A stretch of 64,000 nt of DNA from the NCBI RefSeq assembly GCF_000723205.1, contig NZ_HG315671.1, positions 570,851 through 634,850 on the forward strand. Direction: 5' to 3'. Shown here in pieces: positions 1 through 64,000 of this stretch. Numbering within the stretch: the first letter of the stretch is position 1; each line of letters begins with the position of its first letter. Both the position numbers and the translations under genes were made by a program. Under the pieces are notes generated by a model. The model ran no database searches. It was not told the DNA's origin and was given only the letters and a program-made list of their open reading frames with translations. Source of the DNA: Formosa agariphila KMM 3901 (GTDB lineage: Bacteria > Bacteroidota > Bacteroidia > Flavobacteriales > Flavobacteriaceae).

Positions 1-1914
1 AATAACTTTTACTTCGTAAACGCTACCAACTTGAGGTTTAAATAATATAGAATCGATTTTAGCTTGTACAGCTGCAATTCCTTCATTACCTACACCTAAA
101 ATTTCAACAATACCTTCTTCAGTTACAGGGTCTTCGTTTATTACGATAGTTGTTCCTGTTTCTTTTTGCATTTCTTGAATTACTTTTCCTCCTGGTCCAA
201 TTAATGCACCAATAAATTCGTTAGGAATTCTTCTAGTAATCATTTTAGGAGAATGTTCTTTTACATCTGTATTAGGTTCAGAAATCGTATCTGTAATTAA
301 TCCTAAGATATGTAAACGACCATCACGAGCTTGTTTTAAAGCATTTACAAGAATTTCGTAAGATAATCCTTTTACTTTAATATCCATTTGGCAAGCAGTA
401 ATACCATCTGCAGTTCCTGTTACTTTAAAGTCCATGTCACCTAAGTGATCTTCGTCTCCTAAAATGTCAGATAATACAGCGTATTTTCCAGATTCTACAT
501 CTGTAATTAATCCCATAGCAATACCAGAAACAGGTTTCTTTAATTGCACACCAGCATCCATTAACGCCATTGTTCCTGCACAAACAGTTGCCATAGAAGA
601 CGAACCGTTAGATTCAAGAATTTCTGACACTACACGTACTGTGTAAGGACAGTCTGCAGGGACCATATTTTTTAAAGCACGTTGTGCTAAGTTTCCGTGT
701 CCAACTTCACGACGAGACGTTCCTCTTAACGGACGCGCTTCACCAGTAGAAAAAGGAGGGAAGTTGTAATGTAAATAGAAACGCTCTTCACCTTCAAAAG
801 ATGGCATATCTACTTGGTTAGCCTCTCTAGATGTACCTAAAGTAACTGTTGCTAATGCTTGAGTTTCCCCACGTGTAAATATTGAAGAACCGTGTGTAGA
901 AGGTAAATAGTCTACTTCACACCAAATTGGTCTAATTTCGTCAGTCTTACGACCATCTAGACGTAAACCTTCATTTAGAGTTAAATCTCTAATTGCAGCT
1001 TTTTCAGCTTTATAGAAATATTTAGATACTAAGTCACCAAAGTCTTCTAATTCTTCTTCAGTAAAAGATGCTTTTACTTCAGCTTTAATTTCTTCGAAAG
1101 CAGCACTTCTTTCATGTTTTGCAGATGCTTTTTTAGCAACGGCATACACTTTATCGTAAGTTAATTCTTTAACTTTTTGCTCTACAGCTTCGTCTTCTCT
1201 TTCTCCTTCGTACTCACGTGTTTCTTTCTTACCAAAAGCTTCTGCTAATTTTACTTGAGCAGCACATTGTACTTTAATAGCTTCGTGAGCAAATTTAATT
1301 GCTTCAGCCATTTCTTCTTCAGAAATTTCTAACATTTCACCTTCAACCATCATTACAGAATCAGCAGATGCTCCAATCATCATATCGATGTCAGATTCTT
1401 CTAATTGTGCTCTTGTTGGGTTGATGATGAATTCACCATTAATACGACCAACTCTAGCTTCAGAGATTGGTGTTTCGAATGGTACATCAGATAATTGTAT
1501 AGCTGCAGATGCGGCTAATCCAGCCATTGCATCTGGCATAACTTCAGGGTCATGAGACATTAACTGAATCATAACTTGAGTTTCTGCGTGGTAATCTTTT
1601 GGGAATAATGGACGTAAAACACGGTCTACAAGACGCATAGTTAATACTTCACCGTCGCTTGGTCTTGCTTCTCTTTTAAAGAAACCACCAGGATAACGAC
1701 CTGCTGCTGCAAATTTTTCTCTGTAGTCTACCGTTAATGGTAAAAAGTCTACATCACTTTGTTTGTAATTTGAAACTAATGTACATAATAACATACATTT
1801 TCCAGATGTTACTACAACCGATCCATGAGCTTGTTTCGCTAATTTTCCGGTTTCGATGGAAATTTCTCTCCCATCACCAAGGTCTATAACCTCTTTAAAA
1901 ACTTTTGGAATCAT
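1..1914 (-). CDS. pnp: Polynucleotide phosphorylase (partial, 3' end outside window)
   Basis: This is a phosphate-dependent 3'-5' exoribonuclease of mRNA decay, acting in the cytoplasm as a ring-shaped trimer. The reverse strand is open from an ATG at 1914 to the window edge, giving 638 codons. The first RNase PH domain occupies roughly residues 5-230, and a helical linker follows at about 240-320. The second, catalytic RNase PH domain runs from about 325 to 550 and contains the acidic [13 protein letters not shown] stretch near residue 490. A KH domain with the GPGGKVI loop lies near residue 570, and the S1 domain begins just before the edge. By family length about 100 residues are missing outside the window. 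The gene lies downstream of rpsO on the same strand, the usual rpsO-pnp order, but a hairpin terminator separates the two. The leader between them is CA-rich. Identification is secure. Confidence 0.97.
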
Positions 1915-1920
1915 AAATTT

Positions 1921-1975
1921 TTTTATTCTAATTAAACAATGGTCGTTGTGTTGTAGTTGTTGTGTGGTGACCAAT
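1921..1975 (-). promoter_or_regulatory. CA-rich 5' leader of pnp
   Basis: Read in the sense direction of pnp, the stretch just upstream of the start codon is almost free of G and U over about 30 bases (CACCACACAACAAC and onward). An AT-rich run then leads to the ATG. Such unstructured CA-rich leaders can favour ribosome binding where Shine-Dalgarno sequences are weak. A regulatory role is inferred from composition only. Confidence 0.25.
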
Positions 1976-2029
1976 GAAAAACTAAGTAATAGCTTTTTAT
2001 ATATCTCTTACGAGGGGTAATAACTAAAA

Positions 2030-2055
2030 AAAAGAGGCATAAAGCCTCTCTTTTA
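2030..2055 (-). terminator. rpsO terminator
   Basis: An AGAGGC/GCCTCT stem (2033-2038 with 2044-2049) with an ATAAA loop lies directly after the rpsO stop codon. On the minus strand it is followed by a run of U (A run at 2026-2033). It should end most rpsO transcripts before pnp. Confidence 0.7.
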
Positions 2056-2325
2056 TTATTTTCTTAATCCTAATTCTTTAACAATAGCACGATATCTTAA
2101 GACATCTTTCTTAGTTAAGTAGTCAAGTAATGATCTACGCTTACCTACTAATTTTACTAATGAACGCTCAGTATTATAATCTTTACGATTCTTTTTTAAG
2201 TGTTCTGTTAAGTGATTAATTCTGTGCGTGAATAACGCAATTTGTCCTTCTGCAGTACCAGTATCGTTTTTTCCTTTACCGTGCTTTGCGAAAAGCTCTT
2301 CTTTAGACTCTTTTGTTAAATACAT
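2056..2325 (-). CDS. rpsO: 30S ribosomal protein S15
   Basis: S15 is a primary 16S rRNA-binding protein of the small-subunit platform. The 89 residues match the family length, and the four-helix family features are visible: the GTAEGQIALFTHRINHLTEH segment (about residues 22-42) and the LVGKRRSLLDYL segment (about 59-70). The ATG at 2325 has a Bacteroidota -7 box about 55 bases upstream, and the leader carries a small hairpin that could be an autoregulatory site. The gene is immediately followed by a terminator and then pnp. Identification is secure. Confidence 0.98.
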   Translation of the reverse strand: MYLTKESKEELFAKHGKGKNDTGTAEGQIALFTHRINHLTEHLKKNRKDYNTERSLVKLVGKRRSLLDYLTKKDVLRYRAIVKELGLRK

Positions 2326-2356
2326 TCCAATATTTATTTAAATGATTTTTATGTAC

Positions 2357-2374
2357 ATGGAAGCTTTTCTTCCA
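2357..2374 (-). promoter_or_regulatory. Hairpin at the 5' end of the rpsO mRNA
   Basis: In the rpsO sense strand TGGAAG and CTTCCA pair around a five-base loop. From the -7 box position this hairpin would sit at the very 5' end of the message, about 30 bases before the start codon. Ribosomal protein S15 binds structured leaders of its own mRNA in several phyla, so this is a candidate S15 site. That role is inferred only. Confidence 0.3.
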
Positions 2375-2379
2375 AGCGG

Positions 2380-2387
2380 CAAATATA
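2380..2387 (-). promoter_or_regulatory. -7 box of the rpsO promoter
   Basis: The minus strand reads TATATTTG, a full match to the Bacteroidota -7 consensus TANNTTTG. Transcription should start near 2373. No clear TTG -33 element at the expected spacing was found. Confidence 0.5.
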
Positions 2388-2441
2388 GTAATATTATATC
2401 ATTTAAATATTATATTGACAATCTTTTATAAAGAGGATAAA

Positions 2442-2467
2442 AAAAAGAGACGATTACGTCTCTTTTT
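2442..2467 (-). terminator. accD terminator
   Basis: AAAAAGAGACG and CGTCTCTTTTT (2442-2452 and 2457-2467) form an 11-bp perfect stem with an ATTA loop, a few bases after the accD stop codon. The A run on the plus strand becomes the U tract of the accD transcript. Confidence 0.75.
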
Positions 2468-2471
2468 GTAT

Positions 2472-3329
2472 TTAAGCCCTTACAGGTTGATTTGTAATTA
2501 AATCGAGATATAGGTTAACTCTGTTTTTTAAATCTTTACGGTGTGTAATGAAGTCTAGGAAGCCATGTTCTAATAAGAATTCTGCCGTTTGGAAACCTTC
2601 AGGAAGTTCTTTTCCTGTCGTGTCTCTTACAATTCTAGGGCCTGCAAAACCTATTAAAGCTCCTGGTTCACTAATGTTAATATCGCCTAACATTGCAAAA
2701 GAGGCTGTTGTGCCTCCTGTAGTTGGGTCTGTACAAAGTGAAATGTAAGGAATTCCTGCATCTGCTAATTGTGCTAGTTTAACCGAAGTTTTAGCTAATT
2801 GCATTAAAGATAGTGCAGCTTCCATCATACGAGCTCCTCCAGATTTAGAGATAATCATGAGTGGAATATTGTTTTTTATAGAATAGTTTGCAGCACGTGC
2901 AATTTTTTCTCCAACAACACTTCCCATTGAACCTCCGATAAAGCTAAAGTCCATACAGGCTATAACGATGTCTTTCCCTTTAGACTTACCAACTGCTGTT
3001 CTTACAGCATCTTTAAGTCTGGTTTTATCTTGAGCAGCTTTTAAACGGTCTGGATACTTTTTAGTGTCTTCAAATTTTAGTGGATCTTTAGAAGTAAGAT
3101 CAGCATCTAATTCTTTAAACGTATTGTCGTCGAATAATATTTCGAAGTATTCTTTACTTCCTATTCTAACGTGATATCCATCTTCAGGACTCACGTAAAA
3201 ATTTTCTTCTAATTCATCGGTATCTACTATTTTTCCAGTTGGAGATTTATACCAAAGGCCTTTAGGGGTGTCCTTCTTCTCGTTGGTGGTGGTAGTAATA
3301 CCTTTTGTTTTTCTTTTAAACCAAGACAT
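2472..3329 (-). CDS. accD: Acetyl-CoA carboxylase, carboxyltransferase beta subunit
   Basis: AccD is half of the carboxyltransferase that moves the carboxyl group from biotin to acetyl-CoA, the committed step of fatty acid synthesis. The 285 residues show the crotonase fold motifs GGSMGSVVG (132-140), SGGARMME (163-170) and [10 protein letters not shown] (201-210). The N-terminus begins MSWFKR like other AccD proteins. However, where E. coli AccD has a four-cysteine zinc ribbon, this protein has no cysteine before residue 125: the ribbon segment reads [13 protein letters not shown] and later [10 protein letters not shown]. The zinc site is therefore lost although the segment is kept. It has its own terminator and is separated from fbaA upstream by 235 bases holding a long inverted repeat. 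Confidence 0.96.
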
Positions 3330-3394
3330 ATTGATTTCTATTTTTTATTCTGAGGCACTAAATGTACTTCAAAATTTTTTCGTTTAGCGTTTTC

Positions 3395-3434
3395 CTAACA
3401 GACATAAAAAAATAAGTTTCTTTATGTCTGTTAG
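3395..3434. repeat. 14-bp perfect inverted repeat between fbaA and accD
   Basis: CTAACAGACATAAA (3395-3408) pairs perfectly with TTTATGTCTGTTAG (3421-3434) around a 12-base loop. It lies downstream of fbaA and upstream of accD, both on the minus strand. There is no U tract directly after the stem, so it is not a canonical intrinsic terminator. It could be an mRNA 3'-end stabiliser, a processing site or an operator. Confidence 0.6.
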
Positions 3435-3564
3435 ACTGAATGTTATGTAAATATAGCAGAAATTTAGAGAGTAATAATAATTAAGCATCTCCGTTTTTTA
3501 CTAAACTATATTCTTGCCAAAATTAAAATTTTGTTTTTAATAACAGCAAAACGCCACGATTTTT

Positions 3565-4632
3565 TTATAATGTGTTTACATTATTTAAATCTTCAAATGC
3601 CTTTTTTAAGCGTGCTACAAAGGTTTCTTCACCTTTTCTTAGCCAAACTCTAGGGTCGTAATATTTTTTATTTGGAGAATCTGCACCATCTGGATTTCCT
3701 ATTTGTGCTTGTAAATAGGCTTCGTTTTGTTTCATATAATCACGAATACCTGTCATAAATGCATATTGCATGTCTGTATCGATATTCATTTTAATTACAC
3801 CGTAGCTAATTCCTTCTCTAATTTCTTCTACAGTTGAACCTGATCCACCATGGAAAACGAAATCGATATGATTATGTCCTACACCATATTTCTTAGAGAT
3901 ATATTCTTGAGAATTTTTTAAAATTTTTGGAGTCAGTTTTACGTTACCTGGCTTGTAAACCCCGTGTACATTTCCAAATGCTGCTGCAATTGTAAATTGA
4001 TCACTTATTTTACTTAACTCTTCGTAAGCGTAAGCTACTTCTTCTGGTTGAGTGTATAATTTAGAATCGTCTACATCTGTATTATCTACACCATCTTCTT
4101 CTCCACCAGTAATACCTAATTCAATTTCTAAAGTCATACCCATTTTGCTCATACGCTCTAGGTAAGATTTACAAATCTCCATGTTTTCTTCTAAAGACTC
4201 TTCAGAAAGATCAATCATGTGAGAACTGAATAATGGTTTTCCTGTTTCAGCAAAATGTTTTTCACTAGCATCTAACATACCGTCTATCCAAGGTAATAAT
4301 TTTTTAGCACAATGGTCTGTGTGTAATATAACTGGTACGCCATAGGCTACAGATAATTCATGAACGTGTTTTGCACCTGCCACAGCACCTGCTACTGCTG
4401 CTTTTTGGTTTTCGTTACTTAATCCTTTACCAGCATTAAAAACGGCACCTCCGTTAGAAAATTGAATAATTACAGGAGCGTTTAGAGCTGCTGCAGTTTC
4501 TAGAACACCATTAATAGTATCAGATCCAATTACATTTACAGCTGGAAGAGCGAATCCCTTTTCTTTAGCAAGTTTAAAAATTTCTTGTACTTCTTTCCCG
4601 GTAGCAACTCCAGGTTTAATATTGTGTCCCAT
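3565..4632 (-). CDS. fbaA: Class II fructose-bisphosphate aldolase
   Basis: This zinc-dependent glycolytic aldolase interconverts fructose 1,6-bisphosphate with dihydroxyacetone phosphate and glyceraldehyde 3-phosphate. The 355 residues are normal for the E. coli-type class IIA enzyme. Visible are the HTDHC segment with metal and catalytic residues (104-108), a glycine-rich GITGGEEDG loop near residue 173, a NVHGVYKPGN segment with a zinc histidine, and the HGGSGST phosphate loop. The ATG at 4632 follows a -7 box by about 37 bases. It lies between tamL and accD with gaps over 100 bases on both sides, so it is probably a separate transcript. Confidence 0.97.
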   Translation of the reverse strand: MGHNIKPGVATGKEVQEIFKLAKEKGFALPAVNVIGSDTINGVLETAAALNAPVIIQFSNGGAVFNAGKGLSNENQKAAVAGAVAGAKHVHELSVAYGVPVILHTDHCAKKLLPWIDGMLDASEKHFAETGKPLFSSHMIDLSEESLEENMEICKSYLERMSKMGMTLEIELGITGGEEDGVDNTDVDDSKLYTQPEEVAYAYEELSKISDQFTIAAAFGNVHGVYKPGNVKLTPKILKNSQEYISKKYGVGHNHIDFVFHGGSGSTVEEIREGISYGVIKMNIDTDMQYAFMTGIRDYMKQNEAYLQAQIGNPDGADSPNKKYYDPRVWLRKGEETFVARLKKAFEDLNNVNTL

Positions 4633-4668
4633 AGTTATTTTTTATTTATTGTGAATGTTGATTATTAC

Positions 4669-4676
4669 CAAATGTA
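4669..4676 (-). promoter_or_regulatory. -7 box of the fbaA promoter
   Basis: The minus strand reads TACATTTG, a full TANNTTTG match, placed so that the fbaA message has a leader of about 30 bases. Confidence 0.5.
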
Positions 4677-4764
4677 ATACTTTTAAGTGTTTTTTTTAAG
4701 TTTTTAGGGGCTTAACTAACCCAAAATCTGCGCAAACGATGTATTTTTTTAATTTAAAATGTAT

Positions 4765-7296
4765 TTAGAACGGATAGTTAATTCCGACATTATAAACGGC
4801 ATTTCCAAAATTATAATCTTTAAACCATCTTTCGCCTTCAGAATAAGAAGGGTCGTAGGTTTTAAATCCGATATCAAATCTAAAAACTAAAAAACTAAAA
4901 TCGTAACGTAGCCCAAATCCTGTTCCTATAGCCGTGTCTTTAAGTGAGCTAAAATTATCGAAAGTTGCAAATTCATCATCTACATTATCGAAAACGTTCC
5001 AAATGTTACCAACATCTACAAAAAGGGCCCCGTATAAATCTTCGAAAACATTAAAACGATGTTCCATATTTAGTGCTAATTTAAGGTTAGCTTCGTTAAA
5101 ATCGTCATTACTTTGTGAGCTTCCTGGTCCTAAATCGTAAGCGGTCCAAGCACGATTGTCGTTAGCACCACCGGCAAAGAAACTTTTTGCAAACGGGATA
5201 TTGTTTGAATTTCCATAAGGTATTGCGATTCCGAAAAAAGCGCGAATAGCAAATATGTTTTGGTGTCCTAAATCCCAGTGTTTTGTGTAATCGAACTCCG
5301 TCTTTATAAATTGTGAATAGGCTACATTAAATAATTCGTATTGATTGTCTTCGTTTTTTTGGCTATTAGAAAGTTTAGACCCTAGAGCGAGTAGGTTACC
5401 AGCAGATTCTAACTTAAATCTGAAAATGAAAAAATCTTCATCGGATGGGTTTCTACGACTGTCCTTAATAAAGGAATATGCACTAGATACAATTAGGTTA
5501 TTTTCTGTTAAACGAATCATACGTTCATCGATATTGTTAACCGTTTGTATATCGTCATCAGAAATGCCATTTGGCGGATTATCGCTTAAAACTTCGTCTA
5601 TAAATTCATTAGTACCATCTGGAATAGATAAATCTTCATCGCTAGGAATATAATCTATGTCATGGGCTATATCATCAAGAGTATCATAAGATGTGCTATA
5701 CACATTAAAATAGTTGTCCGGATTAAGGTTTCTAACGTATTGCGCGTTAAATAAATCTAGTGCTTGAGTTATTCCTCGTTTGGGTCTCCAATTGTAATTT
5801 AAAGAACCTGTAAATGAACGTTTGTCTAGTCCTACATTGGTCTGACTTGCTATAGATAGTCCTATTCGGGTGGTAGGCGACATTGTTTTAGGGATTAAAC
5901 TGTCGGTATTTATAGGGAAAAATATTCTTGGTATTGTGAGTTTTAAATCAGCTCCTAATTCATTAATATCGAAAAATTTATCTTTATCATCCGCAGCATC
6001 ATCTGATGCGCCAATAGTAGCAAATCCTGATAATTCTAAAGTCTCAGCACCTTTAAAAATATTTCTAGCTAATAAACTTGACGATACTGTAAAACCTATA
6101 ATTTGAATGTTACTCTGCGAAACTTCTAAGCTATAGTCTAAATTAAATTTCTTAAGTGGCGTTAAAAAAATATTTGCCGTAAGTGTGGTATCTGGATTCT
6201 CTATATAATTAATATCTGGATACCTAAATGTCTTTAATTCACTCAAGTGTTTATAGGTACGTGTACGATCTATATCTCTAAATATATTTCCAGGGCTAAT
6301 AAAAATGGCATCGGTAAGTGCTTTTGGTTTATAAGCAATTTTGTCTTGAACGCTATATAAGTTGTAACCGTTATATTTTATAGTATCCTTAATGGAGTAC
6401 TCTCTGCTTTCATGAGAATTATCGGTGTAAATATTTACATCTTTAATTTTATAAACTTTAAAAGGGCCATTTTGTATAGAATCGGCATTACGACTACTGC
6501 TATAGTTTTTAATTTGAACTTCAACATTCATTTTTTTATTAGTCTCAACAGTGTCAACTTGAAAAATAACATAGTCTTGACTAAACTGATAAATACCATT
6601 ATTTCTTAGGTTTGAAGTGATTCTATCTCGCTCCGATTTAAAATTATCTGTAGTATAGCGTTCTCCTTTTTTTATAAAAGAACGTCTTTTGTTCTGATTG
6701 TAAATCGAGTCGACAACGGGAGACATTATCTTGGTAGAAATACTGTCGATTTTATATGGTGTTCCTCGGTTTACATGATATGCAATTTCAACCTTTTGTT
6801 TTGGTTTTAGTATGGTGTCGTAGCTTGCGCTGACATCAAACCAACCATTATTGATATAATAATCTTCTAAACGCTTAACAGATTTTATAGCGCGAGGTTC
6901 GTTAATTATAGAAGGTGCTTCACCAGTTGTTTTAAGCCAAGCATTTAGACTTTTTCTAGAATTAATATATTGGGATAACTGTTTTTTAGATAAAAAACGT
7001 TCTAAACGTTCGCGATGTTTTGCTGTTTTGTTTAAATGCGTATCGATTATAGAATCGATGTTTGGACGTGCTAAATTATAAATGTATAATCGTATAGGAA
7101 GACCTAACATGGTCTTGTTTGGCTCCTGATATAATAAATTATCTATTTGTTCTGAAGTATTACGAACGCTATCTACGTAAATCGTGTTTTTTACTAACAG
7201 ACGCTCTCCTTCGCTAACGTTTTTAATAGAATTACATGCCGTAATTAAACCTGTTATTAAAATAAATAATACTATTTTTGAGAACCTTTGTTTCAA
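4765..7296 (-). CDS. tamL: TamL-type outer membrane assembly lipoprotein (BamA/TamA family)
   Basis: This is a BamA/TamA-superfamily outer membrane protein whose lipoprotein form, TamL, is typical of Bacteroidota. The 843 residues start with a lipoprotein signal peptide ending ITGLITAC (Cys21). POTRA-like periplasmic repeats follow over roughly residues 25-370. The C-terminal half is a beta-barrel, with alternating hydrophobic strands and a FDIGFKTYDPS-type end. The motif FFAGGANDNRAW near residue 700 corresponds to the loop-6 region of the family. The predicted start is TTG, not ATG; no in-frame ATG lies ahead of the signal peptide, so TTG is needed to make it. The gene is divergent from the TrmH-family methylase. 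It probably helps insert or export outer membrane proteins; the precise substrate is not known from sequence. Confidence 0.88.
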   Translation of the reverse strand: MKQRFSKIVLFILITGLITACNSIKNVSEGERLLVKNTIYVDSVRNTSEQIDNLLYQEPNKTMLGLPIRLYIYNLARPNIDSIIDTHLNKTAKHRERLERFLSKKQLSQYINSRKSLNAWLKTTGEAPSIINEPRAIKSVKRLEDYYINNGWFDVSASYDTILKPKQKVEIAYHVNRGTPYKIDSISTKIMSPVVDSIYNQNKRRSFIKKGERYTTDNFKSERDRITSNLRNNGIYQFSQDYVIFQVDTVETNKKMNVEVQIKNYSSSRNADSIQNGPFKVYKIKDVNIYTDNSHESREYSIKDTIKYNGYNLYSVQDKIAYKPKALTDAIFISPGNIFRDIDRTRTYKHLSELKTFRYPDINYIENPDTTLTANIFLTPLKKFNLDYSLEVSQSNIQIIGFTVSSSLLARNIFKGAETLELSGFATIGASDDAADDKDKFFDINELGADLKLTIPRIFFPINTDSLIPKTMSPTTRIGLSIASQTNVGLDKRSFTGSLNYNWRPKRGITQALDLFNAQYVRNLNPDNYFNVYSTSYDTLDDIAHDIDYIPSDEDLSIPDGTNEFIDEVLSDNPPNGISDDDIQTVNNIDERMIRLTENNLIVSSAYSFIKDSRRNPSDEDFFIFRFKLESAGNLLALGSKLSNSQKNEDNQYELFNVAYSQFIKTEFDYTKHWDLGHQNIFAIRAFFGIAIPYGNSNNIPFAKSFFAGGANDNRAWTAYDLGPGSSQSNDDFNEANLKLALNMEHRFNVFEDLYGALFVDVGNIWNVFDNVDDEFATFDNFSSLKDTAIGTGFGLRYDFSFLVFRFDIGFKTYDPSYSEGERWFKDYNFGNAVYNVGINYPF

Positions 7297-7402
7297 GTAT
7301 ATTTTAGAAATTAAAAACGTTTAAAAGACTTGTTTTATGTTTGCAATCTAATTTAAGAGCACGTAAAAAAGTTGCTTACAAAATCAAAAATACATTATTT
7401 GA

Positions 7403-8137
7403 ATGTTATCAAAAAATCAAATAAAATTAATTAATAAATTAAAACTTAAAAAGCATAGAGTAGAGTCCAATTTGTTTGTGGCTGAGGGGATTAAGACAAT
7501 TAAAGAATTGTTGCAATCCGACTTAAAACTACAACATGTATACGCTACCGAACCTTTTAATCTGGAATCGACTAAAGAAACGCTTATTTCTGAAACCGAT
7601 TTAAAACGGGTTAGCTTTTTAACGACACCAAATCAAGCGCTTGCTGTTTTCGAAATTCCGAAATCAAAACCTATAGACCTTTCTCAACTTTGCGTAGCAT
7701 TAGACGATGTTCGTGATCCCGGAAATTTAGGTACAATTATTCGATTATGCGATTGGTTTGGTATACATAATTTAATATGTAATAAAGGCACGGTAGATTG
7801 TTTTAACCCAAAAGTTGTTCAGGCTACAATGGGGTCTATTACGCGAGTAAATATTAACTATCTAGATCTAGAATCGTTTTTAAAGGAAATAGATGTTCCT
7901 ATTTATGGCGCATTTATGGAAGGAGAAAATGTTTATACACACAAAAATCTTTCGGAAACGGGGGTACTAGTAATGGGCAATGAAGCAAATGGAGTGTCTA
8001 AAACTATTGAAGCATTAATTACTGAAAAAATTGCTATTCCACGATTCGGTGAGCTAAAAGAAACGGAAAGTTTAAACGTAGCTACTGCAACATCTATTTT
8101 GTTAAGTGAGTTTAAACGCCGGTCTATTGAAATGTAA
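7403..8137 (+). CDS. TrmH/SpoU family RNA 2'-O-methyltransferase
   Basis: The family transfers a methyl group from S-adenosylmethionine to ribose 2'-OH in rRNA or tRNA. In the 244 residues the knotted SPOUT signature motifs are clear: DVRDPGNLGTIIRLCDWFG (motif 1, about 115-133), VMGNEANGVS (motif 2, about 191-200) and LNVATATSILLSEF (motif 3, about 222-235). The N-terminal substrate-binding part (residues 1-90) begins SKNQIKLINKLKLKKHR, typical of the RlmB/TsnR-like branch. The substrate nucleotide cannot be told from sequence. It is transcribed away from tamL, and its 3' end overlaps the convergent porT-like gene by 14 bases. Confidence 0.92.
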   Translation: MLSKNQIKLINKLKLKKHRVESNLFVAEGIKTIKELLQSDLKLQHVYATEPFNLESTKETLISETDLKRVSFLTTPNQALAVFEIPKSKPIDLSQLCVALDDVRDPGNLGTIIRLCDWFGIHNLICNKGTVDCFNPKVVQATMGSITRVNINYLDLESFLKEIDVPIYGAFMEGENVYTHKNLSETGVLVMGNEANGVSKTIEALITEKIAIPRFGELKETESLNVATATSILLSEFKRRSIEM

Positions 8138-8915
8138 AGTTTACAAAAATACCTTGCGTTTTCATACTAGATATATTGCCAGTCCAGGGACTATCAGGAT
8201 CATAGTCACGAACTAACTCATCGTTCATAGCGAATACTCCTCGAATAGATGGTGTGAATTTAAAGTATGGTAAATAGAAATCTATACCAGCACCTATTTC
8301 GTAATAATAGGTGTGTTTTGTCATTCTGAATTGCCCCGAATGGTTGTCTTCTAAATTGTCTTCGTTACTATTTAAGTTTAAAGACATAGATAGACCTCCA
8401 ACAATAAAAGGCTTAAAGTTGTTTATACGTTTTGCTGAAAATTTTAATAAAAGAGGTAGATGGATATATGTCGATTTTACTTCTCTATCTAGTATGCCGT
8501 TTGGATCTTCATCAAAGTCGTAAGTATCATAAGTGAAATTGTTTCCATTTGTACCTGTGGTTTCATAACCTTGAAAGTGATACTTATTATAACGTAAATT
8601 TCTAGTGGTAATGTAAAGACCTGGTTCGAAACGTAAATCGAAATAATCATTAATCCTCATGTTTCCGAGTAATCCTACACTAAAACCTATGCTTTTTTCT
8701 ATTTGAATATCGGTGACATCTCTACCGTTTTCATCATTTATTTCTTCATTATATTCAAAATCAAATCCGTAATTATTAAAACCTAGAAAATAGCCGTAAC
8801 TAAATCTATCTTTATCGAAATTCTCATTATTCAAAATACGTTCACGACTAAATAATTGGGCGAAACTTGATTGAGAAATCAGAATAAAAAATACAATTAC
8901 AACTAGTTTTTTCAT
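8124..8915 (-). CDS. porT: PorT/SprT-like outer membrane protein of type IX secretion
   Basis: PorT (SprT in gliding flavobacteria) is a small outer membrane barrel required for type IX secretion. From the ATG at 8915 the protein has 263 residues. It has a signal peptide (MKKLVVIVFFILI...SSFAQ), an early RFSYGYFLGFNNYGFDF segment, a THLPLLLKF-like strand, and a C-terminal aromatic end (IFVNFTFQ) expected of an outer membrane barrel. An in-frame upstream start at 8978 would bury the signal peptide and overlap ubiE, so it is rejected. The gene directly follows ubiE with a one-base gap, an order I recall as common for porT in Flavobacteriaceae. The specific PorT name rests on this context and the overall pattern; the minimal call is an exported outer membrane beta-barrel protein. 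Confidence 0.75.
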   Translation of the reverse strand: MKKLVVIVFFILISQSSFAQLFSRERILNNENFDKDRFSYGYFLGFNNYGFDFEYNEEINDENGRDVTDIQIEKSIGFSVGLLGNMRINDYFDLRFEPGLYITTRNLRYNKYHFQGYETTGTNGNNFTYDTYDFDEDPNGILDREVKSTYIHLPLLLKFSAKRINNFKPFIVGGLSMSLNLNSNEDNLEDNHSGQFRMTKHTYYYEIGAGIDFYLPYFKFTPSIRGVFAMNDELVRDYDPDSPWTGNISSMKTQGIFVNFTFQ

Positions 8916-8916
8916 A

Positions 8917-9645
8917 TTACTGTTTAGATGATGTGTAAATGGTAGCGACTCCAAATGTTTGTGGGAAATCTTTAACATTAATAAACCCCGTTTTTCTTAA
9001 AATATTGTTCAGTGCTTCACCATGAGGAAAAACTGCTGCAGAATCACTTAAATATTTATAGGCACTTTTGTCTTTAGAAAACAGTTTTCCAATAGCGGGC
9101 ATAATGTTATTGGTATATAACTTATAGCCTTGTTTAAAAGGTGTTTTTACAGGAACCGAAGTTTCCAAAATCACAAAAATCCCGTTTGGTTTTAATACGC
9201 GCAAAATTTCAGCCAAACCTTTTTCTAAAGTTTCAAAATTTCTAACACCAAAAGCCACTGTAATCGCATCGAAAGCATTATCGGGAAACGGCATGTTTTC
9301 AGAATCACCTAAAATCATTTCAATGGTACCTTCTAAATTCTTAGCTTTTATTTTTTGTTTCCCTACATCAAGCATTCCTGGACTTATGTCTAGCCCTACA
9401 ATTTTTTCAGCATTAGTTTTAGCTAAATTTATAGCCAAATCTCCTGTTCCTGTTGCAATGTCTAGAATAGAATTCGGGTTGGTACTCTTAACAAGCTCAA
9501 CCACTTTTTCACGCCATTTAATATCTATACCAAAAGAAATTACACGGTTTAAATCGTCGTAAGTGCCTGAGATATTGTCAAACATTTTAGTGACTTGCTC
9601 CTTCTTACCAAGGTCGCTGTCTTTATATGGATTTACTTTTGTCAA
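8917..9645 (-). CDS. ubiE: Demethylmenaquinone methyltransferase (UbiE/MenG)
   Basis: This SAM-dependent C-methyltransferase carries out the last step of menaquinone synthesis, feeding NQR and the rest of the respiratory chain. The SAM-binding motif [16 protein letters not shown], the [19 protein letters not shown] opening and the AFGVRNFE motif are diagnostic. The longest open frame starts with GTG at 9678, but a TATATTTG -7 box lies inside its first codons (9661-9668). I therefore prefer the TTG at 9645, giving [10 protein letters not shown], which fits the usual N-terminus of flavobacterial homologues. It is followed without a gap by the porT-like gene. Confidence 0.93.
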
Positions 9646-9660
9646 ATCAAAAATTTTCAG

Positions 9661-9668
9661 CAAATATA
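9661..9668 (-). promoter_or_regulatory. -7 box of the ubiE-porT promoter
   Basis: The minus strand reads TATATTTG. It lies within what would be codons 4-6 of the longest frame, which argues for a start codon further downstream (TTG at 9645) and a very short leader. Confidence 0.5.
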
Positions 9669-9748
9669 AGTTATTCACTATGCATTAGGAAACTTGAAAA
9701 CAAATAATTATATTAATTGTAAAAGCATACAAGAATTATAAATTCTAG

Positions 9749-9756
9749 TATCTTTG
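9749..9756 (+). promoter_or_regulatory. -7 box of the trkA-trkH promoter
   Basis: TATCTTTG matches TANNTTTG fully and lies 26 bases before the trkA start codon. Confidence 0.5.
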
Positions 9757-9781
9757 TTTTACTTTTTAGGACATACCACAC

Positions 9782-11131
9782 ATGAAAATTATCATTGCAG
9801 GCGCTGGTGAAGTTGGGTTTCATTTAGCTAAACTTTTATCTTACGAAGCTCAAGAAATTACTTTAATAGATGTAAATAAGGATAGTTTAACAAAAGCCGA
9901 TACACATTTAGATATTAAAGTTATTAAAGGAGATTCTACTTCTATCTCTATTTTAAAGGATGCTAGAGTCGCAGAAAGTGACCTTGTTATTGCTGTTACA
10001 TCTTCCGAAACGACTAACATTACCGTTTGTGTTTTAGCAAAACAATTAGGTGCTAAAAAAACGATAGCTAGAATTTCTAATACCGAATTTATTAATCATA
10101 AAGAAGAAGTTGGTTTTACTAAATTCGGAATTGATGAGCTAATTTCTCCTGAAGCATTAGCAGCATCAGAAATTAAATTGCTTTTAGACCAGTCTGCTTT
10201 TAATGATAGTTACGAGTTTGAAGGTGGTGCGCTAACCATGCTAGGCTTAAACTTATCTAGTAGAATGACTTTTGTTGGTAAAACAGTAAAAGAAGCTGCC
10301 CAGATTTTTCCAGAAATACATTTTGTACCTATTGCAATTCAACGTTTTGGAACCCAGTATACTATTATCCCTAGAGGAGATACGGTTTTTAAACAAGGAG
10401 ACAATGTGGTGTTTATTACTTCGGAAGGCGGAGCAGAAGAACTTTGTAAATTATCTGGAAGAACACATACAGAAGTTAAAAATGTAATGATTTTAGGCGG
10501 AAGTAAAATTGGATTTAAAGCCGCTCGCGATTTAAGCAACTCTTCTACACGTGTTAAACTGATTGAAAAAGATAAAGAACGTGCTTTTGATGTTGCAGAC
10601 GAATTACCAAAAGTATTAGTAATTAACGGTGATGGAAGAAATGTAGATTTACTTGAAGAAGAAAATCTTAGCGATATGGATGCGTTTATTGCGGTAACAG
10701 GTAATTCTGAAACCAATATTATGTCGTGTTTGGTTGCGAAATCTAAAGGTGTTAGAAAAACGATTGCCTTAGTGGAAAACATGGATTATTTCGAATTGTC
10801 GCAATCTATAGGTATCGATACGCTTATCAATAAAAAACTATTGGCTGCCAATAATATTTTTAGATATATAAGAAAAGGTGATGTTGTAGCTATGACAAAG
10901 CTAAACAATATGCACGCCGAATTATTGGAGTTTAAGGTAAAGTCGAAATCGTTAATTTGTAATAAAATAATTAAAGATATAGATTTTCCACGATCTGCAA
11001 TTATTGGAGGAATTATTAGAGATGGAAATGGTATTATTGCTCTTGGAGATTTTAGAATTACCGAAGGAGACCGTGTAGTGGTTTGCTGTTTACCACAATC
11101 TATAAAACAAGTAGAAAAACTTTTCCGATAA
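9782..11131 (+). CDS. trkA: Trk potassium uptake system NAD-binding subunit TrkA
   Basis: TrkA is the cytoplasmic gating ring of the Trk potassium transporter. The 449 residues hold two RCK units, as in full-length TrkA. The first Rossmann motif is IIAGAGEVGFHLAKLL (residues 3-18), and its TrkA-C domain spans about 140-220. The second Rossmann motif is MILGGSKIGFKAARDL near residue 237, followed by a second TrkA-C domain to the end. Nucleotide-binding aspartates lie in the expected places (LIDVNKDS, VIKGDSTS). trkH starts 3 bases after the stop codon, so the two form an operon with matching function. Confidence 0.97.
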   Translation: MKIIIAGAGEVGFHLAKLLSYEAQEITLIDVNKDSLTKADTHLDIKVIKGDSTSISILKDARVAESDLVIAVTSSETTNITVCVLAKQLGAKKTIARISNTEFINHKEEVGFTKFGIDELISPEALAASEIKLLLDQSAFNDSYEFEGGALTMLGLNLSSRMTFVGKTVKEAAQIFPEIHFVPIAIQRFGTQYTIIPRGDTVFKQGDNVVFITSEGGAEELCKLSGRTHTEVKNVMILGGSKIGFKAARDLSNSSTRVKLIEKDKERAFDVADELPKVLVINGDGRNVDLLEEENLSDMDAFIAVTGNSETNIMSCLVAKSKGVRKTIALVENMDYFELSQSIGIDTLINKKLLAANNIFRYIRKGDVVAMTKLNNMHAELLEFKVKSKSLICNKIIKDIDFPRSAIIGGIIRDGNGIIALGDFRITEGDRVVVCCLPQSIKQVEKLFR

Positions 11132-11134
11132 GAT

Positions 11135-12628
11135 ATGAAGCTTAATTATAAAATTATTTTTCATTTTTTAGGCGTACTTCTATTATTTAATGGTGGATTT
11201 ATGCTGTTATCTTCATTGGTTAGTTTGCTGTATGATGATGGTGTGACTATTAAATTATTCATGGCTGGAATGATTCCAATAATGATTGGAGCTGTTGTTA
11301 TGTTAGCAACAAAAGATCATACAAAAGAAATGAATAAACGTGAAGGTTATGTTGTAGTAACCTTTGGGTGGCTAGTTATGACCTTGTCTGGAACGTTGCC
11401 TTATATTTTAACGCAAAGTATTCCTAATTTTACCGATGCTTTCTTTGAAACCATGTCAGGCTTTACTACCACAGGGTCATCAATTATACATGATATTGAA
11501 ATTATTCCACATGGTGTTTTATTTTGGAGAAGTTTAACGCACTGGATAGGAGGTATGGGAATTATTGTGCTAGCAGTTGCCATTTTACCTTTATTGGGAA
11601 TAGGAGGTATGCAGCTTTTTGCTGCTGAAGCCCCTGGCCCAAGTGGCGATAAATTACACCCTAGAATTACAGATACCGCAAAACGACTTTGGTTAATTTA
11701 TTTTGGATATACACTAGCTGAAACCTTATTATTATGGTTGGCTGGAATGACCTTTTTTGATGCTATAAATCATGCTATGGCAACCTTATCTACAGGAGGT
11801 TTTTCAACTAAAAATGCAAGTGTTGCTTATTGGAATCATCAGCCAATTATTCAATACATTATTATTTTCTTTATGTTTCTAGCAGGGGCAAATTTTGTAT
11901 TAAGTTACTTTGCTTTTAAAGGAAAAATACAGAAAATATTTAAAGATGAAGAATTTAAACTGTACAGTTGGTTCATTGCTATTTTTACGGCGATTGTTGC
12001 CTTAATTATTTATTTTAGAGCCGATTTAAGTATGTCAACCATAACACATCCAATGGTTTGGGGACAGGCAGAAAGCGCCTTCAGGCATGGTTTGTTTCAA
12101 GTGTTATCTATAATTACAACTACTGGGTTCGTTTCTGCCGATTATACATTATGGACACATTTTTTAGTTGTGTTTTTCTTCGGATTGATGTTCTTAGGTG
12201 GATCTGCAGGAAGTACTGCAGGAGGTGTAAAGGTAGTACGTCATTTAATAATGATTAAAAACGGATTTATGGAATTTAAACGCTCTTTACATCCTAATGC
12301 TATATTGCCTGTACGTTATAATACGAAAGCAGTTTCTGGAGATATTGTATTTAATGTCTTAGCTTTTTTTATTTTATATATGTTGTCCTTTATAATAGGA
12401 GCTTTAGTGTTTTCTATGCTAGGTATTAATTTTGAATCGGCAGTAGGTTTATCGGCTTCTAGTCTAGGAAATGTTGGTCCTGCTTTGGGTAACTTTGGTC
12501 CTGTAACCAATTATGCAGCTTTACCTGCTTTCGGGAAATGGTGGTGTAGTTTCTTAATGCTTATCGGGCGTTTAGAGCTGTTTACTGTACTTGTATTGTT
12601 AACGCCTTTCTTTTGGCGGAATAGATAG
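11135..12628 (+). CDS. trkH: Trk potassium transporter membrane subunit TrkH
   Basis: TrkH is the inner membrane K+ channel-like subunit of Trk. The 497 residues carry about ten membrane segments and four pore-loop repeats with selectivity-filter glycines. These include MSGFTTTGSSII (first filter), ALSTGGFSTKN-like ATLSTGGFSTKN (second), SIITTTGFVSADY (third) and SLGNVGPALGNFGP (fourth). The segment GGSAGSTAGGVKVVR is the conserved loop before the fourth repeat. It directly follows trkA and ends at a shared bidirectional terminator with the convergent aminotransferase gene. Confidence 0.97.
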   Translation: MKLNYKIIFHFLGVLLLFNGGFMLLSSLVSLLYDDGVTIKLFMAGMIPIMIGAVVMLATKDHTKEMNKREGYVVVTFGWLVMTLSGTLPYILTQSIPNFTDAFFETMSGFTTTGSSIIHDIEIIPHGVLFWRSLTHWIGGMGIIVLAVAILPLLGIGGMQLFAAEAPGPSGDKLHPRITDTAKRLWLIYFGYTLAETLLLWLAGMTFFDAINHAMATLSTGGFSTKNASVAYWNHQPIIQYIIIFFMFLAGANFVLSYFAFKGKIQKIFKDEEFKLYSWFIAIFTAIVALIIYFRADLSMSTITHPMVWGQAESAFRHGLFQVLSIITTTGFVSADYTLWTHFLVVFFFGLMFLGGSAGSTAGGVKVVRHLIMIKNGFMEFKRSLHPNAILPVRYNTKAVSGDIVFNVLAFFILYMLSFIIGALVFSMLGINFESAVGLSASSLGNVGPALGNFGPVTNYAALPAFGKWWCSFLMLIGRLELFTVLVLLTPFFWRNR

Positions 12629-12670
12629 GGTTTAAAACTATTTAAAATTTTACTCGTAAAAAATAAAAAA

Positions 12671-12698
12671 AAAGCCACTATCATAAATAGTGGCTTTT
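12671..12698. terminator. Bidirectional terminator between trkH and the aminotransferase
   Basis: GCCACTAT (12674-12681) and ATAGTGGC (12687-12694) form a perfect 8-bp stem with a CATAA loop, flanked by an A run before and a T run after. It can stop transcription from both sides. Confidence 0.8.
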
Positions 12699-12719
12699 AA
12701 GTTTTATAAAAATGTATTA

Positions 12720-13907
12720 TTAAGCAGTAACCGCTTCTTTAATACGTTTTAAAGCTTCTTTAATAGTGTCTTGAGACGCTGCATAAGAAATACGGATACA
12801 GTTTGAGTTTCCGAAAGCTTCTCCTGTTACAGTTGCTACGTGAGCTTCTTCTAATAAATATAGAGAGAAATCTGTGGCATTGTTAATTGTTTTTCCTCTT
12901 AATGTTTTTCCGAAAAATGCAGATACGTTAGGAAATACATAAAACGCACCATCAGGAATATTTGTTTTAAATCCGTCGATATCGTTTAATAAATCTAAGA
13001 TTAAATCACGTCTTACTTTAAATTCATCAACCATAAACTGTATGCGTTCTGGAGATTCGTTTAAAGCTGTAATTGTAGCTTGTTGTGCGATACAGTTCGT
13101 TCCAGATGTAATCTGACCTTGCATTTTAGTACACGCTTTAGCAATCCAGTCTGGAGCTCCTATGTATCCAATTCTCCAACCCGTCATAGCGAATGCTTTT
13201 GCAACACCATTTACAGTAATCGTACGGTCGTACATACTAGGAATAGCAGCAAAACTAAAGTGTTTTGTGCCGTAGTTAATGTGTTCGTAAATTTCGTCTG
13301 AAAGGATATAGATATTTGGATATTTTTCTAAAACTTCAGCTAAAGCACGATATTCTGCTTCAGTATAAATTGTTCCACTAGGGTTGTTAGGCGAGTTAAA
13401 AAATACCATTTTCGTTTTAGGAGAAATAGCAGCTTCTAACTGTGCTGGTGTAATTTTAAAATCATCTTCAATAGATGAAGGGATTTCTTTAAAAGTTGCT
13501 TCACATAATGTAGCAATTGCAGAATAACTTACCCAATATGGAGCTGGTAATAATACTTCATCTCCTGGGTTTAACAATACTTGTGCAACATTTGCAATAG
13601 ATTGTTTAGCACCTGTAGATACTACAATTTGTGCAGGTGTGTATGTTAAGTTGTTATCACGTTTAAATTTCGTAATTACCGCTTCTTTTAATTCAACATA
13701 ACCATCTACTGGAGAGTAAGAATTATAATTATCGTTAATTGCTTGAATAGCCGCGTCTTTAATATAATCTGGCGTGTTAAAGTCTGGCTCTCCCAAACTT
13801 AATCCGATAATATCAATTCCTTGAGTTTTTAATTCGCGTGCTTTTGCTGCCATTGCCAATGTAGCTGATGCTGGCAGACTTGTAATTCTGTCTGAAAGTG
13901 GGTTCAT
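12720..13907 (-). CDS. Class I PLP-dependent aminotransferase (aspartate aminotransferase type)
   Basis: This fold-type I aminotransferase probably interconverts aspartate and oxaloacetate or related pairs. Visible are NPLSDRITSLPASATLAMAAKA at the start, the SLGEPDFNTP substrate loop near residue 37, FNSPNNPSGT near 168, ILSDEIYEHI near 200, and the PLP-lysine segment NGVAKAFAMTGWRIGY near 235. RISYAAS near 375 holds the arginine that binds the substrate carboxylate. The 395 residues match subgroup Ib aspartate aminotransferases, but substrate choice cannot be fixed. It starts 13 bases after the desaturase gene, so the two may be co-transcribed. A second, different aminotransferase lies at 48816-50006. 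Confidence 0.92.
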   Translation of the reverse strand: MNPLSDRITSLPASATLAMAAKARELKTQGIDIIGLSLGEPDFNTPDYIKDAAIQAINDNYNSYSPVDGYVELKEAVITKFKRDNNLTYTPAQIVVSTGAKQSIANVAQVLLNPGDEVLLPAPYWVSYSAIATLCEATFKEIPSSIEDDFKITPAQLEAAISPKTKMVFFNSPNNPSGTIYTEAEYRALAEVLEKYPNIYILSDEIYEHINYGTKHFSFAAIPSMYDRTITVNGVAKAFAMTGWRIGYIGAPDWIAKACTKMQGQITSGTNCIAQQATITALNESPERIQFMVDEFKVRRDLILDLLNDIDGFKTNIPDGAFYVFPNVSAFFGKTLRGKTINNATDFSLYLLEEAHVATVTGEAFGNSNCIRISYAASQDTIKEALKRIKEAVTA

Positions 13908-13920
13908 TTGTAATTAATGG

Positions 13921-15021
13921 TTAAGATTGTAAAACTGGTTTCATGCCCATTTGTCGTAGATACTTAAAGTGAGCAGCGATTGCTTTACGGGTCGTTTTAT
14001 ATTCGTTGTATGGTAAATTAAATTCTTTAGCTGTTTCTTTAACTATTTCAGCAATCTTAGTATAGTGAATATGGCTAATATGAGGGAAAATATGGTGTTC
14101 TACTTGGTGATTTAATCCACCAGTATACCAGTTAATAATTCTGCTTTTAGCCCCAAAATTAACTGTAGTTTTTAGCTGGTGAATAGCCCAAGTGTTTTTC
14201 ATGGTACCATCCTGTTCAGGTAGAGGCATTTCTGCTTCTTCCATAACATGTGCTAATTGAAAAACTACACTTAAAATTAATCCTGCAGTATAATGCATGA
14301 TAAAGAAACCTAATAATATTTTCCACCATGCCAAATCTAATACAGCCATTGGAATTACTATCCAAATACTTACATAAATTATTTTTGAAATAACTAATTT
14401 ACTCCAATTCGCTATCGGACTAGGGAATTTTCCGTAAGATAGCTTACGTTTCATGTAACTCTTCATTTGTTTAATATCGGTAGTAATGGCCCAGTTTATA
14501 GTCAATAAACCGTATAACAAAACAGAATAGTAATGTTGAAATTTATGATGCCATTTCCATTCGGAATGTCTTGAAAAACGCAATACACGTCCTGCTTCTA
14601 AATCTTCATCATGACCATGAATATTAGTGTACGTGTGGTGTAATACATTATGTTGTACTTGCCAATTGTACACGTTACCTGCAAGAATGTAAATACTACT
14701 TCCCATTAAACGATTTACCCAATCTTTGTTAGAAAAGGCGCCATGATTACCATCGTGCATCACATTCATTCCAACACCTGCCATTCCAATTCCCATTACT
14801 ATAGTTAACAGTAATTGAGCCCATTGCGGGATGTCTATGGTTAGAATTAAAAAGTAAGGGGCTAAAAATATAGTAAACATAATTATGGTTTTAACCCATA
14901 ATTTCCAGTTCCCTGTACGTTTAATGTTGTTTTCTTTAAAATATTCGTTCACACGTTTATTCAGGGTTCTAAAAAATTTAGCTGGGTCCTTACGTGAAAA
15001 CGATAATACTTGATTACTCAT
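13921..15021 (-). CDS. Membrane fatty acid desaturase (acyl-CoA/acyl-lipid type)
   Basis: This di-iron membrane enzyme introduces a double bond into an acyl chain. All three histidine boxes are present: HDGNHGAFS (about residue 88), HNVLHHTYTN (about 125) and HQVEHHIFPHISH (about 306). The QVEHH form of the third box is typical of the linoleoyl-CoA or front-end-like desaturase group, but no cytochrome b5 domain is fused. Four or more membrane segments are visible in the 366 residues. A TATCTTTG promoter lies upstream. It probably adjusts membrane fluidity and may be co-transcribed with the downstream aminotransferase gene. The position of the double bond cannot be told. Confidence 0.92.
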   Translation of the reverse strand: MSNQVLSFSRKDPAKFFRTLNKRVNEYFKENNIKRTGNWKLWVKTIIMFTIFLAPYFLILTIDIPQWAQLLLTIVMGIGMAGVGMNVMHDGNHGAFSNKDWVNRLMGSSIYILAGNVYNWQVQHNVLHHTYTNIHGHDEDLEAGRVLRFSRHSEWKWHHKFQHYYSVLLYGLLTINWAITTDIKQMKSYMKRKLSYGKFPSPIANWSKLVISKIIYVSIWIVIPMAVLDLAWWKILLGFFIMHYTAGLILSVVFQLAHVMEEAEMPLPEQDGTMKNTWAIHQLKTTVNFGAKSRIINWYTGGLNHQVEHHIFPHISHIHYTKIAEIVKETAKEFNLPYNEYKTTRKAIAAHFKYLRQMGMKPVLQS

Positions 15022-15068
15022 AAATTATTTATTTAACAACTACCAAATTAGGAGGTTGCTATTTTGGA

Positions 15069-15076
15069 CAAAGATA
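15069..15076 (-). promoter_or_regulatory. -7 box of the desaturase promoter
   Basis: The minus strand reads TATCTTTG, a full consensus match, giving a leader of about 40 bases. Confidence 0.5.
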
Positions 15077-15133
15077 ATTAATAAAGCGGCGTAACTTCTT
15101 ATTTAAATCATAAAAAAATGGCATTAAAAAGCA

Positions 15134-15141
15134 TATTTTTG
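15134..15141 (+). promoter_or_regulatory. -7 box of the rsmG promoter
   Basis: TATTTTTG matches TANNTTTG and ends 16 bases before the rsmG ATG, so the leader should be about 10 bases or less. Confidence 0.5.
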
Positions 15142-15157
15142 CCAAAAATAAAATGAA

Positions 15158-15787
15158 ATGGAACTTATTTTAAAGTACTTCCCAGATTTAACAGACGACC
15201 AAATTTCTAAGTTTCAGAAATTAGAAAGTCTATATCAAGACTGGAATTTGAAAATTAATGTGGTATCAAGAAAAGATATAGACGAATTATATTTGCGTCA
15301 TGTTTTACATTCTTTGGGTATTGCCAAGCTAATTTCATTTAAAGATGGATCGAAATTAATGGATGTTGGAACTGGGGGAGGTTTTCCTGGAATTCCGTTA
15401 GCAATCATGTTTCCCGAGTGTTCTTTTCATTTAGTTGATAGTATCGCTAAGAAACTTAAAGTAGTTACCGAAGTCGTTGAAGGTTTAGGTTTAACTAATG
15501 TAAAAGTAACCCATAGTCGTGTAGAGGAAATTGATGATAAATACGATTTTATTGTAAGTCGTGCGGTAGCTGCTATGCCAACATTTGTGCATTGGACGAA
15601 GGGTAAAATAGCTAAAACCCAACAAAACGAATTAAAAAACGGAATTATATATCTTAAAGGTGGCGATTTAACCGAAGAACTTCAAGACTATAAAACCGTT
15701 TCTATTTATGATTTAAATGATTATTTTGAAGAAGACTTTTTTGATACCAAAAAAATAGTACATCTTCCTATTAAATATAAAGGGTAA
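15158..15787 (+). CDS. rsmG: 16S rRNA (guanine-527-N7)-methyltransferase RsmG
   Basis: RsmG (formerly GidB) methylates N7 of G527 in 16S rRNA, in the streptomycin-binding region. The 209 residues include the SAM-binding loop DVGTGGGFPGIPLAI (69-83), the preceding QDWNLKINVVSRKD segment (27-40) and FIVSRAVAAMPTF near 130. The ATG at 15158 is chosen because it gives the usual short N-terminus; a nearby ATG at 15153 is out of frame. Its stop codon is directly adjacent to the convergent lactonase-like gene. Confidence 0.96.
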   Translation: MELILKYFPDLTDDQISKFQKLESLYQDWNLKINVVSRKDIDELYLRHVLHSLGIAKLISFKDGSKLMDVGTGGGFPGIPLAIMFPECSFHLVDSIAKKLKVVTEVVEGLGLTNVKVTHSRVEEIDDKYDFIVSRAVAAMPTFVHWTKGKIAKTQQNELKNGIIYLKGGDLTEELQDYKTVSIYDLNDYFEEDFFDTKKIVHLPIKYKG

Positions 15788-16918
15788 TTACTGAAACAGG
15801 ATGCATGATGGTGTTGGCGATTTAATTTCGTCGACAAATGTTAATAATCCTGTTTTAGCATCTCTTTTGTATGACACTAAATTATCTGTGTGCTGATTGG
15901 CAACTATAACATAGTCTTCGTTAGGGGATAATGAAAAGTTTCTTGGAAAATCACCTCTAGTCGATTCAAATCCTAATAGTGTTAGTGAACCATCATCACT
16001 ATCTGTTTTAAAAATGGCAATGCTATTATGTCCGCGGTTTGAAATGTATACAAATTCCCCGTCAGACGATATGTGTATATCTGCTGCGTAAGACGCTTCT
16101 GTAAAATCTTTTGGTATTGTGGTAATGCTTTCCTTTAATTCGTATTGATGCTCTCCTAATCTTTCAATTTTAGAAACCGTATTATTAAGTTCGTTTAAAA
16201 CATAAATCCATTTGTTATTGGGGTGAAATGTTAAGTGTCTTGGTCCTGCACCTTCAGGTAGATTTAAAACTTTTGGTTCGCTAGGCTGAAGCGTGTTAGA
16301 TTCTTTGTCTATTTTATAAAACCATAACTGGTCAGTTCCTAAGTCTATAGCGATAATTTCGTCACTATTTGGTACAAAATAAGAGGAATGGGCATGTGGT
16401 CCTTCTTGTCTAGGTGTTATGCCTTTTCCTGTATGTTGTTGTACGTTTAATACGTTGCTTAAAAGCCCTTCTTCATTTAAATGTAGTAATCCAAGAGAAC
16501 CGTTTACATAGTTAGAAGCTAATACGTAATTGTCTTTATTAATGGTAACATGACATGGATTAACGCCTCCAGAATCCATTACGTTTTGAGGTATCAATGA
16601 ATCGCCTTGAATTTTAAAAGAAGATAAAGTACCGTTTTTTGGGTCTAATTTATTTCCAGAAACAAGATGCGTTTTATCTGCAGATAAACTTATAAATGAA
16701 GGGCTCTCTGTAATGGCTTGAAGTCCGATTTCTTTAAAAGTGCCATCTTCATTTAATTCGTATTTATAAATCCCTTTACTGTCTTTAGTCGTATAGGTTC
16801 CTACAAAGAATGGATAGCTGATGGTCTCTGCTTTTGGTGTTGATTTTTTTGAATCACAACTAACCAATAAACAGAAGGATAGACTTATAATTGATAATAA
16901 TATTCTCATGGGTTTCAT
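15788..16918 (-). CDS. Lactonase-family beta-propeller lipoprotein (6-phosphogluconolactonase-like)
   Basis: The family adopts a seven-bladed propeller related to the YbhE/Pgl 6-phosphogluconolactonase. Residues 1-21 form a lipoprotein signal peptide (SLSFCLLVSC), so the protein should be anchored outside the cytoplasm. Propeller motifs include FVGTYTTKDSKGIYKYELN near residue 38, NPCHVTINKDNYVLASNYVNGS near 143, GAGPRHLTFHPN near 220 and FPRNFSLSPNEDYVIVANQHTDNLV near 327. A cytoplasmic pentose phosphate role looks unlikely given the signal peptide; the real substrate is unknown. Confidence 0.85.
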   Translation of the reverse strand: MKPMRILLSIISLSFCLLVSCDSKKSTPKAETISYPFFVGTYTTKDSKGIYKYELNEDGTFKEIGLQAITESPSFISLSADKTHLVSGNKLDPKNGTLSSFKIQGDSLIPQNVMDSGGVNPCHVTINKDNYVLASNYVNGSLGLLHLNEEGLLSNVLNVQQHTGKGITPRQEGPHAHSSYFVPNSDEIIAIDLGTDQLWFYKIDKESNTLQPSEPKVLNLPEGAGPRHLTFHPNNKWIYVLNELNNTVSKIERLGEHQYELKESITTIPKDFTEASYAADIHISSDGEFVYISNRGHNSIAIFKTDSDDGSLTLLGFESTRGDFPRNFSLSPNEDYVIVANQHTDNLVSYKRDAKTGLLTFVDEIKSPTPSCILFQ

Positions 16919-16973
16919 TTATTTAAGCAACTAAAATAAGAATAATTCTGTCTAAGAAAAATACAGAGCATAA

Positions 16974-17005
16974 AAAAACCTGTCTAAAAAATTAGACAGG
17001 TTTTT
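16974..17005 (-). terminator. pruA terminator
   Basis: CCTGTCTAA and TTAGACAGG (16979-16987 and 16992-17000) form a 9-bp stem, flanked by A and T runs, just past the pruA stop codon. Confidence 0.8.
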
Positions 17006-17026
17006 AAATGTAATTCTTAATTTATG

Positions 17027-18655
17027 TTATTCTCCTAAGAACGGGTAGCGATAATCTGTAGGTGTTACAAATGTTTCTTTAATCATGCGTGGAGAAATCC
17101 AACGTAATAAGTTTTGTGGACTTCCAGCCTTGTCGTTAGTTCCTGAAGCTCTTGCTCCTCCAAAAGGTTGCATTCCAACAACGGCACCTGTAGGCTTGTC
17201 GTTAATGTAGAAGTTTCCTGCAGCATTTTGTAATGCATCGGTTGCTTCTATTACAGCGTAACGATCTTGTGCTAAGATGGCGCCAGTTAATGCATATTCG
17301 CTAGTTTCGTCAACTAATTTTAAGGTTTCACTATAGGCATCATCTTCGTATATATAAATAGTAATTACAGGTCCGAAAAGTTCTGTACTCATTGTAGTGT
17401 AATTCGGATTTGTAGTAAGGATAACAGTAGGTTCTATAAAATATCCTTTGCTCTTATCGTAACCACCACCAACTATGATTTCTGCGTCTTTATCAGCTTT
17501 AGCTTGATCTATATATTTTGCTAATTTATCGAAAGACCCTTCATGAATAACAGCTGTTACAAAGTTAGACATGTCTTCTGGAGAGCCTTGTTTAAATGAG
17601 TTTACATCTTCTATAACGTAACCTTTGACTTCTTTCCAAATGCTTTTTGCAATATATGCACGAGAAGCTGCGCTACATTTTTGTCCTTGAAATTCGAAGG
17701 CACCTCTTACAATTGCTGTAGCAACTTGTTTTGGTTTTGCTGTTTTATGCGCAACAATAAAATCTTTACCACCAGTTTCTCCAACAATTCTAGGGTATGT
17801 TTTGTAGTTGTGAATGTTATTTCCAATTTTTTTCCAAAGCTCTTTAAATACATATGTAGAGCCTGTAAAGTGTAAACCAGAGAAATCTGGACTAGACATA
17901 ACAACATCTGTAATCATTTCGGCATCACCAAATACAACGTTAATAACTCCAGCAGGCACACCTGCTTCTTCAAAAACATCCATAATTACTTTTGCAGAAA
18001 ATACTTGGCTGTCACTAGGTTTCCAAACAACAACATTTCCCATTAGTGCCATACAAGCAGGTAAATTTCCTGCAATAGCTGTAAAGTTAAATGGCGTTAC
18101 TGCATAAGTAAATCCTTCTAATGGTCTGTATTCAATTTTGTTCCAAGCATCACTTGTGCTTTCTGGTTGGTCATGATAGATGTCTGTCATGAACTGTACA
18201 TTGAAACGTAAAAAATCTATTAATTCGCAAGCCGAATCAATTTCCGCTTGGTGAATGGTTTTAGATTGCGCAATCATTGTTGCTGCATTAATTTTATCAC
18301 GGTATGGCCCTTGAATAAGTTCGGCAGCCTTTAAGAAAATTCCAGCTCTGTGTTCCCAAGGCATTTGAGACCATGCTTTTCTAGCTTCTAAAGCAGTTGA
18401 TATTGCTTCTTCAACATGAGTTTTTTCTGCTAAATGATATTGACCAACTACATGTTTGTGATCGTGAGGCGGAGACATGGTTCTCGTGTTTCCGGTTTTT
18501 ACATCTTTTCCGTTTATATATAAAGGCACATCCACATTACTATTAAAAAGCTCTTTGTAAGCAGCTAGAACAGATTCACGTTCTGGGCTACCAGGAGCAT
18601 AACTTCTTACAGGTTCGTTAATAGCGATTGGTGTGTTGAAAAATCCTTTTCCCAT
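17027..18655 (-). CDS. pruA: 1-pyrroline-5-carboxylate dehydrogenase (L-glutamate gamma-semialdehyde dehydrogenase)
   Basis: This NAD-dependent aldehyde dehydrogenase converts glutamate semialdehyde to glutamate, the second step of proline catabolism. The 542 residues match the stand-alone, eukaryote-like P5CDH type rather than bifunctional PutA. Catalytic features are the EFQGQKCSAASRAY segment with the active cysteine (about residue 326), VGETGGKDF with the general-base glutamate near 291, WKPSD near 210, and FTGSTYVFKELW for NAD binding near 262. A TAACTTTG promoter and a strong terminator suggest a single-gene transcript. No putA or proline dehydrogenase partner is in the window. Confidence 0.96.
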   Translation of the reverse strand: MGKGFFNTPIAINEPVRSYAPGSPERESVLAAYKELFNSNVDVPLYINGKDVKTGNTRTMSPPHDHKHVVGQYHLAEKTHVEEAISTALEARKAWSQMPWEHRAGIFLKAAELIQGPYRDKINAATMIAQSKTIHQAEIDSACELIDFLRFNVQFMTDIYHDQPESTSDAWNKIEYRPLEGFTYAVTPFNFTAIAGNLPACMALMGNVVVWKPSDSQVFSAKVIMDVFEEAGVPAGVINVVFGDAEMITDVVMSSPDFSGLHFTGSTYVFKELWKKIGNNIHNYKTYPRIVGETGGKDFIVAHKTAKPKQVATAIVRGAFEFQGQKCSAASRAYIAKSIWKEVKGYVIEDVNSFKQGSPEDMSNFVTAVIHEGSFDKLAKYIDQAKADKDAEIIVGGGYDKSKGYFIEPTVILTTNPNYTTMSTELFGPVITIYIYEDDAYSETLKLVDETSEYALTGAILAQDRYAVIEATDALQNAAGNFYINDKPTGAVVGMQPFGGARASGTNDKAGSPQNLLRWISPRMIKETFVTPTDYRYPFLGE

Positions 18656-18693
18656 ATTGATTTAGAGTTTAAAATTAATGTTAAGCTTTGAAC

Positions 18694-18701
18694 CAAAGTT
18701 A
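18694..18701 (-). promoter_or_regulatory. -7 box of the pruA promoter
   Basis: The minus strand reads TAACTTTG, a full match to TANNTTTG, about 40 bases before the start codon. Confidence 0.5.
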
Positions 18702-18827
18702 CGTTTTTTTAGGCGGAAAAGAGGTGATATATATTCCTAAAAAGGAGTTAATATTTATCATTCTTCAATTTTAAAACTGAAGTTTTGAAGATTTGATAAA
18801 CTTAACAAGAATGCGAATATCTAGTAG

Positions 18828-19214
18828 TTAGTTAATGGCGAAATCTGCGTTTAGATGGAATGTAGGGATTATAACCTTGAATTTCTTGCTATTATTCAAA
18901 TTAATCATATTGTAATGGCCTTGCATCGAGCCAAAAGGAGCGGTTAACATACAGCCAGATGTGTAGGCATGCGTTTCTCCTGGTTTTAAGATGGGTTTAA
19001 AACCAACGACACCTTCGCCAGAAACAGTTTCAACAGTACTTAATGCATCGCGAATAATCCAATGTCTAGCAACAAGCTGCACGGTTTCCTTGCTTTGGTT
19101 TTCAATAGTTATCATATAATGAAAAGCGTATTGCATTTTATAGTTTTTATAAAATGTGCCTTCAAAAGATGTTTCCACCGAAATTTTTATGCCTTTTGTA
19201 ATTTGTTGAACCAT
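18828..19214 (-). CDS. apaG: ApaG family protein
   Basis: ApaG is a small protein with a fibronectin-type-III-like sandwich fold. It has been linked to Co2+ and Mg2+ tolerance in enterobacteria, but its biochemical role is unsettled. The 128 residues include YHYMITIENQS-like FHYMITIENQS near 31, LVARHWIIRDA near 47, and GVVGFKPILKPGETHAYTSGCML near 67, with GSMQGHYNM near 97, all family signatures. It lies between pruA and the T9SS plug protein gene on the same strand, with gaps over 100 bases, so it is probably transcribed alone. Confidence 0.95.
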   Translation of the reverse strand: MVQQITKGIKISVETSFEGTFYKNYKMQYAFHYMITIENQSKETVQLVARHWIIRDALSTVETVSGEGVVGFKPILKPGETHAYTSGCMLTAPFGSMQGHYNMINLNNSKKFKVIIPTFHLNADFAIN

Positions 19215-19321
19215 ATATCTGTTTGATAAAGAGTATGTTTGCTCTTGTAAAAATACAAATTTAATTTATGTAACTCTAATTCGCTGAGTTTTGGGCTGTA
19301 ATTTTAATAAAATATTAATAA

Positions 19322-20578
19322 TTAATTGGAAAGGTTTGTAGAGCTAGCTTCTCCAATCCCGATGATTTTATCATATCGGCCTCCAAGATCTCTGTAATAT
19401 ACAATCACCTTATAATTGTTTTCAGTTTGATAAAAGTTACCACTTATTTCACCTTCATTAACTTGTCCAGCTTCGTCTTGTGTTACAAATTTGTAGTTAT
19501 AAAACCCTTGTTTTAACAACATCTTATTTTCGTAGATACCCTTCGATGGGTTGTAGGTCATTTTTGTAGTGTTGTTTAAGGTGTAATTATTAAAGTTTCC
19601 GTAAACGTGAACGTTTTTGTTTGGAGTCAATTCGTTTGCTTGCAAAGAGAAATGAATCCACGCATAATCTGCTTCAATATTGGGGTTGGTGGAATCTAGA
19701 TTGTTAATCAAAAAATTTCCGTTAATATCTGGGTTATAAGTATAAGGAAGGTCTCGCCTAACAACATTAGTATATAGGTAAGTGTTGTAAAGGTCTTGTA
19801 AGTCTACAAAATCAATACCGCTATTTGCACCTCGAATTTCTTTGTTATCGAAATATAAAAATTCGTTACCCGCCCAAAAGGTTGTTTCGGTGTTATATTT
19901 ATAAATTAATTCGTTGCCCATTACATACATTGGTTTAATGTTGTCTATAGCCGTATTTAAATTGTTGTTTTGAATAATTGTGGTTTTAATAGTTTGTAGC
20001 GGATTATTAAATACAATAGTTCCTGAGTTAATCGTTAAATCTACAGTGTGTTTTTCATTGAAGTATTTAACATCTCGAGAAAGTTTAATGGTTACACCAA
20101 CATTTGCACCGCCTTCGTTTACCATAAATTTTCTAGAAAACATGAGGGTGTCGTCTTCATTATAGACCTTAATCATGTAGTTTCCTGATAATTTTAAGCC
20201 ACGTACTTGATTGTTGGGAATTGAAAGTACGTAATGCGAATAAATTTGATAAGTATTAAAAGAATTGTCGTAATCTACGATACGCTGTTTGTCGAAACCA
20301 TCTATATATTCTGACCTCATTAAATTGGTAGATGGTGTCCAGTCGTAATTAAAATGTTCTATAGAGTAATAGTAATCGTCTTCATAACCATTCAATACAT
20401 CGAATTCGAGTTGTAAAACATCTCCTAAATTTATAATAGGTAAAACACTTAGGTTTGTGTCGCCTTTAAACGTTATTGTTTTTATATAATCTGGAGGAGA
20501 GGTTTCGTGTTGAATTTGAGCATATCCAAGACAATAACATAAAAATAGAGGAAGAAATAAATGAAGTTTAAAGGTCAT
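19322..20578 (-). CDS. DUF5103 protein, type IX secretion system plug protein
   Basis: The DUF5103 family contains the plug protein that closes the periplasmic side of the SprA translocon of the type IX secretion system. The 418 residues start with a signal peptide (LFLCYCLGYAQ). The N-terminal part carries DYIKTITFKGD (about 30-40) and then YYYSIEHFNYDWTPS near 65, and a C-terminal half contains the PYTYNPDINGNFLINNLD-like linker and a FNNYTLNNTTKMTYNPSKGIYENKMLLKQG region resembling an E-set sandwich. It is single copy here and lies with apaG and pruA next to the nqr operon. With the PorT-like gene it points to a working T9SS, whose core genes lie outside the window. Confidence 0.85.
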   Translation of the reverse strand: MTFKLHLFLPLFLCYCLGYAQIQHETSPPDYIKTITFKGDTNLSVLPIINLGDVLQLEFDVLNGYEDDYYYSIEHFNYDWTPSTNLMRSEYIDGFDKQRIVDYDNSFNTYQIYSHYVLSIPNNQVRGLKLSGNYMIKVYNEDDTLMFSRKFMVNEGGANVGVTIKLSRDVKYFNEKHTVDLTINSGTIVFNNPLQTIKTTIIQNNNLNTAIDNIKPMYVMGNELIYKYNTETTFWAGNEFLYFDNKEIRGANSGIDFVDLQDLYNTYLYTNVVRRDLPYTYNPDINGNFLINNLDSTNPNIEADYAWIHFSLQANELTPNKNVHVYGNFNNYTLNNTTKMTYNPSKGIYENKMLLKQGFYNYKFVTQDEAGQVNEGEISGNFYQTENNYKVIVYYRDLGGRYDKIIGIGEASSTNLSN

Positions 20579-20698
20579 ATCATGCTTTTTAAAGTGCTAA
20601 ATATACGTAAAAACAAAAGTCAGCAAGAATTATTTATTTAGAATAATTATAAATAAATAAGATAAATAGTATTTAATATAATTTTATCTTTTTATTCT

Positions 20699-20706
20699 TA
20701 AATTTG
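20699..20706 (+). promoter_or_regulatory. -7 box of the nqr operon promoter
   Basis: TAAATTTG matches TANNTTTG and lies 66 bases before nqrA. The leader of about 60 bases is AT-rich and shows no clear hairpin. Confidence 0.5.
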
Positions 20707-20772
20707 CTCGGATTTTTCAATCAGTTTGTATTGAAATCAGTATAACTATTATTAATAAATAGATTTATAAAT

Positions 20773-22128
20773 ATGTCAAACGACATTAAGATTACAAAAG
20801 GTCTAGACATTAAGCTTAAAGGAGAGGCCGAAAAAGCCTTAGAAAGTGCTGTAATAAGCAATTCTTATACCTTAAGACCTGAAGACTTCCATGGAGTTAT
20901 TCCAAAATTAGTTGCTAGAGTTGGGGATAAAGTAAAAGCGGGTGGCCCTGTTTTTTACGATAAATCTAATGAAACTATTCAGTTTGTTTCACCTGTTTCG
21001 GGAGAGATTGTTGACATTTTACGTGGTGAAAAACGTAAAATATTAGCGATTAAAATCCAAGCAGATAAAGAACAAGTTTACCAGGAAAACGAAAAAATCA
21101 ACCTAAATTCTGCAACTGCTGAAGATTTAAGTACTTACTTACAATCTACAGGGTGTTGGACGTTTATAAAACAACGCCCATACGACATAATTGCAAACCC
21201 AACGAAACAGCCTAAAGCTATTTTTATTTCGGGTTACGATAGTGCACCGTTAGCAGCAGATTTAGACTTTGTTTTACAAGGTAAAGAAGCTGAATTACAA
21301 GCTGCAGTTACTGCTTTAGGGAAATTAACTTCAGGACAAGTACATGTGTCGGTTAAAAATGGATCAAATTCATCATTAGCAGGTTTATCTGGAGTTTCTC
21401 TTCATAAATTATCTGGTCCACATCCAATAGGAAATGTAGGAACTCAGATTAATAAAATTGACCCAGTAAATAAAGGCGAAGTAGTTTGGACAATTAATCC
21501 ACAAGATCTTGTTATTATTGGAGAGTTATTACTTACAGGTAAGTTTAATGCAGAGCGTATTGTTGCTTTAGTGGGGTCTTCGGTAAAAAAACCAAGATAT
21601 TTTAAAACTAAAATTGCAAGCGAAATTTCTACTATTGTTTATTCTAACGGAATAGATCAAAACGGAAATAATCGTATTATTTCAGGTAATGTATTATCAG
21701 GAAAACAAGTAAAACCAGATGGAAATTTAGGTTATTATAGTAATATGATTTCTGTAATTCCAGAAGGAGACGATTACGAGTTTTTTGGATGGAACAAACC
21801 GGTGTTTAACAAAGTATCTACATCGAGAGCGATGACATTTTCTTGGTTAAGCCCAAATAAAAAATTCGATTTAAATACAAATACAAACGGAGAACATCGT
21901 GCTTTTGTATTAACAGGTAATTACGAAAAGGTATTTCCTTTAGATATTTTTCCTTTGCAAATACTTAAATCTTGTATGTATACAGATTTAGATGAAATGG
22001 AAGCACTTGGTATGTACGAAGTTGCTCCTGAAGATTTTGCGTTAACAGAATTCGTTTGTGTATCTAAACAACCACATCAAGACATTATTAGAAAAGGTTT
22101 AGATGTAATGATTAAAGAAATAGGGTAA
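20773..22128 (+). CDS. nqrA: Na+-translocating NADH:quinone reductase subunit A
   Basis: NqrA is the peripheral cytoplasmic subunit of NQR, the respiratory complex that oxidises NADH, reduces quinone and pumps Na+. The 451 residues begin with KITKGLDIKLKGEAE, typical of the family, and continue with GVIPKLVARVGDKVKAG (biotinyl-like fold) and PVSGEIVDILRGEKRKI. SGPHPIGNVGTQI near 213 is a family motif. It is first in nqrABCDEF, with nqrB starting 2 bases after its stop codon. Confidence 0.97.
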   Translation: MSNDIKITKGLDIKLKGEAEKALESAVISNSYTLRPEDFHGVIPKLVARVGDKVKAGGPVFYDKSNETIQFVSPVSGEIVDILRGEKRKILAIKIQADKEQVYQENEKINLNSATAEDLSTYLQSTGCWTFIKQRPYDIIANPTKQPKAIFISGYDSAPLAADLDFVLQGKEAELQAAVTALGKLTSGQVHVSVKNGSNSSLAGLSGVSLHKLSGPHPIGNVGTQINKIDPVNKGEVVWTINPQDLVIIGELLLTGKFNAERIVALVGSSVKKPRYFKTKIASEISTIVYSNGIDQNGNNRIISGNVLSGKQVKPDGNLGYYSNMISVIPEGDDYEFFGWNKPVFNKVSTSRAMTFSWLSPNKKFDLNTNTNGEHRAFVLTGNYEKVFPLDIFPLQILKSCMYTDLDEMEALGMYEVAPEDFALTEFVCVSKQPHQDIIRKGLDVMIKEIG

Positions 22129-22130
22129 TC

Positions 22131-23330
22131 ATGAGTTTAAAAAGTAATTTACATAATTTAAAAGAGAAGTATAAAGGTACCAAGATGGCACCGGCGTTTA
22201 ATGCTTTGCATACGTTTTTATACTTGCCAAATGAGACGACCCATAATGGTACTCATATTAAAGCAGCCGACGATTTAAAGCGTACTATGAACACGGTTAT
22301 TATGGCTATGGTGCCATGTTTAATCTTTGGTATGTTTAACGCTGGTTATCAGCATTTCTTAGCTTCGGGCGCTCCTGTAGAGTTTTTATCTTGGGATGCA
22401 TTCTACATTGGTTTAATTAAAATTTTACCATTAATCGTGGTGTCTTACGGAGTTGGTTTAGGTATAGAATTTATTTTCGCTACCATCAATAATCACGAAG
22501 TAGAAGAAGGGTATCTAGTTACAGGTATGTTAGTGCCTTTAATTGTGCCAATAGATATTCCATTATGGATGTTAGCTGTAGCAGTAGTCTTTGGAGTTGT
22601 TATAGGTAAAGAAGTCTTTGGAGGAACAGGAATGAATATTCTTAATCCTGCATTAACTATACGTGCATTTTTATTCTTCGCATATCCTACTTGGATGTCT
22701 GGAGATAAAGTATGGGTTCACGGTGCTGTAGAACGTACAAATGAAATTGCTGCTGGTGCAAATGTCGATGCCATTTCTGGAGAGACTATTCTAGGTAGCT
22801 TAGCTCAAGGCCATGAAATACATCATTCTATTGCAGATATGTTTTTCGGATTTATTCCGGGTTCAGTAGGAGAAACATCAACATTCTTAATCCTTTTAGG
22901 AGGATTGTTCTTAATCTTTACAAAGATTGGAAGCTGGAGAATTATGTTATCTGCTGTAATAGGAGCACTAGTTATGGGGTTAATTTTTAATGGTGTTGTA
23001 TCATCAGGATGGATTACAGAAACTAGTAAGTTTTATACATTAATGAGTACAGAATTCTGGCATCACTTAATTATTGGTGGATTTGCTTTTGGAGTTGTTT
23101 TTATGGCAACAGATCCGGTAACAGCATCTCAGACTAATAAAGGAAAATGGATTTACGGGTTCTTAATCGGGTTCTTATCAATTATGATTAGAGTCTTTAA
23201 CCCTGCATATCCAGAAGGTGTAATGCTTGCAATCTTATTAATGAATGTATTTGCTCCAACTATCGATCACTATATCATTCAAGGGAATGTAAAGAAAAGA
23301 ATGAAACGTTTAAAAGTAAAAACGGCTTAA
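22131..23330 (+). CDS. nqrB: Na+-translocating NADH:quinone reductase subunit B
   Basis: NqrB is a membrane subunit that carries one covalent FMN, has a quinone site and forms part of the Na+ path. The 399 residues hold about ten membrane segments; GGTGMNILNPALTIRAF (164-180) and FMATDPVTASQTNKGKWIYG (near 326) are family signatures. The FMN attachment site is normally DxxSGAT; here residues 213-219 read DAISGET, so Thr219 is kept but the preceding alanine is glutamate. NqrC also departs from the motif. The gene is tightly packed between nqrA and nqrC. Confidence 0.97.
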   Translation: MSLKSNLHNLKEKYKGTKMAPAFNALHTFLYLPNETTHNGTHIKAADDLKRTMNTVIMAMVPCLIFGMFNAGYQHFLASGAPVEFLSWDAFYIGLIKILPLIVVSYGVGLGIEFIFATINNHEVEEGYLVTGMLVPLIVPIDIPLWMLAVAVVFGVVIGKEVFGGTGMNILNPALTIRAFLFFAYPTWMSGDKVWVHGAVERTNEIAAGANVDAISGETILGSLAQGHEIHHSIADMFFGFIPGSVGETSTFLILLGGLFLIFTKIGSWRIMLSAVIGALVMGLIFNGVVSSGWITETSKFYTLMSTEFWHHLIIGGFAFGVVFMATDPVTASQTNKGKWIYGFLIGFLSIMIRVFNPAYPEGVMLAILLMNVFAPTIDHYIIQGNVKKRMKRLKVKTA

Positions 23331-23332
23331 CA

Positions 23333-24085
23333 ATGGAAAATAGAACAGATAAAAATTCATATACTATAATATTTGCTATAGTAATGGTTTTTGTAGTAGG
23401 TGCTTTATTAGCCTTTACGGCTTCATCATTAAAGCCAAGAATTACTGAAAATCAGCGTATCGAAAAGCAGCAAAATATTTTGTATGCTATGGGTGTAAAT
23501 GATAATACAGAAGGAAGTGCAGTTTTTGTTTCTACAACAGATGCTCCAGACTTATTTGAAAAATACATCACAAAACAAATTGTTATTCAAGGCGGACAAA
23601 CTTTAGAAGATTCTGAAGCCTATTTAATGGATATTAAAAAGGAAAAAGCAGCGTCTAAAGGCGATGCTTCTCAAAGACGTTTACCTTTATTTATTGGAGA
23701 AAAAGATGGTGAAACATTTTATGTGATTCCAATTTATGGTAAAGGGTTATGGGATGCCATTTGGGGATACGTATCAGTAGATAAAGATATGGTTGTTCAA
23801 GGTGCTTATTTTGATCATAAAGGGGAAACTCCTGGTTTAGGTGCTAACATTAAAGAGCGTTTCTTTATGGACGACTTTATAGGAGAGCATTTATTAGATG
23901 ATGCTGGTAACTTTAAAGGTATTACAGTCTCTAAAAGTAACGCAGATCCAAAAAACGAAGATAAAACAGATAATGAGGTTGATGCCATTGCAGGTGCTAC
24001 TATTACAGGTGATGGTGTTACTGCAATGATTAAAAGTGATTTAAAACTTTACAAGCCTTATTTCGATAACTTAAAAAATAATTAA
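23333..24085 (+). CDS. nqrC: Na+-translocating NADH:quinone reductase subunit C
   Basis: NqrC carries the second covalent FMN, on the outer face of the membrane. The 250 residues have one N-terminal membrane segment (about 10-32) followed by an FMN-binding domain. GKGLWDAIWGYVSVD (137-150) and KGETPGLGANI (163-173) are family motifs. The flavinylation motif is AGAT at 220-223, preceded by DAI: the usual serine or threonine is alanine, while the acceptor Thr223 is present. It follows nqrB by 2 bases and precedes nqrD by 3. Confidence 0.97.
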   Translation: MENRTDKNSYTIIFAIVMVFVVGALLAFTASSLKPRITENQRIEKQQNILYAMGVNDNTEGSAVFVSTTDAPDLFEKYITKQIVIQGGQTLEDSEAYLMDIKKEKAASKGDASQRRLPLFIGEKDGETFYVIPIYGKGLWDAIWGYVSVDKDMVVQGAYFDHKGETPGLGANIKERFFMDDFIGEHLLDDAGNFKGITVSKSNADPKNEDKTDNEVDAIAGATITGDGVTAMIKSDLKLYKPYFDNLKNN

Positions 24086-24088
24086 TTT

Positions 24089-24736
24089 ATGGCACTTTTA
24101 TCAAAAAAAGACACAAAATTAATCACCGATCCGTTAGCGGATAATAACCCAATTACTATTCAGGTATTAGGGATATGTTCTGCATTAGCAATTACAGCGC
24201 AATTAAAAGCGTCTATTGTAATGGCTGTATCGGTAATGGCAGTGCTAGGAATAGGGAACGTTGTTATTTCTTTAATGAGAAATATAATTCCTTCTAAAAT
24301 TAGAATTATTGTGCAGTTAGTAGTTGTAGCTGCTTTAGTAATTATAGTAGATCAAGTATTAAAAGCCTTCTCTTACGAGTTAAGTAAAACACTTTCTGTA
24401 TTCGTAGGTTTAATTATTACCAACTGTATTATTATGGGACGTTTTGAAGCTTTCGCTTTAGCTAACGGACCTTGGAGATCGTTCTTAGATGGTATTGGTA
24501 ATGCTGCTGGATATGGTTTAATTCTTATTATTGTTGGATTCTTTAGAGAATTATTAGGTTCTGGTACGTTATTAGGATTTAAAGTTTTAGGAGATCCAAT
24601 CGAAAAGACTGGATTATATGCTATAGGATACGAAAACAACGGATTTATGTTGTTATCGCCAATGGCCTTAATTGTTGTTGGAATTATCATATGGGTACAA
24701 CGTAGTAGAAATAAAGCATTAGTAGAAGATCATTAA
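24089..24736 (+). CDS. nqrD: Na+-translocating NADH:quinone reductase subunit D
   Basis: NqrD is a six-helix membrane subunit; with NqrE it holds an iron centre between the two subunits, each giving two cysteines. Here these are Cys30 (VLGICSALAIT) and Cys113 (IITNCIIMGRFEAFA). The 215 residues end in a basic tail (WVQRSRNKALVEDH). The gene sits in the nqr operon 3 bases after nqrC; a 40-base gap separates it from nqrE. Confidence 0.97.
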   Translation: MALLSKKDTKLITDPLADNNPITIQVLGICSALAITAQLKASIVMAVSVMAVLGIGNVVISLMRNIIPSKIRIIVQLVVVAALVIIVDQVLKAFSYELSKTLSVFVGLIITNCIIMGRFEAFALANGPWRSFLDGIGNAAGYGLILIIVGFFRELLGSGTLLGFKVLGDPIEKTGLYAIGYENNGFMLLSPMALIVVGIIIWVQRSRNKALVEDH

Positions 24737-24776
24737 TCAGTATTGGGTTTTTACTTAACTGAAATCTTATAAGAAT

Positions 24777-25493
24777 ATGGAACATATAGAATTATTTTTC
24801 AAATCAATATTTATAGATAACATGGTATTTGCAACATTCTTAGGAATGTGTTCTTACTTGGCTGTATCTAAAAAAGTAAGTACAGCTGTAGGTTTAGGTG
24901 CCGCGGTTATATTTGTACTTGCTATTACTGTACCTTTAAACTGGTTATTAGATCAGTATATTCTTCAGCCTGGAGCCTTAAAATGGTTAGGTGCAGAATA
25001 TGCAGATTACGATTTAAGTTTCTTATCGTTTATTTTATTCATTGCTACCATTGCAACAATGGTTCAATTAGTAGAAATAATAGTAGAGAAGTTTTCACCA
25101 TCATTATATAACTCTTTAGGTATTTTCTTACCACTTATCGCAGTAAACTGTGCTATATTAGGAGGTTCTTTATTTATGCAATCTCGTGAAATTCCTACTT
25201 TAGGATTAGCAACAACTTATGGTGTAGGTTCAGGAATTGGATGGTTTTTAGCGATTTTAGCTATTGCAGCTATTCGTGAAAAAATTAGATATTCTAATGT
25301 ACCACCTGCATTAAGAGGATTAGGAATTACGTTTATTATTACAGGTTTAATGGCTATCGGATTTATGAGTTTTGGTGGTATGTTAACTGGTGGTGATGAA
25401 GAAGGAGCTAAAGAAGAGCAAACCGTAAAAGTTGAAACTCCTGAAGCAGACAACGTAAAAGAGTTAGCCAATAATACAAAAGAAATCAACTAA
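24777..25493 (+). CDS. nqrE: Na+-translocating NADH:quinone reductase subunit E
   Basis: NqrE is the antisymmetric partner of NqrD and gives the other two iron-ligand cysteines, here Cys25 ([10 protein letters not shown]) and Cys125 (AVNCAILGG). The 238 residues are about 40 longer than the roughly 198-residue Vibrio protein. Part of the excess is a C-terminal tail from about residue 205 rich in Glu, Lys and Thr ([12 protein letters not shown] onward) that cannot be membrane-embedded. The tail's role is unknown. Confidence 0.96.
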
Positions 25494-25499
25494 GAGATT

Positions 25500-26816
25500 A
25501 TGACGATTTTAGCAGCAAGTACAACAGGAACAATAATTGCAACGGTAGTAGCTTTTTTAATTATTACTTTAGTTTTAGTAAGTTTATTATTGTTCGTGAA
25601 ACAAAAATTATCGCCATCTGGTCCAGTAAAGATCAAAATTAATGGTGAACGTGAAATAGAAGTAGGATCTGGAGGTAGTTTATTATCTACGTTAGGTGCT
25701 CAAAAAATATTCTTACCATCGGCTTGTGGTGGCGGAGGAACTTGTATTCAATGTGAGTGTCACGTGCTTTCTGGTGGAGGTGAAGCTTTACCTACAGAAA
25801 CACCTCACTTTACAAGAAAAGAACTTGCACATGGTGCTCGTTTATCTTGTCAAGTTAAAGTGAAACAAGACATGGAAATTACAATTCCTGAAGAAGTTTT
25901 CGGAATTAAAAAATGGGAAGCAACTGTAGTGTCTAACTATAACGTTGCCACATTTATTAAAGAATTTGTAGTTGAAATTCCAGAGGATATGGATTACAAA
26001 GCTGGAGGATATATTCAAATTGAAATTCCTGAGTGCGAAATTAAATATTCAGATATGGATATTTCTGCTCACCCTCAAGATCACCCAGGTGAGCCAGATA
26101 AGTTCGAGGCAGATTGGGATAAGTTTGGTTTAAGACCTTTGGTTATGAAAAACACCGAACTTGTAGAAAGAGCTTACTCTATGGCTTCTTATCCTGCAGA
26201 AGGACGTAAAATTATGCTTAACGTGCGTGTAGCAACACCACCTTTCGACCGTGCTAAAAATGGTTGGATGGATGTTAATCCAGGTGTAGCATCTTCTTAT
26301 ATTTTCAATCAGAAAATAGGAGATAAAGTAACAATATCTGGACCTTACGGTGAATTCTTTATCAACGAATCTGAAGCAGAAATGCTATACGTAGGTGGAG
26401 GAGCAGGTATGGCACCAATGCGTTCTCATATTTATCACTTATTCAGAACTTTAAAAACAGGAAGAAAAGTAACATATTGGTACGGTGGACGTTCTAAAGC
26501 AGAATTATTCTACATCCATTACTTTAGAGCCTTAGAACAAGATTTCCCGAACTTCAAGTTCTTTATCGCTTTATCTGATCCTACAGAGGCTGATAACTGG
26601 AAAGTGAAATCAGATATCGATGATCCAAACGGAGATGGATTTACTGGATTTATTCACCAAGTGGTAATTGATCAGTATTTATCTAAACATGAAGCTCCAG
26701 AAGACTTAGAATTATATTTCTGTGGTCCTCCATTAATGAACAAAGCCGTTCAGAAAATGGGTGAAGATTTTGGTCTTGATGACGAGAATATTAGATTTGA
26801 TGACTTTGGAGGTTAA
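25500..26816 (+). CDS. nqrF: Na+-translocating NADH:quinone reductase subunit F
   Basis: NqrF is the NADH-oxidising entry subunit. It has one N-terminal membrane helix (about 10-33) and a 2Fe-2S ferredoxin domain with Cys76, Cys82, Cys85 and Cys117, the same spacing as in Vibrio. A ferredoxin-reductase module follows, with RAYSMASYP binding FAD and [14 protein letters not shown] binding NADH; it ends IRFDDFGG. The 438 residues are normal length but for a short insertion around [22 protein letters not shown]-like sequence (residues about 182-205). It ends the operon at a strong GAAA-loop terminator. Confidence 0.97.
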
Positions 26817-26837
26817 TCAATCTCATTATAAATATAC

Positions 26838-26863
26838 AACCGACTCGAAAGAGTCGGTTTTTT
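26838..26863 (+). terminator. nqr operon terminator
   Basis: AACCGACTC and GAGTCGGTT (26838-26846 and 26851-26859) form a 9-bp stem closed by a GAAA tetraloop and followed by a T run, 22 bases after nqrF. It is a textbook intrinsic terminator. Confidence 0.9.
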
Positions 26864-26893
26864 AATTTACATAATTTATTTCCCAAATTTAAA

Positions 26894-28347
26894 ATGCTTT
26901 TTAATTCAGTAGATTTCGCAATTTTCCTGCCTGTTGTTTTTATATTTTATTGGTTTGTTACTAATAGAAGTTTAAGATTACAAAATTTATTAATACTCTT
27001 CTCTAGTTACTTTTTTATGGATGTTGGGATTACAGATTTTTAGCATTAATATTATTTAGTACGGTAGTCGATTATACTATCGGTGTCTTGTTATCAAAAG
27101 AAGAAAATAAGTTTAAAAGAAAACTTTTACTTTGGACAAGTATAGGTGTTAATTTAGGATTTTTAGGATTTTTCAAATACTATAATTTCTTCTTAGAAAA
27201 TTTTATTGATGCTTTCTCTCTGTTTGGTCAAAAGATAAATGTAGGTTTATTACACATTATTTTACCTGTAGGTATAAGTTTTTACACATTCCAAACTCTT
27301 AGTTATACTATAGATGTGTATCGTAAAAATTTAGAACCTACGAAAGATTTTATTGTTTTTTCAGCTTTTGTTAGTTTTTTTCCTCAACTAGTTGCTGGAC
27401 CAATAGAACGAGCTTCTCATTTATTGCCTCAATTTTATAAAAAAAGACAATTCAACTATGCTTTGGCTGTAGATGGAGTACAACAAATTCTTTGGGGTTT
27501 ATTTAAAAAGGTTGTTATAGCAGATGGTTCTGCTTCAATTGTAAATGAGATTTTTAATAATCATGATCAATATTCAGGTAGCACTATTGTTTTAGGTGTT
27601 ATCTTTTTTAATTTTCAATTATATGGGGATTTTTCTGGATATTCTGATATAGCCATAGGGGTTTCTAGATTATTTGGTTTTGATTTAAAAAAGAATTTTG
27701 CATTTCCATATTTTGCAAGAGACATTGCTGAGTTTTATCGTAGATGGCATATATCATTATCTACTTGGTTCCGGGATTATTTATATATTCCATTAGGAGG
27801 ATCTCGTGTAAGTTTAGGGAAGCGTATTCGAAACGTATTTATCATATATATAGTGAGTGGCTTTTGGCATGGAGCTAATTGGACGTTTATTGTCTGGGGG
27901 GCTTTAAACGCTATTTATTATTTACCATTAATGATATTTAATATTAATAGATCTAATCTTGATATCGTTGCTAAAGATAAATATCTACCATCCCTTAAGG
28001 ATGCTTCGCTAATGGTATTAACCTTTGCTTTAACTGGACTTGCTAGAATATTTTTTAGAGCAGATAACATACAAGATGCATGGGATATTTTAGTCTCTGT
28101 TTTTGATAAATCATTGTTTGAGTTCCCGTATTATTCAGGTTTAGGACTTAAATATAATGTTATGGTTATGGTAGTTGTGTTTTTTGTTGTGGAATGGATT
28201 GGTAGGGAATATGAATATGGTTTACAATGTGTTAGATCGGTCGAAAACAGATCTCTACGTTGGGCAGGATTTACAACATTAATTTTAATTATTTTCTATT
28301 TCTCTGTTACGGTAGAAGCTGGTCAATTTATTTATTTTCAATTTTAA
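26894..28347 (+). pseudogene. MBOAT-family O-acyltransferase (AlgI-like), interrupted by a one-base frameshift
   Basis: The family comprises polytopic membrane enzymes that pass acyl groups to the export side for polysaccharide or protein O-acylation. An ATG at 26894 opens a frame encoding MLFNSVDFAIFLPVVFIFYW, a classic MBOAT N-terminus, which runs to a TAG at 27041. The rest continues in the -1 shifted frame to 28347. Adding one T to the six-T run at 27011-27016 would restore a continuous protein of about 484 residues, the normal length. Downstream motifs are intact: DFSGYSDIAIG, RRWHISLSTWFRDYLYIPLGGSR and FWHGANWTFIVWG with the active histidine. As written it is broken; a sequencing error or phase-variable tract is also possible. 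A TTG at 27088 could start only a truncated product. The SGNH-like partner starts 4 bases downstream. Confidence 0.85.
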
Positions 28348-28351
28348 AAAA

Positions 28352-29296
28352 ATGGGATTATTTCTAAAAAAAGTATTTGTTTATTTAGTCGTTCTAGTAT
28401 TATTTACTATTTCTATTCAGGCATTAATATCATATAGAATATCAGGTGTTAATGTTTCTGGAAATGATAACTTAGAATTATATAAAGGTTTCAATGCTGA
28501 TATCGTTTTTCTTGGAAGTTCAAGAGCAAGATCCCATTTTGACCCCAAATTTTTTGCAAAAGAATATAACTTAAAAGGTCTGAATCTTGGAATGCAATCT
28601 CGAAACGAACTAACTCTGTATTTAAGTAGATTAAAAGATTATTTGTCATTCAATCACGCTCCTAAATTCATTATAATTAATTTAGACCCACATACTAATG
28701 GTAATCCAATAGATTTAGATAAAGAGAAAGATGGTAAAGCTATTATAAATAAGAATAATTTTTCAAAATATTCTTTTATTCCCTTTAATACTAATTGGAA
28801 AACTATTGAGTTTTATAATTACAATAATTTTGAAAAATATGTGCCTTTATTTTCCTTATTTAAGTATAATCAAATTAAAAGTTACTTATTTTTAAATGAA
28901 TCTAATTTTGAAAAAAATGGGTATTATAAAAGAACTGGTGTTTTTAATTCTTCTGAGACAGAAATCCTAAGACTTAAAAAAGGTTATGAAGAAATTCATG
29001 ATTCTAAAAATACAAAATTGGCATTAGAAGAGTTTAGTAAATATTGTAAGGAGCTTGATATCGATATTATAGCAATTCAAACTCCTGTTATAAATGAAAT
29101 CTATTCCGAGGTTGGATTTAATCAATGTCAAGTTATGTGTAAGGAATTGAACATTCCTATCATTAATACCAACGTTGATTATATCATAACCAACACTAAT
29201 AATTTTGAAGATGGTTATCATCTAAATAGGAACGGAGTTGTACAAATGAATGAATATTTTATTCAAAACAAACAACTTGACTCTTTATTAAGATAA
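28352..29296 (+). CDS. SGNH-hydrolase-like membrane-anchored protein, partner of the MBOAT gene
   Basis: Proteins of this kind (compare AlgJ/AlgX and DltD) commonly accompany MBOAT acyltransferases and place the acyl group on a glycan outside the membrane. The 314 residues begin with a membrane anchor (about 6-27). They then show FLGSSRARSHFDP near residue 52, with the candidate catalytic serine of SGNH block I. DGYHLNRNG near the C-terminus supplies Asp287 and His290 of the DxxH block. It starts 4 bases after the MBOAT gene and overlaps the convergent gene at its 3' end by 9 bases. Base composition is noticeably more AT-rich than the nqr genes, which may indicate transfer. Enzyme activity is inferred from motifs only. 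Confidence 0.75.
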   Translation: MGLFLKKVFVYLVVLVLFTISIQALISYRISGVNVSGNDNLELYKGFNADIVFLGSSRARSHFDPKFFAKEYNLKGLNLGMQSRNELTLYLSRLKDYLSFNHAPKFIIINLDPHTNGNPIDLDKEKDGKAIINKNNFSKYSFIPFNTNWKTIEFYNYNNFEKYVPLFSLFKYNQIKSYLFLNESNFEKNGYYKRTGVFNSSETEILRLKKGYEEIHDSKNTKLALEEFSKYCKELDIDIIAIQTPVINEIYSEVGFNQCQVMCKELNIPIINTNVDYIITNTNNFEDGYHLNRNGVVQMNEYFIQNKQLDSLLR

Positions 29297-29740
29297 AAGT
29301 GAAACCTGTTTTATAACATTACAGTAATTAAATAATGTTGTGCAATCCATAACATCATGTCTCTTATCTAATTCACACAAATAGCTTACAACAGCTGTGA
29401 GGCCAAGAAATAATACATCCTTATCTGTGACATGTTTTGGTCGTTTATTTTTATGATGTAGCGGTATGATATAGCCGCAACCCTTTAAAAATGTAGCTTC
29501 AATATGTAGAAGTTCTATGGGTGAATATCCATTAAAAGTTCTACCTAAATTTTGATGTACTTGTCCTAAGTAGTTTAAGGTAGTCGCACCATGATTATCA
29601 GACAAGTGTTTCCATGAATCCTTGCCGTCCAATATATTTCCTACTGCACATTGTTTACAACATTCAGGATGTAATGTGTCGTTATGAAATGCATTATATA
29701 ATTTGTTAATAGCTTGTTCGAAACGTTTAGATACCTCCAT
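29288..29740 (-). CDS. Conserved cysteine-rich protein of unknown function next to nqr
   Basis: I do not recognise a function. The 150 residues contain seven cysteines, including a CCxxC cluster at 27-31 (HPECCKQCAVGN), and an aromatic, histidine-rich middle (WKHLSDNHG, YLGQVHQNLG). The pattern suggests a soluble, largely helical protein that could bind a metal or a redox cofactor. It has no signal peptide or membrane segment. From memory, related flavobacterial proteins lie beside nqr genes and are sometimes given NQR-related names by context; I cannot confirm this. It is divergent from the next small gene, with about 100 bases between them. Confidence 0.7.
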   Translation of the reverse strand: MEVSKRFEQAINKLYNAFHNDTLHPECCKQCAVGNILDGKDSWKHLSDNHGATTLNYLGQVHQNLGRTFNGYSPIELLHIEATFLKGCGYIIPLHHKNKRPKHVTDKDVLFLGLTAVVSYLCELDKRHDVMDCTTLFNYCNVIKQVSLLS

Positions 29741-29829
29741 AATCTCTATTTTATTGCATTAAATTACAAAAAATGTTCAGAATTTATAATTTGTAATTTG
29801 AATTTATAGCACGAAACAGATATTAATCG

Positions 29830-29837
29830 TAATTTTG
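29830..29837 (+). promoter_or_regulatory. -7 box in front of the 125-residue protein gene
   Basis: TAATTTTG matches TANNTTTG and ends 4 bases before the ATG at 29842, so transcription should start at or next to the start codon. A leaderless message is predicted for this gene and apbE. Confidence 0.5.
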
Positions 29838-29841
29838 CGAT

Positions 29842-30219
29842 ATGAGTAAAGCACTTACAAAACAAGAGTTACACAATTTAGCAATGAATCACGTAGGTAA
29901 AGAATTAGAACAACGTGGATTCGAATTTATTGCTATTAACAGTCAGCTTGGAAGACATCCCCAATTTGTCTGTATAGATAAAAATGCGCAATATTTTTTT
30001 GTATTAGTAAAAGCTGTTTTGCTTCCAGAAAATCCAAATAATTACGATATTGTATGGATGGAAACCTTTAAGAACCATGCAAAGTCTAAAAATGCTAAAG
30101 TGTTATATGCAGGCGTTGGTTTAGGTAACCCTAACGGAGAAGAATTGCCCATTATGCTTAATGAAGACTATTTAATCGAATATAACGGAATCCAAATCAT
30201 AGAAACGCATTTAAACTAA
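29842..30219 (+). CDS. Conserved protein of unknown function upstream of apbE
   Basis: The 125 residues (MSKALTKQELHNLAMNHVG onward) show an alpha/beta pattern with PQFVCIDKNAQYFFVLVKAVLLPE near 42-66 and VLYAGVGLGN near 94. This has some resemblance to small restriction-endonuclease-like folds, but no catalytic set is clear. Its stop codon directly abuts the ATG of apbE, so the two are certainly co-transcribed. A link to flavin loading or assembly of NQR is therefore a reasonable guess from context, not from the sequence itself. Confidence 0.75.
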   Translation: MSKALTKQELHNLAMNHVGKELEQRGFEFIAINSQLGRHPQFVCIDKNAQYFFVLVKAVLLPENPNNYDIVWMETFKNHAKSKNAKVLYAGVGLGNPNGEELPIMLNEDYLIEYNGIQIIETHLN

Positions 30220-31203
30220 ATGAAACAATTGCCCCTTTATATCCTACTTATTTTATTTTTAACATCATGTCATCAGACTAAAGAGCACGTTAGAGTCTCC
30301 GGAGCTGTATTTGGTACTTCTTATTCTGTTCAATATTTCTCTAAGGAAAATATTAACTATAAAGCACAATTTGATAGTTTGTTTAATGTGCTTAATCAAT
30401 CTATGTCAACTTATATAGAAGATTCTGATATTTCAAAATTGAATAGAAATGAGCTGACATTTATAGATGATCATTTTGCCTATGTTTTTGATGCCTCAAA
30501 AGAGATTTATAAGGAAACAGATGGCGCTTTCGACCCTACTATTGGTGTTTTAGTTAACGCATGGAACTTTGGTCCAGCAAAAGAAATTATTGGTTTAGAT
30601 AGCCTTAAAATAGATAGTTTATTACTTAGTGTTGGTTTAGATAAAGTACATAGAAAACATCACGACATTATAAAAGATAATCCTAATACTTTTATAGATT
30701 TTAATGCCATTGCAAAAGGGTATTGTGTAGATGTTATTGGACGTTTTTTAGAATCTAAAAATATTTCAAATTACCTAGTAGAAATTGGTGGTGAAATTCG
30801 TGCAGTTGGGATGAATATGGAAAAAAATAGTCCATGGAAAGTTGGCGTAGAAATGCCTCATTTTGATGGTACACAATCTTTATTAAAAGCGATTGAATTA
30901 AAAGGTCAATCTATGGCCACTTCTGGAACGTATAGAAAATTTAAAGTGGATAACGAAGGCAACAAATATTCTCATATTATTGATGCGCACACGGGGTTTC
31001 CAAGTAAAACAAATTTGTTGAGTATTTCTGTTATTGCAAGTAACTGTATGACTGCAGATGCATACGCCACAGCTTTTAAAACTATGGGCATAGAACATGT
31101 AAAATCTTTTTTATCTACACATCCAGAGTTAAGTGTGTTTCTTATTTTTGAAAACGACAAACAGGAATTAGAAACTTTAGCGTTAAACGGATTTCCTGAA
31201 TAA
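30220..31203 (+). CDS. apbE: FAD:protein FMN transferase
   Basis: ApbE attaches FMN through a phosphoester bond to a threonine in proteins such as NqrB and NqrC, using FAD as donor, outside the cytoplasm. Residues 1-17 form a lipoprotein signal (LILFLTSC, Cys17). Family motifs include VFGTSYSVQYFS near 29, STYIEDSDISKLNR near 65, FDPTIGVLVNAWNFGP near 107, DFNAIAKGYCVDVIG near 166, and ATSGTYRKF near 232. IIDAHTG and MTADAYATAFKTMG near 280 hold Mg2+ ligands. It begins directly after the 125-residue gene and ends 1 base before the convergent DUF423 gene. Its presence fits the nearby nqr operon. Confidence 0.95.
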   Translation: MKQLPLYILLILFLTSCHQTKEHVRVSGAVFGTSYSVQYFSKENINYKAQFDSLFNVLNQSMSTYIEDSDISKLNRNELTFIDDHFAYVFDASKEIYKETDGAFDPTIGVLVNAWNFGPAKEIIGLDSLKIDSLLLSVGLDKVHRKHHDIIKDNPNTFIDFNAIAKGYCVDVIGRFLESKNISNYLVEIGGEIRAVGMNMEKNSPWKVGVEMPHFDGTQSLLKAIELKGQSMATSGTYRKFKVDNEGNKYSHIIDAHTGFPSKTNLLSISVIASNCMTADAYATAFKTMGIEHVKSFLSTHPELSVFLIFENDKQELETLALNGFPE

Positions 31204-31204
31204 A

Positions 31205-31576
31205 TTATATAGCATAGACTAACAATAATCCCCAACCAACAACTAAAAGTAAACCGCCTACAGGCGTGATTGGGCCAAGAAATTTTAGTTTTTTTCCTTT
31301 AGAATCTGAAAACACTAAGCCATAGATACTAAATGAAAATAAAATTATACCTAAGGTGAAACACCAATATACTGTGGTAGGAATCATAGCATTGTTACTT
31401 AATCCTATTACAAGTAATACAATGGCGTGATACATCTGATATTTGACACCAGTTTCGAAACTTTGCAACTGATTTGTGTTTAGCGTTTTTTTTAAGAAAT
31501 GTGCACCAAAGGCACCAAAAATAACTGCTAGCATACCAAATAATGCACCGGTTGCAATACTAATTTGTGGAGTCAT
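31205..31576 (-). CDS. DUF423 family membrane protein
   Basis: A small integral membrane protein of 123 residues with four predicted helices. It begins MTPQISIATGALFGMLAVIFG and has AFGAHFLKK near residue 23, both characteristic of DUF423. Its biochemical role is unknown. It is the last gene of the map-methyltransferase-DUF423 set, starting 10 bases after the methyltransferase stop codon. Confidence 0.9.
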   Translation of the reverse strand: MTPQISIATGALFGMLAVIFGAFGAHFLKKTLNTNQLQSFETGVKYQMYHAIVLLVIGLSNNAMIPTTVYWCFTLGIILFSFSIYGLVFSDSKGKKLKFLGPITPVGGLLLVVGWGLLLVYAI

Positions 31577-31586
31577 GTGTATAATT

Positions 31587-32351
31587 TTATTTGTAAACGA
31601 CAGGGATTATTTCACCTTTAGCTAAACAGAACGTCGTAATTTCTGAATCTGTTAGTGTTTTAGTATAATCTACTTCTTCAACTTTAAATCCAATTGTTCG
31701 AAGCTTATTAAAATAATCGCGACCATAAACACGGACGTGATCATATTGTCCGAAAATTTTAGCACGTTCTTTTTTATCAGTTATTGAATCATCTTCAAAA
31801 GTATGTGCTCTAGAGAGGTCTTGTGGAATTTGTAAAATTCCCATGCCACCAGGTTTTAAAATCCGATACAACTCTTGCATAGCTTTTGTGTCGTCAGGAA
31901 TATGCTCTAAAACATGATTACATAATATAACATCGAAACTTTCATCGTCAAATGGTAAATTGCAGATGTCTGCTTTAACATCTGCTAAGGGTGATAGCAA
32001 ATCTGTTGTAGTATATTCAATATTTTTAAGTGCTCTAAATCGCTTATAAAACGCCTGTTCTGGAGCAAAATGTAGCACTTTTTTTGATGCTATAAAAAAG
32101 TCCGTTTCATTCTTAAGAAATAACCATAAAAGTCGGTGGCGTTCTAGAGATAGGGTAGAAGGTGATAACACATTGTTACGTTGTGTACCATATCCGTAAG
32201 GTAAAAACGATTTAAAACTTTTTCCATCTATGGGATCGGTATATGTAGTGCCTTTTAAAGCAGCTTCTATAATTGGACGAGCCAAGTAGCTTAACCGAAT
32301 AAGTAAAGGTCTAGGAATCGTGTTTAAAACGAACTTAAAAGCTTTTTTCAT
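31587..32351 (-). CDS. Class I SAM-dependent methyltransferase
   Basis: The 254 residues hold a Methyltransf_11-type domain: VLHFAPEQAFYKRF near residue 89, where the family usually has its glycine-rich SAM loop; ADICNLPFDDESFDVILCNHVLEHIPDD near 130-157; and LYRILKPGGMGILQIPQD near 165. The GxGxG loop is replaced by HFAPEQ, a form seen in methyltransferases acting on glycans or lipids, but the substrate is unknown. The N-terminus resembles a short amphipathic membrane-associated segment. Its ATG overlaps the map stop codon (TAATG). Confidence 0.85.
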   Translation of the reverse strand: MKKAFKFVLNTIPRPLLIRLSYLARPIIEAALKGTTYTDPIDGKSFKSFLPYGYGTQRNNVLSPSTLSLERHRLLWLFLKNETDFFIASKKVLHFAPEQAFYKRFRALKNIEYTTTDLLSPLADVKADICNLPFDDESFDVILCNHVLEHIPDDTKAMQELYRILKPGGMGILQIPQDLSRAHTFEDDSITDKKERAKIFGQYDHVRVYGRDYFNKLRTIGFKVEEVDYTKTLTDSEITTFCLAKGEIIPVVYK

Positions 32352-33169
32352 TAAAATACAAACGGCGTTTGTCTAAACTCATCTTCCTCATTCGTTTTTA
32401 TACCTAACGCTTCGTGAACATAAGCGAAGGTAGAAAGTAATTCTGCTTTACCGTCTACAATAGCAACATCGTGTTCAAAGTGCGCACTTGGTTTATTATC
32501 TAATGTGGTAATTGTCCAACCGTCTCTATGCTGTTTAATACGCTGTGTTCCTAAGTTAATCATAGGTTCTATGGCAACAACCATACCTTCAACGAATTTT
32601 TTTCCACGACCGCGTCTACCGTAGTTAGGCATTTCTGGATCCTCATGCATTTTTTTACCTAAGCCATGACCTACTAGTTCTCTAACAACTCCGTAACCAT
32701 GTGCTTCACAAAAATTTTGAATGGCATAACCTACGTCTCCAACACGATTACCTACTTTTAATTCGCGTAAGCCAACGTAAATAGATTCACGAGTAACATC
32801 AAGTAGTTTTTGAGTTTCAGGAGCAATTTCTCCTACTGCAAATGTATATGCGTGATCACCATAAAAATCGTTTTTAAGTGCTCCACAATCTATAGAAATT
32901 ATATCACCTTCTTTTAAAGGTTCGTTATTTGGTATACCGTGAACAACTTGGTTATTCGGACTCATACAAAGTGAGTTCGGGAAATCGTACATGCCTAAAA
33001 ATCCAGGGTAAGCACCGTGGTCTCTAATAAATGTTTCTGCAAGTTTATCTAATTCTAAAGTTGTTACACCTGGTTTTACAGCTTTGGCTAACTCTCCTAA
33101 AGTTTTAGATACGATTAAAGCACTTTCGCGCATTAATTCTATTTCTTCTCGTGTTTTTACTATAATCAT
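32351..33169 (-). CDS. map: Type I methionine aminopeptidase
   Basis: This metalloenzyme removes the initiator methionine from nascent proteins. The 272 residues show the substrate histidine in VVHGIPN (near 74), metal ligands in SIDCGALKNDFYGDHAYTF (about 92-110), in VGHGLGKKMHEDPEMPN (about 165-181) and in EPMI near 203, and the last glutamate in AHFEHDVAIV near 232. It lacks the N-terminal SH3-binding extension of eukaryotic enzymes. A full -7 box lies 18 bases ahead of the start codon. Confidence 0.96.
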   Translation of the reverse strand: MIIVKTREEIELMRESALIVSKTLGELAKAVKPGVTTLELDKLAETFIRDHGAYPGFLGMYDFPNSLCMSPNNQVVHGIPNNEPLKEGDIISIDCGALKNDFYGDHAYTFAVGEIAPETQKLLDVTRESIYVGLRELKVGNRVGDVGYAIQNFCEAHGYGVVRELVGHGLGKKMHEDPEMPNYGRRGRGKKFVEGMVVAIEPMINLGTQRIKQHRDGWTITTLDNKPSAHFEHDVAIVDGKAELLSTFAYVHEALGIKTNEEDEFRQTPFVF

Positions 33170-33186
33170 ATCAATAAAATAAGCGG

Positions 33187-33194
33187 CAAAGATA
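33187..33194 (-). promoter_or_regulatory. -7 box of the map promoter
   Basis: The minus strand reads TATCTTTG. The start codon follows within about 18 bases, giving a short leader. Confidence 0.5.
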
Positions 33195-33369
33195 CTTAAA
33201 AATTGCTAGTTTATTTGTGTAATGGAATACGACTTTTATAGTTTTCTAGCTGCACACAACGATGTGTTGCTTAGGATTGTGTGTAATGAGAATATAAGTT
33301 AATACAAGTGATTTAAACATTTTTATATAAGAGCTGTTATCTCAAGTCAATTACAAGAATCTTTTAAAA

Positions 33370-33407
33370 AAAGAAATCGGGATTTATAATACATATAAAT
33401 CCCGATT
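33370..33407 (-). terminator. Terminator of the HAD hydrolase-gpmI set
   Basis: Fourteen perfect base pairs (33375-33388 with 33394-33407, core AATCGGGATTTAT) close a five-base loop, and the minus strand continues into a U-rich run. It lies 23 bases after the HAD gene. The remaining roughly 180 bases up to map hold only the map promoter and a weak imperfect CACACAA/TTGTGTG repeat. Confidence 0.8.
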
Positions 33408-33429
33408 ATGTTTGATTATTGTGTCTGTA

Positions 33430-33846
33430 TTATTTTTTAAAAATCGAGGAGAAAAACCCTTTCTTTTTTTCTACAGAATTTGGATTAAAATCTGGATCAG
33501 ATAATAATTGATAGATTTCTCCCCAGCCTAAAAAACCACCTATATTTCTATCATCAATAAAAATATCGGCATTAATTTTTCTGCTTTTTGATTCATCATA
33601 TTTTTCTTCAGGAAAACTACTGTTTATAGCATAAAATTCAATTCCATTTTCTTTGCAAAAAGCAACCGCTTCCTCTAAAGGTTTACCACATCTGTACGTC
33701 CATAAAATAAGTCTATGTCCGTCCTTTTGAAGTCGCTTTAGGGTTTCGAATGCAAAAGTTTTAGGTTTACCCACTCTAGGATATGCATCTTCAACGATAG
33801 TACCATCAAAATCTATGGCAAGAATAAGTTTATCTTGTAAAATCAT
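33430..33846 (-). CDS. HAD-superfamily hydrolase
   Basis: A small 138-residue HAD phosphatase-like protein. The nucleophile motif LAIDFDGTIVEDAYP lies at about residues 9-23, motif II is the threonine in LILWTYRCG near 50, and the acidic motif is IFIDDRNIGGFLGWGEIY near 95. It has no cap domain. Homologues in Bacteroidota are generally annotated only as hydrolase, and a substrate cannot be assigned. The tail is rich in Lys and Phe (KKKGFFSSIFKK). It lies 28 bases downstream of gpmI, so they are likely co-transcribed. Confidence 0.85.
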   Translation of the reverse strand: MILQDKLILAIDFDGTIVEDAYPRVGKPKTFAFETLKRLQKDGHRLILWTYRCGKPLEEAVAFCKENGIEFYAINSSFPEEKYDESKSRKINADIFIDDRNIGGFLGWGEIYQLLSDPDFNPNSVEKKKGFFSSIFKK

Positions 33847-33874
33847 TCAGTAAATATAATGTTTTTATCTAAAA

Positions 33875-35395
33875 TTAATCAATTAGTGAATGCCTTGTCA
33901 TGGCTTCTGGTTGTTCTACGCCAATTAATTTTAAAATAGTTGGCGCCATATCACCTAAAACACCATCCTTAATGTTTTTTAATTCGTTATCTATTAGAAT
34001 TAGAGGGACAGGATTTGTTGTATGTGCTGTATTTGGAGAACCATCTGGATTTATCATCGTCTCACAGTTACCATGATCAGCAATTAATAAAGTCGTGTAA
34101 CCGTTTTCTAATGCTGCTGTTACAACTTCTTTAACGCAAGCATCTACTGCTTCACATGCCTTAATTGCTGCTTCCATAACACCTGTATGTCCAACCATAT
34201 CGCCATTTGCGAAGTTTAAACAAACAAAATCTACTTCACCTTTCTTTAATTCTGGTACTAAAGCATCTTTTAATTCGAATGCACTCATTTCTGGTTGTAA
34301 ATCGTAAGTGGCAACTTTTGGTGAGTTTTTTAGAATACGAGATTCTCCTTCAAAAGGATCTTCTTGTCCACCAGAAAAGAAAAATGTTACGTGTGGATAT
34401 TTTTCCGTTTCAGCAATACGAATTTGTTTTTTATTATTTCTAGCTAAAACTTCACCTAAAGTGTCTTTTAAATTGTCTTTGTTGAAAACAACATTAATGT
34501 TCTTAAAGTTTTCATCGTAGTTCGTTAATGTTACATAGTACAAATCTAACTTGTGCATGTTTTGTTCGTGATTATCAGACTGCGATAATACTTCTGTAAG
34601 TTCACGTCCTCTATCGGTTCTGAAATTGAAGAAAATTACAACATCACCTTCTTTTATGTTTCCAACAGGGGTTCCATTTTCATCAGAATTTATAATTGGT
34701 TTTATAAATTCGTCTGTAACATCATTTTCATAATTTTTAGAAATCGCAGCAGATACATCTGTGGTGTGTTCACCTATACCATTAACCATTCCGTCGTAAG
34801 CTAATTTTACGCGCTCCCAACGTTTATCTCTATCCATAGCGTAATAACGTCCTGTAATAGAACCTATTTTTGCTGGAGTATCTTTAATATAATCTTCTAG
34901 TTGGGTGACGTAACCTAATCCAGATTTAGGGTCGACATCACGACCATCTGTAAACCCGTGAATAAAGGATTGTTGAACGCCAAATTCGTTTGCAGCATCT
35001 AATAAACCTAATAAATGTGACATGTGAGAATGCACACCTCCTGTACTTAATAAACCTAAAAAGTGAATAGGTTTATTATTGGCTTTAGCGTATTGAAAAG
35101 CATCTGCTAACACTTTTTCTTTACCTAAAGTTTTGTCTTTAACTGCTAAATTAATTTTAACTAAATCTTGGTAAACAATTCGTCCGGCACCTAAATTCAT
35201 ATGTCCAACTTCACTGTTTCCCATTTGGCCGTCTGGTAAGCCTACATTTTCTCCATCTGTCCTTAATTGAGCACTTGGATATTTAGTATATAAAGAATCG
35301 ATGAATGGCGTGTTGGCATTGTCTATAGCCGATACTTTTGGGTCTGGAGATTTCCCCCAACCGTCTAGTATCATTAAGATGACTTTTTTATTCAT
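33875..35395 (-). CDS. gpmI: 2,3-bisphosphoglycerate-independent phosphoglycerate mutase
   Basis: This manganese-dependent glycolytic enzyme interconverts 3- and 2-phosphoglycerate. The 506 residues are normal length. The alkaline-phosphatase-like metal site is seen in MILDGWGKS (7-15), GNSEVGHMNLGAGRIVYQD with the catalytic serine (about 58-76), NFANGDMVGHTG near 399 and LIADHGNCE near 441. The insert that binds substrate shows GFTDGRDVDPKSG near 145 and NFRTDRGRELT near 255. With fbaA and gap this window carries three glycolytic genes at separate loci. Confidence 0.97.
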   Translation of the reverse strand: MNKKVILMILDGWGKSPDPKVSAIDNANTPFIDSLYTKYPSAQLRTDGENVGLPDGQMGNSEVGHMNLGAGRIVYQDLVKINLAVKDKTLGKEKVLADAFQYAKANNKPIHFLGLLSTGGVHSHMSHLLGLLDAANEFGVQQSFIHGFTDGRDVDPKSGLGYVTQLEDYIKDTPAKIGSITGRYYAMDRDKRWERVKLAYDGMVNGIGEHTTDVSAAISKNYENDVTDEFIKPIINSDENGTPVGNIKEGDVVIFFNFRTDRGRELTEVLSQSDNHEQNMHKLDLYYVTLTNYDENFKNINVVFNKDNLKDTLGEVLARNNKKQIRIAETEKYPHVTFFFSGGQEDPFEGESRILKNSPKVATYDLQPEMSAFELKDALVPELKKGEVDFVCLNFANGDMVGHTGVMEAAIKACEAVDACVKEVVTAALENGYTTLLIADHGNCETMINPDGSPNTAHTTNPVPLILIDNELKNIKDGVLGDMAPTILKLIGVEQPEAMTRHSLID

Positions 35396-35759
35396 AATAG
35401 ATTTTATTTAGTAAGTAAAGATAAAAGTTTCAAATGTCTTTATATAATATATGGTTCTTTTTTGACGATTTTTTTAAGGTATCGTTTGCGTAAAAACGAT
35501 AAGTAGTTGTTCACAATTGTTTTGTTACCAAATGATTAATATGCTGTTAAGTAACACCTAAACTGTAACGTTTTAAAGTTTTTACAGTCTTTGTAGTATA
35601 ATCATCAATTAAAAATCAATCATTATGAAAAACATTAACAGACATTTTTATGTCCCCGAATTACATCTAGATTCCTATTTATTTCAGGAGTCAGATAAAA
35701 AAATCATTACCCCTTTAAACAGGATATTTAATTCTAATCACATTTTAAAAAACTTACCT
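35396..35759. other. Intergenic region upstream of the first ankyrin gene
   Basis: This 364-base gap holds the divergent control region of gpmI and the first ankyrin gene. A near-consensus AGTCTTTG (7 of 8) lies near 35587-35594. From 35625 an in-frame stretch of 45 codons runs into the ankyrin gene and could be a leader peptide or an N-terminal extension. The rest is AT-rich without other features. Confidence 0.4.
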
Positions 35760-36155
35760 ATGAAAACTTTATTTTTTATTGTCGCTATTACTTTTGTTTC
35801 AGCATCTACACCTGTTCAGAGTGGTAATTATTCTTCTCATGCAGATTACATGTATTCTAACCTAAACAATACAGAACCTTTAGTTAATTTGCTATGTACT
35901 TTAATTGCTAAGGGCGATACGGAAACTGTTAAAAAATTAATCGAATTTGGAGAAGATGTTAACGAGAAATCTAACGGTCTTACTCCAGCTATGTATGCAT
36001 CTAAATATAATAGAACAGAAATTCTTAAATATTTAATTCTTAGAGGAGCCAAATTAACAGTAAAGTGTGATAAAGGATATACTGCACTTGAGTACTCAAT
36101 AGCTACAAATGCAAAAGAAGCTCAAATGATATTAGAGGCAAATTTAAAGAAATAG
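35760..36155 (+). CDS. Exported ankyrin-repeat protein (paralogue 1)
   Basis: From the ATG at 35760 the protein has 131 residues: a signal peptide (MKTLFFIVAITFVSASTPVQS), a short linker, and about three ankyrin repeats. These are LVNLLCTLIAKGDTETVKKLI, then GLTPAMYASKYNRTEILKYLI, then KGYTALEYSIATNAKEAQMIL. An ATG at 35625 in the same frame would add 45 residues in front of the signal peptide and so would hide it; the second paralogue has no such extension. Ankyrin repeats bind other proteins, here in the periplasm or outside. It is followed by its own terminator and by a close paralogue, pointing to a tandem duplication. The partner is unknown. Confidence 0.85.
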   Translation: MKTLFFIVAITFVSASTPVQSGNYSSHADYMYSNLNNTEPLVNLLCTLIAKGDTETVKKLIEFGEDVNEKSNGLTPAMYASKYNRTEILKYLILRGAKLTVKCDKGYTALEYSIATNAKEAQMILEANLKK

Positions 36156-36185
36156 GTGATAAAAATTTAGTTTGTTATTTGGTTT

Positions 36186-36218
36186 TAAAAAGCTGTCTTC
36201 TTAAAGGCAGCTTTTTTT
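36186..36218 (+). terminator. Terminator of the first ankyrin gene
   Basis: AAAAAGCTGTCTT and AAAGGCAGCTTTTT form a stem with one G-U pair and a short loop, followed by a T run, 30 bases after the stop codon. Confidence 0.75.
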
Positions 36219-36529
36219 GTAGACATGTGTTTTTAGCATCGAATTGTATGAGATTTTGTCAGATATTTAATGTTAATAAGGAATATTGCTAATTCAATTC
36301 AAACGTTTTCAATCGTTTTTTTTGAAATTAAAAATGATTATTTTTCAATAGATAGTAAGGTTTGTTTAATTAATTTTATACTCTGAATATAGACCTCGTA
36401 TTTATCTTAATTTTTTGGCAAAATTATAGTCGATATATGCAAAATATGACAAAAAACAGGTCTTGAAATCACCGTGTTAATGTTATGTTAAAACGGTATT
36501 GTAGCATATTAAAATTATCATATTCTCAT
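36219..36529. other. AT-rich intergenic region between the two ankyrin genes
   Basis: About 310 bases without any open frame or stem of note on either strand. It ends at the promoter of the second ankyrin gene. I see no RNA gene or repeat in it. Confidence 0.4.
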
Positions 36530-36537
36530 TAAATTTG
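36530..36537 (+). promoter_or_regulatory. -7 box of the second ankyrin gene
   Basis: TAAATTTG matches TANNTTTG and lies about 55 bases ahead of the ATG at 36592. Confidence 0.5.
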
Positions 36538-36591
36538 CTGTATATTAAAATATATTTAAAATTATCTATTTATTTTAAAAATACCGTAATT

Positions 36592-36987
36592 ATGAAAAAG
36601 CTATTATTTATTATCGCAATCGTATTTGGAGCTACATCAACTCAAGTTCAAGCTTCTAATTTTATTAGTAATACAAATTCAAATATTTTAACTGTAGAAG
36701 TAAATAAACCAACGGTTAATTTATTATGCACATCTATAGCTAAAGGAGATTTAGATATAGTTAAAAAATTAATTGCCAATGGTGAGAGTGTAAACAAAAA
36801 ATCTAACGGACAAACGCCTGCAATGTATGCAGCAAGATATAATAGAACTGAAATTCTTGAATTATTAATTGCTGAAGGGGCAAACCTTAGAGTAAAAGAT
36901 AATAAAGGGTATAGCGCATTAGATTATGCAAAAGCTACTAACGCTGTAGGTGCTCAAAAATTAATTGAAGCTGCTTTAGTAAAATAA
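36592..36987 (+). CDS. Exported ankyrin-repeat protein (paralogue 2)
   Basis: The ATG at 36592 gives 131 residues, exactly as for its neighbour: a signal peptide (MKKLLFIIAIVFGATSTQVQA), a linker, and ankyrin repeats VNLLCTSIAKGDLDIVKKLI, GQTPAMYAARYNRTEILELLI and KGYSALDYAKATNAVGAQKLI. A longer frame starts only with TTG at 36535, which overlaps the -7 box, so it is rejected. Repeats are better conserved between the paralogues than signal and linker, as expected if the ankyrin surface is functional. No effector domain or sorting tail is attached. Function unknown; export and protein binding are inferred. Confidence 0.88.
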   Translation: MKKLLFIIAIVFGATSTQVQASNFISNTNSNILTVEVNKPTVNLLCTSIAKGDLDIVKKLIANGESVNKKSNGQTPAMYAARYNRTEILELLIAEGANLRVKDNKGYSALDYAKATNAVGAQKLIEAALVK

Positions 36988-37020
36988 AGCAATCACTAAA
37001 TAAGCAAATTAAACAATGAA

Positions 37021-37052
37021 AGGAATTATCTTAATAGATAATTCCTTTTTTT
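37021..37052 (+). terminator. Terminator of the second ankyrin gene
   Basis: GGAATTATC and GATAATTCC (37022-37030 and 37037-37045) pair perfectly and are followed by seven T. Confidence 0.85.
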
Positions 37053-37080
37053 ATGCGTGCCTAATTTAGGAACTGCGCAT

Positions 37081-37112
37081 AAAAAAACCGTTTAAAATTT
37101 ATTTTAAACGGT
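37081..37112 (-). terminator. Terminator of the DUF164-type gene
   Basis: ACCGTTTAAAA and TTTTAAACGGT (37087-37097 and 37102-37112) form an 11-bp stem with a four-base loop. The A run at 37081-37087 becomes the U tract of the minus-strand message. Confidence 0.8.
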
Positions 37113-37137
37113 TTATATATTTTATAAAAGGAAAGTT

Positions 37138-37917
37138 TTAAAACTTAGCGAAAAGCTTTTCCATTTTTTCCTTTTGTTCTGTTGCTAAAGCTTCATCAAC
37201 TAAGATTCTACCACTATGCTCATCTGTAATGATTTTTTTACGAGACGCAATTTCCATAATAATTTGTGGTGGAATAGTAAAGAAAGATCCTCCAGAAGCA
37301 CCTCTTTCTACGGCTACAACTGCTAAACCATTTTTAACATTAGTACGAATTCTTGTATAAGCTTTTACTAAGCGCTCCTCGATTAATGTTTTGTATTCGT
37401 CAGATTTTGCAATTAATGCAGATTCTTCTTTCTCTGTTTCAGATAAAATAGCATCTAATTCACCTTTTTTGTGCTTTAAATGCGCTTGACGTTCTTTAGA
37501 ACGTTCTTTAGTCTGAGCGATGATTTCTTTCTTTTGTTCGATTTGAACCTTGAATTCATTGATGTGCTTTTCAGCCAATTCAATTTCTAATTCTTGGAAT
37601 TCAACTTCTTTAGTAAGCGAGTTATACTCTCTGTTATTACTAATGTTTTTTAACTGGGTATTATATTTTTTAATTAAAGAATTAGCTTCTTCAATTATAT
37701 TCTTTTTAGACTTAATTTCTTCATCTAAAACGTCTAGACTTGCGTCTAATTTCTCAAGTCTTGTCTGTAGTCCAGCAACTTCATCTTCTAAATCACGCAC
37801 CTCTAAAGGTAGTTCTCCTCGAACGTTTCTAATTTCATCGATTCTAGAATCGATAAGTTGTAAATCGTATAAAGCTCTTAAACGTTCTTCTACAGTTACT
37901 TCTTTACTTTTTGCCAT
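37138..37917 (-). CDS. DUF164-type coiled-coil protein with degenerate zinc ribbon
   Basis: The family has a long helical hairpin, normally ending in a C4 zinc ribbon. The 259 residues show an extended coiled coil (about 10-180) and the family end GASGGSFFTIPPQII (about 210-224) and SGRILVDEAL (about 237-246). The four zinc cysteines are absent; in fact the whole protein has no cysteine. It starts 3 bases after the NIF3-like gene, and these two families often occur together. Family function is unclear, with nucleic acid or assembly roles proposed. Here a role without zinc must apply. Confidence 0.85.
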   Translation of the reverse strand: MAKSKEVTVEERLRALYDLQLIDSRIDEIRNVRGELPLEVRDLEDEVAGLQTRLEKLDASLDVLDEEIKSKKNIIEEANSLIKKYNTQLKNISNNREYNSLTKEVEFQELEIELAEKHINEFKVQIEQKKEIIAQTKERSKERQAHLKHKKGELDAILSETEKEESALIAKSDEYKTLIEERLVKAYTRIRTNVKNGLAVVAVERGASGGSFFTIPPQIIMEIASRKKIITDEHSGRILVDEALATEQKEKMEKLFAKF

Positions 37918-37920
37918 ACT

Positions 37921-39015
37921 TTAAAAATACTTAACAGGGTTTGTATCGGTCTTTGATAAAACGATTGCAAAATTAGTGATTTTTTTTGTAAGAAGCGCTA
38001 CTAAACCATTTTTTGTAAACTGTTCACTTTCAAAATGCCCAATATCGGCTAAAATTAGTTTGTTTTCTGCAGAGAAAAAGTCATGATACTTTAAGTCTGC
38101 TGTTATAAAAGCATCAGCTCCAGCATGTTTAACATTTGCAATAGCGAAACTTCCCGAACCTCCTAAAACGGCAACTTTTTTTATGGGTTTATCTAATAAT
38201 TCACTATGTCTAACACAAGCGGTATTCATTTTCGATTTTAGATAGTTTAGGAATTGTTTTTCATTCATTTCAGATTCAAATTCACCTATCATCCCAATAC
38301 CAATATGTTGATTTGTGTTTTCTAATGTGACAATTTCGTAAGCAACTTCTTCATAAGAATGCGTGTTGAATAGGGATTTCAGAATTTTAGACTCTAAATG
38401 TTTGGCGAATGTTACCGAAATCTGTGTCTCTTCTTCAAAATGAGTTTCACCTTTGTGTCCAATTGTAGGATTCGAATTTGTATTCCCGTTAAAGGAGCCG
38501 GTCCCTTCAATATTAAAACTGCAATCAGAATAATTTCCTATTTGTCCAGCACCTGCGTTAAATAAAGCTTGACGTAATGCTTCTGCTTCCTGTCTAGGCA
38601 CATAGGTTGTTAATTTTTTAATGGTACTTTTCTGCGGAATTAAAATGGATGTGTTAACTAAACCAAGTTGGTTGCAAATCATAGCATTTACGCCTTGTAT
38701 ATGATTATCTAATGCCGTATGAATGGCATAAATAGCAATATTATGTTTAATCGCTTTTAAAACCACACGTTCTACATAGGTTTTTCCTGTGAGTTTTTTT
38801 AAGCCTTTAAAAATAATGGGATGAAAACTAACAATGAGATTACAGTTGTTTTCAATAGCTTCATCTACCACAGATTCTAAGGTGTCTAGAGTGATTAAAA
38901 CACCAGTTAATTTTTCGTTTTTATCGCCTACAAGTAGTCCAACATTATCGAAATCTTCGGCATAATTTAAAGGAGCTAAATCCTCAAGATGGTTGATAAC
39001 GTCTTGAACAATCAT
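37921..39015 (-). CDS. Nif3-like dinuclear metal centre protein (YqfO type)
   Basis: The NIF3/YbgI/YqfO family forms hexameric toroids with a two-metal centre; a GTP cyclohydrolase I type 2 name exists, but the function is unsettled. The 364 residues include metal ligands in SFHPIIFKG (near 64), AIHTALDNHIQGVN (near 97) and ADIGHFESEQF near the end. The central insert (about 130-235, PRQEAEALRQALFNAGAGQIGNY onward) marks the longer YqfO type with a PII-like domain. A TATCTTTG promoter is shared back to back with lpxK. Confidence 0.93.
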   Translation of the reverse strand: MIVQDVINHLEDLAPLNYAEDFDNVGLLVGDKNEKLTGVLITLDTLESVVDEAIENNCNLIVSFHPIIFKGLKKLTGKTYVERVVLKAIKHNIAIYAIHTALDNHIQGVNAMICNQLGLVNTSILIPQKSTIKKLTTYVPRQEAEALRQALFNAGAGQIGNYSDCSFNIEGTGSFNGNTNSNPTIGHKGETHFEEETQISVTFAKHLESKILKSLFNTHSYEEVAYEIVTLENTNQHIGIGMIGEFESEMNEKQFLNYLKSKMNTACVRHSELLDKPIKKVAVLGGSGSFAIANVKHAGADAFITADLKYHDFFSAENKLILADIGHFESEQFTKNGLVALLTKKITNFAIVLSKTDTNPVKYF

Positions 39016-39040
39016 AATATTTTTGGTATTAGGTTTAAAA

Positions 39041-39048
39041 CAAAGATA
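39041..39048 (-). promoter_or_regulatory. -7 box of the nif3-like gene promoter
   Basis: The minus strand reads TATCTTTG. It lies within the 53-base divergent gap with lpxK, 26 bases from the start codon. Confidence 0.5.
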
Positions 39049-39055
39049 AAATATT

Positions 39056-39063
39056 TACTTTCG
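39056..39063 (+). promoter_or_regulatory. Near-consensus -7 box of lpxK
   Basis: TACTTTCG matches the TANNTTTG consensus at all but one position and ends 5 bases before the lpxK ATG. The message would start at or very near the start codon. Confidence 0.35.
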
Positions 39064-39068
39064 TTACA

Positions 39069-40076
39069 ATGAAATTATTACGTTACATATTCTTTCCCAT
39101 TGTTCCCATTTATTATGGTGTAACATGGTTGCGAAATAAATTATTTGATTTAGGTGTTTTAGAATCAACCTCGTACGATTTTCCTGTAATTTGTGTAGGA
39201 AATTTAAGTGTTGGTGGTACGGGTAAAACGCCTATGATTGAGTATTTAATACGGACTTTAAAAAATGATTATAAACTGGCTACATTAAGTAGAGGTTATA
39301 AGCGTAAGAGTGAAGGATTTCAAGTTGGGAAATCTGGGGTAACGGCAGATGTTCTTGGAGATGAACCTTTTCAGTTTTACTCTAAGTATGCTTCAGAAAT
39401 TACCGTTGCTGTAGATGCCGATAGGGGAGCTGGTATTCTTAAACTACGCGAATTAGAACCGAAACCAAATGTAATTTTATTAGATGATGCTTTTCAACAT
39501 AGAAAAGTAAAAGCAGGTTTTAATATAATGCTTACCACGTATTTTAATTTGTTTACCGACGATTATGTGCTCCCTACAGGTGATTTAAGAGAGCCTAAAA
39601 GCGGAGCAAAGCGTGCAGATATAATTGTAGTAACAAAGTGTCCAACATCTCTTAAAACTGAAGCGAAGACCTATATCGTAACACGTATATCTCCAGAACC
39701 AAATCAGAAGGTGTTTTTTAGTACTATAAAGTATGCTGAATTTGTGGTTTCAAAATCTGATAAAAAACCATTAGTACAACTTCCAAAGTTTACGTTAATT
39801 ACCGGAATCGCAAATCCTAAACCTTTAGTCGATTATTTATTAAATATGGGTTTAGATTTTGAACATTTAAACTTTAAAGATCATCACGATTTTACTACAG
39901 ATGAATTAGAAACCTTTAAAGTGAAATCACTTATTATTACAACAGAAAAAGATTTTATGCGACTTAATCAGTTTGCATTTTTGGAGGATACATTATACTA
40001 TTTAGGTATCGAAATTGAACTAGATAATCCTCTTGATTTTAATGCCTCAATACAAAATTTTATAACATCTTATTAA
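39069..40076 (+). CDS. lpxK: Tetraacyldisaccharide 4'-kinase
   Basis: LpxK phosphorylates the 4' position of the lipid A disaccharide precursor at the inner membrane. The 335 residues show the N-terminal membrane-associated segment (LRYIFFPIVPIYYGVTWLRN), the P-loop GNLSVGGTGKT (44-54), LLDDAFQHRKVKAGF (near 141) with catalytic acids, and DFNLFTDDY-like YFNLFTDDYVLPTGDLREP near 160. The end overlaps the convergent histidine kinase gene by 4 bases. Confidence 0.95.
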   Translation: MKLLRYIFFPIVPIYYGVTWLRNKLFDLGVLESTSYDFPVICVGNLSVGGTGKTPMIEYLIRTLKNDYKLATLSRGYKRKSEGFQVGKSGVTADVLGDEPFQFYSKYASEITVAVDADRGAGILKLRELEPKPNVILLDDAFQHRKVKAGFNIMLTTYFNLFTDDYVLPTGDLREPKSGAKRADIIVVTKCPTSLKTEAKTYIVTRISPEPNQKVFFSTIKYAEFVVSKSDKKPLVQLPKFTLITGIANPKPLVDYLLNMGLDFEHLNFKDHHDFTTDELETFKVKSLIITTEKDFMRLNQFAFLEDTLYYLGIEIELDNPLDFNASIQNFITSY

Positions 40077-42301
40077 GTCAATTCGTCTGTATTACCAATA
40101 ACGGCTTTGTATAATTTCTTTTCGAAGTCTTCTTGTTTAAACGGTTTAGATATAATGTCGTTAAAACCAGCTTCATCAAATTCTTGCATTTTATCTTCAA
40201 TAGTAACAGCTGTAAGAGCAAAAATATTAAGATCTCTATCGAAGGTTCTTATTATTTTGGTGGCTTCAATACCACTAATTCCAGGCATGTGAATATCCAT
40301 TAAAACCACATCGTAATGATTGTTTTTTACCAAGTCTACCGCTTCTTCACCATTGTCTACCACCTCACAATTTAGGTTCATTTTGGTTAAAATTTTCTTG
40401 GTAATCATTTGGTTAATCTTGTTATCCTCTACCACTAAAATTTTAATATTACTCATTTCTAATTCAGTAATATTCTTAAAGTAATCTTTGTTTTTCTTAG
40501 GAGCGACTTGCTCTGTAGTGTGTTTTAATGGAATCTCAAAATAGAAACATGTTCCTTTGCCTAGTTCACTTCTAAGATAAATTTTACCGTTTAAAATATC
40601 TATTAAACCTTTAACAATAGATAGTCCTAAACCAGTACCACCATATTTTCTATTGATTTGAATCGAGCCTTGAGAGAAACTTTCGAACATATGTTTTTGT
40701 TTCTCTTCACTAATACCAATCCCGTTGTCTTCAATTTCAAATTTTATGGTATAGATATCCTTAATGTTATTTACTTTAATCGCTCTAACCCATATATCAC
40801 CATCATTAGTAAACTTAATAGAATTTCCTATTAGGTTAATCAGGATTTGTGATAATTTTATTTGGTCGGCTTTAAAGTTAATTGGTAGAGCTTCGTCGTA
40901 TTCAAAATGTATGGTAACACCATTATCTAGAGCCGAATTGTTTAAGGCGGATACAACGTCTGAAATCTTCTTTTTTAAGTCGAAAATCTCATATTCTATA
41001 TCTACTTTATTGGCTTCAATTTTGTTAATTTGAAGAATGTCATTTATAAAGTTTAGTAAATAATCACCAGAGAATTGAAGCGATTTTAAATGTTGAATTT
41101 GATCAGGTTTCGGATTTTCGTCTAACAACATCGTGGTCAACCCCGTTACGGCGTATAATGGAGTTCTGAGTTCGTGAGTAACTGTAGATAAAAAGTTGGC
41201 CTTTGTTTTAGAAGCGAGTTCAGCTTTTTCTTTTGCTAAAATTAATTCGCCATTCTTTTTGTGCAACATATTGTTGGTTTTCAGCCTAATGTTGTTGTTT
41301 TTGTATAGCGATAATGTTAAAAGCGAAAGGATAGTAATTAATGCAATACTTAAAATGGTAGCTAATTTGCTGTATCCTTTTTCTATTTTAAGTTTTTCTA
41401 AATCGGCTTCTTTTTCTTTTTGAAACTCTGTTTGACTATCTAAAATAAATTTAGCTTTCTTTTCTGGGGTTAAATTTTTACGTTTTTGCTCTAATAAAGA
41501 TTGAGATAACGTGATGTGATTTTTTAAATACTGTGTCGATAATTTATAGTTTCCTAATTTTTCGTTTAGTTCACTTAAAATTAAATAACCATTATTTAAA
41601 ACGTCTGTGTAATTGTTACTTTCGGCAAGGAGTAATCCCTGATTTCCTAGTTTTAATGCACTTTCGTCATCGTTTAAGAAATAGTAAACTTTAGCTTGAT
41701 GAATTAAGGCACTGCTTTTAATTTTTGTTAAATCGAAACGTTGGGCTAATGCTAAAGACTTATCAATGCGTTCTCTTGCTTTTCTATATTGCTTTAACGC
41801 CATGTATGTTTTTCCTTCGTTTAAAAGTACCTCAGCTTCAAATTCACTTAAATTTTCCTGTTCAAAAAGTGATAGTGAGGCCTTGTAATACGTAAGCGCT
41901 TGTTCGTAATCTTCTAGATACATAAAAACGTTTCCAAGCGTCTTGTAGGTTTCGGCTATGTTTATATTATCCTTAGCAAAACGTTGTACTTCTATAGCTT
42001 TAGTAAGTGTTTTTATGGCTTCTGTAGGCTCCTCAATAATAAACTCTAATTTACCCAGTTTAGAATATATAAGACCAATACTTTTCTTATTATCTATACT
42101 TTGAGCAAGATTTAAAGCTTCTTCTAGTTTTTTCTTTGCAGGATAGTAGTTGTTATTATCGATATCGTATTGCGCTTGGGTAATACGAAAATCTATAGTA
42201 TTTTGAATGGTTTCTGGGTCGCTATGTACAGTATCCTGCGCATTTATGCCGATAGTAATTAGCAAAAAGATTACCCAAATGTAATGTTTGATGTTAAGCA
42301 T
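40073..42301 (-). CDS. Hybrid sensor histidine kinase with TPR sensor region and receiver domain
   Basis: The 742 residues begin with a signal peptide (about 1-21), then roughly six tetratricopeptide repeats in the periplasm (about 30-265). A membrane helix lies near 311-331 (ILSIALITILSLLTLSLY), followed by a short coiled coil. The HisKA segment FLSTVTHELRTPLYAV has the phosphorylated histidine near 376. The ATPase boxes are NLIGNSIKFTNDG, DNGIGISEE and GTGLGLSIV. A C-terminal receiver domain has its aspartate in VLMDIHMPGISG near 669. No output regulator is encoded beside it, so the partner is unknown. Such TPR kinases are common in Bacteroidota. Confidence 0.93.
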   Translation of the reverse strand: MLNIKHYIWVIFLLITIGINAQDTVHSDPETIQNTIDFRITQAQYDIDNNNYYPAKKKLEEALNLAQSIDNKKSIGLIYSKLGKLEFIIEEPTEAIKTLTKAIEVQRFAKDNINIAETYKTLGNVFMYLEDYEQALTYYKASLSLFEQENLSEFEAEVLLNEGKTYMALKQYRKARERIDKSLALAQRFDLTKIKSSALIHQAKVYYFLNDDESALKLGNQGLLLAESNNYTDVLNNGYLILSELNEKLGNYKLSTQYLKNHITLSQSLLEQKRKNLTPEKKAKFILDSQTEFQKEKEADLEKLKIEKGYSKLATILSIALITILSLLTLSLYKNNNIRLKTNNMLHKKNGELILAKEKAELASKTKANFLSTVTHELRTPLYAVTGLTTMLLDENPKPDQIQHLKSLQFSGDYLLNFINDILQINKIEANKVDIEYEIFDLKKKISDVVSALNNSALDNGVTIHFEYDEALPINFKADQIKLSQILINLIGNSIKFTNDGDIWVRAIKVNNIKDIYTIKFEIEDNGIGISEEKQKHMFESFSQGSIQINRKYGGTGLGLSIVKGLIDILNGKIYLRSELGKGTCFYFEIPLKHTTEQVAPKKNKDYFKNITELEMSNIKILVVEDNKINQMITKKILTKMNLNCEVVDNGEEAVDLVKNNHYDVVLMDIHMPGISGIEATKIIRTFDRDLNIFALTAVTIEDKMQEFDEAGFNDIISKPFKQEDFEKKLYKAVIGNTDELT

Positions 42302-42350
42302 ATTAAGAAGTTACTTTCAAGTAAATAAAATTGGCATTCGATAAAAATAA

Positions 42351-43346
42351 TTATTTTTCCGACAACTTACATATTAAATCTATGATTCTACTAGAATATC
42401 CTGTTTCATTATCGTACCAACCTATAATTTTAACCATATTTCCAATAACCGAAGTCATTTGAGCATCAAAAATGCAGGAATGAGGATTTCCCACAATGTC
42501 TATTGAAACAATAGGGTCTTCTGTATATTCTAAGATAGATTTAAAATGTGTTTCGGAAGCCGTCTTAAAAGCTTGATTAACGTCTTCTATTGTAGCTGTT
42601 TTTTTTATATTGAACGTAATATCTGTTAGCGAGCCATTGGCAACAGGAACTCGAATACCGCATCCACCTATAACATCCGAAAGCTCTGGGAATATTTTTG
42701 TTAATGCTTTTGCTGCTCCTGTAGTTGTAGGAACAATAGATTGACCTGCAGCACGAGCACGACGTAAATCGCGGTGTGGCTGATCGTGTAAAGATTGGTC
42801 TGTGGTGTACGAATGTATAGTTGTAATGTAAGCTTGCTCGACACCAAAATTATCATTAATAATTGCCATCATAGGTGCGGCATTATTAGTGGTGCAAGAT
42901 GCATTAGAAATAATGGTTTCTGTACCGTCAATTAAATGGTCATTTACACCTAGCACTATGGTTTTAATATCGTCTTCTAAAGCAGGCACACTTAGAATTA
43001 CACGTTTTGCCCCGTTATTTATATGATGCTGAAGCTCCAGTTTTGTTTTAAATTTACCTGTGGATTCTACTACAAAATCTACGTTGTATGGACTCCAATC
43101 AATTGTTTTTGGATGTGTTTCATTAAGCAATGGAATCTTAACATCGTTAACTACAATTGTATTTCCGGCGTGAGTAATAATCTGATTAGAAACTCCGTGT
43201 ATGCTATCGTATTTAAGCAAATGACTTAAAGTGTAAGCATCTGCTAAATCGTTAATAGCAACAACGTTAATATGAGAATGTTCCTGTAATAATCTAAAAA
43301 CACGACGTCCAATACGCCCAAAACCATTTATGGCAACATTAATCAT
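42351..43346 (-). CDS. gap: Type I glyceraldehyde-3-phosphate dehydrogenase
   Basis: This enzyme oxidises glyceraldehyde 3-phosphate with NAD+ and phosphate. The 331 residues show the NAD motif INGFGRIGRRVFR (6-18), the catalytic cysteine in SNASCTTNNAAPM (about residue 150), SYTTDQSLHDQPHRDLRRAR (about 183-202) and WYDNETGYSSR near 311. Its ATG overlaps the lipA stop codon (TAATG), so the two are translationally coupled. A Flavobacteriaceae genome usually carries a second, main glycolytic gap elsewhere; whether this copy is the main one cannot be told. Confidence 0.95.
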   Translation of the reverse strand: MINVAINGFGRIGRRVFRLLQEHSHINVVAINDLADAYTLSHLLKYDSIHGVSNQIITHAGNTIVVNDVKIPLLNETHPKTIDWSPYNVDFVVESTGKFKTKLELQHHINNGAKRVILSVPALEDDIKTIVLGVNDHLIDGTETIISNASCTTNNAAPMMAIINDNFGVEQAYITTIHSYTTDQSLHDQPHRDLRRARAAGQSIVPTTTGAAKALTKIFPELSDVIGGCGIRVPVANGSLTDITFNIKKTATIEDVNQAFKTASETHFKSILEYTEDPIVSIDIVGNPHSCIFDAQMTSVIGNMVKIIGWYDNETGYSSRIIDLICKLSEK

Positions 43347-44224
43347 TAGTTAATGTGTTTCTGAGCTTTGTAAGAAGAACGTACTAAAGAGCTACTTTCT
43401 ACGTGTCTAAATCCTAAGTCTAGTCCAATTTCTCTATATTCTGCAAATTGATCCGGTGTAATAAACTGTTTTACTGGCAAATGTTTTTTACTAGGTTGTA
43501 AGTATTGACCTATAGTAACAACATCAACATCATTAGCTCTTAAATCGTGTAATGTTTCTATTACTTCTTCACGTTTTTCACCAAGACCTAGCATAATACC
43601 AGATTTTGTTCTGCGTTGTCCTTGAGCTTTTAAGTATTTTAAAACACCTAAACTACGATCGTATTTGGCTTGAATTCTAACATCACGAGTTAAACGTCTT
43701 ACTGTTTCAATATTATGAGATACAACTTCTGGGGCTACATCTATAATACGATCAATATGTTGTTCTACACCTTGAAAATCTGGAATAAGAGTTTCTAGAG
43801 TAGTTTCTGGATTCATACGTCTAACAGCTTTCACGGTTTCTGCCCACATTATGCTTCCCATATCTTTTAAATCGTCTCGATCTACACTAGTAAGCACGGC
43901 ATGATTAATTTTCATTAATTTAATAGATCGTGCTACTTTTTCTGGTTCATCCCAATCTACAGTCTCAGGTCGACCTGTTTTAACACCGCAAAAACCACAA
44001 GATCTCGTACATACATTTCCTAAAATCATAAATGTTGCAGTACCTTCACCCCAACATTCACCCATATTTGGGCAACTACCAGAAGTACAAATGGTATTTA
44101 AACTATATTTATCTACAAGACTTCTTAGTTCGGTATACTTTTTACCTGTTGGTAATTTTACACGTAACCATTTTGGTTTTGGAAGACGATCCGGAAGAAT
44201 GTTTGAAGCAGTTTCAGAATTCAT
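43346..44224 (-). CDS. lipA: Lipoyl synthase
   Basis: This radical SAM enzyme inserts two sulfurs into octanoyl groups on lipoyl domains, including the H protein partner of GcvP. From the ATG at 44224 it has 292 residues. The auxiliary cluster is [13 protein letters not shown] (about residues 46-58) and the radical SAM cluster is CTRSCGFC (about 71-78). [12 protein letters not shown] at the end carries the serine that binds the auxiliary cluster. A frame from 44248 starts with TTG and overlaps the -7 box, so the ATG is preferred. Leads a lipA-gap pair. Confidence 0.96.
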
Positions 44225-44245
44225 AAATTTTCTCTTTTCGAAATG

Positions 44246-44253
44246 CAAAGATA
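44246..44253 (-). promoter_or_regulatory. -7 box of the lipA-gap promoter
   Basis: The minus strand reads TATCTTTG, 21 bases before the lipA ATG, giving a leader of about 14 bases. This supports the 44224 start. Confidence 0.5.
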
Positions 44254-44361
44254 CAAAGTATAATCTAAAAAGTAGAGTATATAGTCGTTAGATAAATTTT
44301 CTGAAATTTTATAAAGATGAAGATGTTTTGATGAATAAATACGGCTTTAGCATCTTATAAT

Positions 44362-44910
44362 TTATTCATTTTGAATAATTTCGGCAAGTAGTTTTTTAGC
44401 ACGGAGTAATTTTACTTTTACGTTATTGATAGGTTCGCTAAGTTCTACAGAAATTTCTTTATAAGTTAACTCCTGAAAATAACGAAGATTAATCACTACT
44501 TGATAATGAGGCTTTAATCGTTTTATGTCTCTTAGAAGTTTAGCTAAATTTTGATCGGTAATAATTTTGTCTTCAGCAGAAGGCGATTCATCTAAAACTT
44601 GATTTATAGCGTATTCATCTTCTTTAGAAATTTGTCTAGAAATCGAACTTTTTTCCTTCCGAAGTAAATCAATATGAATATTTTTAGAAATTGTAATTAA
44701 CCATGTTTTAAAAACATAATCGTCGTTGTAAGTCTCAATTTTATCAAAAGCTTTAGAAAATGTTTGTATGGTAATATCTTCTGCATCATTCTCGTTTCCG
44801 ATACGTTTTAGCTGAAATCCATAAACGTCTTCCCAATAGGTGTGAAGGAGATAGTTAAACGCTTTTTGATCGTTTTGTTTCGCTCTTTTTATGGCGTGTT
44901 CTATTTCCAA
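44362..44910 (-). CDS. ECF-type RNA polymerase sigma factor
   Basis: The 182 residues show region 2 (FNYLLHTYWEDVYGFQLKRIGNENDAEDITIQTF, about 18-51, of which DAEDITIQTF is the core-binding part) and region 4 (LKPHYQVVINLRYFQELTYKEI, about 132-153) with a helix-turn-helix. The predicted start is TTG, lying inside the last codons of the upstream glycosyltransferase gene, with a 10-base overlap. No anti-sigma gene is next to it, unlike the second sigma factor at 47197. It may work with a distant regulator or respond through its translational coupling to the glycosyltransferase. Target promoters unknown. Confidence 0.9.
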   Translation of the reverse strand: MEIEHAIKRAKQNDQKAFNYLLHTYWEDVYGFQLKRIGNENDAEDITIQTFSKAFDKIETYNDDYVFKTWLITISKNIHIDLLRKEKSSISRQISKEDEYAINQVLDESPSAEDKIITDQNLAKLLRDIKRLKPHYQVVINLRYFQELTYKEISVELSEPINNVKVKLLRAKKLLAEIIQNE

Positions 44911-46013
44911 GTTTGGGGTTTTGATATCTTATTTGATATAAATATAGCCAATTGTGTTAGAATAACGAAAATTTCTAAAAAAGGGATTATAAACACTAAA
45001 TCAGATTCATTTAGCTTTTTTGCACTTTTACCCATTACAATCCATTGTATTAAAATACGTAAAGTAAATAAGCCAATAACAATTTCCCATCTAAATAAAA
45101 GCGACAATAAAACGATTCCTAATATCCAAAATAGAATTTGAGAAACATAAAAGAGACCTAATAAAAATTTGTGACTCTTTTTATAGTAAGACACGGTAGA
45201 AACATGTCTTCGTTTTTGTTTAACCCAAGCTCCAAATGTTTTTTTAGGAACAGATTCTGTAAAACTTTCAGGAGAAATACTTAATGCCGTGTTTTTACTG
45301 CTCGCCATCTGGTTTACAAATAAATCGTCGTCTCCAGATCGCACATTCATATGATTTATAAACCCGTTTGCTTCAAAAAACAAAGTTTTGGTATAAGCTA
45401 AATTACGACCAACACCCATGTAAGGTAAACCTAATTTAGCATAAGAAAAGTATTGAGAAGCTGTTAAAACCGTTTCAAAACGGATTAACATGTTTAAAAA
45501 TGAATTTTTAATTTTAGCATATCCACCGTAACCTAAAACTATAGATTTTTCATGGTTGAAATGTGCTGCTATTTCAGAAATCCAAGTGGTAGAAGTTGGC
45601 CTGCAATCTGCATCTGTAAATACTAGGTGATTGTGTTTAGCAGCTTTAATTCCTAGAGTTAAGGCGTATTTTTTATTGGCCCAAAAGGCTTCTGTGTTTT
45701 TTACATCAACAATTCTAATGTTGTTATATTGCTCCGAAAAATGTTCGAAAACACTTAAGGTTTCATCGTGAGATGCATCGTTTATTAAAACGACTTCAAA
45801 ATTTGGGTAGTCTTGATTTAAAACAGAAGGTAAGAATTGTTTTAAATTCTCTTCTTCATTTTTAGCACAGACAATAATAGATACAGGAATTTCTGTTTTT
45901 TGAGGTTGAGTTGGTTTTAAAAACGCGAATGTTCTAAGAAAAACTAAATAATAAAATAACTGAATAAAGACAATTGCTACAAAGCTGTAGAATAGAATGT
46001 CGAGTGCAACCAT
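44901..46013 (-). CDS. Membrane glycosyltransferase, family 2
   Basis: The 370 residues begin with a membrane helix (about 5-28). A GT-A domain follows, with SIIVCAKNEEENL (about 44-56), VVLINDASHDET (about 74-85), the DxD motif FTDADCRP (near 135), GDDDLFVNQ (near 227) and KQKRRHVSTV (near 265, the usual QxxRW position). Two or three membrane helices near the end (about 280-365) suggest processive transfer or transfer to a membrane carrier. It lies between the four-cysteine membrane protein and the sigma factor and is probably co-transcribed with them. The sugar and acceptor are unknown. Confidence 0.88.
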   Translation of the reverse strand: MVALDILFYSFVAIVFIQLFYYLVFLRTFAFLKPTQPQKTEIPVSIIVCAKNEEENLKQFLPSVLNQDYPNFEVVLINDASHDETLSVFEHFSEQYNNIRIVDVKNTEAFWANKKYALTLGIKAAKHNHLVFTDADCRPTSTTWISEIAAHFNHEKSIVLGYGGYAKIKNSFLNMLIRFETVLTASQYFSYAKLGLPYMGVGRNLAYTKTLFFEANGFINHMNVRSGDDDLFVNQMASSKNTALSISPESFTESVPKKTFGAWVKQKRRHVSTVSYYKKSHKFLLGLFYVSQILFWILGIVLLSLLFRWEIVIGLFTLRILIQWIVMGKSAKKLNESDLVFIIPFLEIFVILTQLAIFISNKISKPQTWK

Positions 46014-46021
46014 GTAACGGA

Positions 46022-46225
46022 TTAAGAGTGTTGTGGTTCGCTACAATCTTTATACTGGTCTGGAGTTTTACCACAAAACCCACAAGATTCTCCCGATTCG
46101 TTTAACATAGGATTTTGGCTCGCACACGTACCAGCAAATTTACCATCTTTTTTTGCCCAAATTTTTATTGCAATTCCTGCAACTCCTAATCCTAGTAAAA
46201 CTAATGTTATAAGTAGTAATTTCAT
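46022..46225 (-). CDS. Small four-cysteine membrane protein, NqrM-like architecture
   Basis: The 67 residues consist of one N-terminal membrane helix (about 3-23), then a short basic stretch and a tail with exactly four cysteines: Cys34 in FAGTCASQNP, Cys48 and Cys51 in SCGFCGK, and Cys61 in YKDCSE. This is the layout of NqrM (DUF539), a small membrane protein needed to mature Na+-NQR, which has an N-terminal helix, a GSCGG-like cysteine near residue 33 and further cysteines. I judge it a candidate NqrM on architecture alone; sequence identity outside the cysteines is low. It stands about 19 kb from nqr, with its own promoter, 8 bases upstream of the glycosyltransferase. Confidence 0.7.
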   Translation of the reverse strand: MKLLLITLVLLGLGVAGIAIKIWAKKDGKFAGTCASQNPMLNESGESCGFCGKTPDQYKDCSEPQHS

Positions 46226-46295
46226 AGCTGAGTATTTTTTTACCCAATAGGTTTAAGCTTAATTTTTTACTTAAATCACCTATTTTAAGGTTTTG

Positions 46296-46303
46296 CAAAT
46301 GTA
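46296..46303 (-). promoter_or_regulatory. -7 box in front of the four-cysteine protein gene
   Basis: The minus strand reads TACATTTG, a full match, about 70 bases before the start codon. It should drive the small protein, the glycosyltransferase and the sigma factor. Confidence 0.5.
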
Positions 46304-46324
46304 CTATATTTTAATAAAAAAGTA

Positions 46325-46360
46325 AAAAATAAGCCTCACTTTTAATTAAAAGCGAGGCTT
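46325..46360 (-). terminator. Terminator of the sigma/anti-sigma pair
   Basis: AAGCCTC and GAGGCTT arms, extended inward past one mismatch by CTTTT/AAAAG, form a long stem (46331-46360). The A-rich plus-strand left flank becomes a U tract for minus-strand transcripts. It lies 24 bases after the anti-sigma stop codon. Confidence 0.8.
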
Positions 46361-46383
46361 ATTTTATGTGTGTTATATCGTGT

Positions 46384-47187
46384 TTATTCTCTGCTTTTTA
46401 AAGCAATTTCTGCAACAGAATTTTCTAACGAAGCGTTTTTATTTCCGCCTTTAGGCTCGATAGTAATGTTTAATCCAAGAGCATTTTCTGTATAAGGTAT
46501 AGATTTTAATTGTCTATCGGTTTCATCTAAAATACCTAGATTAACCATTTTACCATTTAAATCGGCCCATATTTGGTAACATTGCTCTTTTGGTAATTCT
46601 GGTAATGAAACCACATCTATCATAGATGTTTTTTCTTTAGGGTTAATGTAAGCAACCGTTTTTAAGTTTTTAGCTCTATTATTTCCTTTAATGACGTATT
46701 TTTCGGTCTCAGGATTGTTTAATTGCTTAAACTGAGCCATAACATTGTCTAGCTTTTGGTTGTTCATTTCGATGTCACTTCGTAAGTCGAATATTTCATC
46801 GACTACAACTTGATTTTCTTTTTTCAACTCTAAATTTTTAGTGAAGAAGAAAAATGATGCACACGCAAACAATGCAGCAACAAAACTAGCAGCAATGGCA
46901 TATCTAAACCAAACTTTATGTTTTTTAGGCTTAGAGTTTAATTGTACAACAGGGTTTTCTTGATCTAAAGTCTGTAGTACATTATTTAAAACCGAAGGTT
47001 GTGCTTCTACTGCATGATATTTAGAGACAATTTCTAAATTATGCTGTAATGTATTGTATGCGTTTTCCACCTCAGGGAATTTAGAGATGTAGTTTTCAAC
47101 TAATTCTGTTTCCTTAGAAGTTGTTTCTCCTATTAGATATTTTTCTAAAAGATCAGAATTTAAAAATGTAGTTATTTTATCATTCAT
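46384..47187 (-). CDS. Anti-sigma factor (RskA-like)
   Basis: The 267 residues have an N-terminal zinc-free anti-sigma-like helical part (LLEKYLIGETTSKETELVENYI, about 13-34). One membrane helix follows near 92-114 (YAIAASFVAALFACASFFFF), then a coiled coil and an extracytoplasmic RskA domain (IDVVSLPELPKEQCYQIWADLNGKMVNLG near 190-218). It is 9 bases downstream of its sigma factor gene and should hold that sigma factor at the membrane until a signal releases it. The signal is unknown. Confidence 0.93.
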   Translation of the reverse strand: MNDKITTFLNSDLLEKYLIGETTSKETELVENYISKFPEVENAYNTLQHNLEIVSKYHAVEAQPSVLNNVLQTLDQENPVVQLNSKPKKHKVWFRYAIAASFVAALFACASFFFFTKNLELKKENQVVVDEIFDLRSDIEMNNQKLDNVMAQFKQLNNPETEKYVIKGNNRAKNLKTVAYINPKEKTSMIDVVSLPELPKEQCYQIWADLNGKMVNLGILDETDRQLKSIPYTENALGLNITIEPKGGNKNASLENSVAEIALKSRE

Positions 47188-47196
47188 GTCCGTAAT

Positions 47197-47730
47197 TTAT
47201 TCAGGATCGTAAATCTTTTTTAGCTCACGAAGTCCTATTTTTAATCTTGATTTTATTGTGCCTAACGGAATGTCTAATTCTTCGCTAGCCTCTTGTTGTG
47301 TCATGCCTTCAAAGAACAGGGCATGAAGTACTATTTGATATTTTGAATCTAACGACTTAAGGTGTTTCTTGATGTCCATAACATCTTGATTTAAACCTTT
47401 GGCTGTTATATTATATACGTTAGAAATTTCAATCTGGACTTCTTTACTATCCTTATTAGATGTGGATCGTATTTTATCTATGGCCGTATTATAAGAAATT
47501 CTATATAGCCATGTAAACAGCTTGGCTTTACTAGGGTCGTAAGATTTAGATTTCTTCCAGACTTTTATAAAACTTTCCTGTAGTACATCTTGCGCCAAGT
47601 CTTCGTCTGGAATCAATTTAGATATTACACCAAGTAGAGTGTCTGCATAATTCTCATACAGTAGGGTGATGGCTTTTTTATCGCCATGCTTTAATAGCCC
47701 AACAATCTCCTGTTCAATAGGTGCAATCAA
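47197..47730 (-). CDS. ECF-type RNA polymerase sigma factor (SigK-like)
   Basis: The 177 residues show region 2 (LAQDVLQESFIKVWKKS, about 62-78, then FTWLYRISYNTAIDKIRS) and region 4 (ALFFEGMTQQEASEELDIPLGTIKSRLKIGLREL, about 136-169). The start is TTG; no ATG precedes the conserved sequence. A full -7 box lies 49 bases upstream, in the short gap after murB. It pairs with the RskA-like anti-sigma directly downstream, matching the SigK-RskA type of control. Confidence 0.95.
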   Translation of the reverse strand: MIAPIEQEIVGLLKHGDKKAITLLYENYADTLLGVISKLIPDEDLAQDVLQESFIKVWKKSKSYDPSKAKLFTWLYRISYNTAIDKIRSTSNKDSKEVQIEISNVYNITAKGLNQDVMDIKKHLKSLDSKYQIVLHALFFEGMTQQEASEELDIPLGTIKSRLKIGLRELKKIYDPE

Positions 47731-47778
47731 AATTTTTAGCTTTAGTTAGTTTATTCACAATAGATTAGTGTAACTAAC

Positions 47779-47786
47779 CAAAGTTA
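47779..47786 (-). promoter_or_regulatory. -7 box of the sigma/anti-sigma operon
   Basis: The minus strand reads TAACTTTG, a full TANNTTTG match, 49 bases before the TTG start. Confidence 0.5.
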
Positions 47787-47802
47787 TATAAAATATTATT
47801 AA

Positions 47803-48816
47803 TTATAAGATATTAACTTCTGATTCGATGCTAATATTAAAAATTCTTTGTATTGTAGCTTGAATTATTTCTGAAAGTCTCAATATTTCTGTACCCGTAG
47901 CACCTCCATAATTAACTAAAACTAAGGCTTGATTTTTATGAACGCCATAATTTCCTAAGCGCTTACCTTTAAAACCTGCTTTTTCAATAAGCCAACCTGC
48001 TGGGATTTTAACTTGGGTTTCGGAAACCGGATAACTTGGGACATCTGGAAACTGATTTAAAATATGAAGATACACGGCTTTATCTACAACTGGGTTTTTA
48101 AAGAAGCTACCGCTATTTCCAATCTTTTTAGGGTCAGGAAGTTTACTTTGCCTAATAGCAATTATTGCGTTAGATACGTCTTGAATTGTAGGTGATGTAA
48201 TTTGCCTAGCATTTAGCTCTGCAGTTATCGCACCGTAATTGGTATGAAGTATATGGTTTTTAGTTGTCAGTTTAAAAGTTACTGATGTTATGATATACTG
48301 ACCTTTAGCGTGCTGCTTGAAAATTGAATTTCTGTATCCAAACTCACATTCTTCTTTTTTGAAAGTTGTTATGGATTTGGTTGCTAAATTAATGGCTTCG
48401 CAAGATTCGAACGTATCTTTTAATTCTACACCGTAAGCACCAATATTCTGAATAGGAGACGTGCCTACATTTCCTGGAATTAAGGACATGTTTTCAAGTC
48501 CGCCAAAATCCTGACTCAAAGTCCAAAGTACAAATTCATGCCAGTTTTCACCTGCATTAGCTTTTACTAAGACAGTATCTTCAGTTTTAGAAATAATTGA
48601 AATTCCTTTTATACGGATAAGTATAACTAAAGCATCTACAGCTTTGATTAATAAAATATTACTTCCGCCACCTAAAATTAATTTTTTAGGATACGATTCA
48701 AGTTCTAAAACCGCTTTTAAATCTTCTAGAGTAGATATTGTTACAAAATGTTTTGCAACAACATCTATTCCAAAAGTATTGTATGGTTTTAAAGATACAT
48801 TGTGTTCTATTTTCAC
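47803..48816 (-). CDS. murB: UDP-N-acetylenolpyruvoylglucosamine reductase
   Basis: MurB makes UDP-N-acetylmuramate, the second step of peptidoglycan precursor synthesis, using FAD and NADPH. The 337 residues match the longer type I enzyme. Features are LILGGGSNILLI (about 45-56) for FAD binding, SLIPGNVGTSPIQNIGAYGVE (about 111-131), the catalytic serine in GNSGSFFKNP (about 230), and QALVLVNYGGATG near 303. The start is GTG, and it overlaps the stop codon of the upstream aminotransferase gene (TAGTG), so translation is coupled. Confidence 0.95.
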   Translation of the reverse strand: MKIEHNVSLKPYNTFGIDVVAKHFVTISTLEDLKAVLELESYPKKLILGGGSNILLIKAVDALVILIRIKGISIISKTEDTVLVKANAGENWHEFVLWTLSQDFGGLENMSLIPGNVGTSPIQNIGAYGVELKDTFESCEAINLATKSITTFKKEECEFGYRNSIFKQHAKGQYIITSVTFKLTTKNHILHTNYGAITAELNARQITSPTIQDVSNAIIAIRQSKLPDPKKIGNSGSFFKNPVVDKAVYLHILNQFPDVPSYPVSETQVKIPAGWLIEKAGFKGKRLGNYGVHKNQALVLVNYGGATGTEILRLSEIIQATIQRIFNISIESEVNIL

Positions 48817-50006
48817 TAGTCTTTGTACACTTTTAAAGCTTCTTTTAGTAATGTAACAGCTTTAATTAAACTTTCTTTATTTAAAACATAAGCAATTCTA
48901 ATTTGGTTTAAACCAACACCTGGAGTCGAGTAAAAACCTGCAGCAGGAGCAACCATTACGGTTTCTTTATCGATATCGAATTCTTCTAATAACCATTGTG
49001 CAAATTTATCAGAATTCTTGATAGGCAACTCAACGATACAGTAAAAAGCACCTTTAGGAACACCTATTTTAACACCGTCTATTTTTTCTAATTCAGCGAT
49101 TAATGTATTTCTACGTCCTAAATATTCGCTTTTAACTTCATCGAAATAACTCTGTGGCGTATCTAAAGCAGCTTCACTAGCTATTTGAGCTAGTGTTGGT
49201 GGACTTAAACGTGCCTGAGCAAATTTTAAAGCGGTTTTAATAACCGTTTTGTTTTTCGATACTAAACAACCAATTCTAGCACCGCACATACTGTAGCGTT
49301 TAGATACAGAATCAATCATAATTGCGTAGTCCTCTAAACCATCAATAGACATAATTGAGTGATGTTGTACACCATCGTAAGTAAACTCTCTATAGACTTC
49401 GTCTGCAATTAAGAACAAATCGTGTTTTTTAACCAACTCGGCTAACTGAAGAATTTCTTCTTTAGAGTATAAATAACCTGTTGGATTTCCTGGGTTACAA
49501 ATTAAAATTGCTTTCGTTTTAGGCGTAATTAATTTTTCGAATTCAGAGATTGGAGGTAATGCAAAATTATCTTCAATTTTAGAAATTACAGGAACAACAT
49601 TTACTCCAGAAGCAGTAGAGAATCCGTTATAATTTGCATAAAACGGTTCAGGTATAATAATTTCATCATCGGTATCCATGATGCTTCCAAAAGTGAAAAG
49701 TAAAGCTTCACTTCCTCCAGTAGTTACAATAATATCGTCGTGTTTAACTTCAATATTATTTTTATGATAGTAATTCGCAATCTTAGTTCTGTATTGTTCA
49801 GAACCTTCAGAACGCGAATATTCTATTGTTGTTAAAGTATTATTCTTAACCGCATCTAAAGCGACTTGAGGTGTTTTTATATCAGGTTGACCAATATTTA
49901 AATGATAAACTTTTTTTCCGGCTTTGTATGCTTTTTCAGAGTAAGGTACCAATTTACGAATTGGAGATTCTGGCATGTTCTGGCCTTTGTTTGATATTTT
50001 TGGCAT
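48816..50006 (-). CDS. Class I PLP-dependent aminotransferase
   Basis: The 396 residues show HLNIGQPDIKTP (about 35-46), TTGGSEALLFTFG near 96, ICNPGNPTGYLY near 171, LIADEVYREF near 200 and the PLP-lysine segment DSVSKRYSMCGARIGCL near 232. RIAYVL near 375 has the carboxylate-binding arginine. It differs clearly from the aspartate-type enzyme at 12720-13907. Substrate is not settled; homologues are usually annotated only by family. It overlaps murB by one base and is the likely operon head. Confidence 0.9.
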   Translation of the reverse strand: MPKISNKGQNMPESPIRKLVPYSEKAYKAGKKVYHLNIGQPDIKTPQVALDAVKNNTLTTIEYSRSEGSEQYRTKIANYYHKNNIEVKHDDIIVTTGGSEALLFTFGSIMDTDDEIIIPEPFYANYNGFSTASGVNVVPVISKIEDNFALPPISEFEKLITPKTKAILICNPGNPTGYLYSKEEILQLAELVKKHDLFLIADEVYREFTYDGVQHHSIMSIDGLEDYAIMIDSVSKRYSMCGARIGCLVSKNKTVIKTALKFAQARLSPPTLAQIASEAALDTPQSYFDEVKSEYLGRRNTLIAELEKIDGVKIGVPKGAFYCIVELPIKNSDKFAQWLLEEFDIDKETVMVAPAAGFYSTPGVGLNQIRIAYVLNKESLIKAVTLLKEALKVYKD

Positions 50007-50112
50007 AGTATAATATTTGTTACGACAAAGTTGAGGAATTTTCTTTAATAGGTCTAATTATGGTGTTATAAAAATAAAGTCGTAAATTAAAGAGGGTGAA
50101 TTTTACAGATAG

Positions 50113-51429
50113 ATGAAAAATTGGAGCTTTTTTTTGATTTTTATGTTTTGTGGAAACCTATTAGGGGTTTCTCAAACTAATTTTGTGCTTCCAGAACATA
50201 AGGAGTACGATAAAGTACGTTTTCAACTCATCCATAATTTAATTGTTATTCCTGTTGAAATAAATGGTGTGCCACTCTCTTTTATTCTAGATACAGGAGT
50301 TGCAAAACCCATTGTTTTTAGTTTTTTAAATGAACGCGATACACTGCAAATTAATAATACAGAAGCTTATCTGTTAAGAGGTCTAGGAGAAGGAAAGTCG
50401 TTTGAAGCTTTAAAGTCTAAAAACAATATTTTTAAGATTGGTAAAGCGGTAAATTTAAATCAAGAATTATATGCTATTCACGATGCAAGTTTAAATTTCA
50501 CACCACAATTAGGAATTCCTATTCATGGTATAATTGGTTTCGATTTGTTTAAAGATTTTGTTGTCGAAATAAACTATGCTTCGAAATATATTAAAATGCA
50601 CAAGCCTAAGAATTATAAGTACAAGAAATGTAAGTCTTGTGAATGGGTAAATCTTGAATTTTATAATAATAAGCCTTTTTTAAATGCTGAAATAACGCTG
50701 CATGGAAAACAAATTCCTGTAAAATTATTGATAGATACTGGCGGAAGTGACTCGCTATGGGTGTTTGAAAATGAAGCTTTAGGACTCTATGAGCAAGATA
50801 AGTATTTTGTAGATTATCTAGGAAGCGGACTCAATGGAAGTGTGTATGGAAAACGAGCAAAAATTGATAAGCTCAAAATAAATTCGTTTACATTAAAAGA
50901 AGTCAATGTGTCTTATCCAGATTCGTCGTCAATTAAGTTAGCGCGACGTTTAGTAGTGCGTAACGGAAGTGTGTCTGGTAACGTTTTAAAACGATTTAAT
51001 TTAATTGTAGATTATAGAAAAGCCCGTTTAATATTAAAAAAGAATAAATTATTTAAAGAAGAATTTAAATACAATAAAAGCGGTATTGAACTTGAGCATC
51101 GCGGTGAGTTGATGGTTGAAGAAGAATATGAAGGTAATTTTGGTAATCGCCAGATGAATGTCGATATCATCCGATTTCCATCTTATAATTTTCAATTAAA
51201 GCCTTTATTTTCAATTGTAGAATTGCGTAAAGGATCTCCTGCCGAACGTGCAGGGTTGTTGGTTGGAGATATTGTATTGAATATAAATAATAAGGAGGTG
51301 TACCAATATAAATTACATGAAATAATTCAGATGTTATATGGTAGAGAAGGAGAGTTTATAAATATTCTAATCGATAGAAATGGGTATAAAATGAAATTTA
51401 AATTCCAAGTAGAATCGCCTCTAAAGTAA
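50113..51429 (+). CDS. Exported pepsin/retropepsin-like aspartyl protease with PDZ domain
   Basis: The 438 residues start with a signal peptide (about 1-21). Two retropepsin-like repeats follow, with FILDTGVAKPIVF (about 56-68) and LLIDTGGSDSLWVF (about 206-219), giving two DTG catalytic motifs in one chain. A C-terminal PDZ domain (about 360-435) has KGSPAERAGLLVGDIVLNIN. This protease-PDZ layout is common in Bacteroidota and probably acts in the periplasm. It is convergent with the M3 peptidase and they share a very long hairpin terminator. Confidence 0.9.
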   Translation: MKNWSFFLIFMFCGNLLGVSQTNFVLPEHKEYDKVRFQLIHNLIVIPVEINGVPLSFILDTGVAKPIVFSFLNERDTLQINNTEAYLLRGLGEGKSFEALKSKNNIFKIGKAVNLNQELYAIHDASLNFTPQLGIPIHGIIGFDLFKDFVVEINYASKYIKMHKPKNYKYKKCKSCEWVNLEFYNNKPFLNAEITLHGKQIPVKLLIDTGGSDSLWVFENEALGLYEQDKYFVDYLGSGLNGSVYGKRAKIDKLKINSFTLKEVNVSYPDSSSIKLARRLVVRNGSVSGNVLKRFNLIVDYRKARLILKKNKLFKEEFKYNKSGIELEHRGELMVEEEYEGNFGNRQMNVDIIRFPSYNFQLKPLFSIVELRKGSPAERAGLLVGDIVLNINNKEVYQYKLHEIIQMLYGREGEFINILIDRNGYKMKFKFQVESPLK

Positions 51430-51474
51430 ACTTATTGAATACTATTCATCAATCTAGATGTCTGAAAGAAAAAA

Positions 51475-51525
51475 TATAAACTAGTTTCAATTAAATAATA
51501 AGCTTTTAATTGAAACTAGTTTATA
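51475..51525. terminator. 21-bp perfect hairpin, bidirectional terminator between two protease genes
   Basis: Positions 51475-51495 are the exact reverse complement of 51505-51525, leaving a nine-base loop. It lies between the convergent aspartyl protease gene (ends 51429) and the M3 peptidase gene (ends 51536). The stem is far longer than other terminators here and AT-rich, with an inner CTAGTTTCAATT part. No long U tract follows, so termination or mRNA end protection are both possible. Confidence 0.75.
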
Positions 51526-51535
51526 AGTATTTGTA

Positions 51536-53677
51536 TTAGTTAATTGGGAAACCGCGATCTCGCATTAATGCTTCAATTTTAGCATCACGACCTCTAAATT
51601 TTCTGTAAGCGTCTGCAGGATCCATAGCGTTACGTGGCGCAAATAAATAGTTGACTAATTTTTCAGCAACATCTTTATCATAAAAACCGCCTTCAGCTTC
51701 TTTAAATGCTTCAGAAGCATCACTTGTTAAAACATCTGCCCACATATACCCGTAATAAGCAGTAGCATAACCTTCGCCAGAAAATACATGACCAAAGTGT
51801 GGTGTTCTGTGGCGCATAGGTAACTCTTTAGGCATGCCTAACTCGTCTAAAGTTTCGCGTTCAAATTTATCAACATCAATATTTGATGGGTCAGCTAAAT
51901 GAATTTTCATATCAATTAAAGCAGATGCTAGATATTCTGTAGTATCAAATCCTTGATTAAAAGTTGCTGCCTTTTTTATCTTTTCAATTAATGATGCTGG
52001 AATTGGTTCTCCTGTTTTATAGTGCACTAAATAGTTGTTAATGACTTGGTCTGTAGATAACCAACGTTCTAATAATTGCGATTGAAATTCGGTATAATCT
52101 CTAACACCTCCATTTAAAGTTGGGTAGGTAACATCAGATGAAAAGAAGTGAAGTGCATGACCAAACTCGTGGAAAAATGTAACCGCATCGTCCCAAGATA
52201 CTAAAACAGCTTCTCCTGGTGCAGGTTTTACAAAATTAGAATTGTTAGAGGCTAATACATTGGTTTTACCTTTAAACGAAGTTGAGCTTCTATATGTAGT
52301 TGCCCAAGCTCCAGAGCGTTTACCTTGGCGGGCGTAAGGGTCTAAATACCATAGTCCGATATGTTTTCCGGAATCTTTATCTGTAACTTCCCAAACGTTT
52401 ACGTCTTCTTGAAATACAGGAACAGTTCCTTCTGGAACAGGAGTGAAGTTGTAATTAAATAATTCGCCAGCCACAAAAAACATAGCTTCTCTTAATTTAT
52501 CTAATTGCAAATATTGTTTCACTTCATCACTATCTAAATCGTATTTCTTTTTACGAACTTTTTCTGCGTAATATCTGTAATCCCAAGGCTCAATTGTAAT
52601 ATTGTCTCCAAGTTCATTTGCTACGGTTTGCATATCTTCAACTTCTTCTTCTACTCGAGCAATAGCGGCTGGCCAAACAGCAAGCATTAAATTCATTGCA
52701 TTTTCTGGAGTTTTAGCCATACGGTCTTGTAAACGCCATTCTGCATAATTAGTGTAACCCATTAAACCAACGCGTTCTTTACGGAGTTGTAGAATTTTTG
52801 CAATAATCTCGTTATTATCGTATTCGTCTCCATTATCACCTCTAGAATAATAATTTTCCCAAACTTGTTTTCGTAATTCACGATCTGTAGAATAGGTTAG
52901 AAAAGGATCCATTGACGATCGTGTGTTTGTAATAGCGTATTTGCCTGTTTGTCCTTTATCTGCAGCAATTTTTGCAGCAGATTTGATGAAACCATCCGCT
53001 AAACCTCCTAATTGGTCTTCTGTTAAATAGGTGATGTAGTTTTCTTCGTCATGCAAAATGTTATTTCCAAAGTCGGTGTAAAGTGAAGATAGCTCTTTAT
53101 TGATTTCTGCATATCGTTTTTTCTGTTCGGCATTTAAATTAGCGCCATTCATTTCAAATTGCTTGTATGTTAAATCGACTACACGTTGTGCTTGTGGTTC
53201 TAATGGTGTTTGTTGAGAAGCATCGTATACCGTTTTTATGCGCTTGAAGAGTTTTTCGTTTTGAGAAATCTTAGATCTAAAATCTGAAAGTTTAGGTGCT
53301 AGCTCGGCTTGAACGTCTCTAAATTCAGGCGAAGATACATTGGCGCTCATAATACCATAATAGGCAAATACGCGACTAAGTGGTTTTCCGGAGCTTTCCA
53401 TAGCCACAATAGTATTCTCGAAAGTTGGGGCTTCTGTGTTATTTGCTATGGCTTCTATTTCTGCAAGGTTAAGTTTCATAGCTTCCTCGACAGCAGGTCC
53501 TATGGCCTCAACAGAGATTTTATCGAATGCGGGAACACCGTCGTAAGGTCCTGTCCATTCTTGAATTAGTACATTGTCGTTCATGGTTTTTTCAGTTGTG
53601 TTCGGGTTTTCTTCTTTACAGCTTACTAAAAGAATTAGACTGCAAAAAAAAGACGTTTTAAGGGTTTTTAATATCAT
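51536..53677 (-). CDS. M3 family metallopeptidase (dipeptidyl carboxypeptidase type), lipoprotein
   Basis: M3 peptidases are zinc-dependent and cut short peptides. The 713 residues start with a lipoprotein signal (SLILLVSC, Cys20), then the long helical N-terminal domain. The zinc motif FFHEFGHALH lies near residue 505, with the third ligand in a downstream helix (GGVRDYTEFQSQLLERW near 520), and MRHRTPHFGHVFSGEGYATAYYGYMWADV near 635 contributes substrate-binding His and Tyr. The overall layout matches Dcp. A lipid anchor places it outside the cytoplasm, where it could process peptides for uptake. Confidence 0.93.
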   Translation of the reverse strand: MILKTLKTSFFCSLILLVSCKEENPNTTEKTMNDNVLIQEWTGPYDGVPAFDKISVEAIGPAVEEAMKLNLAEIEAIANNTEAPTFENTIVAMESSGKPLSRVFAYYGIMSANVSSPEFRDVQAELAPKLSDFRSKISQNEKLFKRIKTVYDASQQTPLEPQAQRVVDLTYKQFEMNGANLNAEQKKRYAEINKELSSLYTDFGNNILHDEENYITYLTEDQLGGLADGFIKSAAKIAADKGQTGKYAITNTRSSMDPFLTYSTDRELRKQVWENYYSRGDNGDEYDNNEIIAKILQLRKERVGLMGYTNYAEWRLQDRMAKTPENAMNLMLAVWPAAIARVEEEVEDMQTVANELGDNITIEPWDYRYYAEKVRKKKYDLDSDEVKQYLQLDKLREAMFFVAGELFNYNFTPVPEGTVPVFQEDVNVWEVTDKDSGKHIGLWYLDPYARQGKRSGAWATTYRSSTSFKGKTNVLASNNSNFVKPAPGEAVLVSWDDAVTFFHEFGHALHFFSSDVTYPTLNGGVRDYTEFQSQLLERWLSTDQVINNYLVHYKTGEPIPASLIEKIKKAATFNQGFDTTEYLASALIDMKIHLADPSNIDVDKFERETLDELGMPKELPMRHRTPHFGHVFSGEGYATAYYGYMWADVLTSDASEAFKEAEGGFYDKDVAEKLVNYLFAPRNAMDPADAYRKFRGRDAKIEALMRDRGFPIN

Positions 53678-53782
53678 AGAAAAGGGATTTGATTTTTTTT
53701 AAACGTGGTGATTCTATAGGTTAACAAGATACTGAAATTATGTACATGTAGATTTAGTGTTTTTTGAGATGTTTGTAAAAGA

Positions 53783-53812
53783 AAACCCCTTAAGTCTGAA
53801 CTCAAGGGGTTT
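53783..53812 (-). terminator. Terminator of the DUF1573 gene
   Basis: AAACCCCTT and AAGGGGTTT (53783-53791 and 53804-53812) pair across a 12-base loop. It lies 40 bases after the DUF1573 stop codon, and the minus strand continues U-rich. Confidence 0.7.
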
Positions 53813-53851
53813 GTATCTTTTTAAGTTGAAGTATGATACATCAAACTTGTA

Positions 53852-54238
53852 TTATGATTTTGTTGGATCAATAACGTCACCTTTAATTTTTAAAGCTACC
53901 GTTGGTGTGTCTGCATTAGACATAACTGTAATGGTTTTTCTAATTGGCATGACGCGGTTCGTATCGTATTTTACAGAAATCTCTCCAGTTTTTCCTGGCA
54001 TAATAGGTCCTTCTGGTTTTTTTGGTACTGTACATCCACAACTAGATGTAACTTTAGATACAATAAGTGGTGCATCTCCTGTGTTTGTAAATTCAAATAC
54101 ACGTACACCATCTGCCCCTTTTTCAATCGTTCCGTAGTCGATAGTATCCGATTTAAATTCAATTTTAGCAACTTTATCTTGTGCTTGAATTGAGAAGCTA
54201 ATTAATCCGATAAATAAAATAGTTATAAATTGTTTCAT
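53852..54238 (-). CDS. DUF1573 exported protein
   Basis: From the ATG at 54238 the protein has 128 residues: a signal peptide (MKQFITILFIGLISFSIQAQ) and one DUF1573 domain of immunoglobulin-like fold. The domain shows TIDYGTIEKGADGVRVFEFTNTG-like strands, and SSCGCTVPKKPEGPI near residue 73 with the family's CxC motif. An in-frame start at 54292 would precede the signal peptide and is rejected. The function of DUF1573 is unknown; it occurs in many copies in Bacteroidota. It is divergent from valS. Confidence 0.9.
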   Translation of the reverse strand: MKQFITILFIGLISFSIQAQDKVAKIEFKSDTIDYGTIEKGADGVRVFEFTNTGDAPLIVSKVTSSCGCTVPKKPEGPIMPGKTGEISVKYDTNRVMPIRKTITVMSNADTPTVALKIKGDVIDPTKS

Positions 54239-54385
54239 AATAGTATGTATTAAATTTACTGTAAACGTAAATACTTTTTCCTCATTATGCAAGACTATTT
54301 AAGTTATTGGCCTAGCATTAACATTATATTAAGGTTTACTAATCTATAAACACGCAATATAATTTCACATCAAAAGAATAATAAG

Positions 54386-54393
54386 TACTTTTG
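54386..54393 (+). promoter_or_regulatory. -7 box of the valS promoter
   Basis: TACTTTTG matches TANNTTTG, about 118 bases before the valS start. The long leader holds no T-box features that I can see. Confidence 0.45.
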
Positions 54394-54510
54394 CATCTTA
54401 TATTCAAAAACTATTCCAAAGTGTTTAAAACTAACTCTAAATAGCGACCTGATTAGTGACTTATTTTAGGTTGTGTTTTTTCGCTTTAAGCAATACAAAG
54501 ATTCAAAATT

Positions 54511-57153
54511 ATGCCGATGGATATTCCTTCAAAATATGATGCTAATTCAGTAGAAAGTAAATGGTACGATTACTGGATGAAAAACAATTATTTTCATTCT
54601 ACACCAGACGAAAGAGAACCGTATACTATTGTAATTCCGCCACCAAATGTTACCGGTGTGTTGCATATGGGACACATGCTAAATAATACCATTCAAGATG
54701 TATTGGTGCGCCGTGCCCGTTTGTTAGGTAAGAATGCATGTTGGGTGCCTGGAACCGATCACGCCTCTATTGCTACCGAAGCCAAAGTAGTTGCTAAATT
54801 AAAGGAACAAGGCATAGATAAAAACGACCTTACTCGCGACGAATTCTTAGCACATGCTTGGGAATGGACAGAAGAGTACGGTGGTGTTATTCTTGAGCAA
54901 CTTAAAAAATTAGGATGTTCTTGTGATTGGGATAGAACTAAATTTACAATGGACGACGATATGTCGGAAGCTGTAATTAAAGTGTTTGTCGACTTACATA
55001 ACAAAGGTTTAATTTACCGCGGTTATCGTATGGTAAACTGGGACCCAGAAGCACAAACGACCTTGTCTGACGAAGAAGTTATTCACGAAGAACGTCAAGG
55101 GAACTTATATTATATTAATTATAAAATTGAAGGTAGCGACGATACCTTAACCATTGCAACTACACGTCCTGAAACTATTTTTGGAGATACAGCCATTTGT
55201 ATTAACCCGAACGATGAGCGTTTTACACACTTAAAAGGAAAGAAAGCGATAGTGCCAATTTCTAATCGTGTGGTGCCAATTATAGAAGATGAATATGTCG
55301 ATTTAGAATTCGGTACAGGATGTTTAAAAGTAACGCCTGCACACGACGAAAACGATAAGAATTTAGGTGATAAGCACAATTTAGAAGTGATTGATATCTT
55401 TAATGCGAATGCGACTTTAAATAGTTTCGGATTGCAATTTGAAGGTCAAGATCGATTTGAAGCTAGAAAAAATGTAGCTAAAGAATTAGAAGCTTTAGGG
55501 ATTTTAGTAAAAACTGAAGTTCACGTAAATAAAGTAGGAACGTCTGAGCGTACTAAAGCGGTTATCGAACCTCGCTTAAGCGACCAGTGGTTCTTAAAAA
55601 TGGAAGATTTAGTGAAGCCTGCTATCGAAGCGGTTTTAGGTGAAGATGCCGTAATTAAATTATTCCCGAAGAAGTTCGAAAACACCTACCGTCACTGGAT
55701 GGAAAATATCCGTGATTGGAATATTTCACGTCAGTTATTATGGGGACAACAAATTCCTGCATATTTCTATGGCGATGGGAAAGAAGATTTTGTAGTTGCT
55801 GAAACTATTGAAAAAGCAGTAACCTTAGCACAGGAAAAAACGGGAAAAGCCGATTTAAAAGCTGAAGACTTAAAACAAGATACCGATGCTTTAGATACTT
55901 GGTTCTCGTCTTGGTTATGGCCAATGAGTGTATTCGACGGGATTAGTAATCCAGAGAATGAAGAAATCAAGTATTATTACCCAACAAACGATTTAGTAAC
56001 CGGGCCAGACATTTTATTTTTCTGGGTGGCTAGAATGATTATTGCGGGTTACGAATACAAAGACGAAAGACCATTTAATAACGTATACTTAACGGGATTA
56101 GTTCGCGATAAGCAACGTCGTAAAATGAGTAAATCTCTTGGTAATTCACCAGACGCTTTAAAGTTGATAGAAGATTATAGTGCAGATGGTGTGCGTGTAG
56201 GATTGCTTTTAAGTTCGGCGGCCGGAAACGATTTAATGTTCGATGAAGCCCTTTGCCAACAAGGAAAAGGATTCGGAAATAAAATTTGGAATGCTTTTAA
56301 CTTAACCAATTTATGGGACGTTAGTGAAACTATTGAGCAACCACAGTCTAGTAAAATTGCTCTGGAATGGTACGAAGCGAAGTTCCAAGATGCACTAGTA
56401 GAAATTGAAGACCACTTTAGCAAATACCGTTTAAGCGATGCCTTAATGAGTATTTATAAATTGATTTACGACGATTTCTGTGGCTGGTTACTAGAGATTG
56501 TTAAACCTGCATATCAGCAACCAATCGATGCTACAACGTACAATAGTGTAATGGCTCGTTTCGAAGATAATTTAAAAATTCTTCACCCGTTTATGCCGTT
56601 CTTAACCGAAGATATTTGGCAATATATTGCTGAACGTACTCCTGAAGAAGCGTTAATCGTTGCAAAATGGCCAGAAGCGAAGGCGATAAATAAAGATTTA
56701 ATTACTCAGTTTGAATTTGCTTCGGAAGTGATTTCAGGAATTAGAACCGTTCGTAAAGAGAAAAATATTGCGTTTAAAGACGCCATTGGTTTCTCTGTAA
56801 TTAATAATGAAAATGCGAATACTGCTTTCGATGCTGTAATCTCTAAATTAGGGAACTTGGAGGCTATCGATTATGTTACAGAACCAGTAGAAGGCGCTTT
56901 AACATTCCGAGTAAAATCTAACGAGTATTTTATTCCTATGGAAGGCGCTATAGATGTTGAAGCGGAGATTGTGAAGCTAACAGAAGAATTAAAATACACC
57001 GAAGGTTTCTTAAAATCGGTTCAAAAGAAGTTATCTAACGAACGTTTTGTAGCAGGAGCACCTGAGCAAGTCATTGCTAACGAACGTAAAAAAGAAGCAG
57101 ATGCTTTAGCTAAAATTGAAACGATTACATCTAGTTTAGCGAGTTTAAAGTAA
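54511..57153 (+). CDS. valS: Valyl-tRNA synthetase
   Basis: The enzyme charges tRNA-Val. The 880 residues match the class Ia bacterial type. The HIGH motif is in GVLHMGHML (about residues 49-57), the editing domain includes [16 protein letters not shown] near 215, the KMSKS motif is in [13 protein letters not shown] near 537, and the C-terminal coiled coil (about 810-880) fits the ValRS arm. The N-terminus begins [20 protein letters not shown]. It is followed by a strong terminator. Confidence 0.98.
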
Positions 57154-57192
57154 ATAGGTTACTCTAATATCTAGAGTTTCAATATTAATTAG

Positions 57193-57228
57193 AAACACCT
57201 CGGCAATACATGTTGAGGTGTTTTTTTT
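57193..57228 (+). terminator. valS terminator
   Basis: AAACACCTC and GAGGTGTTT (57193-57201 and 57215-57223) form a stem with a 13-base loop, followed by a run of T, 40 bases after valS. The remaining bases to 57365 show nothing further. Confidence 0.85.
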
Positions 57229-57365
57229 ATGCTTTGAATTGGTGGAATATTAATAGAAAATCTATGATAAATTTATTTCAGTATCTTGTGTGAATCTAAA
57301 ATATGTGTGTCAATTCGAATATTTTTTACTCAAAGTCTAATCCTTAATTTAAATGATTATAATCA

Positions 57366-58463
57366 TTATATTCCAACAAGGAATCGTGATTTTTTCTTAA
57401 ATATTTTTTTTATTAATTTTAATACTTCTAAATTAATAAATATCAGAATAATTGAATACGTTATGATAAGAGGAGCAAGAAATACCTCTGAATAATTAGC
57501 AACTAATTCTAATAAAATTAATTTTACTTTAATTAATACCCCGTTTAATATTAGGTGAGTGAAATAGATACCAAAGCTAAAGGTTGCAAAATCATTTAGA
57601 ACCGTTAAATTTTTATACTGAAGTGATTTAAGGTATTTTAAAATAATTATTGTAAAAGATATTTTTTGTAAATAAAACAGGCCTTCAGTTATACTAAATA
57701 TACCATATTCTGATTCCCAATCAAAAATCATAAATAATAAAATCATAATTGTAGATGTAATAGAAATGATTATAACTAAAGTAAAATACTTTTTTATAAA
57801 GAAAACCAATTTTTCATAGCGCATTGCTGTATGCATTCCGATTATATAAATTGGAAAGAAATAAAGAAATTGATAAAATGTAATGTTTGTCCCGGTTCTG
57901 GTTCCTAATAGAGGTAATAACAAAATTAAAGGAAATGCCTTTATCCTTATATTATAAGGTACTAATAATAGCAAAGGGCTAATTAAAAATACTATAGAAA
58001 TAAATGGAATGTACCAAAATTGAAGTTGTGATTTTCCATAGATAATATTGTTAAACCATTCTATAGAAAATTCATTGATGTTGAATTGGTCAAAGGATCT
58101 GAAAGATTTAATTAATAATAGAAGTGTTGAAATTAGTATGTACGGTACGATTACATTTTTCAATTTATTTTTATAATAAGCATTTATTCGAAAATTGGAT
58201 GATAAATAATAAAATAGAAAACCAGATACAAACAAAAAATATATGGTAGAATTATGAAATAAAATCTCTCTCAATGAATTTAATAATTCAGTTCTGCTAC
58301 TGTCAATTAGAGAGCTTGGTGCAGGAGAATAACTTATTAAATGAGCAAATACTATATTAATGATTGCGAACCCTCTAAAATAATGGAAATGCTTTAAGAA
58401 TGGTCCGTTTTTTTTGGGTAAACTATCTTTTTTAAGAAATAATGTATTTAATTTTTCAATCAT
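57366..58463 (-). CDS. Acyltransferase family 3 membrane protein
   Basis: The 365 residues contain about ten membrane helices. The family signature HYFRGFAIINIVFAHL (about 27-42) holds the catalytic histidine and arginine, and FGIYFTHLILNG lies near residue 295. Family members O-acetylate sugars of polysaccharides or peptidoglycan. The gene is strongly AT-rich relative to neighbours and stands apart by 150 bases from the glycosyltransferase upstream, which suggests it was acquired separately. It may finish a glycan or lipid built by the neighbouring genes, but that is inference. Confidence 0.88.
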   Translation of the reverse strand: MIEKLNTLFLKKDSLPKKNGPFLKHFHYFRGFAIINIVFAHLISYSPAPSSLIDSSRTELLNSLREILFHNSTIYFLFVSGFLFYYLSSNFRINAYYKNKLKNVIVPYILISTLLLLIKSFRSFDQFNINEFSIEWFNNIIYGKSQLQFWYIPFISIVFLISPLLLLVPYNIRIKAFPLILLLPLLGTRTGTNITFYQFLYFFPIYIIGMHTAMRYEKLVFFIKKYFTLVIIISITSTIMILLFMIFDWESEYGIFSITEGLFYLQKISFTIIILKYLKSLQYKNLTVLNDFATFSFGIYFTHLILNGVLIKVKLILLELVANYSEVFLAPLIITYSIILIFINLEVLKLIKKIFKKKSRFLVGI

Positions 58464-58616
58464 ATATTATTAGTTTTTATTATGGATTTTGGGTGTTTTT
58501 TATAAAAATAGAAATGTAGCATGTTTGTATAGTTGGTTTGTAATTGAGTGATTTTAATTTGAAATCAGCTATATCAAGTTTTATATTTTAGTGTTATTGA
58601 TTAATTATTTTTGTAT

Positions 58617-59468
58617 TTAAAACCCAAACTTCTTCAGCATTCCTTTCCAACGTAATTTTCTTATAAATTCGCCTTGTTCTGGAGTCACTAAAGGTTCTAT
58701 ATTTTCGTTTTTAGCTTTAAAATAGCCAGACATATAATCGTTAAAAAGAGAGAGATTCTTTTTCTTCATGGCTAGTTTCAAAGCAGAAATAGCTGTGATA
58801 GAAAAGCCATAACGCATTTTGTACATGGCTTCACCTTGCATATATTTTGAAGCTTTATTATAACTTGCGCCAGTAGGTTTTAGGTGTTTTACGTGCAACG
58901 ATTCATCGGTAAGAATTTCCCAATGATTAAACTTTGCTAATAATTCATCAATAGTGTCCCAACCCATGGCAGGTTTTAATTTTCCAATATCTAAAAAGCA
59001 CTGTTTTCGGTAAGCCTTAAGTGCACCGCGAATATGGTCTTTGTTGGTTAAATCTTCTAAAATCCAATCTTCATCCTTTTTAATGTAGCAAAACCCAGCA
59101 ACCATACCCAATGTTGGTTTGGTTTTAAAATGATTAGAAATCGTTTCTAAATAGTTTTCAGGGAAGATTAAATCGGCATCGAACTTACACATGATATCGT
59201 AATTCTCATCTAGGGTATCTAATCCTTTGTAAAAGGCATTTATAATTTTAGAACCTGGTAAATGTTTATCGGACGATTGTACGTTCACAATAGAAATCCA
59301 TGAATGTTTTTCAATGTAAGATTCTACGATAGCTTGGGTGTTATCTGTAGAGTGGTCATTCACAATAACCAATTGTTTTGGCAACAGGGTTTGTTTTGCT
59401 AACGATTCTAAAGTACGTCCAATAGAATCATCTTCATTATGTGCGGGAATGACAATGTAAAAATTCAT
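58617..59468 (-). CDS. Glycosyltransferase family 2
   Basis: A soluble GT-A glycosyltransferase of 283 residues: NFYIVIPAHNEDDSIGRTL (2-20), LVIVNDHSTDNTQAIV (about 33-48), the metal-binding DxD in MCKFDADLIFPENYL (near 92) and GWDTIDELLAKFNHW near 165. There is no membrane helix. It is the third gene of a KAS III-methyltransferase-glycosyltransferase set with short gaps, so it may glycosylate a lipid product of that set. Acceptor and sugar unknown. Confidence 0.88.
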   Translation of the reverse strand: MNFYIVIPAHNEDDSIGRTLESLAKQTLLPKQLVIVNDHSTDNTQAIVESYIEKHSWISIVNVQSSDKHLPGSKIINAFYKGLDTLDENYDIMCKFDADLIFPENYLETISNHFKTKPTLGMVAGFCYIKKDEDWILEDLTNKDHIRGALKAYRKQCFLDIGKLKPAMGWDTIDELLAKFNHWEILTDESLHVKHLKPTGASYNKASKYMQGEAMYKMRYGFSITAISALKLAMKKKNLSLFNDYMSGYFKAKNENIEPLVTPEQGEFIRKLRWKGMLKKFGF

Positions 59469-59537
59469 GCTATGAAATTCAATATTTAAATCTTATATCG
59501 CAAAGATTACGATAGCTATTTTTATAAAAAGCAGATT

Positions 59538-60065
59538 TTATTTTGAAATCCGTTCAGCATAAACAATATAGTAGCGTGGCGTAAAACGCCTAAGAATAGG
59601 ACGGATACCAATTTTATTCGTTGGGTTTGTCCATTTATGACGTGCTTTTATTTCCCAGCCAGCTTTTTCTAGTAACCAATCGAACTGCCAATCTTCAAAT
59701 TCGTGGTAATGCCTATCTCGCATATCGGTTTTACTTCTATACGCTTCTGCAAACCATAATTTAAGAGGCACACTGGCAACTAACTTATCGGCTTTAATAG
59801 CTTTTAAAACCGTAAAAGGTGATAAGAGGTGTTCGAAAATTTCGAAAGCGGTGACCACATCGGCATTAGATTGTGTTAAAGCTGAAGTGTCAAGATCTAA
59901 ATCTTCACCTGTAGTATTCGTTACTTTAAATCCATGGTCTTCCATGACTTTAGTAAACGGATTTACAACACCTAAGTCTAAAATATTAGACGCTTTTGTG
60001 ACGTGTTGTTCTAAGAATTCAATAGTGTTTTTATATCGCTTATGCGGAAAATGACTTTCGTACAT
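59538..60065 (-). CDS. SAM-dependent methyltransferase-like protein
   Basis: The 175 residues have a short class I methyltransferase fold: ASNILDLGVVNPFTKVMEDHGF (about 25-46), ADVVTAFEIFEHLLSPFTVLKAI (about 73-95) and a SVPLKLWFA strand near 103. The SAM loop is reduced (LGVVNPF in place of GxGxG), so activity is uncertain. It lies between the KAS III-like gene (29-base gap) and the glycosyltransferase (69-base gap) and is probably co-transcribed with both. Confidence 0.78.
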   Translation of the reverse strand: MYESHFPHKRYKNTIEFLEQHVTKASNILDLGVVNPFTKVMEDHGFKVTNTTGEDLDLDTSALTQSNADVVTAFEIFEHLLSPFTVLKAIKADKLVASVPLKLWFAEAYRSKTDMRDRHYHEFEDWQFDWLLEKAGWEIKARHKWTNPTNKIGIRPILRRFTPRYYIVYAERISK

Positions 60066-60094
60066 ACTATTCTATTTCCGCATAAGCGGTACTT

Positions 60095-61153
60095 TTAATA
60101 TTTGTATACTATAGCATTAATGTGCATTCCTGCACCAACGCTTGCAAATATAATAACATCGCCTGTGTTAAGACTATGATTTTCTAATTTATTGTGTCTA
60201 ACAATATCGAAAAGTGTAGGTACGGTAGCTACAGAACTATTACCTAAATTCCCGATAGTCATAGGCATAATATTCTCGGGTGTTTTCATTTTAAATAAAC
60301 GATAGAATCGCTTTAAAATGGCGTCATCCATCTTTTCATTGGCTTGATGAATAAACACTTTCTTTACATCTATAATATCGTAACCACTAGCATCTAAACA
60401 TGCTTTCATAGCTGCTGGTACATGGGTTAATGCAAATTCATATATTTTTCGACCATCCATTTTTATATACTTGGTCGTTTCATCTAAATCGGTATTAAAC
60501 GATTTTCCATACGATAAATGAAAAGCGTTATCGAGCGTGTAACTTTCTGTAACGTGAGATAAAATTCCACCAGGTTCACTTGTTTCTTCAAGGATACAAG
60601 CGCCTGCACCGTCTGAGAAAATCATGGCATCTCTGTCGTGCTTATCTACAACTCTAGACAAGGTTTCAGAACCGATAACCAAACAACGTTTAGCAATGCC
60701 AGCTTTTATAAATGCTTGTGCTTGTATTACACCTTCAATCCAACCGGGACATCCGAAAAGTAAATCGTAAGCAACGCATTTAGGATTTTTAATTTTTAGC
60801 TTGTGTTTCACGCGTACAGCTAGACCAGGTAACATATCACTTTGATTACTTCCGTAAGGCATGTCTCCAAAATTATGAGCAAAAACAATGTAATCTATAG
60901 TTTCTGGATCGATGTTAGCATTGGCTATAGCTTTCTCCGCAGCAAGAAATCCGATGTCTGAAGATGTGAACTCTTCTTTAACATAACGACGTTCAGATAT
61001 CCCTGTAATGGATTTAAATTTATCAATTATGACAGTATTGTCATTTTCAAAGGGAGTTCCATCATTATTGAGGAACGAATGATTGAGAAATTTGTCGTTT
61101 TCTTGAACAATAGAAGGTATGTAACTTCCTGTTCCTGTGATTTTTATATTCAT
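60095..61153 (-). CDS. Beta-ketoacyl-ACP synthase III-like enzyme
   Basis: The 352 residues have the thiolase fold and the KAS III triad: Cys135 in LLFGCPGWIEG, His269 in FIHQANEKMDD and Asn305 in IGNLGNSSVAT. These condense acyl-CoA with malonyl-ACP or, in the DarB-like branch, join two acyl units. No acyl carrier protein, FabD or FabG is beside it, and the usual housekeeping fabH sits with plsX, so this is a specialised paralogue. Start: ATG at 61153; a TTG directly before it would add one residue. A U-rich hairpin terminator ends against the start codon. It heads a KAS III-methyltransferase-glycosyltransferase set. Confidence 0.88.
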   Translation of the reverse strand: MNIKITGTGSYIPSIVQENDKFLNHSFLNNDGTPFENDNTVIIDKFKSITGISERRYVKEEFTSSDIGFLAAEKAIANANIDPETIDYIVFAHNFGDMPYGSNQSDMLPGLAVRVKHKLKIKNPKCVAYDLLFGCPGWIEGVIQAQAFIKAGIAKRCLVIGSETLSRVVDKHDRDAMIFSDGAGACILEETSEPGGILSHVTESYTLDNAFHLSYGKSFNTDLDETTKYIKMDGRKIYEFALTHVPAAMKACLDASGYDIIDVKKVFIHQANEKMDDAILKRFYRLFKMKTPENIMPMTIGNLGNSSVATVPTLFDIVRHNKLENHSLNTGDVIIFASVGAGMHINAIVYKY

Positions 61154-61163
61154 CAAAAAAAAA

Positions 61164-61221
61164 TTGCCTTTATAGCGTATTTTATCTTTATGAAGATACT
61201 TACAATTACTATAAAGGCAAT
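61164..61221 (-). terminator. gcvP terminator abutting the KAS III start codon
   Basis: ATTGCCTTTATAG and CTATAAAGGCAAT (61173-61185 and 61209-61221) pair perfectly over 13 bp with a 23-base loop. The minus strand then has about nine U, ending 2-3 bases before the start codon of the KAS III-like gene. It lies 40 bases after the gcvP stop codon. Confidence 0.75.
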
Positions 61222-61262
61222 GCTTATTTAGTTGTTATTTACGATGTCCAAACCGAGATTTA

Positions 61263-64000
61263 CTACATGTAATCTTCAATTGGGGCACACGTACAAATTA
61301 AATTTCGGTCTCCAAAAGCGTCATCTACACGACGTACAGTTGGCCAGAATTTATTTGTTTTTACATAATCTATTGGGTAGGCTGCTTCTTCTCTAGTGTA
61401 TGGTAAATCCCATGAATTAGCAGTTAACATGTCTAAAGTATGTGGTGCATTTTTAAGTACATTATTAGGTTCGTCTTTTGTAGCTGTGTCTATTTCCTTT
61501 TTAATTGAAATTAAAGCATCGCAAAAACGGTCCATTTCATGTTTACTTTCACTTTCTGTAGGTTCAATCATTAACGTTCCTGCAACAGGGAAAGAAACTG
61601 TAGGCGCGTGGAACCCGTAATCAATTAAACGTTTAGCAATATCTGTAACTTCAATTCCGTTAGCTTTAAATGGTCTGCAGTCAACTATCATTTCGTGTGC
61701 TGCACGTCCGCATTCACCAGAATATAAAGTTTCAAAGCTTCCTTGTAAACGGCTCTTAATGTAATTAGCATTTAAAATAGCAGCCTTAGTAGAATCTACT
61801 AAACCTTGAGCTCCTAACATTTTAATATATCCGTAAGAGATTAAACAGACTAAAGACGACCCGAAAGGCGCTGCTGAAATAGCACTAATAGCTTGTTCTC
61901 CTCCTGTTTTAATAATTGGGTTTCCTGGTAAGAACCGTACCAATTGTTTTGCAACACAAATTGGCCCTACACCTGGTCCACCACCTCCATGAGGAATAGC
62001 GAATGTTTTATGTAAGTTTAAGTGACAAACATCTGCACCAATGTTTCCTGGATTTGTTAAACCAACTTGTGCATTCATGTTTGCACCGTCCATATAAACT
62101 TGTCCGCCGTTATCATGAATAATTTGAGTAATTTCTTTAATAGCAGATTCATATACACCGTGAGTAGATGGGTATGTTACCATTAAACATGATAAATTAT
62201 CTTTATGTAATTCGGCTTTTTCGCGTAAATCGTCTACATCAATATTCCCTTCTACAGTCGATTTTGTAACAACGACTTTCATTCCAGCCATTACTGCACT
62301 TGCAGGATTTGTACCGTGAGCAGAAGATGGAATTAAACAAATGTTTCTATGGTGGTCTCCTCTAGATTCATGATATGCTTTAATTACCATTAATCCAGCA
62401 TATTCGCCCTGCGCACCAGAGTTTGGTTGTAAAGATGTTGCTGCAAAACCAGTAATTTCTGTTAATTGGTCTTCTAAGGCTTTTAAAACCGTTTGATAAC
62501 CTTGAGCTTGTTCGATAGGAACAAATGGGTGAATGGTTCCCCAATTGGCATAACTTAACGGCAACATTTCTGAAGCTGCATTTAATTTCATGGTACAAGA
62601 CCCTAAAGAAATCATAGAATGATTTAACGATAAATCTTTACGCTCTAACATTTTTATATAACGCATTAATTCAGTTTCTGAATGGTGCGTGTTAAATACA
62701 TCTGATGTTAAAAATTCGGTTGTACGTTGTAAGTTTTCATTTATGTTATTCGATTCAGAAATAGCATCTAATACAATAGGTTCCGTTTTCTCGGCTTCAG
62801 CAAAAACTGAAATGATATCATTTATATCTGAAAGCGACGTTGTTTCATTTATAGAAATAGTAACAGCGTCTACATGTGGATAGAAAAAGTTGATTTCTTT
62901 AGCTTCAGCTAGAGGTTTAATTTTTTCGGCATCTGCTTCAATATTTAAAGTATCGAAGAAGGTGTCATTCTTTTGTTTAAATCCGATAGCTTTTAAAGCT
63001 TCTGACAAAGCTGATGCTTTATCGTGTATAGAATTAGCAATAAACTGTAAGCCTTTAGGACCATGATACACTGCGTACATTCCAGCCATAACTGCTAATA
63101 AAACTTGAGCAGTACATATGTTAGAAGTGGCTTTGTCTCGCTTAATGTGTTGCTCACGCGTTTGTAGCGCCATACGTAAAGCACGGTTTCCATTCATGTC
63201 TTTGGTTACCCCAATAATACGTCCTGGAAGATCACGTTTGTAAGCTTCTTTAGTTGCAAAATATGCAGCATGAGGTCCGCCGTAACCCATCGGGATTCCG
63301 AAACGTTGCGTAGTACCTACTACAACATGAGCGCCAAATTTACCTGGAGCTTCTAGTTTTACTAAACTTAATATATCTGCTGCAACGGCAACTTTAATAT
63401 CTGCTGCATTTGCTTTTTCAATAAATGTTTTAATATCGCTTACTAAACCATCTTTTCCTGGATACTGAAGAATTGCTCCAAAGAATTCTGAAGAAAAATC
63501 GAAAGTGGTTTCATCTCCAATAACTAATTCAATCCCAATAGGGTTTGATCGACTTTGTAATAAGGCTAAACTTTGAGGTAAAATAGCATCTGAAACAAAG
63601 AATTTATTAACTCCATTTTTCTTTTGCTCACGAGTTCTTACAGCAAATAGTAAACTCATAGCTTCTGCAGCTGCGGTACTTTCATCTAAAAGCGAAGCAT
63701 TTGCAATTTCCATTCCGGTTAAGTCGGTAATCATGGTTTGGAAATTCAATAAGGCTTCTAATCGTCCTTGTGCAATTTCAGCTTGGTACGGCGTATAAGC
63801 TGTATACCAACCTGGGTTTTCTAAAACGTTACGTTGAATAACTGCAGGAAGAATTGTTGGGTGATATCCTAAACCAATATATGATTTGAAAATTTTATTT
63901 TTCTTAGACAATTCATGAATGTGAGTTAAATACTCATACTCCGTCATTGGTGCATCTAAATTAAGCGGTTGCTTTAAACGGATACCATCAGGTAGTGTTT
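61263..64000 (-). CDS. gcvP: Glycine decarboxylase, P protein (partial, 5' end outside window)
   Basis: GcvP is the PLP-dependent P protein of the glycine cleavage system; it decarboxylates glycine and passes the rest to lipoyl-GcvH, whose lipoyl group needs LipA (also in this window). The reverse strand is open from 64000 with no upstream stop, reading [24 protein letters not shown], so the gene continues outside the window. The ATG at 63947 is internal. About 911 residues are visible, of about 950 expected. The PLP lysine lies in [18 protein letters not shown], with [10 protein letters not shown] upstream, in the C-terminal half. N- and C-terminal halves are fused, as in the single-chain type. 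Confidence 0.97.

Follow-up and report, generated by a model that had tools for sequence, protein, structure and literature searches.

A cysteine-rich membrane protein gene outside the nqr operon

The window, by which we mean the whole stretch of 64,000 nucleotides from Formosa agariphila KMM 3901 analysed here, carries nqrABCDEF at 20773-26816 and an apbE-like gene. A gene for a 67-residue protein, hereafter called type A, lies 19 kb from nqrF and hence outside the nqr operon.

20773-22128, plus strand: nqrA (ORF; TIGR01936, 471 bits at contig 1:591635-592969)
22131-24085, plus strand: nqrB and nqrC (from ORF order)
24089-24736, plus strand: nqrD, with two cysteines only, 30 and 113
24777-25493, plus strand: nqrE, with two cysteines only, 25 and 125
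25500-26816, plus strand: nqrF (TIGR01941, 558 bits)
30220-31203, plus strand: apbE-like gene for a flavin transferase, so named from sequence resemblance
44362-44910, minus strand: sigma-factor-like gene, third gene of the probable transcript (ORF position)
44901-46013, minus strand: glycosyltransferase gene, directly downstream of type A, likely co-transcribed
46022-46225, minus strand: type A gene; NqrM-like protein of 67 residues with an N-terminal membrane helix, then KKDGKFAGTC(34)...C(48)xxC(51)G...C(61)
46145-46222, minus strand: part coding for the predicted membrane helix, residues 2-27 (AlphaFold2)
46326-46365, minus strand: terminator-like hairpin closing the upstream anti-sigma-like gene (18-pair stem, T-rich tail)

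NqrD and NqrE have exactly two cysteines each, as an intramembrane [2Fe-2S] centre needs, and we take these four residues to be the ligands of the iron centre. The sequence-only reading of this DNA was correct in that the genome has NQR and no NqrM beside it. Nor did the PF04400 (DUF539) profile find a canonical NqrM elsewhere in the genome: its best match, at contig 1:1331505, scores 11.5 bits against a cut-off of 22 and is noise.

The product of the minus-strand ORF 46022-46225 is:

MKLLLITLVLLGLGVAGIAIKIWAKKDGKFAGTCASQNPMLNESGESCGFCGKTPDQYKDCSEPQHS

The plus strand of the same interval is interrupted by stops. The open reading frame noticed earlier is real, with 67 residues and cysteines at 34, 48, 51 and 61, the coding strand being the minus one. 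A search of the genome-contig collection returned 449 relatives, the best 80 of which are full length, 76-96% identical and alike in cysteine spacing in all 80 cases; because of these relatives we regard the gene as conserved and rule out a chance ORF. No match was found in plasmids by tblastn with the protein. Two type A copies occur in some genomes: L042 and L061 (Bizionia echini), G253 and G275.

AlphaFold2 predicts one helix at residues 2-27 (pLDDT about 85 over residues 1-20), in agreement with the single N-terminal membrane helix read from the letters. The tail is modelled with low confidence (pLDDT 45-53), too weak for a fold search.

The type A gene probably starts its transcript, because the terminator-like hairpin ends the upstream gene. 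Its stop codon lies 8 bp from the ATG of the glycosyltransferase gene, an arrangement retained in most close relatives. The glycosyltransferase is on the type A strand in all 70 loci with this neighbour, usually at a gap of 4-13 bp; so is the sigma-factor-like gene in 79 of the 79 loci where it was found. The short gap and the common strand bear out the glycosyltransferase/sigma transcript proposed earlier.

Co-occurrence with NQR, and a second protein

A type A profile and the nqrA profile TIGR01936 were compared over 148 genomes drawn across Bacteroidota. nqrA exceeds its cut-off in 33 genomes; clear type A matches occur in 26, all of them among the 33. The remaining seven belong to one family, f14, and carry near nqr a different protein, type B, which brings the NQR genomes with type A or type B to 33/33 in this sample. 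Neither protein has a convincing match in any of the 115 nqrA-negative genomes. We attributed to chance the type A match in G004 (E 0.0098; 33 residues in a 420-residue frame with a stop) and the type B matches of G115, G016 and G047 (E 0.005-0.008); the candidate in G047 (L153) resembles a FeoB-associated-type peptide. Several genomes below the nqrA cut-off have weak nqrA matches only, probably to an RnfC homologue. They lack both proteins, and RNF therefore does not explain the pattern.

Type B was first seen after nqrA-F and apbE in L138 and L139, as a small membrane protein with an SGCCGGGxC tail. A profile of these two sequences finds exactly the seven f14 NQR genomes (E 6e-12 to 2e-42), other matches being at chance level. 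The gene is near nqr in all seven, directly after apbE in most:

L138, 3649-3861, minus strand: type B
L139, 4534-4740, minus strand: type B
L171, 8184-8393, plus strand: type B
L172, L173, L174 and L175: type B

For the two type B proteins tested, no Pfam or NCBIfam model exceeds its cut-off. Both type A and type B have one helix and a cysteine-rich tail and are restricted to NQR genomes, but the SGCCGGGxC tail is unlike that of type A, whose place type B takes in f14.

Within the genus of G021, type A is found in 11 of 121 genomes and nqrA in exactly the same 11 (hypergeometric 8e-16, a value that overstates independence since the sampled genomes are related); nqrA of G360, in this genus, is split over two contigs. 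In a family-level set of 199 genomes, type A is present in 195 and nqrA in 196. Type A is missing from three genomes that do have nqr, whose completeness is 66-89%; G310 lacks nqrA and has nqrF. The one near-complete genome out of step is G280 (99% complete; type A at L165:9382-9585), without nqrA, nqrF or NuoD; it may reflect a missing contig or be a real exception. Wide presence in genomes without NQR, which the sequence-only reading had held would count against it, is the opposite of what was seen (0/115 in the phylum, an 11/11 match in the genus). Its expectation that the family is tied to nqr genomes stands as to restriction to NQR, G280 excepted, but not for the f14 clade, which has type B instead.

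Relation to canonical NqrM

Type A has no match over cut-off among Pfam and NCBIfam models. The direct DUF539/NqrM profile search proposed at the outset left the 67-residue protein unmatched: PF04400 finds neither it nor five other type A proteins, and all 148 Bacteroidota genomes stay below its cut-off. On proteobacterial control NqrM it scores 84 and 30 bits. Among the type A and type B proteins, matches to Zn_ribbon_IFT122 and FixS fell below cut-off and were rejected. Because PF04400 does not recognise type A, we do not class it as a member of that family; the missing match is nevertheless outweighed by profile-profile comparison and by the position of the gene in relatives.

The canonical set comprised nine proteobacterial NqrM from plasmid-collection records, most annotated nqrM; two that were tested match PF04400. 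These annotated records were located with an approximate query sequence, and all comparisons used the retrieved sequences. hhalign aligns type A with this set at 95.3% probability over 34 columns. The score of 45.1 is reached by none of 100 shuffles (maximum 26.4), in which membrane columns and tail columns were permuted separately. The alignment covers mainly the helix and the GTC, tail similarity being weak, and pairs GTC34 of type A, with its invariant cysteine, with GSC33 of NqrM. Cys33 of Vibrio harveyi NqrM, in the G-S-C motif directly after the helix, is reportedly essential. Type B reaches 92% profile probability against canonical NqrM and 66% against type A, the latter not clear of the shuffle control. 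When an HMM of the nine NqrM was run over the 10,115 ORFs of all loci, type A and type B held 15 of the top 16 ranks, at modest E-values (2e-4 for type B; the best-placed type A reaches 4e-3).

Like NqrM, type A is small, with an N-terminal helix followed by positive residues and then G-S/T-C; it has four cysteines, kept in 80/80 close relatives at a non-canonical spacing; it is restricted to NQR genomes, again except G280, and in relatives follows nqrA-F-apbE. Unlike NqrM, it lies below profile detection, is detached from nqr in Flavobacteriaceae, and has CASQNP where NqrM has CGGL. Of the NqrM layout claimed from the sequence, the single N-terminal helix and the number of cysteines hold, but the spacing C34-x13-C-x2-C-x9-C is unlike the gammaproteobacterial C-x11-C-x1-C-x3-C (L121). 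Alphaproteobacterial NqrM (L124: C33-x11-C-x2-C-x15-C) is nearer to type A, both having CxxC. The L124 protein, the one alphaproteobacterial case tested, matches only positions 1-28 of the 43 of PF04400, and the Pfam model is therefore biased to the gammaproteobacterial tail. A CxxC with a distant fourth cysteine recurs in L126 and other Rhodobacterales. The FeoB-associated cysteine-rich membrane protein (PF12669) is likewise small, with one helix and a cysteine-rich tail; it gave sub-threshold matches only, and tracks FeoB, not NQR.

Could type A be an NQR-specific accessory protein without homology to NqrM, a small additional subunit or a protein acting at some other step, such as subunit assembly or quinone-site protection, resembling NqrM through shared helix composition only? 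The weak tail similarity and the silence of Pfam would fit, as would the very different tails of type A and type B and their comparison within reach of the control. We nonetheless hold this improbable, given that the hhalign score is well beyond anything reached when helix and tail columns are shuffled separately, that the canonical HMM puts type A and type B at the top of all ORFs, and that type A and canonical NqrM are over cut-off together in none of the 148 genomes.

Gene position in relatives

In Vibrio, nqr is known to be followed by apbE and then nqrM (PMC6209661, PMC12174285). In relatives this place, behind apbE where the nqr operon ends, is taken by type A; in this genome it is not. 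In L130, nqrA-B-C-D-E-F are followed on their strand first by a gene whose position marks it as a probable apbE and then by type A, which begins 24 bp past the preceding stop. In L131-L136 and L162-L164, type A stands at the operon end, convergent with the adjoining apbE. Type A and nqrA are less than 100 kb apart in 14 of 23 genomes where a single large contig holds the two (about 5% would be expected for each genome; these genomes were hand-picked and are related, and the 14 are not independent events). This suggests descent from a linked state: in Flavobacteriaceae, type A has left the nqr operon, often still lying within 100 kb of it.

Five of the 11 type A genomes in the genus of G021 have the gene within about 8 kb of nqrA. 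NuoD is present in the four of these five that were tested (G342, G344, G356 and G373) and in the NQR-less members tested; it is absent from the tested members whose type A is unlinked. Complex-I-only members have neither type A nor nqr. In the four genomes this suggests lateral gain of a joined nqr-apbE-type A on top of complex I.

That type A serves general membrane Fe-S or metal assembly, or the glycosyltransferase/sigma operon, its co-occurrence with NQR reflecting shared ancestry, is the least credible reading despite the strongly conserved neighbourhood in Flavobacteriaceae: other families and part of the G021 genus have type A beside nqr-apbE without those neighbours, its presence follows nqr exactly in that genus, and genomes with only low-scoring nqrA matches (probably an RnfC homologue) lack it.

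A proposed role in NQR assembly

NQR co-occurrence, gene position in relatives and profile comparison together support the original suggestion of a distant, diverged NqrM. Type A is very probably a form that NqrM has taken in Bacteroidota: diverged, altered in its cysteine layout and, here, detached from nqr. It is probably a new variant working like NqrM, a remote homologue rather than a PF04400 member.

NqrM is apparently needed for insertion of the intramembrane [2Fe-2S] centre (reviewed in PMC12174285), and PMC6209661 cites a prediction that it supplies NqrD and NqrE with iron. By analogy, type A would be anchored in the inner membrane by its single N-terminal helix, with the cysteine-rich tail predicted on the cytoplasmic side by the positive-inside rule, because a lysine-rich stretch follows the helix. 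GTC34 at the membrane surface, together with C48xxC51G...C61, may bind iron or a nascent Fe-S unit; type A would then pass iron to the four NqrD/NqrE cysteines holding the intramembrane centre and be needed for NQR assembly.

A further idea is more doubtful, if less remote than the alternatives above: Bacteroidota might insert the iron with two or more proteins that exclude one another and differ chemically, type A having a CxxCG knuckle and type B having SGCCGGGxC. One or more of these would have arisen independently, and the route to the NqrD/NqrE iron centre might differ between clades. Type A and type B would also serve as natural variants with which to study the path of iron into a membrane-buried centre.

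The origin of NQR has been proposed to lie in the Chlorobi/Bacteroidetes group (PMC4014512), and it is in this proposed home phylum that the profile recognising NqrM stays below cut-off in all 148 genomes sampled. A literature search, to which subscription journals were mostly closed, found no description of NqrM in Bacteroidota. Naming the Bacteroidota forms could make such NQRs producible in heterologous hosts, and hundreds of unannotated or unnamed small genes could then receive a name.

A CBS-domain-like gene also recurs beside nqr, apbE or nqrM in Bacteroidota, and is possibly a further NQR-associated protein:

L162, 8828-9262, minus strand: CBS-domain-like gene
L163, 8395-8976, minus strand: CBS-domain-like gene
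L174, 4714-5193, minus strand: CBS-domain-like gene

Annotated CBS-domain genes likewise lie near nqrM in Rhodobacterales plasmids (L123, L126 and L128).
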